Source of the DNA: Bacteroidota bacterium
GTDB lineage: Bacteria > Bacteroidota > Bacteroidia > NS11-12g > UBA955
DNA: 64,000 nucleotides
NCBI GenBank assembly: GCA_023957335.1
Contig: JAMLHC010000004.1
Span: forward strand, 248,001-312,000
Direction: 5' to 3'
A model generated the notes under the pieces. That model did no database searches. It was not told the origin of the DNA and saw only the letters and a list, made by a program, of their open reading frames with translations. Shown piece after piece: positions 1-64,000 of the stretch (within the stretch, counting starts at the first letter, position 1; every line of letters starts with the position of its first letter). The position numbers and the translations under genes were made by a program.

Positions 1-936
1 AGTGGAACAGCTACTTTACACCTAATTCTAAAAGCTTATGGAATAAGCGAAGGTGATGAAGTTATTGTTCCGGCATTCTCTTTTGTTGCTACTGCCAATG
101 TGGTTGAACTTGTTGGTGCAAAGCCTGTATTTGTAGATATAAATATAGAAACACTCAATATTGATATAGCTCGAATTGAGGAGAAAATAACGGATAGAAC
201 TAAAGCAATCATTCCGGTACATGAATTTGGATTGGCATCTGATGCGAAAGCATTGATGCAGTTATGTGAGAAGTATAATTTATTATTGATTGAAGATGCA
301 GCTTGCGCTTTGGGAGCCAGTTTGGAGCAAAAGAAAACAGGCACTCTTGGTAATGCTGCTTCATTCTCTTTTCATCCTAGAAAGGCGATTACTTCGGGGG
401 AAGGAGGTATGATAGTTACCGATGATAGCGACTTAGCAGAAAAGTGTAGAATACTAAGAAATCATGGAATTGATTCTAATAAGGGAAAGACCGGATTTGT
501 AGAGGCTGGATTTAATTATAGAATGACAGATTTTCAAGCCGCATTATTGCTTTCTCAGCTACCACGCTTAGAGGAGATTATGAGCGCAAAAGACAAGATT
601 GTAGAAAGATATTTGAATGAGATAGTGCATCCTTCCATTGAGTTGCCGGTTATTCCTAAAGGATATAGACATTCTTGGCAGTCTTTTCATATTATTGTTA
701 ATCATTTGAGCCAAACGGAAGCTGTAGAAAAATTGCGAAAGAGTGGTATTGGTGCTAATTATGGAGCACAATGTATTCCCGAAGTAGATTTCTATAAGAA
801 CAAATATGGTTTTGAACCGGAGAAAGAGTTTCCAAACGCTCACAAAGCGTTTCACAAAGGTTTAGTTATTCCATTGTACCCTCAAATGACTTCAGAAGAA
901 ATTACCCATGTTATTCAATCAATAAACAGTTTATAA
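1..936 (+). CDS. DegT/DnrJ/EryC1-family PLP aminotransferase (5' end outside window)
   Basis: The reading frame is open from the first base, so the start lies upstream of the window; 311 residues are visible. The opening SGTATLHL segment and the following [16 protein letters not shown] block are the cofactor-binding start of nucleotide-sugar aminotransferases. The Schiff-base lysine is in [12 protein letters not shown] (codon at 382-384), and [10 protein letters not shown] supplies the aspartate that contacts the PLP nitrogen. The family moves an amino group from glutamate to a keto sugar nucleotide in the cytoplasm. It is followed after 4 bp by an SDR sugar dehydratase/epimerase, which would supply the keto substrate (inference). 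The exact sugar cannot be read from the sequence. Confidence 0.9.
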
Positions 937-940
937 GAAA

Positions 941-1894
941 ATGAAAAATAAAAAAATATTTATTACTGGCGGTGCAGGCTTTATTGCCAATACGCTAATC
1001 AGAAGGTTGATTCACGATAATCAAATTACCGTTTATGATAATTTTCACAGAGACACTCTTACAGAGAGTGGGTATGCGAACCATCCCAATATGAAAGTTA
1101 TCAAAGGGGATGTATTAGATTATCCATTTTTGGCTGAATCTGTAAAGGGACATAATATAATTGTTCATGCTGCAGGGATTGCGGGTATTGATACAGTTAT
1201 CAAAGACCCTGTGAGAACTATGAGAGTTAATATGATTGGAACAGCTAATATATTGGAAGCTGCGCATCAAGTTGGAGGTATTGAGAGGTTAATAGATTTT
1301 TCTACCTCAGAAGTTTTTGGTTCTATGGCTTTCAGGTCGTCAGAAACTGATCAGACTGTTGCCGGCACAACAGGTGAGGCACGTTGGACTTATGCTGTTA
1401 GCAAATTGGCAGGAGAGCATTTAACTTTTGCATATTATGAAAAGTATAATTTGCCTATAACTACTGTAAGACCTTTTAATGTTTATGGACCGGGTCAAAC
1501 TGGAGAAGGTGCTTTGCAGATTTTCATCAAAAAGGCACTCAATAATGAAACCATTTATATAGATGGAGATGGTAATCAAATAAGAGCATGGTGTTATGTA
1601 GATGATTTTGTGGACTGTCTATTTGAATGTTTGGAAAATGAAAAGGCAATTGGTCAGAGTTTTAATATTGGAAATGCACGTGCAGTGATAACGATTCTAG
1701 GACTAGCTCAGACCGTTTGCCGAGTATTAAATTCAAGTTCTAAAATTGAATTTAAGCCGCCACTTTCTGCGGATATTGCATTGAGAATACCGAGTGTAGA
1801 AAAGGCTAAAGAAGTTTTAGGGTTTAAGGCAAAAGTGGATTTGGAAGAAGGAATTCTGAAAACTGCGCAATACTTTAAAGAACATCGTATCTAA
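941..1894 (+). CDS. NAD-dependent sugar-nucleotide epimerase/dehydratase (extended SDR)
   Basis: This 317-residue protein has the Rossmann NAD-binding motif GGAGFI (residues 10-15) and the catalytic YAVSK (151-155) with an upstream S/T-rich DFSTSEVFG segment, as in extended SDRs of the UDP-glucose 4-epimerase/4,6-dehydratase group. [11 protein letters not shown] is the conserved substrate-side motif. It starts 4 bp after the upstream aminotransferase stop, so the two are almost certainly cotranscribed. Together they fit a dehydrate- or epimerise-then-aminate step in making an amino sugar. Whether it is a dehydratase, an epimerase or a decarboxylase cannot be decided from motifs alone. Confidence 0.88.
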
Positions 1895-1908
1895 ACACTT
1901 TAAATTAA

Positions 1909-3096
1909 GTGAAAAAAATTGCTGTATTAGGAGCAGGGCTCTATAATATTGGAGTATATAAAGAACTCAAAACAGGAGGATTTTATACCATTGCTATCGA
2001 TGGTAATCCTAAAGCTCCTTGTTTTGAATTTGCTGATGAATCAGTTGTTCTAAACTTTTCTGATAAAAAGCAACTTTTGGAGTATCTATCACAAAATAAA
2101 GTGGATGCCATACTGCCAATAAATGATTGGGGAACTGTTTCGGCAGCTTATGTCAGCGAGAAATTGGGACTTGTTGGGATAAATGAAGCAAGTGCTATTT
2201 TGGCAACTGATAAAGGACGAATGCGTGATTGCTGGAGAGAGAACGGATTGCCAAATCCAAAATATTTTGTTTTTGAAAATGAAGATGAACTTTTTGCTCA
2301 AATAGATAAAGTAGGATTTCCTTGTGTGGTGAAGCCCACAGACAGTGGTGGTTCAGGGAGAGGTATTTCTGTACTCAAAAGTAAGGATGATTTGGATTGG
2401 GCGTTCGAGTTTGCTAAGCCTTATGCAAGAAACGGGAGATTTATATGTGAGGGCTTTGTGGAAGGTACAGAACTAACTATAGAAACTATTTCTAAAGAAG
2501 GGCAGGTTTATGTTTTGGCAATGAGTGACAAAGAGAAACCGGAGCTTAGAACAAGAGTTGCAACGTCTTTAAATTACCCTGCAAATTTGACTGAAAAGCA
2601 AAGGGAGATTGTTGAAGAAACTGTCAAGAAAGCTGTTTTGGCTCTTGGGATTGTTGTTGGCATGGCACATACAGAGGTAATTATCAAGGATGAAAATGTT
2701 TATATGGTTGAAACAGGGGCGAGAGGAGGCGGAGGACATATTTATCATACTATTATTAAAGCAGTTTCAGGGAAAAATGCGCCTGTAGTTTGCGCGCAGA
2801 TTCTTACCGGTTCAAATCCGGATTTAACTTCCATCCAAAGTAATGGAGCGGTGTACAGGTTTTTTAATCCTCCACATGGAATTCTTAAAGAAGTTAAGGG
2901 AGTGGAAGAAGCTAAAATGTTAAATGGAGTTTTGGATATTGGGATTATTAAGAAATCGGGAGATGAGGTAGGAAATCTTAAGAACTCTCTTGAAAGAGCA
3001 GGTTTTGTTGTAACATCCGGAAAAAACAGGCAGGAAGCAGTGAAACTTGCCAATCAAGTTGAAAGTAAAATTGAATTTATAATTGAACATATTTAA
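1909..3096 (+). CDS. ATP-grasp ligase
   Basis: This 395-residue protein begins at a GTG codon directly in front of the KKIAVLGAG strand. The N-terminal Rossmann-like preATP-grasp domain (about 1-100) is followed by an ATP-grasp core with lysine 142 and the glycine-rich loop of PTDSGGSGRG (about 143-152). The magnesium-binding region near VYMVETGARGGGG comes later. The family joins a carboxylate to an amine or thiol through an acyl-phosphate. Between sugar-aminotransferase and dioxygenase genes, it may attach an amino acid or other acid to an amino sugar (inference). Such ligases are uncommon in plain O-antigen loci. The substrate is unknown. Confidence 0.85.
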   Translation: MKKIAVLGAGLYNIGVYKELKTGGFYTIAIDGNPKAPCFEFADESVVLNFSDKKQLLEYLSQNKVDAILPINDWGTVSAAYVSEKLGLVGINEASAILATDKGRMRDCWRENGLPNPKYFVFENEDELFAQIDKVGFPCVVKPTDSGGSGRGISVLKSKDDLDWAFEFAKPYARNGRFICEGFVEGTELTIETISKEGQVYVLAMSDKEKPELRTRVATSLNYPANLTEKQREIVEETVKKAVLALGIVVGMAHTEVIIKDENVYMVETGARGGGGHIYHTIIKAVSGKNAPVVCAQILTGSNPDLTSIQSNGAVYRFFNPPHGILKEVKGVEEAKMLNGVLDIGIIKKSGDEVGNLKNSLERAGFVVTSGKNRQEAVKLANQVESKIEFIIEHI

Positions 3097-3108
3097 AAAA
3101 TTAAAATT

Positions 3109-3918
3109 ATGAGGGAAATCAATAGAATAAAAGAAGAGCTGAAATATTATGGAGCTACCAATATCGGCTCTATTCTAAGTCAGGAGCAAATAGAATGGTA
3201 TAAAATGGATTTGCTACAAAAAAAGCAAGATGATATTGATCGATTTGGTATTGAAACATTGAATGCAAATTTTTCACTTGAGACGGTGTCAGATTTAGGT
3301 AGGTTTGCCGGGAAATACTATGATTTAATTTCTAATACTAGTTTAAACGAAGTTGTCAACCAAACCCTCAATGACAAGGCTGTAATACACTCCTATAATG
3401 CTATAATTTTAGCGAGTCAAGGAACCCGGAGTGAAATGGTTGGACATAGATTTCATAGAGACATGCCTTGGTTTCCGGAGTGTAGAACTAGTATAATTAT
3501 TATGATTCCGTTAGTGGATTATGGGGTGAAGAATGGAGCAACTCAGTTTGTGCCAGGTTCACATTTATTCCGAGACATGCCAAGTGAAGAATTTATGCTT
3601 AAACACGCAGTTACCGCAACTGGAAAAGCAGGCGAAGCCTTTATGATAGATAGTACTACTTGGCATCGTGCTGGGGATAATCAAAGTGGAGAGCAAAGAC
3701 CAATGATTGTTATAAAATATACTTTAGCTCCCTTTAAACAGCAAATTGAGTTTTATTTGAGTAATAATGACATTGAAACTGCTCCGGATATCGTGAAGCA
3801 AAGATTGGGCTGGAATGTTAGAGTTCCGCATGATTATCTTGAGAATAGAGTATGGGAACAGTCTTTAAGAAAGTTTAAAAGTGGGCAGTACGATATGTCA
3901 AATACGTATTTAAAATAA
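3109..3918 (+). CDS. Phytanoyl-CoA dioxygenase (PhyH)-family Fe(II)/2-oxoglutarate oxygenase
   Basis: This 269-residue protein has the facial triad of the family: H116-R-D118 within GHRFHRDMPWF, and the distal H186 in TTWHRAGDN. R197 downstream is placed to bind 2-oxoglutarate. The jelly-roll spacing and the GATQFVPGSH motif support PhyH. Members hydroxylate or epimerise small molecules and some appear in natural-product and glycan clusters. It sits 12 bp after the ATP-grasp gene and 6 bp before an aminotransferase gene, so it most likely oxidises a sugar or its amino-acyl substituent (inference). The substrate is not predictable. Confidence 0.85.
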   Translation: MREINRIKEELKYYGATNIGSILSQEQIEWYKMDLLQKKQDDIDRFGIETLNANFSLETVSDLGRFAGKYYDLISNTSLNEVVNQTLNDKAVIHSYNAIILASQGTRSEMVGHRFHRDMPWFPECRTSIIIMIPLVDYGVKNGATQFVPGSHLFRDMPSEEFMLKHAVTATGKAGEAFMIDSTTWHRAGDNQSGEQRPMIVIKYTLAPFKQQIEFYLSNNDIETAPDIVKQRLGWNVRVPHDYLENRVWEQSLRKFKSGQYDMSNTYLK

Positions 3919-3924
3919 ATTAAA

Positions 3925-4956
3925 ATGATTCCTCACAGTCAGCCTTGGGTAATAGAAGAGGATATTTCCTATCTTTCAGCTATCATTAAAAATAAAATGC
4001 TTAGCAAAGGTACTTTATCCATTCAATTGGAGGAACGATTGTCCGCTTTTTTGAATAAGAAGTATGCCCTAATGACCGGCAATGGAACTCAAGCACAAAT
4101 GCTTTTACTCAAAGTATTAGGCATTGGAAAAGGAGATGAAGTCATTTTCCCTTCTTATGTATGTGATAAAGTGCTAAAAGGTGTATTAGCTGTTGGGGCA
4201 ACTCCGGTTTTGTGTGATATTGGAGAAAACTGGGTAATGAATACAGAAACAATATCAGATAAGATTTCTGATAAGACTAAAGCAATTATTTTGGTACATA
4301 TTTTTGGAATAAATGCTTATAATGAATCATTAAAATCATTGGGTGTGCCAATTATAGAAGATATTTGTCAGAGTTTTGGCAAAACTATCAAAGGAAATGT
4401 GAGTGGGTCTAATTCTGATTTTGCATTTACCTCCTTTCATGGAACCAAAATGATTGGTGCAGGAGAAGGTGGAATGTTGTTTATGAATAATGATTCATTG
4501 TATGAACAGGCTTTGAAAATTAAATACCAAGATGGATTTTTTACATCAGGAACGGATTTGGTTTCAGCGTTTGCATTGGCTCAATTTGATAGAATAGACC
4601 AAAACTTAAGGAGGAGAAAAGAAATTGCAGAGAAATATAATAAAACGCTTCCAGCAACTTTGACAAAAGAAATGAGAAACAATGATTTAGATACTACTTT
4701 TTTTCGCTATGTGCTGGAATCAACTAAAGATTTTAACCAAATTAGAAACTCATTTGAATCTAAAGGAATTGCAGTCCGAAAAGGAGTTGATACTCTAATC
4801 CATAGAAGTTTGGGATTAGATAATAAATATTTTCTCCTGACAGAAAGGAAATTTCAAGAAGCAGTATCTATTCCCATTCTGCCACAAATGACAGAAGAAG
4901 AAGTAGATTTGGTAATAGAAGCAGTAAATGAATTATATATTAAGCAAGTCTTATGA
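3925..4956 (+). CDS. DegT/DnrJ/EryC1-family aminotransferase
   Basis: This 343-residue member of the nucleotide-sugar aminotransferase family is slightly shorter than the usual 360-390. The cofactor motifs are GNGTQAQMLLL near residue 52, IIEDICQSFG (143-152) and the lysine in FHGTKMIGAGEGG (K175). It shares the GEGDEV/GKGDEVIFP block with the first gene of the window but is clearly diverged, so the block has two distinct amination steps or one amination plus a dehydrase-type PLP enzyme. Its stop overlaps the next start in an ATGA arrangement, indicating translational coupling. Confidence 0.88.
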   Translation: MIPHSQPWVIEEDISYLSAIIKNKMLSKGTLSIQLEERLSAFLNKKYALMTGNGTQAQMLLLKVLGIGKGDEVIFPSYVCDKVLKGVLAVGATPVLCDIGENWVMNTETISDKISDKTKAIILVHIFGINAYNESLKSLGVPIIEDICQSFGKTIKGNVSGSNSDFAFTSFHGTKMIGAGEGGMLFMNNDSLYEQALKIKYQDGFFTSGTDLVSAFALAQFDRIDQNLRRRKEIAEKYNKTLPATLTKEMRNNDLDTTFFRYVLESTKDFNQIRNSFESKGIAVRKGVDTLIHRSLGLDNKYFLLTERKFQEAVSIPILPQMTEEEVDLVIEAVNELYIKQVL

Positions 4957-5819
4957 AAAAATCGGTTGTTGTCACTTTTGATTTAGATTTTACCGACTAT
5001 GTAGGTGGAGCGCGATTACAGGATGAAATGGAGGCTTGTTGGGATGTATTTTTGTCTTTTTGTGAAAGCATACCTACCTTTAAATCCACATGGTTTATTA
5101 GAATAGATAGGCAAATAGGTCTTTTGTATGGCTCACCGGATTATATTTTTATTAAACATGCCGATAAGATTGATTGGCTAAAAAATAATGGACATGAAGT
5201 GGGTTGGCACTTTCATAGTTATGTTCAAAGAGAAGGAAAGTGGACACAAAATGAAAATGAGGATTTGGTATGTGAAGAGATGAGCGAGATGTTGCCATTC
5301 ATCCAAAAACATAAGCTAAAATTCAGTCGTATGGGCTGGACTTATCATACCAATAAAACAATGGAAACTTTAGCTTCCTTTGGATTAGAATTTGACTTTA
5401 CTGCTTTTCCCAGACCTAACTACCAATGGGATAATCCTTTAAAAGATTGGTCAACTACCGGAAATAAACCTTACTATCCTTCGAAATCAGATTATAGAGT
5501 TAGTGGTGAACCACAACACGACCTGCTGCAGATACCAATCACCACTATTGTATTACCTTCAAAAACAGATACTGATAAAGAAGTAATCAGAAATCTAAAT
5601 CCTGCATATAGACCACATTATTTTAATAAAGGGCTTACAAATAGCAGTGGAAGTTTTATAAACACATTAACACATCCATATGAGTTACTGAAGTCAGATA
5701 TTGGTCATGAAATGTTGGCTTTTGCGATAGAGGCTTTTGAGCAAAATATACAAACAATGGAACAGATTGGCTTTAACTTCGTTGTTGCTTCCGAGTATGT
5801 TAAAAAGCAAATAGTATGA
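4953..5819 (+). CDS. Polysaccharide deacetylase-like (NodB-fold) protein
   Basis: This 288-residue protein starts inside an ATGA overlap with the preceding gene. The N-terminal VVVTFDLDFTDY (D10, D12) resembles the catalytic/metal aspartate motif TFDDG of carbohydrate esterase family 4. HEVGWHFHSY (81-90) resembles the metal-binding H-S/T-x-x-H motif, but in a diverged form with two histidines (H86, H88) two residues apart. It probably has a NodB-like barrel and acts on an N-acyl or amide bond of the sugar intermediate (inference). The altered motifs mean deacetylase activity should not be assumed. Confidence 0.65.
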   Translation: MKKSVVVTFDLDFTDYVGGARLQDEMEACWDVFLSFCESIPTFKSTWFIRIDRQIGLLYGSPDYIFIKHADKIDWLKNNGHEVGWHFHSYVQREGKWTQNENEDLVCEEMSEMLPFIQKHKLKFSRMGWTYHTNKTMETLASFGLEFDFTAFPRPNYQWDNPLKDWSTTGNKPYYPSKSDYRVSGEPQHDLLQIPITTIVLPSKTDTDKEVIRNLNPAYRPHYFNKGLTNSSGSFINTLTHPYELLKSDIGHEMLAFAIEAFEQNIQTMEQIGFNFVVASEYVKKQIV

Positions 5820-5854
5820 ATCTTCAAAAACCATAAATAACCATTTTAAGCAAT

Positions 5855-6493
5855 ATGAATATGAGCGACAATCAGCGTATAATTGAGAAATATAATAAGA
5901 GAATAGATGAGCATGGTATTTCTATTCAGGCTTTAGCAGGGGGAGTTGAGTCCCGAAGACAAATTAGATTTGAAACATTGTATCAATGTGGAATAGAGAA
6001 AGGTAATAGCATCTTAGATATAGGATGTGGATTTGGTGATTTTTATGACTTTTTAAATAAAAATCTTGGAAAAGGGAATTTTAAATATTGCGGGGTTGAT
6101 ATAAATCCACGATTAATTGAACATGCACAGAAAATACACAAAGGAGCAACCTTTCTTGTTGCAGATATACTAAATGAAGAAATAAACGGAGGATTTGACT
6201 ATGTTGTTTCATCACAAGCATTTAATCTTAAACTATATGATATAGATAACTACTCTTTTGTAACGAAGATGTTGAGAAAAAGCTACGACATTGCTAACAA
6301 GGGCGTTGCAATTGATTTTCTGACAGAATATGTGGATTACAAACTTGATGAAAACGAGTTCTTTTATTATTCTCCTGAAAAAATCTTTTCTATTGCCAAA
6401 AGTATAACTAAAAGAGTGGTACTGAAACACGATATGCCTGTATTTGACTTCTGCATATACTTATACAAAGATTTTGATGGTTGGAATATGTAG
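5855..6493 (+). CDS. Class I SAM-dependent methyltransferase
   Basis: This 212-residue protein carries motif I of class I methyltransferases, ILDIGCGFGD (53-62), followed by the acidic YCGVDINPRLIEHA block that binds the SAM ribose, and FDYVVSSQAFN at motif IV. It starts at ATG 35 bp after the preceding gene. In a glycan locus it would be expected to O- or N-methylate a sugar or a sugar-linked substituent. No substrate-specific feature can be read. The gene's last codons abut the following glycosyltransferase-like gene. Confidence 0.82.
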   Translation: MNMSDNQRIIEKYNKRIDEHGISIQALAGGVESRRQIRFETLYQCGIEKGNSILDIGCGFGDFYDFLNKNLGKGNFKYCGVDINPRLIEHAQKIHKGATFLVADILNEEINGGFDYVVSSQAFNLKLYDIDNYSFVTKMLRKSYDIANKGVAIDFLTEYVDYKLDENEFFYYSPEKIFSIAKSITKRVVLKHDMPVFDFCIYLYKDFDGWNM

Positions 6494-6514
6494 TTGATTA
6501 TATATCACAAATAT

Positions 6515-7825
6515 ATGAAAATCGCTTGCCTTGGAAATATGAATAATATTATGTCCCCTACTGCACAGTATTTGGCAAAAAAAGGACATGAGGTTGATTT
6601 GTTCTTATTGCATGAATATGACCACTTTGCTCCATCTGCTGACTATGAAGATGAGACGGATATTAAATTCGCAATCAAAAATTTGAATATGGATTTTGGG
6701 AAAGTAATGGATATTCCTTTAAAAACAATCAAAGAGAAATTAGAACACTACGATTTTTATATTGGAATTGACTATGCACCAGCCATACTTGCTCGAATTA
6801 ATAAGCGATTAGATATTTTTACTTGGGCAGGAACGGATTTATTTGATTGGCCCTTTTATAAATCAGCTTTTCGCATACCGCAATTATGGGAGGGAGATAA
6901 AATAATGACAGCTGTTTTACAGTTTGAAGGAATTAAAAATGCTCGTATGATACCTATGAGTCTGAATAATGATTTTATTTTAGATGCTATTAAAAGTATA
7001 GGATTTAGAGGTGAGATTACAAACCCGCTACCTTTTCTATATTATCCGGAGTTTGAAAAAAATAAAAGTGTTGATGGCGAGTGGGTTCAAAAGATGAAGA
7101 AAATAAAAGAATCTTCTGATTGTGTACTTTTCCAACAGAGCAGACAATGGTGGAAAACAGCTCCACAAACTATTTCAAAAGGCAATGATGTTTTTTTTAA
7201 AGGTTTTGCTCGGTTTATAGAAAAGAATCCTGAATTAAATGTTAAAGCTGTCTTGTTGGAATACGGCTCTGATGTTGAAGAATCTAAAAAGCTAATTAAG
7301 GAATTAGGTATTGAACATAATATTGAATGGTTCCCAACGCTTCTTCGAAAAGAATTGCTTGCGATCCTATCTTTTGCAGATATTGGAATAGGACAATTTG
7401 AAAATGAGGGGCATTATCTATATTGTTCCAATGCAGAAATAATAGCATCTAAAGTTACATATCTGGCATACAGAAACGATGTGTTTAACAAGAAACATCA
7501 TTGTGAGTTATATCCAATGTTAAATGCCAACTCCCCGGAAGAAGTTGCAAAACAACTTGAGTATTTTGTAAGCAATAGAAATAAAGTTGAATTGGAAACC
7601 CAAAAGGCGTTTGATTGGCTAATGGAATATAACTACACTAAAACTATGGAGCAAATAGAAGCAGCCATTCATAATAATCAACAAAATAAAAGCTTGAGAT
7701 TTTTGTCAAATTTTAGAATTAAAATAACCGAAATAAAAATAGATTTTTGGGCTATATTGAATAAGTTAGTGCTGTCAACAAAGAACAATTTTTTAAAACA
7801 ATCTATTTTAGAGTGGAAAAAGTAG
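6515..7825 (+). CDS. Glycosyltransferase-like protein (probable GT-B fold)
   Basis: I take the start as ATG 6515, in front of KIACLGNMNNIMSP. A TTG seven codons upstream, directly after the previous stop, is possible but less likely. The 436-residue protein has an N-terminal Rossmann-like half and a C-terminal half with LLEYGSDVEESKKLIKELG, followed by IEWFPTLLRKELLAILSFADIG, which is the usual GT4-type donor-domain pattern. The E-x7-E donor motif is poorly conserved, so it is a remote family member. The 3' end overlaps the next glycosyltransferase start by 13 bases. Confidence 0.65.
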   Translation: MKIACLGNMNNIMSPTAQYLAKKGHEVDLFLLHEYDHFAPSADYEDETDIKFAIKNLNMDFGKVMDIPLKTIKEKLEHYDFYIGIDYAPAILARINKRLDIFTWAGTDLFDWPFYKSAFRIPQLWEGDKIMTAVLQFEGIKNARMIPMSLNNDFILDAIKSIGFRGEITNPLPFLYYPEFEKNKSVDGEWVQKMKKIKESSDCVLFQQSRQWWKTAPQTISKGNDVFFKGFARFIEKNPELNVKAVLLEYGSDVEESKKLIKELGIEHNIEWFPTLLRKELLAILSFADIGIGQFENEGHYLYCSNAEIIASKVTYLAYRNDVFNKKHHCELYPMLNANSPEEVAKQLEYFVSNRNKVELETQKAFDWLMEYNYTKTMEQIEAAIHNNQQNKSLRFLSNFRIKITEIKIDFWAILNKLVLSTKNNFLKQSILEWKK

Positions 7826-9030
7826 TTTACTTATTTACAGCCCAATTCCCATTTATAGGAAGTGAATCTTTTTTGGAAACAGAAATACATTATCTTTCAA
7901 ATGCATTTGATAAAATTGTTATCTATCCATCACGCGGCTTTGACAAAGTGCAACTACCAATTCCTGGTAATATAGAAGTAAGACAGTTTGATTTAAACAG
8001 ACCAGTATATTTGCGAAAGTTGGTTTCAGGAAATTTATTTCTAATTGCAAAAGCTTTCATAACTGAATTTATAAAATCTCCGCATAGATGGAAGTATGTT
8101 AATCAATTCAAGTGGAATTTTAATCATTTGATAGGATGTATAAACAATGCGGTTTTCCTAAAAGAAGAACTTGATAAAGATATAAAGGCGAACCAAGAAA
8201 CTGAGTTTGTATGCTACTCATATTGGTTTAATGAGTGGGCTACAATATTGGCATTGTCTAAAGTACTCGGACTAAAGAATGAACTTGTTACAAGAGCCCA
8301 TGGATACGACTTTGACGAACAGCAACAATCAAGAAAATATCATCCATTCAGGTATTTTGAAATTGCTAAGTTTAGAAAAGTGATTCAAATTTCTAAATAT
8401 GGTGTGAACTACATGAAACAAAGGTTTCGAGATTCTAATATAGTTCTGTCTTATTTAGGTGTTAATGATAAAGGAACTAATCCGATAAATAATGAAAAGG
8501 AATTTCAGATAATTTCCTGTTCAAATTTTGTAGCATTAAAAAGAGTAGATTCAATATCTCAAATATTAAGTCATCTAAATGTACCATATCATTGGACACA
8601 TTACGGAATAGGTAAGGAAATGGAAGATGTTATAAGCAAAGTAAAATCAATCCTGCCTGAACAACATTATACTTTTAGAGGCTATGTTGCTAATAAAGAC
8701 CTGATGGAAGAATATAGCCAAACACCTTTTGACCTTTTTATGAATGTCAGTACTTTAGAGGGTTTGCCGGTTAGTATTATGGAAGCGATTAGCTTTGGCA
8801 TTCCGGTAACAGGTTGTGATGTATGTGGACTTCCGGAAATAGTAAATGAACAAACGGGAATACTTTTGGAAGAGTATTTTGACCCAAAGCAAGTTGCTCA
8901 AAGAATAGAGATTTTCTTAAAAGAAAAGTCCCGTGATGCACAATATAGACAAGGAGTTAAAGAATTCTGGAGAGAGAATTTTAACGCAGAAAGGAACTAT
9001 GCTGAGTTTGTTGAGATATTAAAAAACTGA
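7813..9030 (+). CDS. Glycosyltransferase, GT4 type
   Basis: This 405-residue protein starts at GTG inside the 3' end of the preceding gene, so the two are translationally coupled. The donor-binding motif STLEGLPVSIMEAISFGIPV with the E-x7-E pair is clear near residues 310-335, followed by GCDVCGLPEIV and a C-terminal helix with FWRENFNAERNY. It is a paralogue of the glycosyltransferase at 26700-28031, sharing YSYWF, TRAHGYDF and the same C-terminal pattern. It transfers a sugar from a nucleotide donor at the cytoplasmic face; the acceptor is unknown. It closes the first operon block, since repeats follow. Confidence 0.88.
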   Translation: MEKVVYLFTAQFPFIGSESFLETEIHYLSNAFDKIVIYPSRGFDKVQLPIPGNIEVRQFDLNRPVYLRKLVSGNLFLIAKAFITEFIKSPHRWKYVNQFKWNFNHLIGCINNAVFLKEELDKDIKANQETEFVCYSYWFNEWATILALSKVLGLKNELVTRAHGYDFDEQQQSRKYHPFRYFEIAKFRKVIQISKYGVNYMKQRFRDSNIVLSYLGVNDKGTNPINNEKEFQIISCSNFVALKRVDSISQILSHLNVPYHWTHYGIGKEMEDVISKVKSILPEQHYTFRGYVANKDLMEEYSQTPFDLFMNVSTLEGLPVSIMEAISFGIPVTGCDVCGLPEIVNEQTGILLEEYFDPKQVAQRIEIFLKEKSRDAQYRQGVKEFWRENFNAERNYAEFVEILKN

Positions 9031-9035
9031 CCTTG

Positions 9036-9175
9036 GTTTCGTAGTCACTGAGCGTAGTTGTTTTCTCGGTCGCTGATCGGTTTGTCCTGAGCGAAGTCGT
9101 TTTTCGGTCATTGAGCGTAGTCGAAATGCCCGACAAAACAGCAGCAGAAGTAGTCGAAGCGCCCGAGAAACCTCA
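9036..9175. repeat. Dispersed repeat family 1, degenerate cluster
   Basis: The gap between two genes holds several imperfect copies of the unit CTGAGCGTAGTCG. They lie near 9045-9060, 9066-9080, 9084-9099, 9100-9132 and 9150-9165, and the last two end in the family's terminal GAAATGCCCG or GAAGCGCCCG. All are in the same orientation. The same core occurs in inverted form elsewhere in the window. There is no coding potential beyond chance. Confidence 0.85.
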
Positions 9176-9208
9176 AAACAAATAAAACTAAAATTAAGAA
9201 CAACAACA

Positions 9209-10357
9209 ATGAATAAATCACTTTCAGAAATAGCAATTCATTCAGAACAAGCTATTTCAATCAAGTTTAACACAATGGTATATGAGCTTCAACGAGCAGG
9301 TAAGGATGTTTTAGTTCTTAGTCTGGGAGAAGCCTTTTTTGATATCCCATTATTTTCATTTGACCCACTCCCGTTTCCTACTATATATCACTACTCTAAT
9401 TCTCGAGGAATTCCTGAGTTAAGGAGGAAACTATCTGAGTTCTTTTTAAAGAATTATGATATCCCTATTGATTATGAAAAAGAGATTTTGATTACAGCCG
9501 GCTCTAAGGCGGCAGTTCATTTCGCTTTTATGGCGGTTTTAAACCCCGGAGATGAAGTAATCGTTCCGGAACCATATTGGGTTAGTTATCCGGAGCAAGT
9601 AAAATTATGCTATGGCATTCCTGTGGCGGTACCTCATAATGAATCAGTATATGATTTTGAAAAATATATTACAGATAAAACCAAGGTCATAGTCATTAAT
9701 AACCCTCATAATCCTACAGGATATGTTTATACAGAGAAAGAAATAAAACATTTACTTGCTTTGGCTGAAAAGTATGATTTGTATATATTCAGTGATGAGG
9801 CATATAGTGAATTTGTAAATGATAATACGTTCATTTCTCCCGGTAAATTAGATAGAGAAAAAAAGCACACTGTTGTGTTCAATTCTATATCTAAAAATTA
9901 TGGAATTTCAGGTTGGAGAATGGGTTATGTAATTGCAAATGAAAATCTAATTGATGCAATTTTAAAGATAAATCAACATTTAATAACTTGCCCTGCAACA
10001 ATTTTACAGTATTATGTTGAACATTACTTTTATGACATTTTAGAACATACAAATCCTCAAATAAAAGCAGTTGTACAAAAGAGAAAAGATGTGGCGACTT
10101 ATATGCAAAAAATTGGCTTAAACCCAATAGAAGGCTCCTCAACTTTCTATTTCTTTGTTTCAATTTCTCCATCTAAATTAAATTCTGTGGATTTTTGCAC
10201 TAAACTGTTGCAGGAAGAATATATTGCAGTGGTTCCCGGTATAGGTTATGGAGAAAGTTGTGATAAATTCATACGTGTTTCTATTGGAGTAGCTCCAATG
10301 GATGAAATCAAAAGAGGTTTGTTGAAAATTAAGGAGTTAATTGATAAAACTAAATAA
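9209..10357 (+). CDS. Class I/II aminotransferase (aspartate aminotransferase family)
   Basis: This 382-residue fold-type I PLP enzyme has the family signatures: TAGSKAAVHFAF for phosphate binding, NNPHNPTG (164-171), SDEAY (195-199) and the Schiff-base lysine K229 in NSISKNYGISGWRMGY. It resembles AspC/aromatic aminotransferases that act on free amino acids, unlike the DegT enzymes nearby. Repeats flank it on both sides, so it may be transcribed alone. Within a glycan locus it could provide an amino acid to be joined to a sugar by one of the ATP-grasp ligases (inference); a general metabolic role is equally possible. Confidence 0.88.
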   Translation: MNKSLSEIAIHSEQAISIKFNTMVYELQRAGKDVLVLSLGEAFFDIPLFSFDPLPFPTIYHYSNSRGIPELRRKLSEFFLKNYDIPIDYEKEILITAGSKAAVHFAFMAVLNPGDEVIVPEPYWVSYPEQVKLCYGIPVAVPHNESVYDFEKYITDKTKVIVINNPHNPTGYVYTEKEIKHLLALAEKYDLYIFSDEAYSEFVNDNTFISPGKLDREKKHTVVFNSISKNYGISGWRMGYVIANENLIDAILKINQHLITCPATILQYYVEHYFYDILEHTNPQIKAVVQKRKDVATYMQKIGLNPIEGSSTFYFFVSISPSKLNSVDFCTKLLQEEYIAVVPGIGYGESCDKFIRVSIGVAPMDEIKRGLLKIKELIDKTK

Positions 10358-10370
10358 AGTTCCGTAATTT

Positions 10371-10476
10371 ACCCTTCGACTTACTTCGATTCCGTTCTTA
10401 ATATTGTACCCTTCGACTACGCTCAGGGTACGGGTTACGAACGCTCAGGGTACGGGTTACGAACGCTCAAGGTACG
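10371..10476. repeat. Dispersed repeat family 1, upstream of the GIY-YIG gene
   Basis: This cluster contains a perfect hairpin element at 10406-10431 with arms GTACCCT and AGGGTAC around TCGACTACGCTC. Two partial copies follow, each ending ACGAACGCTCAGGGTACG or a one-base variant. The 26-bp element recurs base for base at 10860-10885 and 27034-27059. Its inner core CGACTACGCTCAG is the reverse complement of the CTGAGCGTAGTCG unit used downstream of the same gene. Confidence 0.9.
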
Positions 10477-10488
10477 ATCTAATAAACA

Positions 10489-10800
10489 ATGAAAGGCTAT
10501 ACCTACATTCTACAATGTGCGGACGGCAGTTATTACACAGGCAGTACAAAGGATTTGGACATACGTATTGCTCAACATCAGTCTGGTGAAGGAGCAAACT
10601 ATACAGCTAAACATTTGCCTGTCAAGTTGGTATATTTTGAAGAATATGGAAGAATTGATGAAGCTTTCTATAGAGAAAAGCAAATTCAAGGTTGGAGTAG
10701 AAAGAAAAAAGAGGCTTTAATTGCAGGTCTAACAGAAGAATTAAAGGAGCTTGCAGAGTGTATTAACGAAACACATTCCAAGAATTATAAAAAGGAATAA
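10489..10800 (+). CDS. GIY-YIG domain endonuclease-like protein (UPF0213/YhbQ type)
   Basis: This 103-residue protein is essentially one GIY-YIG domain. YTYILQCADGSYYTGST (4-20) carries the two strand motifs, the arginine follows in DIRIAQHQSG, and the metal-binding glutamate lies in AFYREKQIQGWSRKKK. The family cleaves DNA, and stand-alone small members are frequent in Bacteroidota with unclear roles. There is no glycan function to expect. It is bracketed on both sides by clusters of repeat family 1 and is a plausible partner of those repeats (inference only). Confidence 0.88.
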   Translation: MKGYTYILQCADGSYYTGSTKDLDIRIAQHQSGEGANYTAKHLPVKLVYFEEYGRIDEAFYREKQIQGWSRKKKEALIAGLTEELKELAECINETHSKNYKKE

Positions 10801-11021
10801 GTACCCTTCGACTACGCATGATGTGTCCTTCGACTTCCTTCGACAACACTCTCAAAAATGTACCCTTCGACTACGCTCAGGGTACGGTTTTCGGTCGCTG
10901 AGCGTAGTCGGTTTTTCGGTCGCTGAGCGTAGTCGGTTTTTCGGTCGCTGAGCGTAGTCGGTTTTTCGGTCGCTGAGCGTAGTCGAAGTGCCCGTAAAAC
11001 CAAAGGAATCCGAAGCGCCCG
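10801..11021. repeat. Dispersed repeat family 1 with a four-unit tandem array, downstream of GIY-YIG
   Basis: It begins with a partial forward unit (10801-10819) and a perfect copy of the 26-bp hairpin element (10860-10885). Four head-to-tail inverted units TCGGTCGCTGAGCGTAGTCG follow at 10891, 10916, 10941 and 10966, a 25-bp period, closed by AAGTGCCCG. A further CGAAGCGCCCG lies at 11011-11021. Forward and inverted cores can pair over long range. Lack of unique spacers rules out CRISPR. Confidence 0.92.
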
Positions 11022-11044
11022 AAAACAAATAACATCAAATCCCC

Positions 11045-12928
11045 ATGTGCGGAATATCAGGAATATATAACTTAAAAAGCACGATGGTGAGTGAAAGCAA
11101 AATCCATCACTTCACCCGTTCCATGACTCATAGAGGTCCGGACGGAGAGGGCTATGTTTGGTTGGATAACCGTTCATTGGTATTGGGTCACAGGCGTTTA
11201 GCCACTCTAGACCTTTCCGAAGCCGGAAAACAGCCCATGAGCTATGCGAATCAAAGGTATTGGATTTGTTATAATGGTGAAATTTATAATTTCTCTGAAA
11301 TCCGTTCTGAACTGGAACAAAAGGGGCATCATTTCTTGTCTCAATCCGATACGGAAGTATTGTTGGCGGCTTATGCAGAATGGGGTAAGGATTGTTTGAA
11401 AAAATTCAATGGTGATTGGGCATTTGCTATTTGGGATGATGAAAAGAAAGAACTCTTTTTGTCCAGAGACCGTTTTGGTGTGAAGCCCCTGTATTATTTG
11501 TATCAGGACAACAGACGGTTTGTTTTTGCCTCAGAAACCCGTGCTTTTAAGTTCTTAGAGGGTTTTAAGAGAGAGATTGATGACAAGTTGTTGGAGATGA
11601 CCCTCAATGACCCTTATGCCTTGGAGGGTCTGGGCTATACTATTTTTAAAGATATTTATCAGGTCTTGCCGGGACACTATTTGGTGGTGAAGAAAGGAGA
11701 ACCCATACAGCAAAAACGTTGGTGGGACATAGAAGAGCATTTGCAAAAGGATATTTCCAACACCTTGGAAGAGCAAGCACAAAAGTTCTATACATTGTTT
11801 GAAGATGCATGCAGATTACGTTTAGTCAGCGATGTGCCCGTGGCAACTGCCTTGAGTGGCGGTCTGGATTCCAGTTCGGTGTATGCGGTGGTTTCTGATT
11901 TGTTACAAAAGGAGCACCCCGACAGAACACATCATGATTCCAACAGGGCATTTACAGCCGTTTTCCCGGGTTTGCCGCAAGATGAACAAGAATATGCACA
12001 AAAAGCATCCGCCTTCTGCGGTGGCAAAATTGAAACTATTGAGACTGAAACCAAGACGCTTTGGAAATCCATTAAACATGAAACAGAATTAGCTGATTTT
12101 ATTAGTTCGTCTCCCATCACATCAGTGGCTGCGGTTTATGCCGGAATGAAAAAGAAAGGTATCACGGTTTCTATGGACGGACACGGGGTGGACGAAATGC
12201 TATACGGATATAGGGATATGGTGTATGCATTATACAATGACGCCTTGTGGAATGGCACAGAAACGCAGGTTGCCGATTATGCCCAAGTTTTACAAAACAT
12301 GTATCATCCCGATGTTCAGTCCGAGCAGAAAGTAAAGTTTGAGCGAGCATTGGCAGACAAAATTAAAAGAGAAGCCGGGCTTACATTCCGACTAAAGAAG
12401 CTGTTGAATAAAAAGAGCAAGGATAACATGGAATTTGTGCCGGTGAGACTTCCATCACTCAGCGACAGCGCTTATGATTTTTCACAAAAACCCTTGCCCG
12501 AAAGGATGGTTTACAATCAATTTTTTCAACATACACTCCCTGCCCTGCTTCGCAACTTCGACAGGGCTTCCATGATGAACGGCATAGAAATTCGCATGCC
12601 TTTTATGGACTGGCGTTTGGTTTGTTACGTGTTTTCACTTCCGTTAACCGCCAAGATAGGATTAGGCTTTACCAAACTTCTGTTGAGAGAAGCCATGAAA
12701 GGAAAGCTGGATGAGGAAATCCGCACCAGAACTTTTAAAGTAGGTATAAGCAGCCCCTTGGAACATTGGTTTAACGGAGTGTTGAAAGACGATGTTATCA
12801 ATGCAATCAAACAAGAAAGTGTCAAACAAGAAGTTTTGGAGGCATATAAACAAGGGAAGCTAAGTACAGCCCTGGTTAGAAATGTGTGGTTAAAGTTGAA
12901 TGTGGAGGCGATAGGAGGAAGTTTGTAA
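11045..12928 (+). CDS. asnB: Asparagine synthase (glutamine-hydrolysing)-type amidotransferase
   Basis: This 627-residue protein has the N-terminal nucleophile MCGISGIYN (Cys2) of class II glutamine amidotransferases, and THRGPDGEG and GEIYN of the glutaminase pocket. The C-terminal ATP-pyrophosphatase domain has SGGLDSSS around residue 270. The length fits the family. It could make asparagine or, as in many O-antigen clusters, amidate a uronic or other acidic sugar. Its base composition looks visibly higher in GC than its neighbours, and repeats flank it upstream, which suggests a separate origin. A second, diverged copy lies at 30983-32689. Confidence 0.9.
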   Translation: MCGISGIYNLKSTMVSESKIHHFTRSMTHRGPDGEGYVWLDNRSLVLGHRRLATLDLSEAGKQPMSYANQRYWICYNGEIYNFSEIRSELEQKGHHFLSQSDTEVLLAAYAEWGKDCLKKFNGDWAFAIWDDEKKELFLSRDRFGVKPLYYLYQDNRRFVFASETRAFKFLEGFKREIDDKLLEMTLNDPYALEGLGYTIFKDIYQVLPGHYLVVKKGEPIQQKRWWDIEEHLQKDISNTLEEQAQKFYTLFEDACRLRLVSDVPVATALSGGLDSSSVYAVVSDLLQKEHPDRTHHDSNRAFTAVFPGLPQDEQEYAQKASAFCGGKIETIETETKTLWKSIKHETELADFISSSPITSVAAVYAGMKKKGITVSMDGHGVDEMLYGYRDMVYALYNDALWNGTETQVADYAQVLQNMYHPDVQSEQKVKFERALADKIKREAGLTFRLKKLLNKKSKDNMEFVPVRLPSLSDSAYDFSQKPLPERMVYNQFFQHTLPALLRNFDRASMMNGIEIRMPFMDWRLVCYVFSLPLTAKIGLGFTKLLLREAMKGKLDEEIRTRTFKVGISSPLEHWFNGVLKDDVINAIKQESVKQEVLEAYKQGKLSTALVRNVWLKLNVEAIGGSL

Positions 12929-13063
12929 GAGGCTTAAATTTGTAATTAATATGGAGGTTATTCCTGAGAATTGAAATGTGTGAAAATTGGCTATAGAGCC
13001 GGCTCATTATTTAACTAAATTTCTAATTATCTCTCCGGTCTATTGCGTTAAAACAATCATAAA

Positions 13064-13339
13064 ATGAAACATCAAAATTCTGAACTTAGTACATTTATCA
13101 AAAGAAACTCTCATTTGTTTTGGTACACACCTGAGAATCTCAAAGAAGATATAAGCGAAGAATTACTTTTGGAGCAGGTGTTGAACTATGCTGATTTGCC
13201 AACCATTAAAGAATACTTTGAAATTGTTGGGTTAAATAATGCCAGTCGGATTTTTAAGAACCTGACCGGTAGAAAAAAGAATAATATTTATCCTGAAATC
13301 TACGCTTTATTTTCTGAATATTTTAATCGAAATGTATAA
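13064..13339 (+). CDS. Small DUF6922-like protein
   Basis: This 91-residue acidic protein opens with FIKRNSHLFWYTPENLKEDISEE and contains LPTIKEYFEIVG. I recognise it as the small protein that frequently precedes AbiEii-type nucleotidyltransferases in Bacteroidota. It overlaps the next gene by 8 bases, so the two form a coupled pair. By analogy with toxin-antitoxin operons it may be the antitoxin-like partner (inference). There is no catalytic motif and no membrane segment. Confidence 0.7.
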   Translation: MKHQNSELSTFIKRNSHLFWYTPENLKEDISEELLLEQVLNYADLPTIKEYFEIVGLNNASRIFKNLTGRKKNNIYPEIYALFSEYFNRNV

Positions 13340-13943
13340 GGATATACTTGATAAGAATCAATTAGAGTTATTACCGCTCATAAAAGAGTTCAAAAGAACT
13401 TTTTATTTGGTAGGAGGAACTGCTATTGCTTTGCAAATAGGGCATAGACGTTCTATTGATTTTGATTTGTTTAGGGATAAGCCACTGAACCATAAACTAA
13501 TTATAGATAAAATAAAGTCACATCAATATACTCCATTGATTACTCGTAGAGTAGAGGAACAAATTAATCTTGTTATTAATAATGTGAAACTGACTTTTTT
13601 TCAGTACCCATTTGAGATTAATAAAACAGAGGGTTTAGATGACATTATTTTAATGCCTGCTTTGATTGACCTAGCGGCTATGAAGGCTTATGCACTAGGA
13701 AGAAGATCAAAATGGAAGGATTATGTGGATTTATATTTTATTATTACTAAGTATTTTTCTGTGAGTGTAATATCAAAACGTGCTACCGAAATTTTTGAAG
13801 GACTTTTTTCTGAAAAACAGTTTAGAGCACAACTTTGTTTTTTTGAAGATATTGATTACACAGAAGAAGTGATTTATATGGGAAAAGAAATTTCTCAAAA
13901 AGAGATTCGAAATACCTTGACAGAGCTGGCTGTCCAATTTTAA
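13332..13943 (+). CDS. AbiEii/toxin-like nucleotidyltransferase
   Basis: This 203-residue protein carries the nucleotidyltransferase signature VGGTAIALQIGHRRSIDFDL, with the two metal-binding aspartates at D43 and D45. The later MKAYALGRRSKWKDYVDLYF segment is typical of the AbiEii/DUF1814 family. Characterised relatives are toxins of type IV toxin-antitoxin and abortive-infection systems that act on nucleotides or tRNA. Overlap with the small upstream gene supports a two-gene defence or addiction module. It is an insertion in an otherwise glycan-directed region and is followed by repeat family 1. Confidence 0.82.
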   Translation: MYKDILDKNQLELLPLIKEFKRTFYLVGGTAIALQIGHRRSIDFDLFRDKPLNHKLIIDKIKSHQYTPLITRRVEEQINLVINNVKLTFFQYPFEINKTEGLDDIILMPALIDLAAMKAYALGRRSKWKDYVDLYFIITKYFSVSVISKRATEIFEGLFSEKQFRAQLCFFEDIDYTEEVIYMGKEISQKEIRNTLTELAVQF

Positions 13944-13987
13944 AGTAATTTTTATTGATTATAAAGGCGAAAGGCTGAGAGTGAATA

Positions 13988-14066
13988 GTTTTTCGGTCGC
14001 TGAGCGTAGTTTTTCGGTCGCTGAGCGTAGTTTTTCGGTCGCTGAGCGTAGTCGAAGCGCCCGAAA
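13988..14066. repeat. Repeat family 1, three-unit tandem array
   Basis: Three copies of TCGGTCGCTGAGCGTAG lie at 13993, 14014 and 14035, a 21-bp period rather than the 25-bp period seen at 10891. The last copy continues into TCGAAGCGCCCG (14052-14063). The 28 bp at 14036-14063 are identical to 27153-27180 inside a glycosyltransferase gene. Confidence 0.92.
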
Positions 14067-14093
14067 AATCATTGTCCCCACCTTGCCGCACTG

Positions 14094-14136
14094 TCATGGT
14101 GAGTGATTCCGTTTTAGCAAAATTGTATAAATCATG
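14094..14136. repeat. Partial repeat family 3 element at the glycosyltransferase start
   Basis: TCATGGTGAGTGATTCCG (14094-14111) matches the left half of the complete element at 15392-15436. The right part is degenerate and runs into the ATG of the next gene at 14134. It may contribute the leader of that gene. Confidence 0.6.
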
Positions 14137-15345
14137 TCCCTAAAAATCCTATATCTCTTTACCTCTCCCTCCCTCAAAGGTTCTTCTGTACAAACCAAAG
14201 TGCTGAACCAGATAAAATACCTAAACAAAGCAGGGGCAGAATGTAAAGGAGCTTTCTTTAGCACCGAAGTTAAGGAAGTAACCCTTTTAAACGAATTTGT
14301 AGAACTCATCCCGGTAGAGAAATGTACTTGGAAATATTTTCAAGCCTCTGGGAGAAAGAGAAAAGTAATGGAAGCGGTGTTAAAGTATGCAAATGAAAAT
14401 TTTACTGAAACAGACTTATTTTATTTTAGATATCCGGGAGCAGGTAGCTTGCTGAAACAGTTCTCCAAGAAGTTTGGTAAGAAAACAGTTTTTGAACATT
14501 TGAGTATTGAAGAATCCGAAATAAGATTGGGTTCTCAGGAGAATCCGTTTGGTCTTTCTCCCTCAAAAATTTTTAGTAGGGCAGAATACTATTGGTTACC
14601 CTTGTGGCGAGAAAAACTATTTGGAAAAACGATTAGAAAAAATTCAGCTTTAGGCATTTGTAATTCTAAGGATATTGCAGAATGGCAGGAAAAAGTATCT
14701 GGGGGCAAGTATAAAACAATTCTAGGAGGAGATGCAGTAGAGACAAGTTCCTTTACTCTGAGAAAATCACCCTTTTTCACTCAAGAATTAAATCTTATTT
14801 TTCTTAAAGGAGCAGCAACTTCGGCTGACTATAACGGTATAGATAGAATTTTTAAATCCATAAAAAACTATCAAGGAGAAATGCAGATTAAACTGTACTT
14901 GTTAGGTAGAAACTTAGAATATGAAAAGAGTTTAGCAAAAGAATGTTCTCTATCTGATGAGCAAGTATTTTTCAATGGATTTATGGGAGGAGAAGAACTG
15001 GATTTGCTAATAGATACAATGCATTTAGGGGTTTCTCAATTTGGGATTTATAGAAAGAACTTAAATTCGAATAGTACCATAAAAGCCAGAGAGTATTTTG
15101 CTCGTGGGCTTCCTTTTATTTATGGGCATGAAGACCCTGATATGATCGAATCCTCTAAGGAATTTGCACTTCAATTTTCTAATGATGATAGCCTAATAGA
15201 TATGCAGAAGGTAATTGATTTTGCTCAGAGAGTTTTATCCGATCCGGAGCATCCACAAAAGATGAGAGCTTATGCAGAGCAATATTTGGATTATGAGGTA
15301 AAGATGAGGAGGCTGGCGGAGGAATTGGGAAAGTTGAAGAATTAG
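14134..15345 (+). CDS. Glycosyltransferase-like protein, GT4/GT-B type
   Basis: This 403-residue protein opens with KILYLFTSPSLKGSSVQTKV, the usual N-terminal strand and nucleotide-loop region of GT-B enzymes. Its C-terminal half has LIFLKGAATSADYNGIDRIF and QVFFNGFMGGEELDLLIDTMHLGVSQFG, the expected donor-domain layout. The classical E-x7-E is replaced by STIKAREYFARGLPFIYG, which keeps the overall pattern of many capsule transferases. It stands alone between repeat clusters. The donor and acceptor are unknown. Confidence 0.72.
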   Translation: MSLKILYLFTSPSLKGSSVQTKVLNQIKYLNKAGAECKGAFFSTEVKEVTLLNEFVELIPVEKCTWKYFQASGRKRKVMEAVLKYANENFTETDLFYFRYPGAGSLLKQFSKKFGKKTVFEHLSIEESEIRLGSQENPFGLSPSKIFSRAEYYWLPLWREKLFGKTIRKNSALGICNSKDIAEWQEKVSGGKYKTILGGDAVETSSFTLRKSPFFTQELNLIFLKGAATSADYNGIDRIFKSIKNYQGEMQIKLYLLGRNLEYEKSLAKECSLSDEQVFFNGFMGGEELDLLIDTMHLGVSQFGIYRKNLNSNSTIKAREYFARGLPFIYGHEDPDMIESSKEFALQFSNDDSLIDMQKVIDFAQRVLSDPEHPQKMRAYAEQYLDYEVKMRRLAEELGKLKN

Positions 15346-15357
15346 GGTTTTATTTCT

Positions 15358-15628
15358 GTCATGGTGCATACAGTCCCGTTCGTTCACGATGTCATGGTGA
15401 GTGATTCCGCTTAAGCGGAATAGTATCGAACCATGAATAGCGAGTAATAATGTTTAAGTTTATCATTCGCCCTTGTCGCCTTCGATACAACCTCACTACG
15501 TTCGGTCACTCAGGCTGACAAGTTCCGTAATGTCATGGTGCTTACAGTCCCGTCAATACGGGAAGTGATTTTGTTGCTCCGAGCAAAATAGCCTGTTCTG
15601 AGTATAATCGAAGGATATCGAACCATGA
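15358..15628. repeat. Repeat family 3 cluster: elements with TCATGGT...ACCATGA ends
   Basis: This 382-bp gene-free stretch is filled with palindromic elements. One complete copy (15392-15436) has outer inverted ends TCATGGT and ACCATGA around the perfect palindrome ATTCCGCTTAAGCGGAAT (15404-15421). A second, longer copy (15533-15628) has the same ends with inner hairpins CCCGT/ACGGG and TTTTG..CAAAA. A lone left end lies at 15359. Between them, 15464-15530 holds a unit containing CGCCTTCGATAC and GTTCGGTCACTCAGGCTGAC that recurs after the next gene. Confidence 0.85.
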
Positions 15629-15681
15629 ACAAGGGATTTTCTTTTGAATAGTTTGAACAAAATAAACCACAGGCGATAATT

Positions 15682-15723
15682 AGAATTTTATGGAATTCGA
15701 TTCCATAAAATTCTATATCTTTG
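15682..15723 (+). promoter_or_regulatory. Perfect palindrome overlapping a Bacteroidota-type -7 box
   Basis: A 15-bp perfect inverted repeat with a 3-bp spacer (15682-15714) ends one base before TATCTTTG (15716-15723), which matches the TAnnTTTG -7 consensus. The ATPase ATG follows only 4 bases later, so the transcript would be nearly leaderless. The geometry suggests an operator that blocks the promoter when bound (inference). Confidence 0.55.
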
Positions 15724-15727
15724 AAAA

Positions 15728-16906
15728 ATGATTCCAAGGCAAGCTGAAAATAAATTATTACAACTTAGTCATAGTTTCAAGAGTGTAGCGGTTACCGGAC
15801 CTCGACAGTCCGGGAAAACAACGCTGGTTAGAAAGGTATTTGAAAAGAAGCCTTATGTATCGCTTGAAAATCCGGACACCAGACTGTTAGCTTTAGATGA
15901 TCCAAGAGCGTTTTTGGATCAATATACTAAATCCGGTGCTGTTTTGGATGAGATTCAACGCGCCCCGCAAATCTTCTCCTATCTTCAAGAGATATTAGAT
16001 AATTCCAAAGAGCATGGACTGTTTATTTTGACAGGTTCTGATAATTTTTTATTACATCAAAATATCTCACAGTCATTAGCCGGTAGAATTGCTTTTCTTA
16101 ATTTACTACCACTTTCAATTTCAGAGTTAAAGGAATCCGGGAAATTGCCCGAGGAGGATGATGATTTGATGTTTAGAGGATTTTATCCTGCATTATATGA
16201 TAATCTCAAACTTTTACCGCAAGACTGGACTAACAACTATCTGCGAACCTATATTGAAAGAGATGTTAGGCAAATTCAAAATGTATCGGACTTATTAGTA
16301 TTTGAACGTTTTATACGCATCTTAGCAGGTCGAACAGGTCAAGAACTAAACTATTCTGCGATTGCAAATGAAGTGGGTGTAGATACAAAGACCATTCAAT
16401 CTTGGATAAGCATTTTGGCTAATAGCTTTATAGTGTTTTTGCTGGCGCCCTTTTATAAAAACTTTAATAAAACTGTTGTCAAACGACCTAAACTCTATTT
16501 TTATGATACAGCCTTAGTCTGTTCGCTTTTGGGTTTATCAAACAAAGATATGTTGTATAGCTATCCATTGCGAGGAGCGATTTTTGAAACTATGGTAGTT
16601 TCTGAGTTACATAAACAGAGTTTTAATAAGGGACTCAAGCCGGATAGAATATTCTTTTGGAGAGATAAAAATAAGAATGAAGTAGATTTGATTTTAGATT
16701 CAATAACAACTCAACTTCCGGTTGAAATTAAATCTGGAAGAACATATCATCCTGAAATGGCTAAATCTTTAAATTACTTTCATACACTGGCTCAGATAGA
16801 TAAATCTTATCTAATCTATGGAGGTGAAATAGAGTCAAGAAAAGAGGAAGGCGTTTCTGTTTTGAATTGGAGAAATTTTGTTCAAGAAAATATTATGGAA
16901 CCATGA
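15728..16906 (+). CDS. AAA ATPase with C-terminal DUF4143 domain
   Basis: This 392-residue protein has Walker A GPRQSGKTT (24-32), Walker B AVLDEIQRAP (71-80) and the sensor-like FILTGSDNF. Its C-terminal part, FFWRDKNKNEVDLIL to PVEIKSGRT, has the PD-(D/E)XK-like pattern of DUF4143. The family is widespread and poorly understood; no glycan role is known. It is bracketed by repeat family 3: its own stop codon lies inside an ACCATGA end (16900-16906). A strong palindrome overlaps its promoter, suggesting autoregulation. A paralogue lies at 40246-41463. Confidence 0.88.
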   Translation: MIPRQAENKLLQLSHSFKSVAVTGPRQSGKTTLVRKVFEKKPYVSLENPDTRLLALDDPRAFLDQYTKSGAVLDEIQRAPQIFSYLQEILDNSKEHGLFILTGSDNFLLHQNISQSLAGRIAFLNLLPLSISELKESGKLPEEDDDLMFRGFYPALYDNLKLLPQDWTNNYLRTYIERDVRQIQNVSDLLVFERFIRILAGRTGQELNYSAIANEVGVDTKTIQSWISILANSFIVFLLAPFYKNFNKTVVKRPKLYFYDTALVCSLLGLSNKDMLYSYPLRGAIFETMVVSELHKQSFNKGLKPDRIFFWRDKNKNEVDLILDSITTQLPVEIKSGRTYHPEMAKSLNYFHTLAQIDKSYLIYGGEIESRKEEGVSVLNWRNFVQENIMEP

Positions 16907-17057
16907 TTAGGGGTAGATTATCATTCGCCCTTTGTCCGCCTTCGATACCCTTCGATTATACTCAGGGCAGGCGATTTTTATTTCCGATTTGCTGCAATAA
17001 AAATCACTCAGGCTGACAACGTCCGTTCGGTCACTCAGGATGACAATGTCCGTAACT
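16900..17057. repeat. Repeat family 3 cluster downstream of the DUF4143 ATPase
   Basis: It starts with the ACCATGA end that contains the ATPase stop codon. It continues with CATTCGCCC and CCGCCTTCGATACCC, an inverted repeat GATTTTTATT/AATAAAAATC around 16974-17004, and two copies of CACTCAGGCTGACAA or CACTCAGGATGACAA. The order mirrors the unit at 15464-15530 on the other side of the gene. The rest of the gap, 17058-17237, shows only a 12-bp palindrome ATCCTATAGGAT (17202-17213) and a possible 19-codon leader ORF. Confidence 0.75.
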
Positions 17058-17237
17058 CTATACTTGTTTCAGAAGCGGTTGAACCCGGGGCATTATTACT
17101 GTTTTTTGGAAACTAAAACAAATATCCTAACTCTTTCAACCTAACATTATAAATAAAAAATCCGTTTAATTCAGAGAAATGGAAAATACATATCAACTGT
17201 CATCCTATAGGATTACAGAACACACAGAACGACAATA

Positions 17238-18368
17238 ATGTACAAACAAAAAATTTATTTTCCAAATCTTAACGGGCTTCGGTTTATTGCTGCATTGTTA
17301 GTAATCATACACCACATTGAACAACTAAAATCAATCTCAAAAATAGATAATTATTGGGGGACAGTGCCATTTATAGGCATTATTGGCAAACTCGGTGTCG
17401 TTTTATTTTTTGTGTTGAGTGGTTTTTTAATAACTTACTTGCTTTTGACAGAAGAATATTCATTTAAAAAGATAAATATAGGTAAGTTTTACATAAGAAG
17501 AATTTTGAGAATTTGGCCGCTATACTATTTAATTATCATTCTTGCATTCTTAGTGCTACCCAATATTGATTTATTTGTCCTACCCAATTATAGCAAAGAA
17601 GTAATCTATTCTAACTTATTACCTAAATTAGTTTTGTACGCAATATTCTTTCCAAACCTTGTCTTATCTATTTTAGGAGTAGTGCCTTATGCATCACACA
17701 CATGGTCAATTGGAACAGAAGAGCAATTTTATTTGGTTTGGCCAGTTATCCTTAAGCTAGTGAAAAAGTACCGAATCGGTTTAATGTTTTTTATAATAGC
17801 TTTTTACATTGCATTTGGCACCTTTCTACAATCACATTATTCCGACTTTATTCCATATAAGAATGTGATACGTGCATTTTGGTCAACATTTAATATAGAC
17901 TGCATGGCAATTGGAGGACTTTTTGCAATCTTATTATTTCAAAAAAATAAACTTTTAAAACTGCTACAGAATAATATACTATTCTACCTAACAATCTGTG
18001 TTACAATATTTTTAATGGTAAAGGGTATATACATACCAAAATTTCATTACGAATTTTATTCGGTTCTTTTTGGTATCATTATCCTAAACTTTGCATCCAA
18101 CAATACAATTAATATATCTCTTGAAAATAGGGCTCTCAATTACTTGGGTAATATTTCATACGGATTATATATGTATCACCCAATCGGAATTATATTAGCA
18201 TTGTATATATGTAGTTTTATCAATCTTTCAAATTGGCTCATTTACCCCTTCAGTATTATCTTAACTATATTAATGGCTGGTCTTTCATATCAATATTTTG
18301 AATCATTTTTCTTACGGTATAAAGAAAAGTTTTCTATTGTAATGAGCGGAAACAGAAAACAAAATTAA
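17238..18368 (+). CDS. Acyltransferase 3 family membrane protein (OafA/YrhL-like)
   Basis: This 376-residue protein is mostly hydrophobic, with about ten membrane spans. It opens with LNGLRFIAALLVIIHHIEQL, which carries the conserved arginine and histidine of the acyltransferase 3 family. LFFVLSGFLITYLL and FYIRRILRIWPLYY are further family signatures, and HTWSIGTEEQFYLVWP is the usual central motif. The family transfers acetyl or other acyl groups to sugars across the cytoplasmic membrane, so it most likely O-acylates the surface glycan. A 19-codon open frame ends in a TAATG overlap with its start. The 260-bp gap after it shows no gene. Confidence 0.92.
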   Translation: MYKQKIYFPNLNGLRFIAALLVIIHHIEQLKSISKIDNYWGTVPFIGIIGKLGVVLFFVLSGFLITYLLLTEEYSFKKINIGKFYIRRILRIWPLYYLIIILAFLVLPNIDLFVLPNYSKEVIYSNLLPKLVLYAIFFPNLVLSILGVVPYASHTWSIGTEEQFYLVWPVILKLVKKYRIGLMFFIIAFYIAFGTFLQSHYSDFIPYKNVIRAFWSTFNIDCMAIGGLFAILLFQKNKLLKLLQNNILFYLTICVTIFLMVKGIYIPKFHYEFYSVLFGIIILNFASNNTINISLENRALNYLGNISYGLYMYHPIGIILALYICSFINLSNWLIYPFSIILTILMAGLSYQYFESFFLRYKEKFSIVMSGNRKQN

Positions 18369-18628
18369 ACAATCTTTATTATGGTTAGCATAATTGAAAA
18401 TGCCAATAAATAAATGCCTTCTGCAATACCAGTACTGAAGAACAAAATTGAATAAGCAGTTATTATTTGTCCGGTTTCAAATCAAAAGATTTGGTTTTTA
18501 ATAACACTTTGAAAGTATATCGGTTGAATGACTAATAAGTCCATGTTTGACTTAATAAAATTAAATATTAAGATTCTTTTCTTGACAACCTCAAATGGGG
18601 AAGTCTTTGAAAGTGATATATAACCTCA

Positions 18629-19459
18629 ATGAAAATTTTAATTACCGGCTCTAAAGGTTTTTTGGGTTCTGCGCTTTGGGACTTTTTATCCGACAAACAC
18701 AAGTTGACGGGTCTTGTCAGACAAAAAGAAAACAGTGACAAAAACGTCTATGAGATTAGTCAGCTATCTTCTATAGATGAACACCCCGATGTGGTTATCA
18801 TGTGTCATGCTGCGGTTGCATCAGGCAACGACACTAAGGATATGAATCATTTGATTGAATCAAATGTGCTGACAACCCAACAAATGGTTCAACACTTTTC
18901 CAATAGTTTTCTTATCTATATTTCCTCCATTTCTGTTTATGGAAACAATCAGAACATATTGACAGAACAAACATCCCCAACTCCTGAGACCGAGTATGCA
19001 ATTTCTAAACTATGGGGAGAGAAGTGTGTAAGTCAAGCAAAGAATTATGCTATTGTAAGGTTGACCTCGCTTTATGGAAAAGGAATGAAAGAAAATACAA
19101 TTATTCCAAACTATATTAATCAAGCATTATTAACAGGGGAAATTGAAGTTTGGGGTCAAGGAGAAAGAAGGCAAAACTATATTCACGTAGAAGACGTGGT
19201 TAGGTATATTGAAAATTTAATTTCAACACAAGAAAAAGGAATTTTTGTTGCCTCTAATGAAACTGAAGTTAGTAATATTGAACTTGCAAAACTTGTAGCA
19301 GAAGAAACAGGTGCTATGATTAATTTTAAAGAGACTGATAATTCAATCTCTATTCAGGTAGATAATAAAATGACAAGAAATACCTTGTCAATAAAGAATA
19401 CGAAAGATTTTAGAGAAGGAATAAAAGAATATATTCAATGGAAGAAAAAACAATTTTAG
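18629..19459 (+). CDS. NAD-dependent sugar epimerase/dehydratase (SDR, RmlD-like length)
   Basis: This 276-residue extended SDR has the nucleotide motif GSKGFLGSAL (7-16), YISSISVYGNN as the active-site serine strand, and the catalytic tyrosine and lysine in TEYAISKLWGEK. The C-terminal EVWGQGERRQNYIHVEDVVRYI is a standard substrate-domain segment. It may be a reductase, epimerase or dehydratase. Its 3' end overlaps the following ATP-grasp gene by 22 bases, so the two are coupled and probably work on the same sugar. Confidence 0.85.
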   Translation: MKILITGSKGFLGSALWDFLSDKHKLTGLVRQKENSDKNVYEISQLSSIDEHPDVVIMCHAAVASGNDTKDMNHLIESNVLTTQQMVQHFSNSFLIYISSISVYGNNQNILTEQTSPTPETEYAISKLWGEKCVSQAKNYAIVRLTSLYGKGMKENTIIPNYINQALLTGEIEVWGQGERRQNYIHVEDVVRYIENLISTQEKGIFVASNETEVSNIELAKLVAEETGAMINFKETDNSISIQVDNKMTRNTLSIKNTKDFREGIKEYIQWKKKQF

Positions 19460-20418
19460 TAACAGGAATTGGAGGCAATGTTGGTCAGGGTATTATACGC
19501 AATATCCAAGAAATGAAGTATAATATAAGAATTATAGGCACTAATATAACCCCATTTTCAGCAGGAAATCACTTAGTAGATACTTTTTACCAAACTCCCT
19601 ATGGATATGATGCTTCGTTTGTTCCTTTAATAAAAAAAATAGTTAGTGATGAGCATGTTGATTTAATAATTCCATCAACGGATTATGAGTCATACTATCT
19701 ATCTTTATATAGTAATGAAATTGAATGTGTAATTGCAGGCTCTTCCCATAAGGTTACAGAGAGATATTTAGATAAGTTTTTGACGTTTGAATTTCATAAA
19801 GAAAATAAAATACCTTTTGCTGAGAGTTATATCCCTTCTGCTTATCCTAATAAATTTGAAAACTTTATTGCAAAACCAAGAAAAGGGAGAGGTTCAAGAG
19901 GTTTGATGATTAACCCTAAAGATTTTTCTTTGTTGAATGACGAGGAATATATGATTCAAGAATTGCACAAGGGGAAAGAAATTACCTCAGCTGTTTATAG
20001 AAGATATAATGACGGAGAGATTCATGGTTTATTAACTATGGAAAGAAGTTTAGAAAATGGAGCAACTACTTTTTGCAGAGTTATCGATGAGCATGATACC
20101 GAAGTAATGAAGATTGCAAAAAAGATGTGTGAAACGCAACCGGGATTAAAAGGTTCTTTCAATATTCAATCTATAGTAACGGACGATAATATGGTTATAC
20201 CATTTGAAATTAACTGTAGGATATCGGGTACAAATTCGATTAGAGCTCATTTTGGATTTAAGGATGTGCAATATACAATTGAAGAACTCTTGTGGGGAAA
20301 ACAGCCACAAAGCCCTGTTATAACTAAAGGGTTTGCTTATAGATATTTGTCAGATGTGATTTATCCTGAAAATTCAGGTCTAAAAGGAACTAATCAAGAT
20401 AATTTTAAATTATTTTAG
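19438..20418 (+). CDS. ATP-grasp domain protein (carbamoyl-phosphate-synthase-like)
   Basis: This 326-residue protein begins ILVTGIGGNVGQGIIRNIQ, a preATP-grasp Rossmann strand. FIAKPRKGRGSRGLMI carries the ATP-binding lysine and glycine-rich loop, and PFEINCRISGTNS the magnesium ligands. It is shorter than, and only distantly similar to, the ATP-grasp gene at 1909-3096. In glycan loci such proteins often sit beside SDR and HAD genes, as here, and probably attach an acid to an amino group (inference). The next gene starts 2 bp after its stop. Confidence 0.82.
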   Translation: MEEKTILVTGIGGNVGQGIIRNIQEMKYNIRIIGTNITPFSAGNHLVDTFYQTPYGYDASFVPLIKKIVSDEHVDLIIPSTDYESYYLSLYSNEIECVIAGSSHKVTERYLDKFLTFEFHKENKIPFAESYIPSAYPNKFENFIAKPRKGRGSRGLMINPKDFSLLNDEEYMIQELHKGKEITSAVYRRYNDGEIHGLLTMERSLENGATTFCRVIDEHDTEVMKIAKKMCETQPGLKGSFNIQSIVTDDNMVIPFEINCRISGTNSIRAHFGFKDVQYTIEELLWGKQPQSPVITKGFAYRYLSDVIYPENSGLKGTNQDNFKLF

Positions 20419-20419
20419 T

Positions 20420-21049
20420 ATGGTTATTTTATTTGATGCCGCAAATACATTGATACATAAGCCTCTTTTGTTTACAAAAGTAAAGGAAGTATTGAGCAAA
20501 TTTGGGTTTAGGGTTGAAATAGAAAATCTTAGAAAGAATCATAAATTGATTTCCGAACTCATTATATTTCCAGACCGAACCTCAAAAGAATTTTATATGA
20601 CATTCAATAAAGAATGGCTTAATTCTCTTGGTATTATTACTCCCAAAGCGATGTTGGATGCTATTTATTCTGCTTGTTCTTATTTGCCATGGGAAAAGTT
20701 TGAAGATACAGATGTCCTTAAAGAACTTGATAATAAATATGCAGTTTTATCTAATTTTCATGGAGGATTAAATTCAATTCTGGAAAAACATTTTGGTTCT
20801 TTATTTCAGGAATTATTAGTTTCAGAGAATGAGGAACTAAGAAAACCTGATATTGAATTTTATTTAAGAGCAATTAGCAAACTAAAAATAAACCCTAAAG
20901 AGATAATATATATTGGAGATTCTATAAAACTGGATTTAGAGCCTGCTTTATTAGTGGGCATGAACGCTTATTTGATAGATAGATATAATGATTATCCGTA
21001 TTGTTCCCAAAGGCTTAACTCGTTATACGAACTAAAAGAACTCTTATAA
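20420..21049 (+). CDS. HAD-superfamily hydrolase (haloacid-dehalogenase/REG-2 type)
   Basis: This 209-residue protein has motif I VILFDAANTLIHKP, with the nucleophile aspartate but alanine in place of the second aspartate usual in HAD phosphatases. SNFHGG is motif II, KPDIEFY supplies the lysine of motif III, and YIGDSIKLDLEPA is motif IV. The DxA pattern is known from dehalogenase-like and REG-2-like HADs, so a simple sugar phosphatase function should not be assumed. It sits between ATP-grasp and GT2 genes with almost no spacing. Confidence 0.8.
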   Translation: MVILFDAANTLIHKPLLFTKVKEVLSKFGFRVEIENLRKNHKLISELIIFPDRTSKEFYMTFNKEWLNSLGIITPKAMLDAIYSACSYLPWEKFEDTDVLKELDNKYAVLSNFHGGLNSILEKHFGSLFQELLVSENEELRKPDIEFYLRAISKLKINPKEIIYIGDSIKLDLEPALLVGMNAYLIDRYNDYPYCSQRLNSLYELKELL

Positions 21050-21051
21050 AA

Positions 21052-21975
21052 ATGAAGAAATTATCATTAGTTGTCCCAGTGTATTTTGAGGAAGAATGTA
21101 TTCTTCAATACCTCAAAGAAACCATTCCTGTATTATCAGCACTGGGTTTAGATTGGGAAATAGTATTTGTGGATGATGGAAGCAAAGACAAAACGGTAGA
21201 ATTAATCAAGGAAGAAGCAACAAAAGAAAACAGGATTAAATTAGTAGAGTTTTCATATAACCAAGGAAAGCAAGCTGCTGTAAGTGCCGGTATTCGCTAT
21301 GCCACCGGAGACTATTTGCTGTATATGGATCCGGACTTGCAAGACCCACCTGACGAAATTCCTCATTTTGTAAGAGAAATAGAACAAGGATATGATTTGG
21401 TTTTTGGTGTTCGAAAAGAAAAAATTGACAGTACATTAAACAAGCTGTACTCAAAGATATTTTGGGGAACTCTCAATAAATTTACGGGATTAGAAATACC
21501 CAAAGGTTTGGCTGTAATGCGGATTTTTAACAGAAAATTTGCAGATAAATTTTTGGAATATGCAGAGCAAAATAGATTTATAGAAGGTATTTTTATTCAT
21601 ATTGGTATGAAAAGAACGCAGATTGAAGTTTCGCAGAGAAAAAGATTTGCCGGAAGAAGTAAGTTTAATTTTAAAAGAAAAATGCAATTAGCATTTGACG
21701 CTATTTTTGATTTTTCGGAATTACCATTGAAACTTGCAGTGAAATTAGGAATGTTTTTCTCATTGTTTGGTTTAGTTGCCCTTGTACTGTTGGTTATTTT
21801 AAAATTATTTTTCATTGACTTTGAACTTGGATGGCCTTCGTTAATTAGTGCTATTATTTTGGGTTTTGGCATCCAACTCTTTTTTATTGGTATCGCTGCT
21901 ATTTATATCGGAAAAATATACAAAGAGAGCAAAAGAAGACCTCTGTATTCTATTAAAGATTTAACAAACTTATGA
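21052..21975 (+). CDS. GT2 polyprenyl-phosphate glycosyltransferase (ArnC/GtrB/DPM1-like)
   Basis: This 307-residue protein has the GT2 N-terminal VVPVYFEEECI, the nucleotide-binding VFVDDGSKDKT, and the metal-binding YMDPDLQDPPDEI. Two C-terminal membrane spans (about 225-250 and 262-290) follow an amphipathic linker. This layout matches enzymes that load a sugar onto undecaprenyl phosphate. Such lipid-linked sugars are donors for ArnT-like GT-C transferases, and one such multi-spanning protein is encoded at 25147-26697. Its 3' end overlaps the next gene by four bases. Confidence 0.9.
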   Translation: MKKLSLVVPVYFEEECILQYLKETIPVLSALGLDWEIVFVDDGSKDKTVELIKEEATKENRIKLVEFSYNQGKQAAVSAGIRYATGDYLLYMDPDLQDPPDEIPHFVREIEQGYDLVFGVRKEKIDSTLNKLYSKIFWGTLNKFTGLEIPKGLAVMRIFNRKFADKFLEYAEQNRFIEGIFIHIGMKRTQIEVSQRKRFAGRSKFNFKRKMQLAFDAIFDFSELPLKLAVKLGMFFSLFGLVALVLLVILKLFFIDFELGWPSLISAIILGFGIQLFFIGIAAIYIGKIYKESKRRPLYSIKDLTNL

Positions 21976-22610
21976 AAAGACTTGCAATCATTGGTTCAGG
22001 AGATTTAGGACAACACATCGCTCATCATGCAGTTCAAGATGGGAAACATGAAGTTGTTGGTTTTTTTGATGATTATGAAGTCAAAGGAACGCTTAAGAAT
22101 CAAATCCTTATTTTGGGTGCAATTGCCGAAGTTGAGGACATGTTTAGAAAAGGAGATTTTGATTGCTTAATGATTGGGATTGGCTATAAACATATGCAAG
22201 TAAGAAAAGAACTTTATGAAAAATTGAGTGGTAAAATCCCATTTGCAACGCTAATACACTCTTCATCTTATATTGACAATTCAGCAGAGATAGGAGAAGG
22301 TTGTTTCATTCTGCCGGGATGCATTGTTGACAAACATGTAAAAATTGGAGCAAATGTTCTATTAAATGTTGGAGCAGTGATCTCACATGATACTCAAGTT
22401 GATAATCATTGTTTCCTATCTCCATCAGTAAGTATAGCAGGAAAGACACATATAAAAGAATGTTGTATAATAGGAATAAACTCAACCATTATTGATAATA
22501 TTACCATTGAGCCATTTATTCAAATAGCAGGCGGTACTGTGGTTATAGAAAATTTAACTATTTCAGGTATGTATGCAGGTGTTCCTGCAAAACTTAAAAA
22601 AAGATTTTAA
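21972..22610 (+). CDS. NeuD/PglD-family sugar O- or N-acetyltransferase
   Basis: This 212-residue protein has an N-terminal Rossmann-like PglD domain beginning RLAIIGSGDLGQHIAHHA. A left-handed beta-helix of hexapeptide repeats follows (about 95-205), seen in NSAEIGEGCFILPG and VKIGANVLLNVGAVISHD. H129 of that last stretch fits the catalytic histidine. It ends GMYAGVPAKLKK, the usual family ending. These enzymes acetylate amino or hydroxyl groups of sugar nucleotides, including sialic and legionaminic acid precursors. It could serve the nonulosonic pathway at 29974-37131 or the amino sugar made by its own operon. Confidence 0.88.
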   Translation: MKRLAIIGSGDLGQHIAHHAVQDGKHEVVGFFDDYEVKGTLKNQILILGAIAEVEDMFRKGDFDCLMIGIGYKHMQVRKELYEKLSGKIPFATLIHSSSYIDNSAEIGEGCFILPGCIVDKHVKIGANVLLNVGAVISHDTQVDNHCFLSPSVSIAGKTHIKECCIIGINSTIIDNITIEPFIQIAGGTVVIENLTISGMYAGVPAKLKKRF

Positions 22611-22661
22611 TATGATTACTTTTATAAACCTTTCTTAATAAGTCCCAACAGTAACCGCAAT

Positions 22662-23999
22662 ATGCCCGAACACCAGAACATAGAATACAAAACAATCTGG
22701 AAAGACGAATACCTGAAAGGTCTTTGTGGTTTTGCCAATGCCTCAGGAGGGAAATTGTATGTTGGTGTTAAAGACGATGGAAGTGTTTGTGGAATTGACA
22801 ACAGCACCTTATTGTTGGAACAGTTGCCTAATAAATTTAGGGATTTATTGGGAATATATGCAGAGATAAACCTTCTTGACTACAAGGGGCTGCATTATCT
22901 TGAAATCAGCGTTTTGCAGCACGAAATTCCCATTTCATACAAGGGTAAATATTATTTGAGGTCGGGCAGCACTTTACAGGAATTAAAAGGCTCCGCGCTG
23001 AATGACTTTATACTGAAGAAAATGGGCAGGTCTTGGGACGGTGTCATCGAACCCAACTTTTCCGGCAAAGATATTGACCCCAAAACAATAGAACGCTTTA
23101 AGAGTATGGCTGCTGACAGATTGCCTTTTATTCGTTCAGAAAATGATGACATGGCAGTTTTGGAAAAACTGAACCTGAGCGAAGCAGGAAAACTGAAACG
23201 TGCTGCTATTTTGCTCTTTGGCAACAATGTGCAACGGTTTTTCTTGCAGGCACGGGTAAAAATCGGGTTGTTTACCTCCCATACAGATATGCTGTCTGTT
23301 GATTTGATAGAGGGAAACTTGTTTCAACAAATGGAGCAAACACTGGAAATTCTGCGGACAAAATACCTGTTAAGCCCTGTTTCTTATGAAGGAGTTCACA
23401 GAAGGGAAAAACTCGAAATACCCTTTACAGCCCTCAGAGAAGCTGTTATTAATGCCTTGATACACCGCGTTTATTCCACTACATCTACCATACAAATCCG
23501 TATTACAGAGCAGGAAGTAGAAATAATGAACGAATGTAATATGTCTGATACCCTGAATGTACAAGACTTAAAGAAACCGCATTTGTCCAAACCGCAAAAC
23601 AGGTTGCTTGCTGATACTTTTTACAAGGCTGGGCTAATAGAAAGCTGGGGCAGGGGAACACTCAAAATAGTAGAGGATTGTGTTAGGGCGGGATTGAAAG
23701 AACCTGAATTTACAGCCAACGACCACTTTTTCTCTATACTCTTTCACAGAACGAACGAAAACTTCACTGAAAACTTCACTGAAAACTTCACTGAAAACTT
23801 CACTGAAAACCTGAAACAAATACTTGAACTGATAAAAAGAAAACCTACCGTTACAGTAGATGAAATGGCTGCCAAAGTAGGGATATCAAGACGCGCCATC
23901 ACGAATAATACCAATAAACTAAAAAAATTGGGCTTAATAAAACGTGTAGGATCGGCAAAAGGAGGTTTTTGGGAAATCACAAAAAAAACAAAAAGATAA
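22662..23999 (+). CDS. AlbA_2 (Schlafen-like) / RecG-like ATP-binding transcriptional regulator
   Basis: This 445-residue protein starts with an AlbA_2 domain (about 5-120; IEYKTIWKDEYLKGLCGFAN, then GGKLYVGVKDDG). A HATPase-like segment follows at about 255-345, with LREAVINALIHR and ESWGRGTLKI. A low-complexity linker of four ENFT units (366-381) comes next, then a winged-helix domain (about 385-445; TVDEMAAKVGISRRAITNN). The linker is coded by four exact 12-bp repeats at 23757-23804. Members are presumed nucleic-acid-binding regulators. The gene is not expected in a glycan pathway and appears to be cargo. Confidence 0.85.
   Translation: MPEHQNIEYKTIWKDEYLKGLCGFANASGGKLYVGVKDDGSVCGIDNSTLLLEQLPNKFRDLLGIYAEINLLDYKGLHYLEISVLQHEIPISYKGKYYLRSGSTLQELKGSALNDFILKKMGRSWDGVIEPNFSGKDIDPKTIERFKSMAADRLPFIRSENDDMAVLEKLNLSEAGKLKRAAILLFGNNVQRFFLQARVKIGLFTSHTDMLSVDLIEGNLFQQMEQTLEILRTKYLLSPVSYEGVHRREKLEIPFTALREAVINALIHRVYSTTSTIQIRITEQEVEIMNECNMSDTLNVQDLKKPHLSKPQNRLLADTFYKAGLIESWGRGTLKIVEDCVRAGLKEPEFTANDHFFSILFHRTNENFTENFTENFTENFTENLKQILELIKRKPTVTVDEMAAKVGISRRAITNNTNKLKKLGLIKRVGSAKGGFWEITKKTKR
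23757..23804 (+). repeat. In-frame 12-bp minisatellite (GAAAACTTCACT, four copies)
   Basis: Four exact head-to-tail copies of GAAAACTTCACT encode Glu-Asn-Phe-Thr repeats, followed by a fifth degenerate copy. Gain or loss of units would keep the reading frame, so it can vary linker length between the ATPase-like and winged-helix domains without inactivating the gene. Confidence 0.95.
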
Positions 24000-24003
24000 C
24001 ATA

Positions 24004-25140
24004 ATGATAGGCTTCAATAAACCTTATGTAACAGGCAAAGAATACGAATATATTGCCGATGCAGTAAACTCTGGAAAAATTTCCGGCAACGGTAAATACA
24101 CCCAACTCTGCCAAAAAGTCTTTGAGCAGAAATACGGCTTTCAAAAATGCTTACTTACTACATCTTGTACAGATGCTTTGGAAATGGCAGCTATTCTGTT
24201 GAATATTAAGGAAGGAGATGAGGTCATCATTCCTTCTTACACTTTTGTGAGTACTGCCAATGCTTTTGTGTTGAGAGGAGCAAGAATTGTATTTGCTGAT
24301 TCTATGGAACAAAACCCAAACGTTGACGCTGAGCAATTGGAAGGCCTGATTACGCCTAAAACCAAAGCCATTGTGGTGGTGCATTATGCGGGAATTGCTT
24401 GTGATATGGATAGGGTGATGGAGATTGCAAATAAGCATAATCTCTTTGTGGTAGAAGACGCTGCACAGGCTATAGATAGTTTTTATACCGGAAAAGATGG
24501 AGTAAAAAGACCTTTGGGCAGTATTGGTCATTTGGCAGCTTTTAGCTTTCACGAGACCAAAAATATCATTTCCGGTGAAGGAGGAATGTTAGTTGTAAAC
24601 GATGAGCAATTTGTAAAACGTTCAGAAATCATCTGGGAAAAAGGAACAAATCGTTCTGCATTTTTCAGAGGAGAAATAGACAAATATGGCTGGGTGGACA
24701 TGGGCTCTTCCTTTTTGCCTTCAGAGATTGTGGCTGCTTTTCTTTGGGCACAATTAGAGAATTTGGATGATATCCAACAAAAGCGAATTGCACTGTGGGA
24801 GCAATATTATAAACTTCTAAAACCTTTGCAAGATAAAGGAATATTGCAATTGCCTATTGTTCCGGACTATGCAACCAATAATGCCCACATGTTTTATGTG
24901 ATTTGCAGAAATATTGAAGAGAGGACTGCAATTATCAACCAACTTAGAGAAAACGAAATCCATGCGGTGTTTCACTATTTGAGTTTGCACAAAAGCCCTT
25001 TCTATACCGATAAACATGATGGCAGAGTATTACCTTTAACAGATTCCTATGCAGAAACCTTGTTGAGATTGCCTATGTATTATGAGTTGAATGAGGTAGA
25101 TGTGGAGAGGATTTGTAAGTTGATACCGGGATATAAGTAA
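24004..25140 (+). CDS. wecE: dTDP-4-amino-4,6-dideoxygalactose transaminase-like (WecE/RffA)
   Basis: This 378-residue DegT-family aminotransferase is closest in motif wording to WecE/RffA: MIGFNKPYVTGKE at the N-terminus, TTSCTDALEMAA, VVEDAAQAIDS and the Schiff-base lysine K186 in SFHETKNIISGEGG. WecE makes TDP-Fuc4N from the 4-keto sugar, the donor precursor of enterobacterial common antigen. The RmlA/RmlB genes for TDP-4-keto-6-deoxyglucose are not in the window. The downstream ArnT-like transferase may use the resulting sugar (inference). It follows the AlbA_2 gene by 4 bp. Confidence 0.82.
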   Translation: MIGFNKPYVTGKEYEYIADAVNSGKISGNGKYTQLCQKVFEQKYGFQKCLLTTSCTDALEMAAILLNIKEGDEVIIPSYTFVSTANAFVLRGARIVFADSMEQNPNVDAEQLEGLITPKTKAIVVVHYAGIACDMDRVMEIANKHNLFVVEDAAQAIDSFYTGKDGVKRPLGSIGHLAAFSFHETKNIISGEGGMLVVNDEQFVKRSEIIWEKGTNRSAFFRGEIDKYGWVDMGSSFLPSEIVAAFLWAQLENLDDIQQKRIALWEQYYKLLKPLQDKGILQLPIVPDYATNNAHMFYVICRNIEERTAIINQLRENEIHAVFHYLSLHKSPFYTDKHDGRVLPLTDSYAETLLRLPMYYELNEVDVERICKLIPGYK

Positions 25141-25146
25141 TTTTTT

Positions 25147-26697
25147 ATGATTGAAAAAATAAAACAACTGGAGGTATTTGTTAATTCTTATTCTAAGTAT
25201 ATTTTAGGTGTTATAGTTTTTACCTTTCTCGCTACTAGAATAGCATATTTAGAGAGCGATGTCCCTCCTAAAAATATTGCAGAATACACACAAAATGATG
25301 AGGCATACTACGCTATAAAAGCAATTCAGCTAATTAACAAATCTAAATTAAAGATTAAAGATAAAGAATATTTTGAGAATGATTACTTGGCACCACTTAA
25401 CCTACTTCAACAATATTCGGTTTTTTTATCTTTAAAAATATTTGGCAAAAACTATTATGGTTTGCGAATGCCATCTGTTTTTGCTGGGTTAATAGTGTTG
25501 GTTTTATTCTTTTCTATAGTTAAAGATAGATTTGGAGGGATATGGGCTGTGATATCTGCTTTATTTTTGTTGGTTAATTTTAATTTTTTGTTGGCTTCAA
25601 GAATTAACGAACCAACAATATTCAGAATGATGGCAATGTTTATTTTATTATATTATCTTTTAAAAAGGGTTAACACCCATAGATCAAAGTACAGGTATTT
25701 CATTGTCGGTCTTATCGGTACTAGCTGTTTTATTTATATTTATCCAACAAATGCCTTTTTAATCTTAGTGACTTTATTATTGCCTTTTATTCCATCTTTA
25801 AAACAAGACGATTATAACTTTAGCATATCTTTTTACAACCTTCTTTATGTTATTCTTGGATTACTAGTTGCGGTCTTGATTTTTATACTTATTGCTATTG
25901 CTGTTTCTGATACCATTGATTTTAAGTATTTTCTTTCTTCATATTTTGTTAGAACGGCTGTAGGTCAAACAGAACAATCTTTATTTGGCAAAATGATTCA
26001 TAATCTTAAAGGTATATATGGTGCTTCCTATTTCTTTGGCAATCTACCTTTCTTCTTATTTTTTGTTTTAGCATATTTACTTTTTATTTTTGACATATTG
26101 AAATCTTGTGTAAGAAAGTTGGGCAAACATGCTGATATTCTAGTATTTTTATTTATAACTTTATTTTTTATTCAGACTGCATTCATTAATGACTATGGAC
26201 TACGTAAACTTGTTTTTATTTTGCCACTGGTTGTTTACATATTGATTCATTGTTTTGATTTAATTTTAAATTACAGTATTAGACTAAAATTTTTGTTATT
26301 CATCCCACTATTTATTTTGTTTGTGTTTTCAGCAATTGACTCTTTGAAGAAAGATTATTTGTATGTATATTCGATACCCACATTTAACCATAAAGAAGCA
26401 ATGATAAAACTAAGAGAATATGATAATGAAATATTTGTTGGGGGTTGGTCTTATTCTTTTTCCTTGTATAATGATATAATACCAACGTTAAATAAATATT
26501 CTTTCTATAATAAAGGCGATATTGAAAGTAAGTTAATGCGTGATTCTAATAAAACTCTCAAAGCCAAGGGTTCTGTATACGATTATAGTGATACAATTGA
26601 AATGGCTATGAAGGATAACGGATTTGAATTATATGAAATATTACTTTATTCTAATGATCCAAGACTAAAAGATATAGGTTTATACTTTAAGAAATAA
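25147..26697 (+). CDS. Multi-spanning GT-C glycosyltransferase (ArnT/PMT, GT39-like)
   Basis: This 516-residue membrane protein has about ten to twelve hydrophobic segments. An early periplasmic loop contains EYTQNDEAYYAIKAIQLI, whose acidic pair resembles the catalytic DE motif of the first loop in GT-C enzymes. The FGKNYYGLRMPSVFAGLIVL stretch is the conserved second membrane region. A soluble tail follows from about residue 410. It would transfer a sugar from a polyprenyl-phosphate donor to a glycan or lipid on the outer side of the membrane. The GT2 gene at 21052 is a plausible donor enzyme. Confidence 0.78.
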   Translation: MIEKIKQLEVFVNSYSKYILGVIVFTFLATRIAYLESDVPPKNIAEYTQNDEAYYAIKAIQLINKSKLKIKDKEYFENDYLAPLNLLQQYSVFLSLKIFGKNYYGLRMPSVFAGLIVLVLFFSIVKDRFGGIWAVISALFLLVNFNFLLASRINEPTIFRMMAMFILLYYLLKRVNTHRSKYRYFIVGLIGTSCFIYIYPTNAFLILVTLLLPFIPSLKQDDYNFSISFYNLLYVILGLLVAVLIFILIAIAVSDTIDFKYFLSSYFVRTAVGQTEQSLFGKMIHNLKGIYGASYFFGNLPFFLFFVLAYLLFIFDILKSCVRKLGKHADILVFLFITLFFIQTAFINDYGLRKLVFILPLVVYILIHCFDLILNYSIRLKFLLFIPLFILFVFSAIDSLKKDYLYVYSIPTFNHKEAMIKLREYDNEIFVGGWSYSFSLYNDIIPTLNKYSFYNKGDIESKLMRDSNKTLKAKGSVYDYSDTIEMAMKDNGFELYEILLYSNDPRLKDIGLYFKK

Positions 26698-26699
26698 AC

Positions 26700-28031
26700 T
26701 TGAGAATTATCCATTACTTCGTTGATGAAATCCGAACTCCTTTTGTTGCAGAGGACATCAGGAGAATAGCCGCTCGTTTTGAAGTGGTCTATTTGTTTTC
26801 TGTAGAAAAGTTAGAAGGGAAAGAAAATCTACCCGAGAATGTAATTGTGTATGAGGATTTCTTGGATTGGAAACAGTTTAAGCCTATGCAGATTGTCATA
26901 AAGAATTTGTTTTCTATCTTAGGGATTTACATTTCAGAATCTTGGGCATTAAAAAAGTTTCTGCCTTTCAAGAAAACAATTGCATTGATAAGTTCTAATA
27001 TTTTCAAAGCAGAACAAATTTTAGATATAGTTCGTACCCTTCGACTACGCTCAGGGTACGAACTACGGTCAGGGTACGAACTCACGAGCATTAATAGTGG
27101 TCTATATGCTCAAACGGAAGTTACATCACAATCGCTGAGCAAACCTACACCGCGGTCGCTGAGCGTAGTCGAAGCGCCCGCCTACTACTCCTTCTGGTTC
27201 TACGACTGCATCTACCTAGCTTGGATGAGAAAGAAAGGATGGATTGATAAAGCAGTTACACGGGCACATGGAGGAGATTTATTTGAAGAAAGAGGTTCAT
27301 TAAATGGGAAAACTTTATTGAGAAACTTTCAAACTAAATACCTTGATGCTGTTTTATCTGTTTCAGATGAAGGAACAGAATACCTTAAAAAAAGGTATCC
27401 TAAAGCAAAAAACAAGATTAAGACTGTATTTCTGGGAAGCCAAGATGCCGGAGAGAATCCATTTGAAAAAAAAAGTTTTACAATAGTAAGTTGTGCGAGA
27501 GTGCGTAATATTAAGCGCATACATAAAATAGCGGAGATGCTTCAATTTATTTCCTTTCCTATAACATGGATTCATATTGGTTCGGAAAACTTGGAAGCAA
27601 AGAATGACCCGACCATTTCCATTTATCTAAAGAATAAAGAAAAACTCAACCAGAATCCTAATGTTACTGTTGTGACCCAAGGTTTGATGAATAATCAAGA
27701 AGTTTTAAATCTGTATAAAAATACTCCAATCAATCTGTTTATTAGCTTGTCAGAAGCAGAGGGTATTCCAGTCAGTATGATGGAGGCGATTAGTTTTGGG
27801 ATTCCCATACTCTCAACAGATGTAGGAGGCTGCAAAGAAATTGTAAATGAAAAAACTGGAGTCTTAATACCTTTGGAAACTTCTATGAAAGAGGTAGCAG
27901 AGATTATAACGGAATTCAAGGATTCTTCAAAAAATACAATTGAATTTAGAGAAGGAGTAAGAAGATTTTGGGAGGAACATTTTGATGCGGATAAGAATTA
28001 CGGGAAATTGTTTGAGGAGATAGTTGGATAA
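26700..28031 (+). CDS. GT4-type glycosyltransferase carrying an in-frame repeat insertion
   Basis: This 443-residue protein starts at TTG. The C-terminal donor domain is intact: SEAEGIPVSMMEAISFGIPI with the E-x7-E pair, then STDVGGCKEIV and the FREGVRRFWEEHF tail. It is a paralogue of the enzyme at 7813-9030. Residues about 111-161 are not glycosyltransferase sequence. They are the translation of a repeat family 1 pair (27029-27180) inserted just before the conserved YYSFWFYDC strand, where the paralogue has CYSYWFNEW. The frame is preserved. Whether the enzyme still folds is open. Confidence 0.85.
   Translation: MRIIHYFVDEIRTPFVAEDIRRIAARFEVVYLFSVEKLEGKENLPENVIVYEDFLDWKQFKPMQIVIKNLFSILGIYISESWALKKFLPFKKTIALISSNIFKAEQILDIVRTLRLRSGYELRSGYELTSINSGLYAQTEVTSQSLSKPTPRSLSVVEAPAYYSFWFYDCIYLAWMRKKGWIDKAVTRAHGGDLFEERGSLNGKTLLRNFQTKYLDAVLSVSDEGTEYLKKRYPKAKNKIKTVFLGSQDAGENPFEKKSFTIVSCARVRNIKRIHKIAEMLQFISFPITWIHIGSENLEAKNDPTISIYLKNKEKLNQNPNVTVVTQGLMNNQEVLNLYKNTPINLFISLSEAEGIPVSMMEAISFGIPILSTDVGGCKEIVNEKTGVLIPLETSMKEVAEIITEFKDSSKNTIEFREGVRRFWEEHFDADKNYGKLFEEIVG
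27029..27180. repeat. Repeat family 1 inverted pair inserted inside a coding sequence
   Basis: A perfect 26-bp forward element (27034-27059; GTACCCT and AGGGTAC arms) is followed by a partial copy ending 27078. At 27153-27180 lies an inverted unit with CTGAGCGTAGTCGAAGCGCCCG that matches 14036-14063 over 28 bp. The middle contains a degenerate ATCGCTGAGC. No stop codon arises in the host frame. Confidence 0.92.
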
Positions 28032-28042
28032 AGGAGAAATAT

Positions 28043-28059
28043 CACAGTGTTACACTGTG
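28043..28059. repeat. Repeat family 4 palindrome upstream of the AlbA_2 gene
   Basis: CACAGTG and CACTGTG form a perfect inverted repeat around TTA, 21 bp before the next ATG. Related copies occur only downstream of the same gene and in degenerate form near 47144. It could be a dispersed repeat or an operator. Confidence 0.7.
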
Positions 28060-28080
28060 GAACTAAAGAATAAGTTTTAG

Positions 28081-29742
28081 ATGACTAAACAAGAGCTCAT
28101 ACAAAAAATAGTTGACTTAGAATGGGAAGATTTTGAAGTAAAAACTGCAGAATCTTCTGTTCCAAAATCGGCTTGGGAATCTGTTAGTGCTTTTTCAAAT
28201 TCGTCTGGTGGTTGGTTAATTTTTGGAATTGAGCAAATAGGTAAGAAATTTAATATTACAGGCGTTCATAATTCAGAAAAAATTGAACAAGACTTTTTGG
28301 TAACACTACGTAGCGGAGAGAAGTTTAACACAATAATTACTCCAGAATGCAAACGATATAAGTTTGAGGATAAAACAGTACTTGGGTTTTATATTTCTCC
28401 ATCAGGACAAAAACCAATTTATTTTAATAACAATCAACACAATACTTTCATTCGAAAAGGAAGTGCCGATTTAAGAGCGTCAAAATCTGAAGTTGATTAC
28501 CTATATAGAGATCAGACTTTTGGAGTTAGAACTTCTGAAATATTAGAAGATACAAGTTCCTCCTCTTTAAAAGTAAAATCAGTTCATGAATACAGGGATT
28601 ATATGTCTCGATTTAATCCTACAGTAGGTTATAATCAAAAAGAATTAAATGATTTCTTGACTAGTTTGCGCATTATAGATAAAGAAACCGAGCATTGTAC
28701 AGTTGCTGGATTGCTCTTCTTCGGACAAAGAGAACAAATAGAGCAGTTTTTTCCTGATTTTAGAATAGATTTATTAGAAATACCAGGAATATCATATAAT
28801 AGTTCTTCTTCACGATATACCTTTCGCTTAAATGAGGATGATTATGAAAATTTATGGGAAGCTTATTTTGAATGTTTTAGACGTTTAAGAAAAACAGTAG
28901 ATATTCAGTTTCAATTAACTTCCGAAGGTTTTGGAGAAGAATTGTCTCCGGGATTGAATGCAGTACGTGAGGTATTAGTAAATATGTTAATGCATGCCGA
29001 TTATTATTCAACGAGTTGCCCAAGAATACGTATTTTTACCAATCATATAGAATTTTATAATCCGGGGGGATTGCCAAAACCATTGAAAGAACTAAAGGAA
29101 AAAGATTTATCAATTCCTCGAAATCCCATCCTAGCAAAACTTTTTCGCATGGTAAAATTAGCTGAAAATGCAGGTTATGGTTTTGATAAAATTGAAAGTA
29201 ATTGGAAACGCTATAACCATACAAAACCTGAATATAATATTGACTTCGATTCTGTAATTATAAAAATGAAGATTGACGAAGTTATTAATGACGAAAATGT
29301 CGGTGTAGATGTCGGAATAAATGTCGGTGTAAATAATGTTTTGGAAATCATAGAGAAAACTCCGGGGATAAATTCAAAAGGAATTTTTTCCAATTTTGAT
29401 GTTACTAAAAGAACGGTGGAGCGTTGGATAGAAGAACTGCGTAATGAAGGAAAAATCGAATTTAAAGGAGCTCCCAAAACGGGAGGATACTATGTTAAAC
29501 CTATTACTAATGACAAATCGAATGTCGGTGTAAATGTCGGTGTGGATGTCGGAATAAATGTCGGTGTAAATAATGTTTTGGAAATCATAGAGAAAACTCC
29601 GGGGATAAATTCAAAAGGAATTTCTTTCAATTTTGATGTTACTCAAAGAACGGTGGAGCGTTGGATAGAACAATTACGAAATGAAGGGAAAATCGAATTT
29701 AAAGGAGCTCCCAAAACGGGAGGATATTTTTTGAAAGAGTAA
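28081..29742 (+). CDS. AlbA_2/RecG-like ATP-binding protein with duplicated winged-helix tail
   Basis: This 553-residue protein has an AlbA_2 domain (about 10-145; WEDFEVKTAESS, SGGWLIFGIEQIG) and a HATPase-like segment with LNAVREVLVNMLMHADYY and AENAGYGFDKIE. Its C-terminus has two nearly identical 79-residue units (from 406 and 485). Each has a V-G-V/V-G-I linker and a winged helix containing TPGINSKGI and RTVERWIE. DNA copies start at 29296 and 29533. Family 4 palindromes lie on both sides of the gene. It is probably a DNA-binding regulator or defence-related protein and a paralogue in architecture of 22662-23999. Confidence 0.85.
   Translation: MTKQELIQKIVDLEWEDFEVKTAESSVPKSAWESVSAFSNSSGGWLIFGIEQIGKKFNITGVHNSEKIEQDFLVTLRSGEKFNTIITPECKRYKFEDKTVLGFYISPSGQKPIYFNNNQHNTFIRKGSADLRASKSEVDYLYRDQTFGVRTSEILEDTSSSSLKVKSVHEYRDYMSRFNPTVGYNQKELNDFLTSLRIIDKETEHCTVAGLLFFGQREQIEQFFPDFRIDLLEIPGISYNSSSSRYTFRLNEDDYENLWEAYFECFRRLRKTVDIQFQLTSEGFGEELSPGLNAVREVLVNMLMHADYYSTSCPRIRIFTNHIEFYNPGGLPKPLKELKEKDLSIPRNPILAKLFRMVKLAENAGYGFDKIESNWKRYNHTKPEYNIDFDSVIIKMKIDEVINDENVGVDVGINVGVNNVLEIIEKTPGINSKGIFSNFDVTKRTVERWIEELRNEGKIEFKGAPKTGGYYVKPITNDKSNVGVNVGVDVGINVGVNNVLEIIEKTPGINSKGISFNFDVTQRTVERWIEQLRNEGKIEFKGAPKTGGYFLKE
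29296..29730 (+). repeat. Recent 237-bp tandem duplication in the AlbA_2 gene
   Basis: Bases 29296-29493 and 29533-29730 match almost throughout at an offset of 237 bp (79 codons). Each copy begins with short AATGTCGGTGT-type repeats. The few differences (for example TTTTCC against TTTCAA) suggest the duplication is recent. The frame is conserved, so the product gains a second linker and winged helix. Confidence 0.95.
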
Positions 29743-29776
29743 AAGTAAGTATTTAGAGATTGATATTGTACTGATT

Positions 29777-29956
29777 CCACAGCGTTACTCGGTGTTTTAC
29801 ACAGTGTTACATAGTGGTCTAAGAGAATTATTAGTTGCGAGAAGAGGAAGCAGAAATGCTCTTAGTATAGGGGATAATAAAATTATAAGAGGTTGTTTGA
29901 GGAATTACGAGTATTATGACAAATTTAAGAGAAATACATTGCTGTGTTAGACAGTG
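29777..29956. repeat. Repeat family 4 copies downstream of the AlbA_2 gene
   Basis: CCACAGCGTTACTCGGTG (29777-29794), ACACAGTGTTACATAGTGG (29799-29817) and TGCTGTGTTAGACAGTG (29940-29956) are imperfect palindromes related to 28043-28059. Together with that copy they bracket the AlbA_2 gene. The rest of this 231-bp gap shows no gene. Confidence 0.7.
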
Positions 29957-29973
29957 AAAAAAAAGAATAAACA

Positions 29974-30981
29974 ATGACAAATCCCACATTTATAATAGCA
30001 GAAATAGCTCAGGCACACGATGGTAGTCTGGGTATTCTTCATTCCTATATTGATGCTTTAGCAGATACTGGGGTAGATGCAATAAAATTTCAAACCCATA
30101 TTGCCGAAGCAGAAAGTAGTGCACAAGAACCTTTTAGAGTGAACTTCTCTTATGAGGATAGAACGCGATACGATTATTGGAAAAGAATGGAGTTTTCACC
30201 GGAACAATGGAAGGGAATCAAAGCACATTGCGATGAAAAAGGTTTGGAATTTATGTCCTCTCCTTTTTCGTTGAAGGCGGTGGATTTGCTTGAAGAACTT
30301 GGAGTGAAGCGATATAAGATTGGTTCCGGAGAGGTAAGTAATCTTTTATTACTCGAAAAAATTGCTAAAACCGGGAAACCTGTGATTTTAAGCTCCGGAC
30401 TTAGTGACTGGTCTGAATTGGAGCAAGCTGTCAATTTTCTAAAAGAACAAAAAATTGATATTTCTGTATTGCAATGTGCTACTTCTTATCCTGCTCCACC
30501 CGAAAGTTGGGGATTGAATGTGCTACAAGAATTAAAAGAAAGCTTTGGTGTAAAAATTGGATTTTCGGATCATTCCGGAGAAATATATGCTTGCCTCGCA
30601 GCTTCTGCATTAGGAGCTGAGATTTTAGAGTTTCACGCTGTTTTTGATAAAAGAATGTTCGGTCCCGATGCCACTAGTTCTTTGACTATTTCACAAATAG
30701 AAGAGTTGGTTAAAGGTGTGAGAGCCATTGAAAAAGCAAGGCAAAATCCGGTTCAGAAGATAATTAGTACATCACAACAAGAATTAAAAACAATGTTTGG
30801 GAAGTCTCTTGCGGTTAATAAAGACCTGGAAGCAGGCGAAAGAATACAATTTGATTTTTTAGAATCCAAAAAACCTGCAAACGAGGGAATATCGGCCAGA
30901 GATTTTAAAAATGTAATTGGAAAAAAACTGAAATACCCCAAACGTAAATGGGATTTTTTAAGAAAAGAAGATTTAGAATAA
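29974..30981 (+). CDS. Nonulosonic acid synthase (NeuB/LegI family)
   Basis: This 335-residue protein has the TIM-barrel synthase domain (about 1-265). TFIIAEIAQAHDGS opens it, DAIKFQTH and YKIGSGEV carry phosphoenolpyruvate- and sugar-binding residues, and GFSDHSGE, with the metal-binding histidine, comes later. A C-terminal SAF/antifreeze-like domain covers about 275-335. These enzymes condense phosphoenolpyruvate with a six-carbon N-acyl sugar to form sialic, legionaminic or pseudaminic acid. With the NeuC-type epimerase downstream, sialic or legionaminic acid is more likely than pseudaminic acid (inference). Confidence 0.9.
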   Translation: MTNPTFIIAEIAQAHDGSLGILHSYIDALADTGVDAIKFQTHIAEAESSAQEPFRVNFSYEDRTRYDYWKRMEFSPEQWKGIKAHCDEKGLEFMSSPFSLKAVDLLEELGVKRYKIGSGEVSNLLLLEKIAKTGKPVILSSGLSDWSELEQAVNFLKEQKIDISVLQCATSYPAPPESWGLNVLQELKESFGVKIGFSDHSGEIYACLAASALGAEILEFHAVFDKRMFGPDATSSLTISQIEELVKGVRAIEKARQNPVQKIISTSQQELKTMFGKSLAVNKDLEAGERIQFDFLESKKPANEGISARDFKNVIGKKLKYPKRKWDFLRKEDLE

Positions 30982-30982
30982 T

Positions 30983-32689
30983 ATGTGTGGTATAGCGGGA
31001 ATTATTAGTAATATAAAAGGAGGAAGAACAATGCGCTTGACTCAAATGTTAGAAAGTCAAAAGCATAGGGGTCCGGATTTTACAGGAAAATCCGAAGGTG
31101 ATACTTATTCTATTGGACATAATAGGTTGAGTATAATTGATTTATCCCATGTGTCAAATCAACCTTTAGTTTCGCATTGTGGAAATTATATTTTGTCATT
31201 TAATGGTGAGATTTATAATTATCAGGAGTTAAGGAAACAAATAGATTATCCCTTTATTACTTCAAGTGATTCAGAGGTATTGTTGGCAGCATATATAACA
31301 TGGGGGATATCTTGCTTGGATAAACTTAATGGGATGTTTTCATTTGCAGTTTATGATATTAAAAAAGAAATATTATTTGGAGCAAGAGATAGATTTGGAG
31401 TAAAGCCTTTTTATTATCATATTTTTAACGAAGGGTTTGTTTTTGCAAGTGAAATAAAAGCAATTTTAGCAAGTCGATATGTTGAGAAGAGCTGGAACAA
31501 TGAGGTTTGGGCAAACTACTTAGAATTTGGTTATTACCCGTCCGATAAATTAACTTTTTATAAAGAAATTTACCAATTGGAGGCAGGTAATTATTTCATT
31601 TATAACCTTAAAGATAAGAATTATACCCAACATCAATACTATGATTTCTCCAAGAGAGTTAGAAAGTATAGCTGGGAGAACAGAAATCAGCAAAGTATAG
31701 AAGAAGAGCTGAAAAAGGAGTTGACAAGCAGTATTAGACTCAGATTATTGGCAGATGTAAAAAGAGGCTTCAATTTGAGTGGAGGTATGGACTCTACCTT
31801 GTTGTTTTCTCTTATTAGAAATGAACTAAGTCCAGCAGATACTAAAGCATTTACCTTTTATTGTAATGATGAAAGATATGATGAAATCAACTGGGTGAAG
31901 CAAATTATAAAGGATTCTGAATTTGAATTAGAACAATGTCTGTTAAAATCTTCTGATATTCCGGATTATGCAGAAAAGATACAATATTTTCAAGATGAAC
32001 CATATTCGGGAATAGCAACTTTAGCTTACGCTAAAACTTTTGAAAGTGCGAGGTCGCAAGGGTATAAAGTGATTTTAGATGGTAGTGGAATGGATGAACA
32101 GATAGGAGGTTATGATTATTATTATAATAATAACGATAGTATTGTTCAAGGTGTAAATTCAAGCCCGCTTAGAGGTAATGCGATAAATCCAGACTTTAGA
32201 AAATTAGCTTCAAAAAAAGAGTTTCCGAAACCATTTACTTCAAATCTACAGAATTTACAATTTAGAGATATATTTTATACTAAATTACCAAGAGATTTGA
32301 GGATGACAGACCGAATTTCTATGGCATTTAGTACGGAGATGAGAGAGCCTTTCTTAAATCACAACTTGGTCGAAAAGAGTTTTTCTCTACCGGATGATTT
32401 TAAATATAGAAATAATCGAACTAAATGGATAATGAGGGAAATCCTTTTACAGTATATAGGCAAGGCAATAGCGCAAGCCCCTAAGAGGCCGATTCAAACA
32501 CCACAAAGAGAGTGGTTGAGTAGTAATTTAAAGGAATGGGTTGTTGAAATGACAAATGTTGCAATAGTTAAATCTAATTGGTTGGATAGGAAAGAAGTAA
32601 GGAAAGAATTAGACAATTTCTTAACCAGAGACCATAGCAATAGTTTTTATATATGGCAATGGGTTAATATAGGATTAATGTTAAAGTAA
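30983..32689 (+). CDS. asnB: Asparagine-synthase-like amidotransferase in the nonulosonic operon
   Basis: This 568-residue protein starts one base after the NeuB stop. MCGIAGI gives the Cys2 nucleophile, KHRGPD and NGEIYNY complete the glutaminase site, and FNLSGGMDSTLL is the ATP-pyrophosphatase loop. It is shorter than the copy at 11045-12928, and its local composition is as AT-rich as its operon. Placement between NeuB and NeuC suggests that it amidates a carboxyl of the acidic sugar or of a substituent rather than making free asparagine (inference from context). Confidence 0.88.
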   Translation: MCGIAGIISNIKGGRTMRLTQMLESQKHRGPDFTGKSEGDTYSIGHNRLSIIDLSHVSNQPLVSHCGNYILSFNGEIYNYQELRKQIDYPFITSSDSEVLLAAYITWGISCLDKLNGMFSFAVYDIKKEILFGARDRFGVKPFYYHIFNEGFVFASEIKAILASRYVEKSWNNEVWANYLEFGYYPSDKLTFYKEIYQLEAGNYFIYNLKDKNYTQHQYYDFSKRVRKYSWENRNQQSIEEELKKELTSSIRLRLLADVKRGFNLSGGMDSTLLFSLIRNELSPADTKAFTFYCNDERYDEINWVKQIIKDSEFELEQCLLKSSDIPDYAEKIQYFQDEPYSGIATLAYAKTFESARSQGYKVILDGSGMDEQIGGYDYYYNNNDSIVQGVNSSPLRGNAINPDFRKLASKKEFPKPFTSNLQNLQFRDIFYTKLPRDLRMTDRISMAFSTEMREPFLNHNLVEKSFSLPDDFKYRNNRTKWIMREILLQYIGKAIAQAPKRPIQTPQREWLSSNLKEWVVEMTNVAIVKSNWLDRKEVRKELDNFLTRDHSNSFYIWQWVNIGLMLK

Positions 32690-32690
32690 A

Positions 32691-33845
32691 ATGAAAAGAA
32701 AAGTTTGTGTTGTTGTTACGGCAAGACCAAGTTATAGCAGAGTTAAAACTGCTTTAAAAGCAATCCATGACCATCCTGATTTGGAATTGCAATTAGTAAT
32801 TGGAGCAAGTGCTTTGTTAGAGAGATATGGTTCAGCAGTTAACTATATTGAAGAAGATGGATTTACGATTGCAGAGAGAGTGTATATGGTAATAGAAGGA
32901 GCTACTCTGACGACTTCTGCCAAAACAACTGGAATTGGAATCATGGAACTTTCTACAACTTTCGATAATCTAAGACCAGATGTGGTTTGTACTATTGGAG
33001 ATAGGTATGAAACGATGGCAACTGCAATTGCAGCGAGTTATATGAATATTCCCCTTGTTCATATACAGGGAGGAGAGGTGACAGGAAATATTGATGAGAA
33101 GGTGAGACACGCCATTAGTAAATTAGCAGATGTGCATTTGGTTTCCAATGAAGATGCTCGGCAGAGGTTGATTAAAATGGGAGAGTATGAGGATAAAATT
33201 CATATTACAGGTTGTCCCAGCATTGATATTGCTCGAGAGGTGGCAGAAAATCCCGAATTGGATTTTAACCCTTGTGAAAAATATGGTGGAGTAGGGTATG
33301 AAATTAACCCAGAAGAACCTTATTTGGTTGTGATGCAACACCCGGTTACAACAGAATACCAAAAGTCGAGAGAACAGGCAGCCATGTTGGTTAATATCAT
33401 CCACCAATTAGATATTCCAACTTTTTGGTTTTGGCCAAATCCTGATGCAGGGAGTGATGGAACAAGCGGTGCCTTAAGAACCTATAGAGAAGAGAATCCA
33501 ATAAATAAAATTCGTTTTTTTAAAAATATGGAAGGAAAAGATTTCCTTAGGCTATTGGTTCATTCCAGATGCATTATAGGAAATAGCAGTGTGGGTATAA
33601 GAGAGTGTTCTTATCTTGGAGTACCGGTCGTGAATATTGGTACTAGACAAAACAGAAGGCTAAGAGGTAAAAATGTAATAGACATAGATTTTAAAGAAGA
33701 AGAATTAAAAAATGCAATTCGTACTCAAATGAATCATGGGAAGTTTGAGAAAGAAAAACTGTATGGAGATGGAAATGCTGGGGTAAATATTGCAGATGTA
33801 TTAGCAAAAGTTAAATTGGAAGTAAGAAAAGTAATTAGTTATTAA
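32691..33845 (+). CDS. UDP-sugar 2-epimerase, hydrolysing (NeuC/LegG family)
   Basis: This 384-residue GT-B-fold enzyme starts KVCVVVTARPSYSRVK and carries CTIGDRYETMATAIAA, VHIQGGEVTGNIDEKVRHAISKLAD split across the active site, and the late GNSSVGIRECSYLGVPVVNIG loop. These wordings fit hydrolysing NeuC/LegG enzymes, which release ManNAc or its diacetamido analogue from the UDP-sugar. The product would feed the NeuB homologue two genes upstream. It begins 1 bp after the amidotransferase stop, so the operon is tight. Confidence 0.9.
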   Translation: MKRKVCVVVTARPSYSRVKTALKAIHDHPDLELQLVIGASALLERYGSAVNYIEEDGFTIAERVYMVIEGATLTTSAKTTGIGIMELSTTFDNLRPDVVCTIGDRYETMATAIAASYMNIPLVHIQGGEVTGNIDEKVRHAISKLADVHLVSNEDARQRLIKMGEYEDKIHITGCPSIDIAREVAENPELDFNPCEKYGGVGYEINPEEPYLVVMQHPVTTEYQKSREQAAMLVNIIHQLDIPTFWFWPNPDAGSDGTSGALRTYREENPINKIRFFKNMEGKDFLRLLVHSRCIIGNSSVGIRECSYLGVPVVNIGTRQNRRLRGKNVIDIDFKEEELKNAIRTQMNHGKFEKEKLYGDGNAGVNIADVLAKVKLEVRKVISY

Positions 33846-33855
33846 AAAAAAGAAT

Positions 33856-35052
33856 ATGACAAAAACATTGCACGGACTACCGGAAGAAGTTATTTTTTGT
33901 AAGAAATGTTGTATCTCAAATCAACGTCCTAGCACCAAAAGGGAGTTTTCAAAGAAAACGAGTGCAGATACAGAAACAGTGGGGTTTGGAGAAGATGGCA
34001 TTTGCGATTCTTGCAAATGGTTTGAATACAAAAAGACTATTGATTGGGTAGCAAGAGAAAAACAATTAGAGGAACTTTGTAATCGATTTAGAAGAAATGA
34101 TGGCACGTATGATGTCATTATCCCTTCAAGTGGAGGAAAAGATAGTTTTTATGTGGCACATATACTGAAACATAAATATAATATGAATCCATTAACCGTT
34201 ACTTGGGCACCCCATAAGTACACTCAGATTGGTTGGGAGAATTTTCAAAGTATGAATGATAATGGCTTTGATAATATTTTGGTTACTCCTAATGGCAAAG
34301 TACATAGAAAACTCACGCGTTTAGCATTTGAAAATTTAGTGAATCCATTTCAACCTTTTATTATTGGTCAGAAGAATGTTGCTCCAAGAGCAGCTTTACA
34401 ATATGGGGTTCAATTAATAATGTATGGTGAAAACCAAGCAGAAGCACATAATAAGTTTGATGAAAACTTAAGCCCTCTAATGGATATAAAACATTTTTGT
34501 AAAAAAGAGGGAGAAGAACTTTATTTCGGAGGCGTAAATATCAAAGATTTGGGTCAATATGGAATTGAGGATAAGGATATGTATCTATACAAGCCTTTAG
34601 ATGAAAAACACATTAGAGAGGCGGGGATAGAGGTACATTTCTTTAGTTTTTATAATAACTGGTCTCCACAAGAAAACTACTACTATGCAATGGAACATTC
34701 AGGCTTTAAGTCTAACCCGGATGGAAGAAGCGAAGGAACTTATACAAAGTTTGCCAGCTTAGATGACAAAATAGACGGACAACATTATTATACCATGTTC
34801 ATTAAGTTTGGACAGGGTAGAGCCATGAATGATGTAAACAGAGATATACGGGACGGTTTTATTACAAGAGAAGAAGGTGTAGAGTTAATAAATAAATATG
34901 ATGGTGAGTTCCCCAAGAAATACTTTAAGGAAGTTCTTGAATATTTAGATATCACAGAAGAAAAGTATTGGGAAGTGATAAATAATGCAAGGTCGCCTCA
35001 CCTTTGGGAACAAAAAAATGGAGAGTGGGTGTTGAAGCATAAGGTAAGCTAA
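33856..35052 (+). CDS. N-acetyl sugar amidotransferase (WbpG/PseA family)
   Basis: This 398-residue protein has cysteines C15, C18/C19, C50 and C53 that look like a metal site. The PP-loop SSGGKDS (91-97) activates the substrate with ATP. IMYGENQAEAHNKF is characteristic of the family. Characterised relatives convert a sugar N-acetyl group to an acetamidino group, as in PseA for pseudaminic acid and WbpG for a Pseudomonas O-antigen mannuronate. The ammonia donor is the HisH/HisF-like pair encoded directly downstream. Here the likely target is the nonulosonic acid or its precursor. Confidence 0.9.
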   Translation: MTKTLHGLPEEVIFCKKCCISNQRPSTKREFSKKTSADTETVGFGEDGICDSCKWFEYKKTIDWVAREKQLEELCNRFRRNDGTYDVIIPSSGGKDSFYVAHILKHKYNMNPLTVTWAPHKYTQIGWENFQSMNDNGFDNILVTPNGKVHRKLTRLAFENLVNPFQPFIIGQKNVAPRAALQYGVQLIMYGENQAEAHNKFDENLSPLMDIKHFCKKEGEELYFGGVNIKDLGQYGIEDKDMYLYKPLDEKHIREAGIEVHFFSFYNNWSPQENYYYAMEHSGFKSNPDGRSEGTYTKFASLDDKIDGQHYYTMFIKFGQGRAMNDVNRDIRDGFITREEGVELINKYDGEFPKKYFKEVLEYLDITEEKYWEVINNARSPHLWEQKNGEWVLKHKVS

Positions 35053-35060
35053 GAGTTTTT

Positions 35061-35819
35061 ATGAAAAGAGTAATTGCTCGATTAGACATAAAAGAGAATA
35101 GGCTTGTCAAGGGGATTCACCTAGAGGGATGGAGATTCTTGCCTCATAGTCCAAATGAATATTGTTACCAATATTACACAGAGGGAATTGATGAGATTAT
35201 TTATATAGATGCAGTAGCAAGTCTATACAATCGAAACTCTTTGAGAGAGATTATTAAAAGGACAACAGATAATGTTTTTATTCCCATTACGGTTGGAGGT
35301 GGAATCAGAACAATCGAAGATGCTAAGGAAATATTACGTTGCGGTGCAGACAAAATAGCGATTTGTACTCAGGCGGTGAGAACCCCCGAAATCATCAGTA
35401 GGGTGGCAGAGAAGTTTGGTGTACAATGTATGGTTTTGTCTGTTCAGGCAAAAAAAGACCAAGCAGGAAACTATAAGATTTGGTATGATGTAGCAAGGGA
35501 AAAAACGGAAAAAGATGTTGTAGAATGGGTGCAGGAAGCCGAAGAGTTGGGTGCAGGAGAAATATTATTGACATCAGTGGACAGGGAGGGAACAGAAAAA
35601 GGAATGGACACAGAATTGATTGAGAAAGTATCAAAGGCAGTAACAGTCCCTGTTATCGCCTGTGGTGGCTTTTCAAATCCTTCAGATTTTGTGCGCTCAA
35701 TTCAATCCGGAGCAGATGCGGTTGCTATAGCAAAGGCTTTGCACTATGGGAAAACCTCCGTAAAAGAAATTAAATCAGTTGCTTTGGCTTCAAACATAAA
35801 GGTAAGAAAGACAGAATGA
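35061..35819 (+). CDS. HisF-like ammonia-channelling subunit of the sugar amidotransferase
   Basis: This 252-residue TIM barrel aligns throughout with imidazole glycerol-phosphate synthase subunit HisF. ARLDIKENRLVKG keeps the first catalytic aspartate (D9) and LLTSVDREGT keeps the phosphate-side aspartate. The second catalytic acid, Asp130 in canonical AIDAKR, is replaced by Gln129 in SVQAKK. That change argues against histidine biosynthesis and for the HisF2-type role of passing ammonia from HisH to the WbpG-like partner. It overlaps HisH by four bases. No other histidine genes are nearby. Confidence 0.88.
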   Translation: MKRVIARLDIKENRLVKGIHLEGWRFLPHSPNEYCYQYYTEGIDEIIYIDAVASLYNRNSLREIIKRTTDNVFIPITVGGGIRTIEDAKEILRCGADKIAICTQAVRTPEIISRVAEKFGVQCMVLSVQAKKDQAGNYKIWYDVAREKTEKDVVEWVQEAEELGAGEILLTSVDREGTEKGMDTELIEKVSKAVTVPVIACGGFSNPSDFVRSIQSGADAVAIAKALHYGKTSVKEIKSVALASNIKVRKTE

Positions 35820-36445
35820 TTAAAGTAGGTATTATAGATTATGGTATGGGGAATCTGTTAAGCCTTAGCAGAGCATTGGAATATGTGGGTGCGAAAGTGA
35901 TAACCATATCAGAACCGGAGCAAATAGCAAATACAGACTTGTTGGTTCTACCCGGAGTCGGAGCATTTCACACAGGTATGGCAATGCTTAACAAAAAGAG
36001 ATTTAAAGAAGGAATTGATAGCTATGTAAATACCGGGAAACCATTTATGGGAATTTGCCTTGGAATGCAAATGCTGTTGACAAAAGGATATGAATTTGAA
36101 GAATCAAAAGGATTGGGGTTGATTGAAGGAGATGTTTTGCTTCTCCCTGATGGATTAGAGGATTGTAAGGTTCCTAATATCAACTGGCATGAGATAGAAG
36201 AACCATCTGAGAATAAATGGAAGGAAACAATATTACACAATACAAATCCTCATGCATGCTTCTATTTTGTTCATTCATTTTTTGCCAAACCGAAACATAA
36301 CAATGAAGTTTTAGCAAATACAGAGTTTGGTAGTTTTAGATTCGCTTCTGCCATCAAGAAAGACAATGTTTTTGGCACACAATTTCATCCTGAAAAAAGC
36401 GGAAAAGAAGGACTTAACCTTTTAAAAACCTTTCTTACATTATGA
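35816..36445 (+). CDS. HisH-like glutamine amidotransferase
   Basis: This 209-residue class I glutaminase has IDYGMGNLLS at the N-terminus, the oxyanion strand LPGVGAF, the nucleophile C81 in GICLGMQ, and the histidine and glutamate of FHPEKSG (H191, E193). It would hydrolyse glutamine and pass ammonia through the HisF-like barrel. Four-base overlaps with both neighbours show tight translational coupling. With HisF-like and WbpG-like proteins it makes up the three-part sugar amidination system known from Pseudomonas O-antigen clusters. Confidence 0.9.
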   Translation: MIKVGIIDYGMGNLLSLSRALEYVGAKVITISEPEQIANTDLLVLPGVGAFHTGMAMLNKKRFKEGIDSYVNTGKPFMGICLGMQMLLTKGYEFEESKGLGLIEGDVLLLPDGLEDCKVPNINWHEIEEPSENKWKETILHNTNPHACFYFVHSFFAKPKHNNEVLANTEFGSFRFASAIKKDNVFGTQFHPEKSGKEGLNLLKTFLTL

Positions 36446-37131
36446 GAATCTTAGGAGTTATTCCTGCACGAGGTGGCTCAAAAGGAGTTCCAAGAAAAAA
36501 TATTAAACTATTAGGAGACAAACCTTTAATTGCTTATACGATTGAAGCAGCTTTGCAATCCCAACTAACTAAAGTGATTGTTTCCACAGATGACGAAGAA
36601 ATTGCTGAAGTGTCTAGACAATATGGAGCAGAAGTACCTTTTATGCGTCCCGCGGAGTTAGCCTCCGATACCGCTTCATCGATTGATGTTGTTTTACATA
36701 CTTTAACAGAAGTTGAAGACGATATGAATGATTATGAAGCGGTCATGTTGTTGCAACCAACAACCCCATTCAGAACTTATAAAGATATAAATGAATGTAT
36801 AAATAAGTTTAATAATTCAGATTCTGATTCCCTCATCTCTGTTCGTGAAGTACCGCATGAGTTTAATCCACATTGGGTTTTTGAAGAAAAGTCAATAGGA
36901 TTTTTATCAATTGCTACCGGAGAAAAAGAAATCATAAAAAGAAGACAAGATTTGCCGAGAGCATACTATAGAGACGGTGCTATTTATATGGTTAATAGTA
37001 TGGTGTTGAAAGAGAAAAAAACTCTATATGGGGAGACAATCAGCTATTGGATTAATAAAAGCCAAGAATTTGTAAATATTGATACTATGGAGGACTGGGT
37101 TAAGGCTGAGAGAATAATTTCATCAAAATGA
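36442..37131 (+). CDS. CMP-nonulosonic acid cytidylyltransferase (NeuA/LegF family)
   Basis: This 229-residue protein starts ILGVIPARGGSKGVPRKN, the CTP-binding loop of acylneuraminate cytidylyltransferases. VIVSTDDEEIAEV and LLQPTTPFRTY follow in the expected order. It activates the finished nine-carbon acid as the CMP donor. It overlaps the hisH-like gene and the next gene by four bases each. Together with the NeuB and NeuC homologues it completes the core of a sialic or legionaminic acid pathway. The family does not tell which acid is used. Confidence 0.92.
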   Translation: MRILGVIPARGGSKGVPRKNIKLLGDKPLIAYTIEAALQSQLTKVIVSTDDEEIAEVSRQYGAEVPFMRPAELASDTASSIDVVLHTLTEVEDDMNDYEAVMLLQPTTPFRTYKDINECINKFNNSDSDSLISVREVPHEFNPHWVFEEKSIGFLSIATGEKEIIKRRQDLPRAYYRDGAIYMVNSMVLKEKKTLYGETISYWINKSQEFVNIDTMEDWVKAERIISSK

Positions 37132-38681
37132 TTTTTGCTAAAACTATTCTTGATAAGGAATCAATAGAATTTGCTTTAAGAAATAAGGTTGATTCTATCT
37201 TGTTTTGTGAAACCAAAATAGATTTTCAGAATATAGCTCAAATAGCATTTATTAATTGTTCTGATAATAGAATTGCCAGCAGTTGGTTTACATGGAAAGT
37301 CAATAATAAAGTGCTGATATCCTTTAAAGAGAAATTCCCTTCTTTTTTTAAATGGGGTAAATATGATATGACCTTAGCCTATCAAAAAGCTTTGTATTGG
37401 TCAAATCAAAAAACCGGATTTTTACATTATACAAAAGAAAAATACTTTAGTGAAGAAAAGGTTCTTTATATGGAGCCTATGCACCCGTATAATAAATGGA
37501 AAACAAAGCTGAAATATACAATACAAAGGCTCAAATCATCACGAAAAGTAGAGGAACTCAATAATTTTCCAAAGTCAAAACAAAAGGGAATTTTTATTAA
37601 AAACACCTTTCAGCTTAAATTGTACAAACATGTTATGAAGGAAGCCTTAAAGAATATTGATGATTACAAGGTGCTGACTTTAGATAAAGATTGTTATAAC
37701 CGGCTTTCTGATATGGGTTGGCATAGTGAGAACTTGGTTTTTATAGAACAACAGAATATAACTTTTACTTTTCCGCATGTAAATCTTATTAAACTCAAAA
37801 ATGAAGATTGGTTTGTACTAAATCAGTTATTGATTCATTGGCAGGAGTTCGGGCAATGGGTTGAAATTGCTGAGACTATTACTAAATCAGGTGTTTCTAG
37901 TCTTCTAATGAATGAAGCAGAAAATGGAGTTTTTGGAGCAGTAATGGGAGAAGTGCTTGGTAAAAATGGAATTAAGACTTTTAATACCATGAACGGAATG
38001 AAAGCGGGACAAGCGCAAGATGCTTTTATTAACTTTGATTATTGGTTTGTTTGGGATGAGCAATTGAAATCACTTTTGCGAGATAAGTGTGGATTGGATT
38101 CTTCAAAACTATTGGTGTCAGGGCACTTAATGGAAGATGAAGTAAGAGATTTTCAATTTCAAAACAGTTTAGGAATTGACAAAATACAATTAGAAGGCAA
38201 AACAGTAATATCTGTTTTTTCAATCCCTGAACTATGTGAAGAAAAGCGTCAAACATTTAACTTTATATACAAATTAGCTGAATTAGATTCTGAATTAGTA
38301 TTTCTCTTACGTCCACACCCATCCGAAACTGAAGAAGAAAAGATTATGTCTTCTGCTGAATTGAAAAATGTTTATTGGATAAATTCAACGCCTGAAAATT
38401 CAAAAACCACTTTATATGACCAACTAAGCATCAGTGATTTGAGTATTTGCTTTGGCTCTACGATTGCTTTAGAAAGCAAATGGTTTGGAGTTCCATGCAT
38501 AACAGTAGAAAAAAGACCTGAAAGCTTGATTTATGCAGTGGATGGAGAAATGATAGTAAAGACAGAGGTTTTGGAGAAAAGAATGATTCACGAGTTGTTA
38601 AATAAAGACAAACAAGCAAGGCAAAGTAGAAAGGAACTTGTTAGTGAGATTATGCTTTCTTCAATGTTGAACCCTAATTAG
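37128..38681 (+). CDS. Probable surface-carbohydrate transferase (unclassified)
   Basis: This 517-residue soluble protein directly follows the CMP-sugar synthetase in a four-base overlap. I do not recognise a close family. The C-terminal half has VFLLRPHPSETEEEK and then DLSICFGSTIALESKWFGVPCITVEK. This is the donor-domain layout seen in CDP-glycerol transferases, in polysialyltransferase-like proteins and in the N-acetylglucosamine 2-epimerase fold. Its place makes it a good candidate for the transferase that uses the CMP-nonulosonic acid (inference). The N-terminal half has no recognisable motif. Confidence 0.6.
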   Translation: MIFAKTILDKESIEFALRNKVDSILFCETKIDFQNIAQIAFINCSDNRIASSWFTWKVNNKVLISFKEKFPSFFKWGKYDMTLAYQKALYWSNQKTGFLHYTKEKYFSEEKVLYMEPMHPYNKWKTKLKYTIQRLKSSRKVEELNNFPKSKQKGIFIKNTFQLKLYKHVMKEALKNIDDYKVLTLDKDCYNRLSDMGWHSENLVFIEQQNITFTFPHVNLIKLKNEDWFVLNQLLIHWQEFGQWVEIAETITKSGVSSLLMNEAENGVFGAVMGEVLGKNGIKTFNTMNGMKAGQAQDAFINFDYWFVWDEQLKSLLRDKCGLDSSKLLVSGHLMEDEVRDFQFQNSLGIDKIQLEGKTVISVFSIPELCEEKRQTFNFIYKLAELDSELVFLLRPHPSETEEEKIMSSAELKNVYWINSTPENSKTTLYDQLSISDLSICFGSTIALESKWFGVPCITVEKRPESLIYAVDGEMIVKTEVLEKRMIHELLNKDKQARQSRKELVSEIMLSSMLNPN

Positions 38682-38693
38682 TAAAGAGATAGT

Positions 38694-39950
38694 TTGAATA
38701 AAAAGGTCCTAATCATCTGTTATACTTTTCCTCCTTATCCCGGTATTGGAGGTCGGAGATGGGCAAAATTTGCAAAGTATCTAAATAGACAGGGAGTAGA
38801 TGTTGCTGTCATTGCTGCCAAGAAGTCTCTAAATTCACGTTCCTTATGGGAGAAGGACATACAAGAGTTTGTTAACAAAATAGATTTTCTGCCTTCTCAT
38901 TACCCTGATATTCTAACCCGGATTCCTCAAACACTTTTAGAAAAGATTCGATATAAAATTGCTTTACAATATGTGAAAGCAAAGGTAAAAGGGAATTATT
39001 TCGACCACTCTTCTTTGTGGGCTAATACCTTAGTAAATCAAGTAGAACAGAAGATAAAACAAGGGTATAATAATGTAGTGGTATCTTGCGCACCCTTTGC
39101 TAGTTCTCGATTTGTGATTGAATTAAAAAATAAATATCCGGAAGTAAATTTCATCTTGGATTTTAGAGACCCTTGGACAGATAACAAAACTAGTTTTGGG
39201 TTTACTACTATTTCTTCCAAAAGACTGAAAATAGAAAAGGAAGTAGAAAGAATGGTAGTAAATCAGTATGATACCATACTTTCTGTTTCGGAAGAGATGA
39301 CGCAAAGATTTAAAAGCCTTTCAAATAGCGATAATACTTTTCTAACCGTACAGAATGGTTTTGATAGAGAGGATATTCAACTAGTCAATTCTAAAGATAA
39401 AAATAAGAAGGAAGACAAGTTAACCTTTATCTATGCCGGCACATTGTATAATCAGGCAATACATGTATTCGAGAAATTATGTCAAGTGTTAAAAGAAATC
39501 AAAGAGACTAATTCAAATATCTATTCTAAGCTTCAATTTGATTTTTATGGACATGCACCACAAGAGTTTAAAAATTTAGCGAGAGAAATTGAATGTATTT
39601 GTTTCAATGGAGAAGTTGACAAGGAAACTGCATTAACGGAAATACAGTCCTCACAGGTGGCAATGTTAATCTTGACAGATGATATAACTTATTCTTTTAG
39701 CACAAAGTTTCATGAATATGTTTCCTTTAAAACCCCAATTGCAGTTTTTTCAAGCGGTGGCAAAACCGGAGAGTATGTTCAAGCTAATGGAATTGGATAT
39801 AATTGTACCATAGAGGAGATGAAAAATAAGATTGTAAAAATCTTTCAAGATTGGGAGACAGACAACCTAGTTTTCAATCCTGCATACGATATAGAAAAAC
39901 ATGATATAGAGAGAATAACTGTAGAGGAACTAATTCCTTTATTAAAATAA
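38694..39950 (+). CDS. Glycosyltransferase, GT4-like
   Basis: This 418-residue protein starts at TTG in front of KKVLIICYTFPPYPGIGG, the standard glycine-rich N-terminus of GT-B transferases. DFRDPWTDN is a conserved acceptor-domain motif of related capsule enzymes. LTFIYAGTLYNQ and VAMLILTDDITYSFSTKFHEYVSFKTPI form the donor domain. The E-x7-E is modified to FHEYVSFKTPI with one clear glutamate. It ends the nonulosonic block, as a repeat cluster follows. Confidence 0.82.
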   Translation: MNKKVLIICYTFPPYPGIGGRRWAKFAKYLNRQGVDVAVIAAKKSLNSRSLWEKDIQEFVNKIDFLPSHYPDILTRIPQTLLEKIRYKIALQYVKAKVKGNYFDHSSLWANTLVNQVEQKIKQGYNNVVVSCAPFASSRFVIELKNKYPEVNFILDFRDPWTDNKTSFGFTTISSKRLKIEKEVERMVVNQYDTILSVSEEMTQRFKSLSNSDNTFLTVQNGFDREDIQLVNSKDKNKKEDKLTFIYAGTLYNQAIHVFEKLCQVLKEIKETNSNIYSKLQFDFYGHAPQEFKNLAREIECICFNGEVDKETALTEIQSSQVAMLILTDDITYSFSTKFHEYVSFKTPIAVFSSGGKTGEYVQANGIGYNCTIEEMKNKIVKIFQDWETDNLVFNPAYDIEKHDIERITVEELIPLLK

Positions 39951-39984
39951 TACGAGAAAGAAATTACTTTGTGCTTACTCATTC

Positions 39985-40172
39985 TATCTTAGCGTCTGTT
40001 TTCACTTTGTGTTCTTAGCGAGAAATTCTCAGCGCTCTCCGTGCCTTCTCCGTGTCCTCTGTGGTTAAACAAAGTAACTACTCTCAATCCTTCTTTGCGT
40101 TCTTTGCGTTTCTTTTCTTTGCGTTCTTTGCGAGAAAGCTTCTTCTCCGTGCCTCCTCTGTGGTTAAATGAA
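39985..40172. repeat. Dispersed repeat family 2 cluster upstream of the second DUF4143 gene
   Basis: This stretch is built from units such as CTTTGCGTTCTTTGCGAGAAA and CTCCGTGCCTTCTCCGTG followed by TCTGTGGTTAAAC. The 25 bases TAACTACTCTCAATCCTTCTTTGCG near 40076 recur at about 44696. Units occur as two halves in a fixed order, so the full element is composite. No gene is visible. Confidence 0.85.
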
Positions 40173-40188
40173 GTAATTGAGAGTTTAC

Positions 40189-40239
40189 GGTTATATCCAT
40201 AAAAAATTGCTTTAAAATATTAAATTTGCGGTTGTAACC
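40189..40239 (+). promoter_or_regulatory. Paired operator-like repeats around a -7 box
   Basis: GGTTATATCCATA (from 40189) and GGTTGTAACCATA (from 40230) are direct repeats 41 bp apart, each with GGTT/AACC-type dyad symmetry. Between them lies TAAATTTG (40221-40228), matching TAnnTTTG. The second repeat ends seven bases before the ATG. This suggests cooperative repression of the ATPase gene (inference). Confidence 0.5.
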
Positions 40240-40245
40240 ATATAA

Positions 40246-41463
40246 ATGATTTTAAGAGCAAGTTACATTCAAGAACTAAGTAAGTTTATAGACAAACCCT
40301 TTGTCAAGATTCTTACAGGTATTAGACGTTGTGGCAAATCCACAGTTCTAAAGTTACTCAAAGAAGAGCTGATAGCACAAGGTATTAAGCAGGATAATAT
40401 ATTATATGTGAACTTTGAAAGTTTCTCATTTTCTGAAATTAATTCTGCCACAGCTTTTTATGATTTTATAAAAGACAAAATTAAAGCTGATAAGAAGTAT
40501 TATCTATTATTAGATGAAATTCAGGAAGTTGATCAGTGGGAAAAGGCAATTAATTCATTTCTAGTGGATTTTGATGTAGATATTTATTTAACGGGGTCTA
40601 ATTCTCATCTGCTATCATCTGAATTAGCGACTTATCTTGCTGGTAGATATATAGAGATACCTGTGTTTACTCTTTCATTTAATGAATTTTTGGATTTTAA
40701 GGCTCATTATTCTCAAGGTGAAGTAACAAATACACAAGAAAGTTATTTGTCTTATTTGCATTTAGGTGGCTTTCCTGTTATTCATACAGCTCATTATACG
40801 GAGGAAACAGCCTACAAGGTTGTATATGATATTTATTCATCGGTTATACTACGCGATACAGTACAAAGGTATAAAATTAGAGATATTGAATTGTTGGAAC
40901 GCGTTGTTAAATATGCCTTTGATAATGTAGGGAATACATTTTCTGGTAAAAATGTGGCGGACTATTTTAAAAGTCAGCAAAGGAAGATTGATTTAAACAC
41001 CGTATATAATTATTTGCATGCTTTAGAAGGTGCATTTGTATTATATCGTGTTCCTCGTTATGATATAAGAGGTAAGGAGATTCTTAAAACGCAAGAGAAG
41101 TTTTATGTGAGTGATGTATCATTGCTCTATGCAACGATGGGTTTCCGAAATAGAATGATTTCAGGTATTTTAGAAAATATAGTTTTTCTTGAATTAAGAA
41201 GACGGGGATATAAGGTTTATGTAGGTAAATTAGATTCGAGAGAGATAGATTTTATCGCTGAAAAACAATCCGAAAAAATATATTTACAAGTAGCTTATAA
41301 GCTTGATAATGAGCAGGTAGTAGAAAGAGAGTTTTCGCCATTATTAGCGATTCATGATCAATATCCCAAAATGGTAATAACTATGGATGATTTTTGGCAA
41401 GAATCCATCGAAGGTGTAAGGCATTTGCATATAATTGATTTTTTACAAAATGAATTGTATTGA
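40246..41463 (+). CDS. AAA ATPase with DUF4143-like C-terminus (second copy)
   Basis: This 405-residue protein has Walker A GIRRCGKST (25-33), Walker B YYLLLDEIQEVDQW with D90 and E91, and DIYLTGSNSHLL as the sensor strand. The C-terminal REIDFIAEK and YLQVAYKL form a PD-(D/E)XK-like pattern. It is only distantly similar to the copy at 15728-16906. It is bracketed by repeat family 2, and paired dyad repeats flank its promoter. Its cellular role is unknown for the family. Confidence 0.88.
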   Translation: MILRASYIQELSKFIDKPFVKILTGIRRCGKSTVLKLLKEELIAQGIKQDNILYVNFESFSFSEINSATAFYDFIKDKIKADKKYYLLLDEIQEVDQWEKAINSFLVDFDVDIYLTGSNSHLLSSELATYLAGRYIEIPVFTLSFNEFLDFKAHYSQGEVTNTQESYLSYLHLGGFPVIHTAHYTEETAYKVVYDIYSSVILRDTVQRYKIRDIELLERVVKYAFDNVGNTFSGKNVADYFKSQQRKIDLNTVYNYLHALEGAFVLYRVPRYDIRGKEILKTQEKFYVSDVSLLYATMGFRNRMISGILENIVFLELRRRGYKVYVGKLDSREIDFIAEKQSEKIYLQVAYKLDNEQVVEREFSPLLAIHDQYPKMVITMDDFWQESIEGVRHLHIIDFLQNELY

Positions 41464-41483
41464 GGGTTTTAATGAGTCTAAAA

Positions 41484-41520
41484 CTCCTCTGTGCCTTCTC
41501 CGTGCCCTCCGTGGTTAAAC
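41484..41520. repeat. Repeat family 2, single unit between two genes
   Basis: One copy of the CTCCTCTGTGCCTTCTCCGTG plus CCCTCCGTGGTTAAAC half-element occupies the short gap after the ATPase gene. It lies in an upstream extension of the next open frame, which is why the downstream start is placed at 41550. Confidence 0.9.
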
Positions 41521-41549
41521 AAAAGGAAAAAATTTTAAAATTAAATAAC

Positions 41550-42521
41550 ATGCAACACTTACTAGAAAAATACGAACATATCCAAAAGCTACTCAAGCTG
41601 GATAGAGATTATCCTGATCGCAGGGAATTTCATAAAATGCTATCTCCTCTTTTATTAGAAATGACGGCAGACAAAGAGTTTATGAAAGATATTGTCAAAA
41701 GAAATTTCTCGGACGAAGGATATCTTAAACAGGTTTGGTCCGGATACAATATTCCTTTCCTTTATGTGTATGAAAATGAGAATTTCTACCTCAAAGTACA
41801 CCTTTTCCCACCGGAAAAAGACGGTCGCGATAACGTGGCAGCACATTGTATTCATCACCACAATAATTACATTATCACCACCAATGCATTCTTTGGAACC
41901 GGTTATGAAAGTTTTCTCTTTGAAAAGAATCCAATAACCGACCCCAAAACATTGGATGTGGACTTGAAAATCACTAAACACTTCCATCAAAAAGATTGGA
42001 ATCCAAGTATGGTAGATAGCTGGGAGCCCCATGTAGTATTTATTCCCAAGGTACTTTCTGCAACCTTGATTATTTGGTCACCGGATAAAAAAAGAACTAC
42101 AGATACCCTAAGACAAAATCCATTGTTAAAATCTGTAAAAGCTCCTTTGCGTTGGCTCATTCACAAAGTTGGTTTGACAAACTCTTTTGGGTTAGCGGCA
42201 GAAAAAACGTATCAGTTTTATCCAAATCCTAATGGAAAAGGTTTTAAGGGAATAGAAGAAGGAGAATATTTTGCACCAACCAAAGCGGATAAAGGTCCTA
42301 AGGTAGATGAGTATTCTGCACAAATGATATTTGCATTCATACAGAGAGCAGGATTGTTTGATGAAGAGTTCTTTAAAGAACACATAAATATTATCCCAAG
42401 TTATTATCATAAGTTTATAGATATGTGTGCCTCTGGAGAACAGATTTCGGATGTTTATCACAGAACAGTAATTAATGTACCTCAGAAGACGTATTTTAGA
42501 GAGGATATAGAGCAGGCTTAA
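41550..42521 (+). CDS. Hypothetical protein, possibly cupin-like
   Basis: I choose ATG 41550, because the frame upstream of it (a TTG at 41460) runs through a dispersed repeat. The 323-residue soluble protein is not one I recognise. A central CIHHHNNYIITTNAFFGTGYE, followed 60 residues later by SWEPHVVFIPKVLSATLIIW, gives a histidine cluster and beta-rich pattern that could be a metal-binding cupin fold (weak inference). It ends with RTVINVPQKTYFREDI. Neighbours are repeat-bracketed cargo genes and a glycosyltransferase, so the function is open. Confidence 0.6.
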   Translation: MQHLLEKYEHIQKLLKLDRDYPDRREFHKMLSPLLLEMTADKEFMKDIVKRNFSDEGYLKQVWSGYNIPFLYVYENENFYLKVHLFPPEKDGRDNVAAHCIHHHNNYIITTNAFFGTGYESFLFEKNPITDPKTLDVDLKITKHFHQKDWNPSMVDSWEPHVVFIPKVLSATLIIWSPDKKRTTDTLRQNPLLKSVKAPLRWLIHKVGLTNSFGLAAEKTYQFYPNPNGKGFKGIEEGEYFAPTKADKGPKVDEYSAQMIFAFIQRAGLFDEEFFKEHINIIPSYYHKFIDMCASGEQISDVYHRTVINVPQKTYFREDIEQA

Positions 42522-42524
42522 TAC

Positions 42525-42757
42525 AAGCTGTTTTCACGCAAAGACCGCAGAGAGGCAATTGTCGCTAAGAGCGCAAAGTTGTTTCACACGAAGCTGTTTT
42601 CGCGCAAAGACCGCAGAGAGGCAATTGTCGCTAAGAGCGCAAAGTTGTTTCACACGAAGCTGTTTTCACGCAAAGACCGCAGAGAGGCAATTGTCGCTAA
42701 GAGCGCAAAGTTGTTTCACACGAAGCTGTTTTCACGCAAAGACCGCAAAGTTATTTA
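42525..42757. repeat. 66-bp tandem repeat array (repeat family 2 related)
   Basis: The 318-bp gap upstream of the GxxExxY gene holds three full 66-bp units starting at 42525, 42591 and 42657, and a partial fourth from 42723. Each contains AAGCTGTTTTCACGCAAAGA, CCGCAGAGAGGCAATTGTCG and CTAAGAGCGCAAAGTTGTTT. The copies differ at very few bases. Because 66 is a multiple of three, open frames run through it by chance. The remaining bases to 42839 show no gene. Confidence 0.95.
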
Positions 42758-42839
42758 ACACAACGGTTGCAAGTTGAATATGATAATTTGTTACTTAGGC
42801 TTTACAGTAATAATTTTGTAGAAGCTTTATAATTAAATA

Positions 42840-43220
42840 ATGATGACAGAGAATGAACTTTCAAATAAGATAATTGGGGTTGCTATTGAACTGCATAAAT
42901 CAGTTGGAGCAGGTCTGTTAGAATCTGCTTATGAAAGTGCCTTTGCTTATGATTTAAGGGAGGCAGGTTTGAAGGTTTTGCAGCAAGTTGAATTACCTTT
43001 TATTTATAAAGAAGTCCGTTTAGAAGTAGGTTATCGAATAGATTTATTAATAGAAGATAAAGTATTGATTGAAATTAAATCTATAGAGAATTTAGCTCCA
43101 GTACATTTTGCCCAAACTCTTACCTATCTTAAATTATCGGGAATTAAACTTGGTTTACTTATCAATTTTAATTCTAAATATCTCAAAGATGGGATTCATA
43201 GATTAGTAAATAATTTATAA
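42840..43220 (+). CDS. GxxExxY protein (PD-(D/E)XK nuclease superfamily-like)
   Basis: This 126-residue protein carries the family-naming motif GAGLLESAYESA (about 23-34) and ends its core with RIDLLIEDKVLIEIKSIENL, a PD-(D/E)XK-type strand arrangement with D and E-x-K. The family is frequent in Bacteroidota and some other phyla and its function is unknown; nuclease activity is inferred from fold. Family 2 repeats lie on both sides. Two ATG codons are adjacent at the start. Confidence 0.88.
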   Translation: MMTENELSNKIIGVAIELHKSVGAGLLESAYESAFAYDLREAGLKVLQQVELPFIYKEVRLEVGYRIDLLIEDKVLIEIKSIENLAPVHFAQTLTYLKLSGIKLGLLINFNSKYLKDGIHRLVNNL

Positions 43221-43229
43221 GCTAAATCA

Positions 43230-43334
43230 TCTTCGCGTTCTTCGCGTTTCATTAACCTTAGCGTTCTTTGCGAGAAATTTTATAGGTATTGTCTGTCTTC
43301 GCGCTAAATTATCCTTTGCGGTCTTTGCGAGAAA
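43230..43334. repeat. Repeat family 2 downstream of the GxxExxY gene
   Basis: Units CTTCGCGTTCTTCGCGTTTC, TTAGCGTTCTTTGCGAGAAA and CCTTTGCGGTCTTTGCGAGA fill the gap up to the next gene. They match the CTTTGCG half of the family 2 element at 40090-40137. Confidence 0.85.
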
Positions 43335-43340
43335 ATAAAA

Positions 43341-44522
43341 ATGAAAATCTTATATTACTCCCCCCACCCAACTCATGACATAGTCTCAGAAGTCGGCTAT
43401 GCCACTCACCAACGTGAAACTATTATTGCTCTAGAACAATTAGGGCATGAAGTTCTGCCTGTGATAATGGGTGGTGCAACGCGTGAGGATTTATTATATG
43501 AAGGTGGTAAAGCATCTGACCCTTCCGGGTTTAGAGGATTTCTAAAAAGATTGCTTCCATCCTTTATTTGGGTTAGTATTCGGGATTTATTGGTGATGCG
43601 ACATGACACACATGCGGGTGAAAGATTAGAAAAAGCAATTCAAGAATTCCAGCCGGATTTGATTTATGAACGCTCTGAGTATCTGCAAGACAGCGGAATC
43701 AAACCTGCTCAGAAACACAGAATTAAATATTATTTGGAAGTCAATGCCCCTTTTGTAGAGGAAATGAAAGCCATGCAAGGTTATAGCATTTGGTTGTGGC
43801 TGGGACACCGTAAGGAAAGAAAGAAATACAAAGCAGCAGACAAAATCTTTGTGGTCTCCACTGGCCTCAAAGATTTTCTGATAAGACGATATAAGGTAGA
43901 TTCACACAAAATTGTAGTATCTCCTAATAGAATAAACAAAGAGAAGTTTTTAGAAAGAGCTGCACTCCCGCTGTCTTTCGAAGTCAATTTTAGGAATGAA
44001 GCACCTATCATTGGATTTGTTGGTTCTATTTTGCCACACCATCATTTAGATTTATTAATTGAAGGTTTTGCAGAGATTATTCATAAAGGTTTAGAAGCTA
44101 ATCTTTTAATAGTGGGCGAAGGAACTCACAGGGATGTTCTTCAGGAATTGGTCAAGCAAAGAAAGGTAGAAGACAGGGTGATTTTTACCGGGAAAGTACC
44201 CTTTGAGCAGGTGCCGGCTATCATTAATTGTATGGATATTTGTGTAATGTCCGGTTCGAATTGGTATGGCTCTCCAATCAAGATTTTTGAATATGGTATT
44301 TTAGGGAAATCGGTTATTGCACCACGTACAGAACCGGTTTCAGAAGTGATGACAGACGGTGTAGATGGCATTTTGGTTGAACAAAATAAAAAAGATATTG
44401 CTCAGGCATTAGAGAAACTGATTATTGATAAAGATTACCGTGAAAGACTAGGTCAATCTTTTAAAGAAAAAATAATAAGAGAATATCAGTGGAAACATGC
44501 AGCAGAGATGATTGTGGATTAG
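43341..44522 (+). CDS. Glycosyltransferase, GT4 family
   Basis: This 393-residue protein starts MKILYYSPHPTHDIVSEVGY. The linker VSPNRINKEKF, donor-domain PIIGFVGSILPHHHLDLLI and KVPFEQVPAIINCMDICV are all in the usual GT4 order. The donor-site glutamate region is GSPIKIFEYGILGKSVIAP, followed by TEPVSEVMTDGVDGILV. It is a retaining sugar transferase at the cytoplasmic membrane face. It has repeat clusters on both sides and may be transcribed separately. Confidence 0.9.
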   Translation: MKILYYSPHPTHDIVSEVGYATHQRETIIALEQLGHEVLPVIMGGATREDLLYEGGKASDPSGFRGFLKRLLPSFIWVSIRDLLVMRHDTHAGERLEKAIQEFQPDLIYERSEYLQDSGIKPAQKHRIKYYLEVNAPFVEEMKAMQGYSIWLWLGHRKERKKYKAADKIFVVSTGLKDFLIRRYKVDSHKIVVSPNRINKEKFLERAALPLSFEVNFRNEAPIIGFVGSILPHHHLDLLIEGFAEIIHKGLEANLLIVGEGTHRDVLQELVKQRKVEDRVIFTGKVPFEQVPAIINCMDICVMSGSNWYGSPIKIFEYGILGKSVIAPRTEPVSEVMTDGVDGILVEQNKKDIAQALEKLIIDKDYRERLGQSFKEKIIREYQWKHAAEMIVD

Positions 44523-44523
44523 G

Positions 44524-44559
44524 CGGGCGCTTCGACTACCCTTCGACTACGCTCAGGGC
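44524..44559. repeat. Repeat family 1, forward copy after the GT4 gene
   Basis: CGGGCGCTTCGACTAC is the reverse complement of the terminal part of inverted units seen at 14047-14063. It runs directly into CCTTCGACTACGCTCAGGG. This is the only place where family 1 sits beside family 2. Confidence 0.9.
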
Positions 44560-44612
44560 AAGTCGTTCAGCATTCACTCGATAAGATTATTCTGAGTTTT
44601 ATATTGGATGAT

Positions 44613-44800
44613 TCTTTCTTTGCGTAAGTTTTCTCTTTGCGCCCTCCGTGCCTTCTCTGTGTCTTCTGTGGTTAAACAAAGAAATATAAGAAAAATAACT
44701 ACTCTCAATCCTTCTTTGCGTAAGTTTTCTCTTTGCGCCCTTTGCGAGAAACTCTTGGCGTTCTTTGCGTGAAACCTTCTCCATGTCCTCCGTGGTGAAA
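44613..44800. repeat. Repeat family 2 cluster at the convergent gene boundary
   Basis: Two blocks of CTTTGCGTAAGTTTTCTCTT and a CTCCGTGCCTTCTCTGTG/GTGGTTAAAC half-element lie between the + strand glycosyltransferase and the - strand radical SAM gene. The bases around 44696-44720 match those at 40076-40100. No clear terminator is seen here. Confidence 0.85.
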
Positions 44801-44807
44801 CAACTCT

Positions 44808-45860
44808 TTACTTCACCATAGTTCCTTCCAACTGTTTTGACAAAGGAACTCCCGGAATAATTTCTTTATGGCATTTCTTTCCGATAGAGTATGAGCAACC
44901 TGCGCAAGCCAAAGGAACTTCATCGGGGACATCATCCGTGAACATTCTTCTGGCAGTTGTATAGTTTCTATTATTCCAAATAGTCTGCAAATCATTTTCT
45001 AAAAGATTCCCAAAACTCTCTTCATTTCTATAAGAAAGAGAACATGGCAATACCATCCCGTTTGCATTAACATAAATACTTGACCATAAGCTTTTGCAAC
45101 CGTCTTCATCTTGCACAAAGTTTGGATTATTTCTATTCTCTTGAGCTATATCATAAATATCCATAATTTTTGGAGTTGCCATAAATACTTCAAATGAATC
45201 CACTCCTAATTCGTGTGCATGTTTTCGTGCATCTTCCACCTCATGTTTATTATGTTCAAAAACTAAGAACTTCCATGTAACAATAGGATACTTGCTTTTG
45301 AGCCTTTTTTTAGCAGCAATGAGCATTTTTACATGATCAAAAACAGTGTCAATATTGCCTTTAACTCGATATTGGCTATATGCTTCCTGTGTATTTCCAT
45401 CAATGGATAAATAAACGTGAGTCAATCCGGACTTTACACAATCTTCCGCCATTTTTTCACTGAACAAATTGAAGTTGGAGTGAAGTGTTGTTCCAATTCT
45501 TTTCTCTCTTGTAAGGTCAATCATACTAAAGAGATCTTTGTTCAAAAAAGGCTCTCCCCAATTGTAAAGGGCGATACTTAGTGCATGATTTTCAAAATTC
45601 TTGAGGAAGGTTTTGTAATTCTTAAAAGAAAGCATTTGGGGTTGAATCATTTCAGGGTGTTTGATTCCTGTATGGCAGCCGGGACATCTGAGGTTGCATA
45701 CATTCCCCGGGTCAATGGTGATTTTATATGGTAAACTTTTCATGTTAACCACTTTCTTTTTAAATTCTTTGTTGTTCAGAATGATGTTCTGAAACTTATG
45801 AATGCTCCCGTACTTGTAAAAGTAGAATGCATATTTTTTATAAACAGATAGGGTTCTCAC
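44808..45860 (-). CDS. Radical SAM protein with SPASM domain
   Basis: This 350-residue protein on the minus strand has the iron-sulfur motif C55-x3-C59-x2-C62 in GNVCNLRCPGCHTG. The core has ALYNWGEPFLNKDLFSMI and HVYLSIDGNTQEAYSQYR, typical of the family. The C-terminal cysteine-rich SPASM part includes VLPCSLSYRNEESFGNLL and ACAGCSYSIGKKC, which would hold auxiliary clusters. Relatives modify peptides or sugars. It is divergent from the glycosyltransferase at 45948, and a -7-like box lies upstream. In this context it could modify a glycan-linked group (inference). Confidence 0.88.
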   Translation of the reverse strand: MRTLSVYKKYAFYFYKYGSIHKFQNIILNNKEFKKKVVNMKSLPYKITIDPGNVCNLRCPGCHTGIKHPEMIQPQMLSFKNYKTFLKNFENHALSIALYNWGEPFLNKDLFSMIDLTREKRIGTTLHSNFNLFSEKMAEDCVKSGLTHVYLSIDGNTQEAYSQYRVKGNIDTVFDHVKMLIAAKKRLKSKYPIVTWKFLVFEHNKHEVEDARKHAHELGVDSFEVFMATPKIMDIYDIAQENRNNPNFVQDEDGCKSLWSSIYVNANGMVLPCSLSYRNEESFGNLLENDLQTIWNNRNYTTARRMFTDDVPDEVPLACAGCSYSIGKKCHKEIIPGVPLSKQLEGTMVK

Positions 45861-45900
45861 TATATTATTTTAACTAAAACTAACGCTCGTTAGGTTGGCG

Positions 45901-45908
45901 CAAAGATA
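45901..45908 (-). promoter_or_regulatory. Probable -7 box of the radical SAM gene
   Basis: Read on the minus strand this is TATCTTTG, matching the Bacteroidota TAnnTTTG consensus, 40 bp upstream of the start codon. No convincing -33 TTTG is present at the expected distance, so confidence is moderate. Confidence 0.45.
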
Positions 45909-45947
45909 TTATTTTTATTTTACAGCCTAATACCCCTTGATTACTCA

Positions 45948-47120
45948 TTGCCAATAACCAATATCTCAGTGATTTCTGCTAAACATATCACCCTTCTCAC
46001 CGATGGCATTTTCCCTTTTTCTATCGGAGGAATGCAGAAACATAGCTATCATCTTGCCAAAGAATGGGCAAGACAGCAAGTTTCGGTAACAGTAATCCAT
46101 CCGCATAAAATTACAAAAAATAAGCGGAACAGAGCTTTTAGCCATGAGGAATTACAGTATCTTGATTTTCAGTTTGTAGAGTTTCCGAGTTCGCCAAAAT
46201 TCCCCGGACATTATTTGTATAATAGTTTTCGCTATGCAAAAAATATTTACCTGCATTTGAAAGGAATACCGTGTGAAAGGATTTATGCTCAGGGATTTAC
46301 AGCTTGGTATTTTCTCAAAAAAAATCCTTTTGATAAGAGGATTATAACTAATTTGCATGGATTGGAAATGTATCAATGGTCGGTCAACTCCAAAAATAAG
46401 CTGGAGCATAAACTACTGAGAATTGCCTCAGATTTTATTATTAAAAACTCCTTTAGACAGATTTCTTTAGGAGGAAAATTAACGTCAATTTTGAATGAAC
46501 AAGGAGCAAAGCCAAGTTCAGTCATAGAAATTCCTAATGCCATAGATGCAGAATGGATTCAAAAAAATGACATAGACTTTCCATCAAATGGAAAAAGAAA
46601 TTTTGTTTTTGTGGGTAGATATGAGTTGAGAAAAGGCATTGAATTAATCAATCAGGTAATAAATAAATTCTTGAATTCCGGTTTTGAGTTTTCCTTCTCA
46701 TTTATTGGTGATATTCCTAAGGAAAAGCAAATTCAAACTACGGATAAATCCGTTGATATTACTTATTTAGGTTCAATTTCAGAACCTAAAAAAATCAGAG
46801 AAATACTCATTCAATCCGATGTCTTGGTATGTCCTAGTTTTTCAGAAGGGATGCCAACCGTTATTTTGGAGGCAATGGCTTGCCGGTGTGCTATTATTGC
46901 AACGGATGTAGGAGCAGTGAGTGAATTGGTGGGTGCAGAAAATGGTATTTTAATTTCACCAGGAAATATTGCTGAATTTGAGCTCGCTTTCAAAAAGATT
47001 CTTTCCATTTCAGAAGAGGAGTTATCTCAGTTTCAAACCTCTTCTTTTGAAAAGATTCAACAGAATTTTCTCTGGTCTTCTGTAGCCCGGAAAACACTTC
47101 AAGCATTTGAAGTAAAGTAA
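45948..47120 (+). CDS. Glycosyltransferase, GT4 family
   Basis: This 390-residue protein has no upstream ATG. The start is either TTG 45948 or GTG 45969, both ahead of the conserved ITLLTDGIFPFSIGGMQKHS. LHGLEMYQWS, RNFVFVGRYELRKGIELI and the complete donor motif SFSEGMPTVILEAMACRCAI (E-x7-E) follow, with DVGAVSELV at the end. It is a retaining transferase with a nucleotide-sugar donor. It ends the glycan region. A CTCGGT/ACCGAG hairpin at 47144-47158 follows but lacks a T-run. Confidence 0.9.
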   Translation: MPITNISVISAKHITLLTDGIFPFSIGGMQKHSYHLAKEWARQQVSVTVIHPHKITKNKRNRAFSHEELQYLDFQFVEFPSSPKFPGHYLYNSFRYAKNIYLHLKGIPCERIYAQGFTAWYFLKKNPFDKRIITNLHGLEMYQWSVNSKNKLEHKLLRIASDFIIKNSFRQISLGGKLTSILNEQGAKPSSVIEIPNAIDAEWIQKNDIDFPSNGKRNFVFVGRYELRKGIELINQVINKFLNSGFEFSFSFIGDIPKEKQIQTTDKSVDITYLGSISEPKKIREILIQSDVLVCPSFSEGMPTVILEAMACRCAIIATDVGAVSELVGAENGILISPGNIAEFELAFKKILSISEEELSQFQTSSFEKIQQNFLWSSVARKTLQAFEVK

Positions 47121-47281
47121 GTTTTTCTTGAAAAAATTGTTTACTCGGTGTAACCGAGCTGGGAGATCCGTGTGTATTAAATTTTGCTTGCTATCTCATA
47201 CTTTAGGTATGAAAAAATAAAGGTTCAAACCCTCTCGGTATTTTAACACAAGTAATGTCTGAAATATAGCTTTTGAATTCC

Positions 47282-47289
47282 TAACTTTG
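47282..47289 (+). promoter_or_regulatory. Probable -7 box of the tryptophanase gene
   Basis: TAACTTTG matches TAnnTTTG and lies 46 bp before ATG 47335. It overlaps the alternative TTG at 47287, which is a reason to prefer the downstream start. No -33 box is evident. Confidence 0.5.
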
Positions 47290-47334
47290 CACCTCATTTT
47301 AGAAAATAACCACTTAGACCAACCTTTTATTGAT

Positions 47335-48705
47335 ATGACCAGAATATTTGAACCTTTCAGAATCAAATCTGTTGAACCCATTAAGTTTACAACCAAAGAA
47401 AACAGAGTCAAATACCTTAAAGAAGCACATAACAATGTGTTTTTGATTAAAGCCAAAAATGTATTGATTGACCTTTTGACGGATAGTGGCACTTCTGCCA
47501 TGAGTTCACAGCAGTGGGGGGCAATGATGATAGGAGATGAGTCTTATGCGGGAGCAGAAAGTTATTATCATTTTGAAGAAGCTGTGCAAAATATCATGGG
47601 TTTCAAACATGTGATTCCTACACACCAAGGCAGGGCAGCGGAGAAAATCATAGGCTCTCTTTTTGGTGGAAAAGGTAAAACATTTGTAAGCAATTCATTT
47701 TTTGATACCACCCGCGGAAATATAGAATTTTCGGGGGCAGAAGCCGTTGACTTTTTAACTGATGAAGGCAAACAGCCTGCTCTGATTGCAGATTTTAAAG
47801 GCAATATGAACATACCGGCTCTCGAAAAATATATTCAAGAAACCGGAGCTCAAAATATTCCCATGTGTGTACTCACCATCACCAACAATTCCGGTGGAGG
47901 ACAACCTGTTTCTATGCAGAATATTAAAGAGACTTCTGCTGTTTGCAAAAAATATGGAATTCCATTTTTCATTGATGCCTGCCGTTTTGCAGAAAATGCT
48001 TACTTTATCAAAACACGTGAAAAAGGATATGAGAACAAATCAATACTTGAAATCTGCCGTGAAACCTTTTCTTATGCAGACGGATGTACTATGAGTGCAA
48101 AGAAAGATGCATTGGTTAATATTGGTGGTTTTCTCTGCATGAATGATGATAAGATGGCAATGGAGGCAAAAAATCTGCTTATTATCATGGAAGGATTTCC
48201 AACTTATGGAGGGCTTGCCGGCAGAGATTTAGAAGCCATTGCACAAGGTTTGACAGAGGTTTTAGAAGAAGATTATCTTGAATACAGAATAGGTACCATG
48301 AAATATATTGGCGAAAAACTCACTGCTGCCGGTGTGCCGATTTTGAAACCAACAGGTGGTCATGCTGTCTATTTAGATGCAAAAGCATTTATGTCGCATA
48401 TCCCTCCACACGAACTACCGGGAATTGCACTGACAAATGCACTTTATATTGAGGGTGGCATTAGAGGAGTAGAAATTGGTTCTTTAATGTTCGGAAAATA
48501 TGATGAAAACGGAGATTATGTGCCGGCAACATTGGAATTGGTTAGATTAGCTATTCCAAGAAGGGTATATACTCAAAGTCACATGGACTATATGTGTGAT
48601 GTGATTATTGATGTTTATAAAAAACGAGAACAATACAAAGGCTATAAAATCACTTATGAATCACCTTTGCTAAGGCACTTCACGGCTCACATGGAGGCTT
48701 TATAA
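47335..48705 (+). CDS. tnaA: Tryptophanase
   Basis: This 456-residue PLP enzyme of the tryptophanase/tyrosine phenol-lyase family cleaves tryptophan to indole, pyruvate and ammonia. The Schiff-base lysine is K257 in TMSAKKDALVN. The length equals that of tyrosine phenol-lyase, but the residues known to separate the two enzymes are of the tryptophanase kind. They are Asp124 in FFDTTRG, Val379 and Ile381 in GVEIGSL, and His448 in LLRHFTAH, where the lyase has Thr, Met, Arg and Phe. It appears monocistronic. No TnaC-like leader or TnaB permease is visible. Confidence 0.9.
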   Translation: MTRIFEPFRIKSVEPIKFTTKENRVKYLKEAHNNVFLIKAKNVLIDLLTDSGTSAMSSQQWGAMMIGDESYAGAESYYHFEEAVQNIMGFKHVIPTHQGRAAEKIIGSLFGGKGKTFVSNSFFDTTRGNIEFSGAEAVDFLTDEGKQPALIADFKGNMNIPALEKYIQETGAQNIPMCVLTITNNSGGGQPVSMQNIKETSAVCKKYGIPFFIDACRFAENAYFIKTREKGYENKSILEICRETFSYADGCTMSAKKDALVNIGGFLCMNDDKMAMEAKNLLIIMEGFPTYGGLAGRDLEAIAQGLTEVLEEDYLEYRIGTMKYIGEKLTAAGVPILKPTGGHAVYLDAKAFMSHIPPHELPGIALTNALYIEGGIRGVEIGSLMFGKYDENGDYVPATLELVRLAIPRRVYTQSHMDYMCDVIIDVYKKREQYKGYKITYESPLLRHFTAHMEAL

Positions 48706-48801
48706 GGCTGAATACAAGCAATATATTGATCAAAAATCAATTTTGAGCCGACACAAAACTTGCGAATGAGATCACTTACGCTACTCAAATATATTTATCA
48801 A

Positions 48802-49581
48802 ATGAAATACCTTAATTTAACTTTCGTTGCTGCTCTTGTATTCTACGGTTGTGGGAGCAGCCAAAACACCGCTCAACCAACAGCCCCAACCAGTGCACCT
48901 GTTGAAACTGTTCAAGTTCCAACAGAAAAATTTGTCAAGAACATTGATGCCGCCACTTTTAAAAATCTCATTGAAAAAGGTGACGGAATCATTTTGGATG
49001 TGCGCACGCCACAAGAGGTTGCAGAAGGGCAAATCCCCAATGCAAGTACTATTAACTTGTATGATCCTGACTTTGCCCAAAAAATTAACCTGATGCAAAA
49101 GGACAAGATTATTTATGTCTATTGCCGTTCCGGTACAAGAAGTTCACAAGCAGCACAAATGCTGAGTCAAAATGGTTTTGACAGGGTATATAATCTGCAG
49201 GGAGGCATAGGCGCTTGGCAAAATATGGGCTATCCCGTAACGGCACCTACTTCCAAACCTGACCCCAATATCAAAGCTATGACTTTGAATGATTTTAATG
49301 AATTAATTAAAACAGATAAGCCGGTGTTGATTGATTTTCACACAGTTTGGTGTGCACCATGTATCAAAATGGCTCCAGTTGTTGACCAAATCGAGGATGA
49401 ATTTGGCACAAAAGCGATTGTAAAAAGGATTGATGTGGACCAAAGCAAAGAAGTAGGCAAAGCCAATAATATCAGTGGTGTTCCTGTATTTATTATCTTC
49501 AAAAACGGAAAAGAAGTGTGGAAACATAATGGTATAATCTCCAAAGAAGATTTGACTAAAGAGATAAATAAATATCTTTAA
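48802..49581 (+). CDS. Rhodanese-thioredoxin fusion lipoprotein
   Basis: I choose ATG 48802, which puts a 16-residue signal ending VFYG before Cys17, a plausible lipobox. The 259-residue product has a Thr/Pro-rich spacer, then a rhodanese domain with the active cysteine C108 in YCRSGTRSS. A thioredoxin domain follows, with the WCAPC active site (183-187) and the cis-proline in SGVPVFIIF. It would be anchored in a membrane facing the periplasm and could handle sulfane sulfur or disulfides. The domain pair on one lipoprotein is uncommon outside Bacteroidota. Confidence 0.88.
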   Translation: MKYLNLTFVAALVFYGCGSSQNTAQPTAPTSAPVETVQVPTEKFVKNIDAATFKNLIEKGDGIILDVRTPQEVAEGQIPNASTINLYDPDFAQKINLMQKDKIIYVYCRSGTRSSQAAQMLSQNGFDRVYNLQGGIGAWQNMGYPVTAPTSKPDPNIKAMTLNDFNELIKTDKPVLIDFHTVWCAPCIKMAPVVDQIEDEFGTKAIVKRIDVDQSKEVGKANNISGVPVFIIFKNGKEVWKHNGIISKEDLTKEINKYL

Positions 49582-49636
49582 GCTACAACTGCTTAGAATT
49601 AATTAACTTTCAGATTTATCTCTGATGGTAATATTG

Positions 49637-49669
49637 AAAAAGATTGTTCCATGAACAATCTTTTTTTTT
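49637..49669. terminator. Rho-independent terminator between convergent genes
   Basis: The stem AAAAAGATTGTTC and GAACAATCTTTTT flanks a CAT loop and is followed by a run of Ts. A-rich bases on the other side let it work for the - strand yidD transcript as well. Confidence 0.85.
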
Positions 49670-49685
49670 GCAATAAAAAGTGTGA

Positions 49686-49913
49686 TTATGGCACCGGGTC
49701 ATGCCCATGTCCTCCCCATGGATGACAACGTGAAATTCGTTTGATGGAAAGAATGAATCCTTTGAAAACCCCGTGTTTTTTGAAAGCCTGTATGCTATAC
49801 TCAGAGCAGGTTGGGTCAAACCGACAAGCGTTGGGTAATAGCGGAGAAAGCAGGAGTTGATACAACCTTACCAACCCGATAAAAGGTTTAGCTAAGATGT
49901 TTTTTAATTTCAT
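49686..49913 (-). CDS. yidD: Membrane protein insertion efficiency factor YidD
   Basis: This 75-residue protein matches YidD along its whole length: [19 protein letters not shown], then [15 protein letters not shown] and the C-terminal [17 protein letters not shown]. The three cysteines are in the usual places. It is a small inner-membrane-associated protein that aids YidC-dependent insertion. It overlaps rnpA by 26 bases, the standard arrangement. The yidC gene, commonly next in other phyla, is absent here. Confidence 0.93.
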
Positions 49914-50283
49914 TTACCAATTGTGTGAGCGCTTTCTTCATTTGTTCATGGATAAAAGCAAAAGGTTTTTCTTCAGTTGCAATGAAGTGAATAGTTAGAT
50001 GTACTTCTTGTTCGGTTCCTTTGATGCCGTCAAATAGAATATGTTTGTTGAGTCGGTATGTTTCTCTGCACAAACGTTTGATTCGATTGCGGTCAACGGC
50101 TCGGTTAAATTTCTTTTTGGAAACGGATATCAGCACTTTGACGGGAGGGGTTGGCTCAATATGAGCATTTAATATATATACAAAAAAGAAAGGGTAAGAA
50201 GTAAACTTCTCACCCTTTTCAAACACTGTTTGAATATTTTTTTTACTGCAAAGCTTCTCGTTTTTGGAAAAAGAAAAATCCAC
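49888..50283 (-). CDS. rnpA: Ribonuclease P protein component
   Basis: This 131-residue basic protein has the conserved RNR region as [18 protein letters not shown] and the N-terminal [16 protein letters not shown]. It binds RNase P RNA for tRNA 5' maturation. It lies 26 bp downstream of rpmH and overlaps yidD, forming the common rpmH-rnpA-yidD operon. A dyad near 50190-50222 inside it is simply coding sequence. Confidence 0.93.
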
Positions 50284-50309
50284 GACCCATTCTCATAAAG
50301 AGCCGTTAA

Positions 50310-50468
50310 TTATCTTTTGTGTCTGGCTTCGCAAGAAACTGTAAGTCTCTTTCTGCCTCTTTTTCTGCGGGCGGCAAGCACTTTTCTGCCGTTAGCTGTT
50401 GCCATTCTTTCTCTGAAACCGTGCTTGTTTCTTCTTTTTCTATTGGAGGGTTGAAATGTTCTTTTCAT
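50310..50468 (-). CDS. rpmH: 50S ribosomal protein L34
   Basis: This 52-residue protein is highly basic and matches L34 from end to end. It starts [20 protein letters not shown] and continues [17 protein letters not shown]-like before a short phylum-typical tail ending ARHKR. It sits directly upstream of rnpA on the minus strand. Its small size makes it easy to miss. Confidence 0.97.
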
Positions 50469-50491
50469 GACTATGATTCAAAAAAGGACTG

Positions 50492-50499
50492 CAAAAGTA
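50492..50499 (-). promoter_or_regulatory. Probable -7 box of the rpmH operon
   Basis: On the minus strand this reads TACTTTTG, matching TAnnTTTG, 24 bp upstream of the rpmH ATG. No -33 box is found at the usual distance. Confidence 0.5.
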
Positions 50500-50695
50500 A
50501 ACTTTTATTTTGTATAAAAAACTTTTTTCTCAAATATTCATTCTTGTTGTAACAAGATAGTTTGAGCTTGTCCTTAGACTGGGTATTTATCTCAAAATAA
50601 CTTAAAAAAATCCTGATTTCTCAAAATTAAGATGTTATTTAGCAATGCGAAAAAAATCACTACAAGGCTGATTTTCAAGTATCTAAACAATTTAT

Positions 50696-52210
50696 ATGAG
50701 TCACAAAGAACTTACAATAGACGAAATCCACGATTTTGAGGGTAAATACCCTAAGCAACTATGGTCTTTATTTTTCTCAGAAATGTGGGAGCGTTTCTGC
50801 TTCTATGGAATGCGAGGAATGCTCACTTTTTTCATGGTGTACCAACTCGGAATGGAGAAAGATCTTGCCAATCTTCAATATGGTGCTACGCAAGCGTGGG
50901 TTTATGCTTTTACTTTTATTGGAGGAATGTTTGCTGATAAGATTTTAGGATTTAGAAAATCTTTGTTCTGGGGTGGATTATTGATGATTACAGGGAGCGT
51001 TATTCTAATGATTGACCCGCACTCATTCTTTTTTATAGGAATTGCATTTTTGATTATAGGAACCGGGTTTTTCAAACCTAATATTTCTTCTATGGTTGGT
51101 CAACTTTATCGCTCCGGAGATAACAGAAGAGATGCCGGTTTTTCTATGTTCTATTCTGGTATCAACATAGGTGCTTTTTTTGGTGGCATGCTGATGATTG
51201 GTGTTGGAAAAGGAAAGATTTTGGTAGAGTTAATTCCTGAGAGCTTGAGATGGAACGTGGCATTTGGATTGGTGGCATTGGTAATGACAATAAGCTTGCT
51301 CATTTTTGTTTTCACTCAAAGGACACTGGGTCCTATCGGACTTCCTCCTATTGACTATGACCGATTTAAAAACAAAAAATGGTATATGTACGCAGTGTAT
51401 GTGGGTGCCATTTTTGCAGTTCCATTGATTGAAATAATGGTTTCGAATACATTATATACTGATTATTTCATGTATTTCATTGGTCCCTTTAGTATTTTGT
51501 ATTTGGTTTATGAAATGACCAAGGTTAGCATTGAAGAAAGAAACAAACTCATTGCAGCTTTGATTGTAATTGTGTTCTCGGTGGTTTTTTGGGCAATTTT
51601 TGAACAAGCGGGAGGTTCTTTGAGTTTATATGCTGCAGAACATCTCAACAAAAGTCTTTTGGGTATTAATGGAGTAGATCCTAATATAGTGAACAACTCT
51701 GCCAACTCGCTGTTTGTGATAATATTCGCACCATTAGTTGGAATATTATGGCTACTGTTGGGAAAAAGGAAAATGGAACCCAACGGAGTTGTCAAATTCG
51801 GAATCGGATTCTTGTTGTTGGGATTGGGATTTTATACTTTCTTTACTGGACAGTTCTTTAGTTCTGTTCCCGGTTTAGCTTCTTTGAACATCTTTACACT
51901 CGGTTATTTTGTTGTTACTTTCGGTGAATTGGCATTGTCGCCCATAGGCTTGTCCTTGATGACCAAGTTGGCAACACCAAAACTGCAAGGATTTATGATG
52001 GGAATGTGGTTTTTGGCAAGTGCTTATGGACAATATGTAGCAGGGTTATTTGGGGCATCTATTTCTCCCAGCGAAACCGCCACATCTGCTGAAAAATTAG
52101 CAATTTATTCTACCGGGTATCAGCAATTTGCTATCTATGCGCTGATTGCAGGAGCCTTGATTATACTAATCTCTCCTTTGGTTAGAAAACTCATGGGTGA
52201 CGTTAAATAA
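50696..52210 (+). CDS. Proton-dependent oligopeptide transporter (POT/PTR2 family)
   Basis: This 504-residue membrane protein has about 12-14 spans. Near the N-terminus, SEMWERFCFYGMRGMLTFFM contains the conserved E-x-x-E-R-like motif of the POT family. GTGFFKPNISSMVGQLY and FSMFYSGINIGAFFGG are further family signatures, as is GELALSPIGLSLMTKLATP. It imports di- and tripeptides with protons. It is divergent from rpmH with a 227-bp gap. No co-transcribed peptidase is seen. Confidence 0.93.
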   Translation: MSHKELTIDEIHDFEGKYPKQLWSLFFSEMWERFCFYGMRGMLTFFMVYQLGMEKDLANLQYGATQAWVYAFTFIGGMFADKILGFRKSLFWGGLLMITGSVILMIDPHSFFFIGIAFLIIGTGFFKPNISSMVGQLYRSGDNRRDAGFSMFYSGINIGAFFGGMLMIGVGKGKILVELIPESLRWNVAFGLVALVMTISLLIFVFTQRTLGPIGLPPIDYDRFKNKKWYMYAVYVGAIFAVPLIEIMVSNTLYTDYFMYFIGPFSILYLVYEMTKVSIEERNKLIAALIVIVFSVVFWAIFEQAGGSLSLYAAEHLNKSLLGINGVDPNIVNNSANSLFVIIFAPLVGILWLLLGKRKMEPNGVVKFGIGFLLLGLGFYTFFTGQFFSSVPGLASLNIFTLGYFVVTFGELALSPIGLSLMTKLATPKLQGFMMGMWFLASAYGQYVAGLFGASISPSETATSAEKLAIYSTGYQQFAIYALIAGALIILISPLVRKLMGDVK

Positions 52211-52228
52211 AATTATCATTTAAATATC

Positions 52229-52735
52229 ATGGTTACACTACCTATAAATGAATGTCCTGCCTATTTTGAGATGTATTTGAAATTGGTGGACAAAGACATA
52301 TTACAAGAATTGAATACTCAACTTGAATCATATTCAAAATTTATAAATTCTATCTCCAAGGAAAAAGAACTGTTTAGTTATGCACCCGGCAAGTGGACAG
52401 TAAAAGAAGTGATTGGACACATTACTGATACTGAGAGGATTATGTTTCACAGAGCTTTTAGAATTGCACGCAAGGACACAACTCCATTACCCGGTTTTGA
52501 TGAAGATGCGTATGTGGCGGCTACAGATTTTAATGATAGAGATATGAGTGATTTACTGGATGAGTTTGTTTGGCTCAGAAAAAGTGTCATAAGTTTCTAC
52601 AAAACCCTCAAACCCGGAGATTTGCTGCATATTGGAACCGCTTCCAACAAGAGTGTGAGTGCCAGAGCATTGTTTTATTTTTTACTTGGGCATTGGCAAC
52701 ACCATGTGAATTTTCTGAAAGAAAGGTATTTGTAA
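52229..52735 (+). CDS. DinB/YfiT-family protein
   Basis: This 168-residue protein has the four-helix DinB layout with the metal histidines in VKEVIGHITDTERIM and near the C-terminus in LLGHWQHHVNFLKERY. KWTVKEVIGHI is the hallmark. Members are metal-dependent thiol transferases or of unknown function. It starts 18 bp after the peptide transporter and may be cotranscribed with it. The specific substrate is unknown. Confidence 0.88.
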   Translation: MVTLPINECPAYFEMYLKLVDKDILQELNTQLESYSKFINSISKEKELFSYAPGKWTVKEVIGHITDTERIMFHRAFRIARKDTTPLPGFDEDAYVAATDFNDRDMSDLLDEFVWLRKSVISFYKTLKPGDLLHIGTASNKSVSARALFYFLLGHWQHHVNFLKERYL

Positions 52736-52784
52736 TACCTCATGCAAACATATTGGTTATGTTGACAAACCAAGTATTTCATTG

Positions 52785-55385
52785 TCAGTATTTCCCCACC
52801 AGCGTACATGCAAATTTCTTCTTCACAACTTCACCTTTGTCATTAAAAGCTTCAAAAATCACAATATAAATACCGAAGGGAAGATGCTCGCTGGAGTTTT
52901 TATAAAAACCATCCCAACTTACAACACCTGTGCTGTTGAGGGTGAGGTTAGCTATTGGCTGTGCAACAAATACACCTGATGAGCTGTATATATAAACGTT
53001 TGCAACAAAGTTGTTATTTTTTAGGTCAAACCTGATATTGAGTTTGTCGTCAATCCCGTCCCCATCAGGAGAAAAAACATCAGAATCTAACCAGACTAAC
53101 TGGTTTTGTACTGTGGGAGTATAGGCTTGTGAGTTTTTGTATCCGGGTGTTGCATACCCAGCGCTTCCGGTGGCAGAAGCCCAATTCCCTTGGTCTGTGG
53201 TAGGTCTTGCAAATTCTATGCGTTCAAGGCTCACTCCTTTGCGGTCTGTGATGAGTTGAAAATGCATTTTTTCGTTATATAAGAAACTGTCAATGACTAC
53301 ACCTGCATAGTCAGTAAGCACAACGCCACCGCTTTTTTGGGGATATGAGGGAAGTAAATTTATTTGAAAAATTCCCTTAGGATTCTTGCAATCATAATAT
53401 CTACACAACCCTGCACCCGAAGTTGAAAAGGCAAGATATTCTCCGGGGAAAATCAAATATCCTGATGCAGCAGGATTTACAAAGTCACGCAACGAACCAT
53501 CATCTTTTAAGTTGCCGATTCGGATATCTTTCAAATCAAGGATTTTTTTGCTGTAGTTATATATTTCAACAAATTCTGTCAATCCTGTAGGGGGATTAAA
53601 TAGAATTTCGTTGATGAGCAAATCGCCTCGTTCGGGTTTGTCCGGCAAACCAATGATAATGGTAGTTTCATTCATGGAATTTCCTGAACAATCGGTCAAA
53701 CCTTTTACGGTCAGTGTATAGACTTTGTTCAATTCCATTGGCTTGGGCAGGCGGAGTTGTATTTTGTTTAGTGAGATTGTAAGCGGAATGGATTGATTTA
53801 ATTCAGCTTCTGCAAAGTGATAGTTGTCCAAATCCAAACCGGATAAGGAGTCTATATATTCATTAAAACGTAGTTCTATCAGGTCGGGTGCCAATGCGTA
53901 TGCGTTGAGTAATATAGGAGGAGCTTGGTCTGCATTATTAGATTTTACTGAATTATGAGTCATAGGAGTTCCTCCATTGGGATGCTTGCTTGCAGACCAA
54001 TTTTCGTATCCCGTGCAAGGGTTCTCCATATCTATCATTTCGAGGCTGAAGCCACCATTCTTTTTAACAGCATCCTTGTACCATGTGTCCGAATAAAATA
54101 CTGCATGTATCAAGGTTCCATCAGCACTTCGCAGATACACATCGTCTGATGTCTTGTTGAATGTAGGAAAATTACTCACTCCCATGCATGTTCCGAAGGC
54201 AGACAGAGCAGGTACGGCATTGTTGGGACAAAGCACTATAAAACTGTCCGGAAGCAAGAGAAAAGATTTAAGTTGAGCGGTAATACTCTTATCTGACAGG
54301 GAAAACCCATTTAACTCAATGACTTTGTCTGAACGGTTATAGACTTCAACATACATATATTCAGGCAATCCCGCAGATGGAGTTGGGGTTGCCATGATTT
54401 CATTTATAACCAAATCGAAGGGTTGTGCGGGTTCGGGGCGCAAAAAGAAATATGACAGGCTTGTGTCCAACATTTTGTTGCCTTCCAAATCCTTGATACC
54501 GCTAAGATTTAAGATATAGTGTGTGAGCGAAACGAGAGGAGAAACGAAGCGCAATCCTATTTCAGTTTTGGTGTCTGAAAAGTCAATAGAAGCTATTGAT
54601 AGAGAAGGTGAGAAATTATAGTTTAACAAATCAAAAACCGAAGCAGAATCTATTTTTTCATCAAAAATCAAGTGTATGCTGTCATCTCCTATCCATTGCC
54701 CTGCAATGAGTTTTGGCGGAATACTGTCTCTGATTTCCTTGCCCATGTAATACAGATGAAAGAAATGTTTCTGAAAAAATGAAGCAGTAGATTGACGGAT
54801 GAGCAAACCCGTAAAAGGAAGATTTTCTAACTCCGTGTCTATTGTGTCCCCTTCGTGTATAAGGGGTTCGAGCAAGCCTTGTGTATTAATATCCATTGAC
54901 CATTTTCCATTTGGATATCGCAATACCCTAATTGTCAAAGGATTATTACTTCTATTCAAAATCCCATCTGTTCCATTAATCAGTATTTGAGGCGTTTGTC
55001 CCTTTATTTTTTTGTAAAGACTCACTTCATCTGCCGTGTTACCTATCCTTACATAATATGCATTTTGTGTATTGAGTAAATCAACGGAATCCGCCATCAG
55101 AAACCAGTCCACATAGTTGGCAGATGAAGTATTCAGTTGCAATTCCATTGTAATAAGCCATTCGGTGGAGTCACTGAAAAAAGTAGGGCGACTGATATAA
55201 AAATTGCTGTTGGTTTGTTCCAGATTGGAACGAAGACTATGATTTACAATAATAAAATCATTTGTATTTCCTGTCCATGCTGGGTTTTGGTTGAGACTGT
55301 CATAATCAAATTTATCATCAATCTGAGCTGTTAACCCTTGAGAGCACAGAAGTAATAACCATACTATCTTCCCTGCATGTTTCAT
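52785..55385 (-). CDS. Secreted lamin-tail-domain protein with C-terminal FlgD-like domain
   Basis: This 866-residue minus-strand protein starts with a signal peptide (MKHAGKIVWLLLLCSQGLTAQ). Beta-rich Ig/SbsA-like segments follow, and two lamin-tail domains with VINEIMATPTPSAGLPEYMY (about 325) and LLINEILFNPPTGLTEFVEI (about 597). The C-terminal SPDGDGIDDKLNIRFDLKNN plus WDGFYKNSSEHLPFGIY is the FlgD-like/gliding-motility ending common in Bacteroidota. It would be exported and surface associated. A type IX sorting signal is not clear at its end. Confidence 0.88.
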   Translation of the reverse strand: MKHAGKIVWLLLLCSQGLTAQIDDKFDYDSLNQNPAWTGNTNDFIIVNHSLRSNLEQTNSNFYISRPTFFSDSTEWLITMELQLNTSSANYVDWFLMADSVDLLNTQNAYYVRIGNTADEVSLYKKIKGQTPQILINGTDGILNRSNNPLTIRVLRYPNGKWSMDINTQGLLEPLIHEGDTIDTELENLPFTGLLIRQSTASFFQKHFFHLYYMGKEIRDSIPPKLIAGQWIGDDSIHLIFDEKIDSASVFDLLNYNFSPSLSIASIDFSDTKTEIGLRFVSPLVSLTHYILNLSGIKDLEGNKMLDTSLSYFFLRPEPAQPFDLVINEIMATPTPSAGLPEYMYVEVYNRSDKVIELNGFSLSDKSITAQLKSFLLLPDSFIVLCPNNAVPALSAFGTCMGVSNFPTFNKTSDDVYLRSADGTLIHAVFYSDTWYKDAVKKNGGFSLEMIDMENPCTGYENWSASKHPNGGTPMTHNSVKSNNADQAPPILLNAYALAPDLIELRFNEYIDSLSGLDLDNYHFAEAELNQSIPLTISLNKIQLRLPKPMELNKVYTLTVKGLTDCSGNSMNETTIIIGLPDKPERGDLLINEILFNPPTGLTEFVEIYNYSKKILDLKDIRIGNLKDDGSLRDFVNPAASGYLIFPGEYLAFSTSGAGLCRYYDCKNPKGIFQINLLPSYPQKSGGVVLTDYAGVVIDSFLYNEKMHFQLITDRKGVSLERIEFARPTTDQGNWASATGSAGYATPGYKNSQAYTPTVQNQLVWLDSDVFSPDGDGIDDKLNIRFDLKNNNFVANVYIYSSSGVFVAQPIANLTLNSTGVVSWDGFYKNSSEHLPFGIYIVIFEAFNDKGEVVKKKFACTLVGKY

Positions 55386-55575
55386 AGTAACCCTTTTTTG
55401 AATTATAAATAAGTTTCAATTTAAATAGGTACAATAACAGTTACGCAATGATACAGAAAAAGAATTAATAAAACACAAAAGAGAAATTATTAAGATGTCA
55501 TAATTTCTTATAAACCAATGTTGTCGGTAATAATACTTGCAGGTTGACTGCGTGTGGATCTGTTCAAGAATGAGT

Positions 55576-57378
55576 TTACCTCAATTCGAACTGTGTCTTC
55601 CACATCGTATAGAACTTGCTGTCCGGATTGTCCAATAGGCTTGCGGGGCTTCCTGTCTCTATGATTTTACCTGCTTCGAGCACAATGATTTTATCTGAGT
55701 TTTTAATAGTACTCAAACGGTGTGCAATGATTATAGAAGTACGCCCTTCCATCAATTTTTCCAACGCATCCTGAACCACAAGCTCGGATTCGGAATCTAA
55801 TGAACTGGTAGCTTCATCAAGGATAAGAAAAACAGGTTTTTTAAGAAAAGCACGTGCAATGGCTATCCTTTGGCGTTGTCCACCCGAGAGTTGAACTCCT
55901 CTGTCACCCACTACTGTCTGATACTTGTCTGGGAAACGTTCAATAAACTCTAATGCATTAGCTTGTTTTGCAGCTTCATGGATTTCATTTTCAGTCGCTT
56001 GTGTATTGCCATAGAGAATATTGTTATAAATGGTTCCTCCAAACAAGCCTATGTCTTGAGGCACTAATCCTATTTGCTTTCGCAAATCATAAAAATCTAT
56101 ATCCGTAATTTGAGTTTCATCAAATAAAATAGCCCCCTTTTGAGGAGTATAGAAACCAAGTAACAACTGAACAATAGTTGATTTTCCAGCACCGCTTGCA
56201 CCTACAATCGCAATTTTCTCACCACTTTTTGCTTCAAAAGAAATATCCTGCAACACATTCAAATCTGGTCTTGAAGGATAGGCAAAAACAAGATTACTAA
56301 CTGTCAGATTCCCTTTCAATAGGTGCTGAACGGGTTTGCTGCTTTCTTCTGTCGCCAAATCTGTTTCTGATTCTTGTTCAAGAATATCCAAAATGCGGTC
56401 TGCTGCTCCCACCGACTTTTGAATCTGTGCATATTGATCAGAAATTCCGCCAATTGAAGCCCCGACAAACATGGTATAAATCATGAATTTTAAAATATCG
56501 CCAATGGTCAAAACACCTTCCGCTTGTAGCTGAAATGCGCGCCATGCAATAAAAATCAAGCCGCCAAACAGACACATGATGATAAACGAGCTGAAAAGCC
56601 CGCGGTATATACCTCTTCGAATGGAAATATCTCGAATACGAATGCTTTTATTGCCAAATCGAACAGTTTCGTATAACTCATTGGCAAATGATTTTACAAT
56701 CTGAATTCCGGAAATACTCTCTTCGAGGATAGTCCCTGCATCCGCAGTCTCGTCTTGAATCGTCCTTGATATTTTTCGGATATACCTGCCAAAGAAAAGA
56801 GAAATGATGACTACCGGAGGAATGATGGATAACATTACTAAGGCTAAATCCGGTGATGTAAAAAACAACAATATCACTCCTCCAATCCCGATTAATATCT
56901 GGCGTATAAAAGTAGCTAAAAATGTAACAAAGGTTTCTTGTACCTGTGTAATATCACTGCCAAACCTACTCAGCAAATCACCAGTCCTATTCTGATGAAA
57001 AAAGTGCATGGGAAGTGAAATAATTTTGCTGTAAAGTTGATTGCGTAATCTCCAAACCATTCCTTCCGTAGCTTTTACAAAAGTCCAGACACGCAAATAT
57101 GATGAGATGGCTTGCACAATGAATAAGATGGCAAATAGGTAGCCTATTTTATTGATTTGATCTTTGGAAATACTGCTCGCATCCACAAAGTCTCCCGTTA
57201 ATTTTGGGAAAATAAGAGATGTGCCTGCGCTCACCAACAAGAATAATGTTCCAAAATAGAACAGCCATTTTTGTTTACCCATAAAATTAAAGAGTTTCAG
57301 CAGTCGCTTGAGTGAGTCTTTATTGATTTTTGCCTTAGGGATGTCTTGTCCTCTAAAGGGTTTATTATCTTTTGCCAT
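55576..57378 (-). CDS. ABC exporter, fused permease-ATPase (MsbA-like)
   Basis: This 600-residue half-transporter has six membrane spans in about 30-320. The ATPase domain has Walker A VGASGAGKST, the Q-loop near LVPQDIG, the signature LSGGQRQR and Walker B VFLILDEATS. The family includes the lipid A flippase MsbA and multidrug exporters. The sequence does not separate these. It is monocistronic, with a 190-bp gap downstream and a 261-bp gap upstream, neither with a visible gene. Confidence 0.92.
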   Translation of the reverse strand: MAKDNKPFRGQDIPKAKINKDSLKRLLKLFNFMGKQKWLFYFGTLFLLVSAGTSLIFPKLTGDFVDASSISKDQINKIGYLFAILFIVQAISSYLRVWTFVKATEGMVWRLRNQLYSKIISLPMHFFHQNRTGDLLSRFGSDITQVQETFVTFLATFIRQILIGIGGVILLFFTSPDLALVMLSIIPPVVIISLFFGRYIRKISRTIQDETADAGTILEESISGIQIVKSFANELYETVRFGNKSIRIRDISIRRGIYRGLFSSFIIMCLFGGLIFIAWRAFQLQAEGVLTIGDILKFMIYTMFVGASIGGISDQYAQIQKSVGAADRILDILEQESETDLATEESSKPVQHLLKGNLTVSNLVFAYPSRPDLNVLQDISFEAKSGEKIAIVGASGAGKSTIVQLLLGFYTPQKGAILFDETQITDIDFYDLRKQIGLVPQDIGLFGGTIYNNILYGNTQATENEIHEAAKQANALEFIERFPDKYQTVVGDRGVQLSGGQRQRIAIARAFLKKPVFLILDEATSSLDSESELVVQDALEKLMEGRTSIIIAHRLSTIKNSDKIIVLEAGKIIETGSPASLLDNPDSKFYTMWKTQFELR

Positions 57379-57639
57379 ATTGTTTTAGTATTATGACGCT
57401 TGCTAAGTTAGCACTAATCAGATTGCAAAATTATTTTTTCTCGAACATAGTATATATTTATACATAGGGTAAAACGGAAGATTCAACAACATTTTACTCC
57501 CCACAACTCATCATTTGTTCAATGCACCGTCATTGGTGGTAAATCAAACGTCAAATTACTGTTTAACCGGTTTAGTTTGGATGTTTTGGGTATGTAATCT
57601 CAAAGAAAAAATAGAATCAGAACTCGTGATATATAAGTG

Positions 57640-58416
57640 CTACTCAATAGTTTTAGCTTCATTCCACCAGACGTCCATTTCTTGTAAGGTCAAATCTTCT
57701 AATTTAAAACCCTGCAAACGTGCCTTTTGTTCTATATATTCAAAACGCTTTTTGAACTTTTTGTTGGTAGCTTCCAAAGCATCATCGGGGTTAATCCCTT
57801 CAAATCGTGCATAATTAACCAAAGAGAAGATAAAATCACCGAACTCGGCTTGTTTTTCTTGACTTGTGGATGCATTTTGAAACTCATCCCATTCCTCCCA
57901 AACTTTCTTTAATACATCCTCTTTGTTATTCCAGTCAAAACCGGTTCGCGCGGCTTTTTCTTGCATTCGGAGTGCTTTAATCAGACTTGGCATAGAAGAA
58001 GGTACGCCAGACAAGAATGATTTAGGCTCATTTGCACCTTTCTCTTGCTGTTTGATTTGCTCCCAATTATGCATGACATCATTGGCATTATTGACCTGAA
58101 CTTCCCCGTAAATATGGGGATGTCTTCTGATTAATTTTTCACAAAGTGTGTTTATAATGTCTGTGGTGTCAAACCATTTGAGTTCATCGGCAATTTTGCC
58201 ATAGAACACAATGTGCAACAGCAAATCACCTATTTCTTTTTTAATATCGTCCGGCTTGTTAACCAATATGGCGTCCGACAGTTCGTGGACTTCTTCAATT
58301 GATAAATGCCGAATAGATTCTATGGTTTGTTCCCTGTCCCACGGGCATTTTACCCGCAGTTCATCCATAATCTCTAAAAGTCTTCCAAAAGCCTCTTTGG
58401 CTTTGTTATGGTCCAT
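57640..58416 (-). CDS. mazG: Nucleoside triphosphate pyrophosphohydrolase MazG
   Basis: This 258-residue protein has the duplicated MazG layout. The N-terminal CPWDREQTIESIRHLSIEEV supplies the nucleotide-binding W-D and the E-E-x-x-E metal site, and KKEIGDLLLHIVFY completes it. The C-terminal half repeats the pattern more weakly (EFGDFIFSLVNYAR). It hydrolyses non-canonical or excess NTPs to NMP. Its start abuts the stop of the response regulator, so it is the last gene of that operon. Confidence 0.93.
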   Translation of the reverse strand: MDHNKAKEAFGRLLEIMDELRVKCPWDREQTIESIRHLSIEEVHELSDAILVNKPDDIKKEIGDLLLHIVFYGKIADELKWFDTTDIINTLCEKLIRRHPHIYGEVQVNNANDVMHNWEQIKQQEKGANEPKSFLSGVPSSMPSLIKALRMQEKAARTGFDWNNKEDVLKKVWEEWDEFQNASTSQEKQAEFGDFIFSLVNYARFEGINPDDALEATNKKFKKRFEYIEQKARLQGFKLEDLTLQEMDVWWNEAKTIE

Positions 58417-59145
58417 TTACTTTAAAAAATTGTTTTGATTCATTACCTGCATGAATGCTTCTTTGTAGTTCTTACCTATTGGAATATGTTTGTTTCCAAT
58501 GGTTACATGGGTTCCGGATAGGGATGTAACTTTATTGATTGCTACAATGAATGAGCGGTGTACCCTCACAAATTTATCTTTGGGCAGGGTTGCTTCCATT
58601 TTTTTCATGGTTTGAAGGGTAATAATACGCTTGTCATCGGGGATATGAATTTTTACATAATCAGCAAATGCTTCAATGAAAATAATGTCTTCATAATTGA
58701 GTTTTACAAATTTAAAATCAGCTTTTACAAATATGTGACCGTCTTCTAACTTAGTATTATCTTCTTCTTTGGATTTTTTGATTCTCAGAAACTCTTCTAA
58801 TCTATCCAGTGATTTTTTAAATCTATCAAGAGAAACGGGTTTCACCAGATAGTCGAGTGCATCTAAATCAAATGCCTCTACGGCATGTTCGGGATAGGCA
58901 GTTACAAAAATGACAGGAATTCTCTTATTATCAATCTTCTTGATAAATTCCAAACCGGTTTCATGCGGCATTTGTATATCCAAGAAAATGGCATCTACCG
59001 GCTCATTTTCGATATATTCTAATGCTTCATGCGTGTTTCTGAATCTTCCTACTATTTCCAGATGAGAAAACTTACTTATATGTGAGTTTAATACTTCGGT
59101 TGCTAATGGTTCGTCATCAACAAGAATCAATTTTACTTTTTCCAT
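58417..59145 (-). CDS. LytTR-family response regulator
   Basis: This 242-residue protein has a receiver domain (1-120) with VDDEPLA, the phosphoacceptor D56 in AIFLDIQMP and K102 in VKPVS. A LytTR DNA-binding domain follows at about 135-238, with the typical EAFADYVKIHI and VRVHRSFIVAINKV. It is preceded by its cognate kinase gene with 7 bp between. Targets cannot be read. In Bacteroidota such pairs often control envelope or nutrient functions. Confidence 0.93.
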   Translation of the reverse strand: MEKVKLILVDDEPLATEVLNSHISKFSHLEIVGRFRNTHEALEYIENEPVDAIFLDIQMPHETGLEFIKKIDNKRIPVIFVTAYPEHAVEAFDLDALDYLVKPVSLDRFKKSLDRLEEFLRIKKSKEEDNTKLEDGHIFVKADFKFVKLNYEDIIFIEAFADYVKIHIPDDKRIITLQTMKKMEATLPKDKFVRVHRSFIVAINKVTSLSGTHVTIGNKHIPIGKNYKEAFMQVMNQNNFLK

Positions 59146-59152
59146 GATTATA

Positions 59153-60226
59153 TTATTTTAAATCTAACTTTAATATGACAGAATACGTGCCATTATTCTC
59201 TGTTATATCTAAGGTATGCTTATTTGGGTAGAGCAATTTTAGTCTTTTTTTAATATTCTGTAGTCCTATACCACCCGGTATTTCGTTTTTCTGAGTTTTA
59301 TTTTCGTCAGGCATTGAGTTTTCTATCTCAAAGTATAGTTTTTTGTGGTCGTTTTCTACTTTTAAAAGGATGTGAATCCATGATTTTTCATTTTGCGCAC
59401 TGACACCATGTTTAATGCTGTTTTCTACAAAGTTAATAAACAAAAAAGGCTCAATCATTATGGCAGATATGTCTCCATTAACCTGAAAATCTACTGACAT
59501 TCTGTCTCCCATTCTGATTTTTTCCAAATTAATCAGGTCATTCAAATACTCAACCTCTCTTTCTAATGGCACCTTGGATTCACTTGATTCATATAAAAGA
59601 TAGCGCAGAATATTGGATAAACTCATCACCATTTCGGGTGCCTTGTCAGACTTATTTAAGGTCAATGCATATAGACCGTTCAAGCTGTTAAACAGAAAAT
59701 GAGGGTTAATTTGAGCTTTCAAAAGCTTGAGTTCATTGCTGATATTGAGTTCTTGTAAAGATTTATTTTCTCTATCCTGTGAATACCATTCTGAGAAAAT
59801 ATGAAAAAATGAGGTAATAGAAACCGTCAGCAACAAGTACATGGAATTAATAAAGAAGAACATAGGTGTCCATATATTAGCTGCCAGAAACTTATTATCT
59901 AAGAAAAAAGTATTGGTAAGAATGGCTAAGGGAAAGCAGAAAAATAAAATCGTAAGACCGGATACTAACAGGTAATATAGATATCTTCGCTTGTACAACA
60001 GAAATGGGATAAAAAGATAAATATTTATGTAGGATGCCATGATATGAATGACAGTAAAGAGGAGTGCAGGAAGTAGATTTTTTTCAAATCCCGTATCCGC
60101 TCCAATCAGCCGATTTATAATAAACAGAAAAAAGACCCAAAATAAATAGCGGTAAATCTTGAGTTTAAAGAATTGCTCTTTTACCGTGTTGAATGAAGAA
60201 ATCGAAGATGAAATAAATGAATGCAA
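59153..60226 (-). CDS. LytS/YehU-family sensor histidine kinase
   Basis: This 357-residue protein starts at TTG, two bases after the stop of the small upstream gene; no ATG fits better. Four membrane spans (about 27-140) precede the His_kinase domain with H176 in AQINPHFLFNSL. The N-box NFVENSIKHG and GGIGLQNIKKRL form the ATP site. There is no large periplasmic sensor, so the signal is probably sensed in the membrane. It partners the LytTR regulator encoded next. Confidence 0.92.
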   Translation of the reverse strand: MHSFISSSISSFNTVKEQFFKLKIYRYLFWVFFLFIINRLIGADTGFEKNLLPALLFTVIHIMASYINIYLFIPFLLYKRRYLYYLLVSGLTILFFCFPLAILTNTFFLDNKFLAANIWTPMFFFINSMYLLLTVSITSFFHIFSEWYSQDRENKSLQELNISNELKLLKAQINPHFLFNSLNGLYALTLNKSDKAPEMVMSLSNILRYLLYESSESKVPLEREVEYLNDLINLEKIRMGDRMSVDFQVNGDISAIMIEPFLFINFVENSIKHGVSAQNEKSWIHILLKVENDHKKLYFEIENSMPDENKTQKNEIPGGIGLQNIKKRLKLLYPNKHTLDITENNGTYSVILKLDLK

Positions 60227-60228
60227 GG

Positions 60229-60456
60229 TCAGTGGTTATTCATACTACGAAAACTTTTGAATAATTCATAAGTCCATGAAAGAATATGCATTGGCTTATG
60301 TTCATTTTGGCTGTTTTCTGTGAGTACTTCAACTTCTTGATAACCGGATTTAGAAAAATATGATTTTGTAACTTTGAATGCAATAAAATTCAAAACCATC
60401 AACAAGCTGATTAATAGAATAGGTAATAATCTTTTATTAATTCTAAACCTTTGCAT
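60229..60456 (-). CDS. Small single-span membrane protein preceding the sensor kinase
   Basis: This 75-residue protein has one hydrophobic segment (LLPILLISLLMVLNFIAF, about 10-27) after a basic N-terminus and then a polar tail. I do not recognise a family. It is two bases from the kinase start and shares its promoter, so it could be an accessory or modulating subunit of the LytS/LytT pair (inference). The strong promoter just upstream supports it being a real gene. Confidence 0.7.
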   Translation of the reverse strand: MQRFRINKRLLPILLISLLMVLNFIAFKVTKSYFSKSGYQEVEVLTENSQNEHKPMHILSWTYELFKSFRSMNNH

Positions 60457-60488
60457 AGTACAATACTGCTTAGTTCTTTTTCCAACGA

Positions 60489-60519
60489 CAAAGGTATTCT
60501 ATTTTCTGATTAAATCAAA
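60489..60519 (-). promoter_or_regulatory. Complete Bacteroidota-type promoter of the small protein-LytS-LytT-MazG operon
   Basis: On the minus strand the -33 box TTTG (60519-60516) is followed by exactly 19 bases and then TACCTTTG (60496-60489), matching the TTTG-N19-TAnnTTTG consensus. It lies 33 bp before the ATG, and its -33 part is within the last codons of the upstream sulfatase gene. This is the best promoter in the window. Confidence 0.75.
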
Positions 60520-62349
60520 AAATTTTTTCATTAAAATCTGCTGATAAGTTCTTCCAAAATTTGCTTCTTTCTCGAACTCCTCAAGTGCTTGCGTTTTGGG
60601 TTCATACGAGGTCAACTCCTGAGTAGGATTATTCCATGCTACAAATTCGTCCGGGGTAATCAGTCCAAATCCATTGTCAAAAAAATAGATTGCAAAGGGA
60701 TGTCCCGAAACAGGATTGTGATAAAATGGAAATGCGCTGACCGAGTAATGAAGGTTTTGCAAAATGAATGGCATTAATGCTGTCTGAGAAGTAAGATTTG
60801 CCATTTTTTTCCCTTTGTAAAATGGGTTTAATGCCCCCCCCAGCACAATTGCCGGTATCTGAAATTTTTGTTTAGCAAAAAATTGCCCGTAATCAATTCC
60901 CACATCGCGTCCGTGATCACCTGTAATGATTAGTATTGTATTTGCATAATATTCTGATTGTTGAAACCATTGTACAAAGTCGGCAACACAACTATCTGAG
61001 TATTTATAGGCAGCTTTCATCTTTTTGTTTCCAGATTTGTTTACCGGAATATCATAAGGTTCGTGCACACTTAAACTCAAAGTGGAAATGAAGAAATTAC
61101 TTCTTTGATGTTGAATTTGTGTTTTGAGTGCAGCAAAAATATCTTGATCGTGATAGCCCCATGCACCTTTGGCTGTCTTGGATGAAATGTTATCCTTGTC
61201 AATAATTACATCAAAACAGATATTTTGCAGATAGTATCCCATGTTGGCAAATGAAATGTCCCCGCCATAAATGAAAGTGTTGTGGTATCCTTGTTTTGAT
61301 AGCATACAAGAGATAGAAGGGAGTGCACTTGCTTTCTCCGGTTCGAGCAGTACAGAGGTGCTAGGTTGTGCAGGAAAACCGCTCAGTAATGCCGCAAGCC
61401 CTTTGTCTGTTCGGTTTCCGCTTGCATACATCCTCGAAAAAACCCAGACACTGTCCATAAGCCGGTTTATGTTGGGTGACCAATCATAAGTGCCACCTAT
61501 TCCGGGCAGTGTTTCTGCTGACAAGCTTTCCATCATCAGCAAAATAATATTGGGTTTTATCTTTGAATCAAACAAAGCAGGTTCAATGGGTTGTCCGGTT
61601 TGAAAATGAGTTTCGCAGAAACCCTCTAACGTACGATCATCAACAAACTTATAATCCTCATATTTTACCCTGTCTGACTTGTTTAACACATAATAAAAAA
61701 GATTCCACAAACCATTGATAGAAGCTGCATTAAGGAATGGATTTGAAGAATAGACAACGCGACTCTGGTTGATTGGCACTTTGCCAACTCCTCCTCGCAT
61801 CAACACCACAGAAAACATCAAAAGAACTAATATTGTCAAGGTTGATAACCAATTAAAACGCTTGTCTTGTGACCATAAGTTGGCGATATATACAAATACA
61901 TTTTTAATAAATATATTGAACACCACCATTTGAGTCGTCAGTGTTAGTATAAACATCCCTAAAATAGACAAATCAACCGAAGCAAATGCATCGCCAAGGT
62001 GTTGTGAATAGAACAAAGCCATCATATTAACCCTTGTGCCCCAATGCACAAAAAGCTCTGCGTCTAAGGAGTTGATAAAAAAACTCAGTGATTGAACAAT
62101 GATATAAAAGAGAGTCAATGCAGTTTTTATGTATTTCTTGTTCAAGAGATTGAAAAGAATCAAAGCAGGCACGAAAGCATAAGATGCAAGCGCAATGTCC
62201 AAAGGAAGCCCATGCCAAAAACTCGCTAATGTTTCTCCGGTATTATCGGCAAAGCGGATATTTCTAAGCAAAAAAGCGGTACGGGCTATGGCAGCACCAA
62301 TGAGTATAACAAAGTAATGGATAAGAAAAAAAGTAAAATTCCTCTTCAT
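60499..62349 (-). CDS. Membrane sulfatase / LTA-synthase-type phosphotransferase
   Basis: I place the start at ATG 62349; the frame is open further upstream, but that would run through tRNA-Leu. The 616-residue protein has about five N-terminal membrane spans, then a large sulfatase-fold domain. Key sites are ILLMMESLSAET for metal, the nucleophile threonine in GNRTDKGLAALLSGFP, and ITGDHGRDVG. Relatives transfer phosphoglycerol or phosphoethanolamine to envelope glycans. A run of eight Gs on the coding strand (60834-60841) could slip. Confidence 0.9.
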   Translation of the reverse strand: MKRNFTFFLIHYFVILIGAAIARTAFLLRNIRFADNTGETLASFWHGLPLDIALASYAFVPALILFNLLNKKYIKTALTLFYIIVQSLSFFINSLDAELFVHWGTRVNMMALFYSQHLGDAFASVDLSILGMFILTLTTQMVVFNIFIKNVFVYIANLWSQDKRFNWLSTLTILVLLMFSVVLMRGGVGKVPINQSRVVYSSNPFLNAASINGLWNLFYYVLNKSDRVKYEDYKFVDDRTLEGFCETHFQTGQPIEPALFDSKIKPNIILLMMESLSAETLPGIGGTYDWSPNINRLMDSVWVFSRMYASGNRTDKGLAALLSGFPAQPSTSVLLEPEKASALPSISCMLSKQGYHNTFIYGGDISFANMGYYLQNICFDVIIDKDNISSKTAKGAWGYHDQDIFAALKTQIQHQRSNFFISTLSLSVHEPYDIPVNKSGNKKMKAAYKYSDSCVADFVQWFQQSEYYANTILIITGDHGRDVGIDYGQFFAKQKFQIPAIVLGGALNPFYKGKKMANLTSQTALMPFILQNLHYSVSAFPFYHNPVSGHPFAIYFFDNGFGLITPDEFVAWNNPTQELTSYEPKTQALEEFEKEANFGRTYQQILMKKFFDLIRK

Positions 62350-62379
62350 CTGTCGGCAAAAATATTTGAAATCTCGGGT

Positions 62380-62387
62380 TATATTTG
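62380..62387 (+). promoter_or_regulatory. Probable -7 box of tRNA-Leu
   Basis: TATATTTG matches TAnnTTTG and ends 15 bp before the mature tRNA 5' end, in the divergent gap with the sulfatase gene. A -33 TTTG at 62365 is too close to be standard. Confidence 0.5.
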
Positions 62388-62402
62388 CACCCGCTTTCAA
62401 AA

Positions 62403-62486
62403 GCCCGGGTGGTGAAATTGGTAGACACGCCACTTTGAGGGGGTGGTGCTCTTACGAGTGTGCAAGTTCGAATCTTGTCCCGGGCA
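62403..62486 (+). tRNA. tRNA-Leu (anticodon GAG)
   Basis: The acceptor stem pairs GCCCGGG with CCCGGGC, leaving discriminator A at 62486. The anticodon stem CCACT/GGTGG closes the loop TTGAGGG, giving anticodon GAG. A long variable arm (TGCTCTTACGAGTG) makes it a type II tRNA, as for leucine, and GTTCGAATC is the T loop. CCA is not encoded. It reads CUC and CUU codons. Confidence 0.96.
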
Positions 62487-62492
62487 CAAAGC

Positions 62493-62525
62493 AAAAGAGC
62501 CGTCAGTATTGACGGCTCTTTTTTT
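62493..62525. terminator. Rho-independent terminator after tRNA-Leu
   Basis: GAGCCGTCA and TGACGGCTC form a perfect 9-bp stem with a GTAT loop, followed by seven Ts. A-rich bases on the other side make it usable by the convergent trxB transcript as well. Confidence 0.92.
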
Positions 62526-62546
62526 ATTAATAAGTGATTGGGGGGA

Positions 62547-63494
62547 TTATCTCTCTGCTACTAACCCACTCTTGATATCGGCTAAATACCTTTCGGCATC
62601 CAGCGCGGACATACAACCACTTCCTGCGGCAGTAACTGCTTGGCGATAATGTTTGTCTTGTGCATCACCCGCTGCAAATACTCCGGGTATATTGGTTTTG
62701 GATGTTCCGGGAATTGTTTTGATATATCCCTGTTCGTCCATATCAATCCAACCTTTGAAAATGTCTGTATTGGGTGTGTGTCCGATTGCAATAAAAAAAC
62801 CGCTGATGGGTAGCTCACGGGTTGAACCATTTTGTCGGTTCTTCACTCTCACTGCCTCAACGGCAAGTTCGCCTAATATTTCATCTGTTTCTGTATGCAA
62901 CAAAACCTCTATATTGGGCATAGAATTGACCCTGTGTTGCATGGCTTTGGAAGCTCTCAGCTCCGAACGCACTATCATATAAACTTTATTGCAGAATTTA
63001 GCAAGATAGGTGGCTTCTTCAGCCGCTGTGTCTCCACCACCAACAATGGCTACATCATTGCCTTTGTGAAAAAAACCGTCACAAACCGCACACGCAGACA
63101 CCCCACTCCCGTTCAGTCTTTGCTCGGATGGAATGCCCAGCCACTTGGCGGAAGCTCCGGTCGAAATAATGACGGTGTCACAATGAATCTCCGTTTTTTC
63201 ATCAACCCATACTTTGTGTACCGGTCCTGTAAAATCCACTTTGGTCACAATACCATAACGAACATCTGTACCAAGCCTTTCTGCTTGTTTTTTAAACTGA
63301 GTCATCATTTCAGGTCCCATTATCCCTTCAGGAAAGCCGGGGAAGTTCTCCACTTCCGTAGTAATTGTTAATTGCCCTCCGGGTTGAAGCCCTTCATAAA
63401 GAACGGGTTTTAAGTCTGCTCTTGCTGCATAAATCGCGGCTGTGTAGCCCGCGGGTCCTGAGCCGATAATCAAACATTCTACTTTTTCTGCCAT
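62547..63494 (-). CDS. trxB: Thioredoxin reductase
   Basis: This 315-residue flavoprotein has the FAD motif IIGSGPAGYTAAIYAAR (9-25), the redox-active CAVC (135-138), an NADPH-binding VGGGDTAAEEATYLA and the late FAD motif PGVFAAGDAQD. The length is usual for bacterial low-molecular-weight enzymes. It uses NADPH to reduce thioredoxin in the cytoplasm. A -7 box (TACCTTTG, minus strand, 63521-63528) lies 26 bp upstream. It is convergent with tRNA-Leu. Confidence 0.96.
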   Translation of the reverse strand: MAEKVECLIIGSGPAGYTAAIYAARADLKPVLYEGLQPGGQLTITTEVENFPGFPEGIMGPEMMTQFKKQAERLGTDVRYGIVTKVDFTGPVHKVWVDEKTEIHCDTVIISTGASAKWLGIPSEQRLNGSGVSACAVCDGFFHKGNDVAIVGGGDTAAEEATYLAKFCNKVYMIVRSELRASKAMQHRVNSMPNIEVLLHTETDEILGELAVEAVRVKNRQNGSTRELPISGFFIAIGHTPNTDIFKGWIDMDEQGYIKTIPGTSKTNIPGVFAAGDAQDKHYRQAVTAAGSGCMSALDAERYLADIKSGLVAER

Positions 63495-63520
63495 ACTTTT
63501 TTTGTCTATTTTTTAATATG

Positions 63521-63528
63521 CAAAGGTA
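63521..63528 (-). promoter_or_regulatory. Probable -7 box of trxB
   Basis: Read on the minus strand this is TACCTTTG, matching TAnnTTTG, 26 bp upstream of the ATG. No -33 box is found at 19-21 bp. The rest of the 234-bp gap to 63728 shows no gene. Confidence 0.5.
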
Positions 63529-63728
63529 CTAAATATTAAGCCCATTTTGTTGTTTTTGGTCTTTGAAATAAACCTATTGATAGTGAGTTGCCGAGATGTT
63601 ATCCTTATCTGATAAGTACCATAAATACAGTCGTTTCTATACAATTCATTGCGCAGGGCACTTATGAGAAAAACACTGTAATCAGTGGAAGCTTGTTCTT
63701 GATTAATTTAAAAATGAACCGGGGTAGA

Positions 63729-64000
63729 TTACATATTCACACCAAAAATATATCCTACCGCTGCGGATAAACCCATTGCAACCGTGCCCCAAATCACAAT
63801 ACGCAAGATGGCTCTGCCTACTCCGGCTCCACCGGCTTTGGCAGAAACAATGCCCAAAACAATCAAAGCTACGATAGTGATGCCATAAAGCATAAACTCA
63901 AGGTTGGTGGTGGTGCCAAAAATTGTTACCAACAAGGGAAGAGCACCTCCGGCAATAAAAGATGCGCCCGAAGCCAATGAAGCTTGAAACGGATTTGCCT
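63729..64000 (-). CDS. VIT1/CCC1-family iron/manganese transporter, C-terminal part
   Basis: The frame is open to the end of the window, so the 5' part is missing. The visible 90 residues begin ANPFQASLASGASFIAGGALPLL, the conserved fourth-span region of VIT family proteins. Two more membrane spans follow and the end is AVGYIFGVNM. The family moves Fe2+ or Mn2+ across membranes. The TTG at 63977 should not be taken as the start, because the conserved family sequence continues upstream of it. Confidence 0.85.
   Translation of the reverse strand, partial: ANPFQASLASGASFIAGGALPLLVTIFGTTTNLEFMLYGITIVALIVLGIVSAKAGGAGVGRAILRIVIWGTVAMGLSAAVGYIFGVNM

Follow-up and report, generated by a model that had tools for sequence, protein, structure and literature searches.

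We consider it reasonably likely that the palindromic repeats surrounding a stand-alone GIY-YIG endonuclease gene in a Bacteroidota bacterium belong to a REPtron-like element, the enzyme of which would be the nuclease itself. The arrangement resembles the REPtron (RAYT/TnpA-REP) in its tagged imperfect hairpin, inverted pairs and dispersed copies, as well as in a gene for a cognate enzyme of the single-strand type that is flanked by hairpins and mostly present as one resident gene per genome (PMC8266576, PMC2817692). It differs in that the enzyme of the unit is of the GIY-YIG and not of the HUH/Y1 type and is the only gene in the unit, and in that the same genome also encodes a true RAYT, which has a palindrome of its own.

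The nuclease gene and the hairpin copies of the window

The window, i.e., the whole stretch of 64,000 nucleotides analysed, contains a gene for a UPF0213/COG2827-like protein. Profile search identified the GIY-YIG domain in its product with an E value of 3.9e-18 (65.9 bits versus a cut-off of 22.6), and sequence identity between the protein and YhbQ of E. coli amounted to 33% (E 2e-13). Its solved relatives are 1zg2 and 1ywl; YhbQ and these UPF0213 proteins share fold and family with it. The catalytic-type residues Y6, Y16, R26, H30 and E63 were conserved at 99-100% in 81 homologues. An AlphaFold2 model of the protein (pLDDT 85.9) matched UPF0213 proteins best among PDB folds, followed by Slx1. 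The domain, the catalytic-type residues and the predicted fold together assign the protein to the GIY-YIG superfamily. The source genome (2.77 Mb, 7 contigs) contains no second stand-alone GIY-YIG gene, its other PF01541 match being a 602-aa UvrC-like frame. Unlike the window gene, yhbQ of E. coli K-12 directly adjoins coding sequences on either side in the region as annotated, and a hairpin of the window kind is not noted there.

Copies of one 26-bp palindrome lie on either side of the gene. The core TTCGACTNCGCTCAG occurred eight times in the window with at most one mismatch, against 0.00 occurrences expected from dinucleotide-preserving shuffles, and 15 times as an exact match in the whole source genome, where the reversed control gave none. 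Because copies ring the gene and exceed expectation, the initial annotation, which had described a GIY-YIG gene bracketed by forward and reverse-complement palindromic repeats, holds, and it had placed them correctly. Its comparison to the forward-plus-inverted pairs of REPINs was likewise supported by pairs such as the one at 27029 and 27152. In DNA folding, the hairpin copies of the window formed a stem of at least 7 bp with an asymmetric T/CTC internal loop, a CG clamp and a 4-nt loop, while a single downstream unit of the 25-bp array (10965-10995) folded no better than its shuffles. An Rfam search returned no match. Two further genes of the window were located close to repeat copies, encoding an AbiEii-type nucleotidyltransferase (13332-13943) and a Schlafen AlbA_2 protein (28081-29742).

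Table 1. Positions of the nuclease gene, the hairpin copies and the hairpin-bearing glycosyltransferase gene in the window
Feature	Position	Strand	Details
Degenerate reverse copies, preceding gap	9041..9165	-	
Degenerate forward copy of the hairpin core	10371..10395	+	CTTCGACT at 10374
Upstream hairpin GTACCCTTCGACTACGCTCAGGGTAC	10406..10431	+	Folds: 7-bp stem, T/CTC internal loop, CG clamp
Tandem array of partial units (hairpin 3' half), period 22	10419..10476	+	TRF, 2.6 copies
Stand-alone GIY-YIG endonuclease gene, 103 aa, UPF0213/COG2827-like	10489..10800	+	PF01541
Degenerate forward copies right behind the stop codon	10801..10845	+	CTTCGACT at 10806 and 10828
Downstream forward hairpin GTACCCTTCGACTACGCTCAGGGTAC, arms as in the upstream copy	about 10860..10885	+	
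Array of four reverse-complement units CGGTCGCTGAGCGTAGTCG, period 25	about 10888..10990	-	TRF, 3.9 copies, 100% matches
Reverse copies, later gap	13998..14070	-	
Glycosyltransferase group 1 gene, host of the in-frame hairpin pair	26700..28031	+	PF00534, orthologue alignment
Forward hairpin, 12-bp stem, inside the glycosyltransferase gene	27029..27064	+	DNA fold -11.7 kcal/mol, z -5.95
Reverse partner of the 27029 hairpin, same gene, in frame	27152..27181	-	
Copy apparently nested within another copy	44530..44560	+	

Association of the hairpins with the gene across genomes

Eighty homologues from named genomes (nine phyla by record title), picked by protein alone, were searched for the general hairpin form CTTCG-N4-34-CTCAG. 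This palindrome was present within 400 bp of the gene at 75 of the 80 loci, and on both sides at 52 of them; its density fell from 3.47 per kb over the initial 500 bp to 0.02-0.3 per kb beyond 1 kb. The five loci that did not contain the general form may bear other variants, or their flanks may be cut; the sequences of L041 and L073 stop 130 bp past the gene. A motif-free comparison gave exact matches of at least 14 bp between both flanks in 62% of the loci, and at 2% of control positions. The exact core was restricted to eight genomes of the family (n = 70); in five of these (G000, G003, G006, G009 and G040), the GIY-YIG gene has a copy no more than about 130 bp away. Further homologues of the family carried different palindromes at the same place beside the gene.

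Most copies are intergenic, as would be expected if transcription terminators or, in the null hypothesis of the initial annotation, repeats just collected in gaps. The gaps adjacent to the gene contained a hairpin in 109 of 132 cases (83%), compared with 24 of 435 (5.5%) for the other gaps of the same loci (Fisher p about 1e-68). The contrast was present in every gap-length class, and length-matched gaps beside other genes carried hairpins 10 to 25 times less often; the repeats are thus not equally common beside random genes, the outcome on which the gene-repeat link was to be abandoned. Moreover, copies are also located within genes (glycosyltransferase, hsdM and hsdR), the terminator search found no terminator-like site within the window unit, and only 10 of 270 hairpins were followed by five or more T. 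On this comparison of loci, the link between gene and hairpin is real and general and is not explained by accumulation in gaps, an account that we regard as barely conceivable.

The regular presence of a hairpin up- or downstream within 400 bp of the gene at those 75 loci would also suit an autoregulatory site, either an operator or a site of mRNA cleavage, with the distant copies as by-products. However, the position, number and orientation of the hairpins, including the inverted pairs, vary widely among loci, and the far copies are of the same type and also occur inside unrelated genes, which makes this explanation quite improbable.

A looser relationship was found between the gene and the number of copies in a genome. 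Among 295 genomes of the class, the core was present in 72 of the 126 with a homologue (E<=1e-10) versus 35 of the 169 without one, which corresponds to an odds ratio of 5.1 with a p of about 1e-10, not corrected for phylogeny. Conversely, G109, G086 and G116 contained 162, 106 and 23 core copies, respectively, and no A1-type gene even at an E value of 0.1. The expectation that copy number tracks the GIY-YIG clade was therefore borne out only in part, as a real but loose link, and the idea that copy number depends strictly on the gene was rejected. The repeats seem to outlive the gene, as REPs do, or another enzyme serves them.

Alternatively, the hairpins could be ordinary REPs whose movement depends on a RAYT (Y1 transposase) encoded at another site of the genome. 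A RAYT-like gene does exist in the source genome (G000:C3:325569-325913, locus L151, G000:C3:324569-326913), but it is flanked by a palindrome of its own, AACCCCGAAGGGG, which is unlike the window hairpin. No hairpin of the CTTCG..CTCAG form was found beside the gene at any of nine RAYT loci, and a Y1 search of G109, despite its 162 core copies, gave no match. A RAYT as the mobiliser of the window hairpins was accordingly rejected, and we hold this explanation to be very improbable. Neither window-type nor CGTC hairpins were found beside the gene at the UvrC loci or at the nine RAYT loci. A related GIY-YIG gene at L206 (G202:C1:320000-325000) had a further, different palindrome, GGTCTCGACTCCGCTCGACC, on either side.

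Hairpin fold, tag and insertion into coding sequences

All hairpin variants share the elements CTTCG...CTCAG (CTGAG...CGAAG on the other strand), whereas the outer arms and the tip are variable, the latter being of the type RCTNCG, RCAAG or AGAGC, or a longer sub-hairpin. When the nearest hairpin of each of the 75 loci was considered, arm positions 1-4 paired in 85, 87, 73 and 60% of cases, in comparison to 33, 47, 54 and 34% after the 3' arms had been dealt out anew. The pairs included G-C, C-G and A-T, i.e., the variation was compensated. Since pairing exceeds that of shuffled arms and all pair types are used, it is the fold and not the arm sequence that is kept. In the CTGAG orientation, position -5 was G in 71 of 74 loci (96%) and position -6 was C in 72%. 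The partner of the conserved G was C in only 27 of the 71 loci, so that this G is better understood as belonging to a 5' CG tag, specific to one strand, at the hairpin foot. RAYTs require a GTAG tag (PMC8266576), to which the CG tag of the window type is comparable; it differs from the REPtron tag in that the foot reads C (72%) G (96%) and is followed directly by the stem.

The distribution of hairpin types on the protein tree required 20 changes, versus a mean of 31 and a minimum of 26 after shuffling, the tree being short (99 columns) and weakly resolved. The 16- and 15-mer length classes required eight changes versus 17.9 after shuffling. Two genomes encoded two GIY-YIG paralogues each, and each paralogue had different repeats (L014/L029 in G026, L013/L030 in G003). 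The initial annotation had also proposed to test whether the sequence variant tracks the GIY-YIG clade, and the distribution of types on the tree agrees with such a link. The compared loci thus demonstrate a pairing of gene clade with hairpin class, as well as selection for the fold and the strand-specific tag.

Within coding sequences, the repeats are translated into peptides such as SLSGVEG, YPSTTLRV, HPEPVEG and FDSAQ. Ten orthologues of the window glycosyltransferase aligned on both sides of the hairpin pair and did not contain the repeat-coded stretch; as loop length varies in the family at this point, the insert is tolerated there. A single hairpin, translated as CHPEPVEGSK, was located inside hsdM of L056 and was absent from L039 and L055. 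One site in hsdR was found in three states. In L040 it contains no insert and reads FQTFMSGNDKDGNPEPYFGEYP, in L104 a hairpin and an inverted hairpin are located at the same point, and in L105 a hairpin, a complete GIY-YIG frame and an inverted hairpin are all part of one open 904-aa frame. The insert of L105 comprises about 397 bp replacing 28 bp; its borders, and with them any target site duplication of the kind made by MITEs, can be placed only within some bases. Read from the aligned sequences, this series has the pattern expected when an autonomous unit and a short, non-autonomous form of it occupy the same site; the L104 pair might be a decayed unit, and the three loci come from distantly related bacteria. 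These alignments demonstrate that hairpins, and at least once a whole hairpin-gene-hairpin unit, were historically inserted into coding sequences.

Type I restriction genes (hsdM/hsdR) were present in the fetched flank of 20 of the 80 loci, and within 1.3 kb of the GIY-YIG gene at about a dozen (e.g., L039, L046, L055, L056 and L105; L033-L112). In L205:2357-5917 (reverse complement, G074:C65), a GIY-YIG domain is in frame in an HsdR-like 1187-aa frame that lacks these hairpins.

At several loci, the nuclease frame continues through the hairpins into the next gene, namely hsdS (L046), a nucleotidyltransferase (L204) or a GHMP kinase (L059, L064 and L102). The gene locus itself was syntenic over many kb between genera (L053/L059/L064, L050/L090 and L074/L087), and no genome of the 70-genome family or the 295-genome class contained several near-identical copies of the gene. 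Transposition of the whole unit is for these reasons rare, and the gene is mostly resident, as RAYTs are. A scan of IMG/VR gave 45 pattern matches, none of which was a relative, and accordingly there was no sign of carriage by phages. The mobile unit suggested by the initial annotation was recovered as a complete insertion in hsdR of the relative L105, although the gene unit is no frequent traveller. These patterns suggest a mostly vertically inherited gene, with the hairpins as the more mobile part.

Proposed mechanism and relation to other repeat systems

In the REPtron-like element that we favour, each nuclease clade has, as the comparison of loci shows, a hairpin of its own. Its elements here are a 5'-CG tag, a variable stem of at least 4 bp, CTGAG, a tip that varies, CGAAG and the complement of the stem, and the copies are scattered singly, in tandem arrays or as inverted pairs. 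The protein would recognise, by its tag and internal loop, the folded single strand, which may be exposed at the replication fork, in DNA uptake or by cruciform extrusion, and would then cut the folded hairpin strand. Such binding and cutting is plausible for a member of the GIY-YIG family with a fold near that of Slx1, a branched-DNA nuclease. Since GIY-YIG enzymes act on DNA by hydrolysis and not by joining, strand transfer is left to the host, whose repair or copying at the break would spread the hairpins as non-autonomous elements and, rarely, the complete autonomous unit.

The closest known parallel is the Ssn family of Neisseria meningitidis, reportedly described in Nature Communications in 2025 as GIY-YIG site-specific single-strand nucleases with cognate NTS repeats. 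In Neisseria, Ssn is said to cut its cognate sequences only in single strands and to modulate transformation. Ssn reportedly shares with the window system a small stand-alone GIY-YIG protein, many cognate genomic copies and homologue-specific sequences; the CG tag, the CTGAG/CGAAG loop, the REPIN-like pairs and the unit insertions are not known to be among its features. Judged by its sequence, the window system fits the description of a stand-alone GIY-YIG gene with a repeated cognate sequence; it is a hairpin family of the REP type, and the GIY-YIG protein paired with it is probably of the Ssn kind.

The function could be that of Ssn without any mobilisation, i.e., a site-specific single-strand nuclease whose scattered sites restrict or shape DNA uptake and recombination (natural transformation), with repeats that spread otherwise and are kept as sites. 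The window protein is likewise a member of a stand-alone GIY-YIG family of this kind, and the tag, the hairpin and the paired clade and repeat types would fit single-strand recognition. On its own, however, this account leaves unexplained both the crowding of repeats at the nuclease gene and the complete hairpin-gene-hairpin unit in hsdR, and we consider it unlikely; as a second role, an Ssn-type function is compatible with the REPtron-like element.

A second GIY-YIG clade (relatives of L029; L184-L203, L029 and L131) was accompanied by CGTC-tagged palindromes within 400 bp at 14 of 22 loci, with a density of 6.8 per kb within 400 bp versus 0.50 per kb farther out. Their CGTC tag, stem of 8-9 bp starting from A and short loop are those of CGTC REPs. 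CGTC-type hairpins (CGTC/TGTC/CCTC tag, AT-initial stem) near clade-A genes did not exceed the background (0.03 per kb). For CGTC-tagged REPs, which the literature describes as orphans, Di Nocera et al. 2013 found no transposase; in their work, CGTC-1 of Neisseria corresponds to the dRS3 repeats (PMC3733652). The window hairpins share with this superfamily (PMC3733652) the tagged palindromes in Bacteroidota and other bacteria, the dimers, the intragenic copies and the lack of a RAYT link, but have neither the CGTC tag nor the AT-initial stem. The literature searched contained nothing on the core sequence or on a link between GIY-YIG proteins and REPs. New here are the hairpin class, the evidence of insertion and the link to the orphan CGTC REPs.

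We put forward tentatively, with slightly more doubt than belief, that a second widespread REP system has GIY-YIG nucleases as its dedicated enzymes, which cut tagged single-strand hairpins and drive the dispersal of hairpins and, rarely, of units. A protein of 103 aa and an oligonucleotide of 30 nt make the question testable. REP palindromes are among the commonest bacterial repeats, and the RAYT has been the only enzyme type tied to them; here, two unrelated hairpin classes each surround their own clade of stand-alone GIY-YIG genes. If the proposal is true, it would account for a large class of repeats that litters predicted proteins in Bacteroidota, and the orphan CGTC-tagged REPs would gain their missing enzyme.
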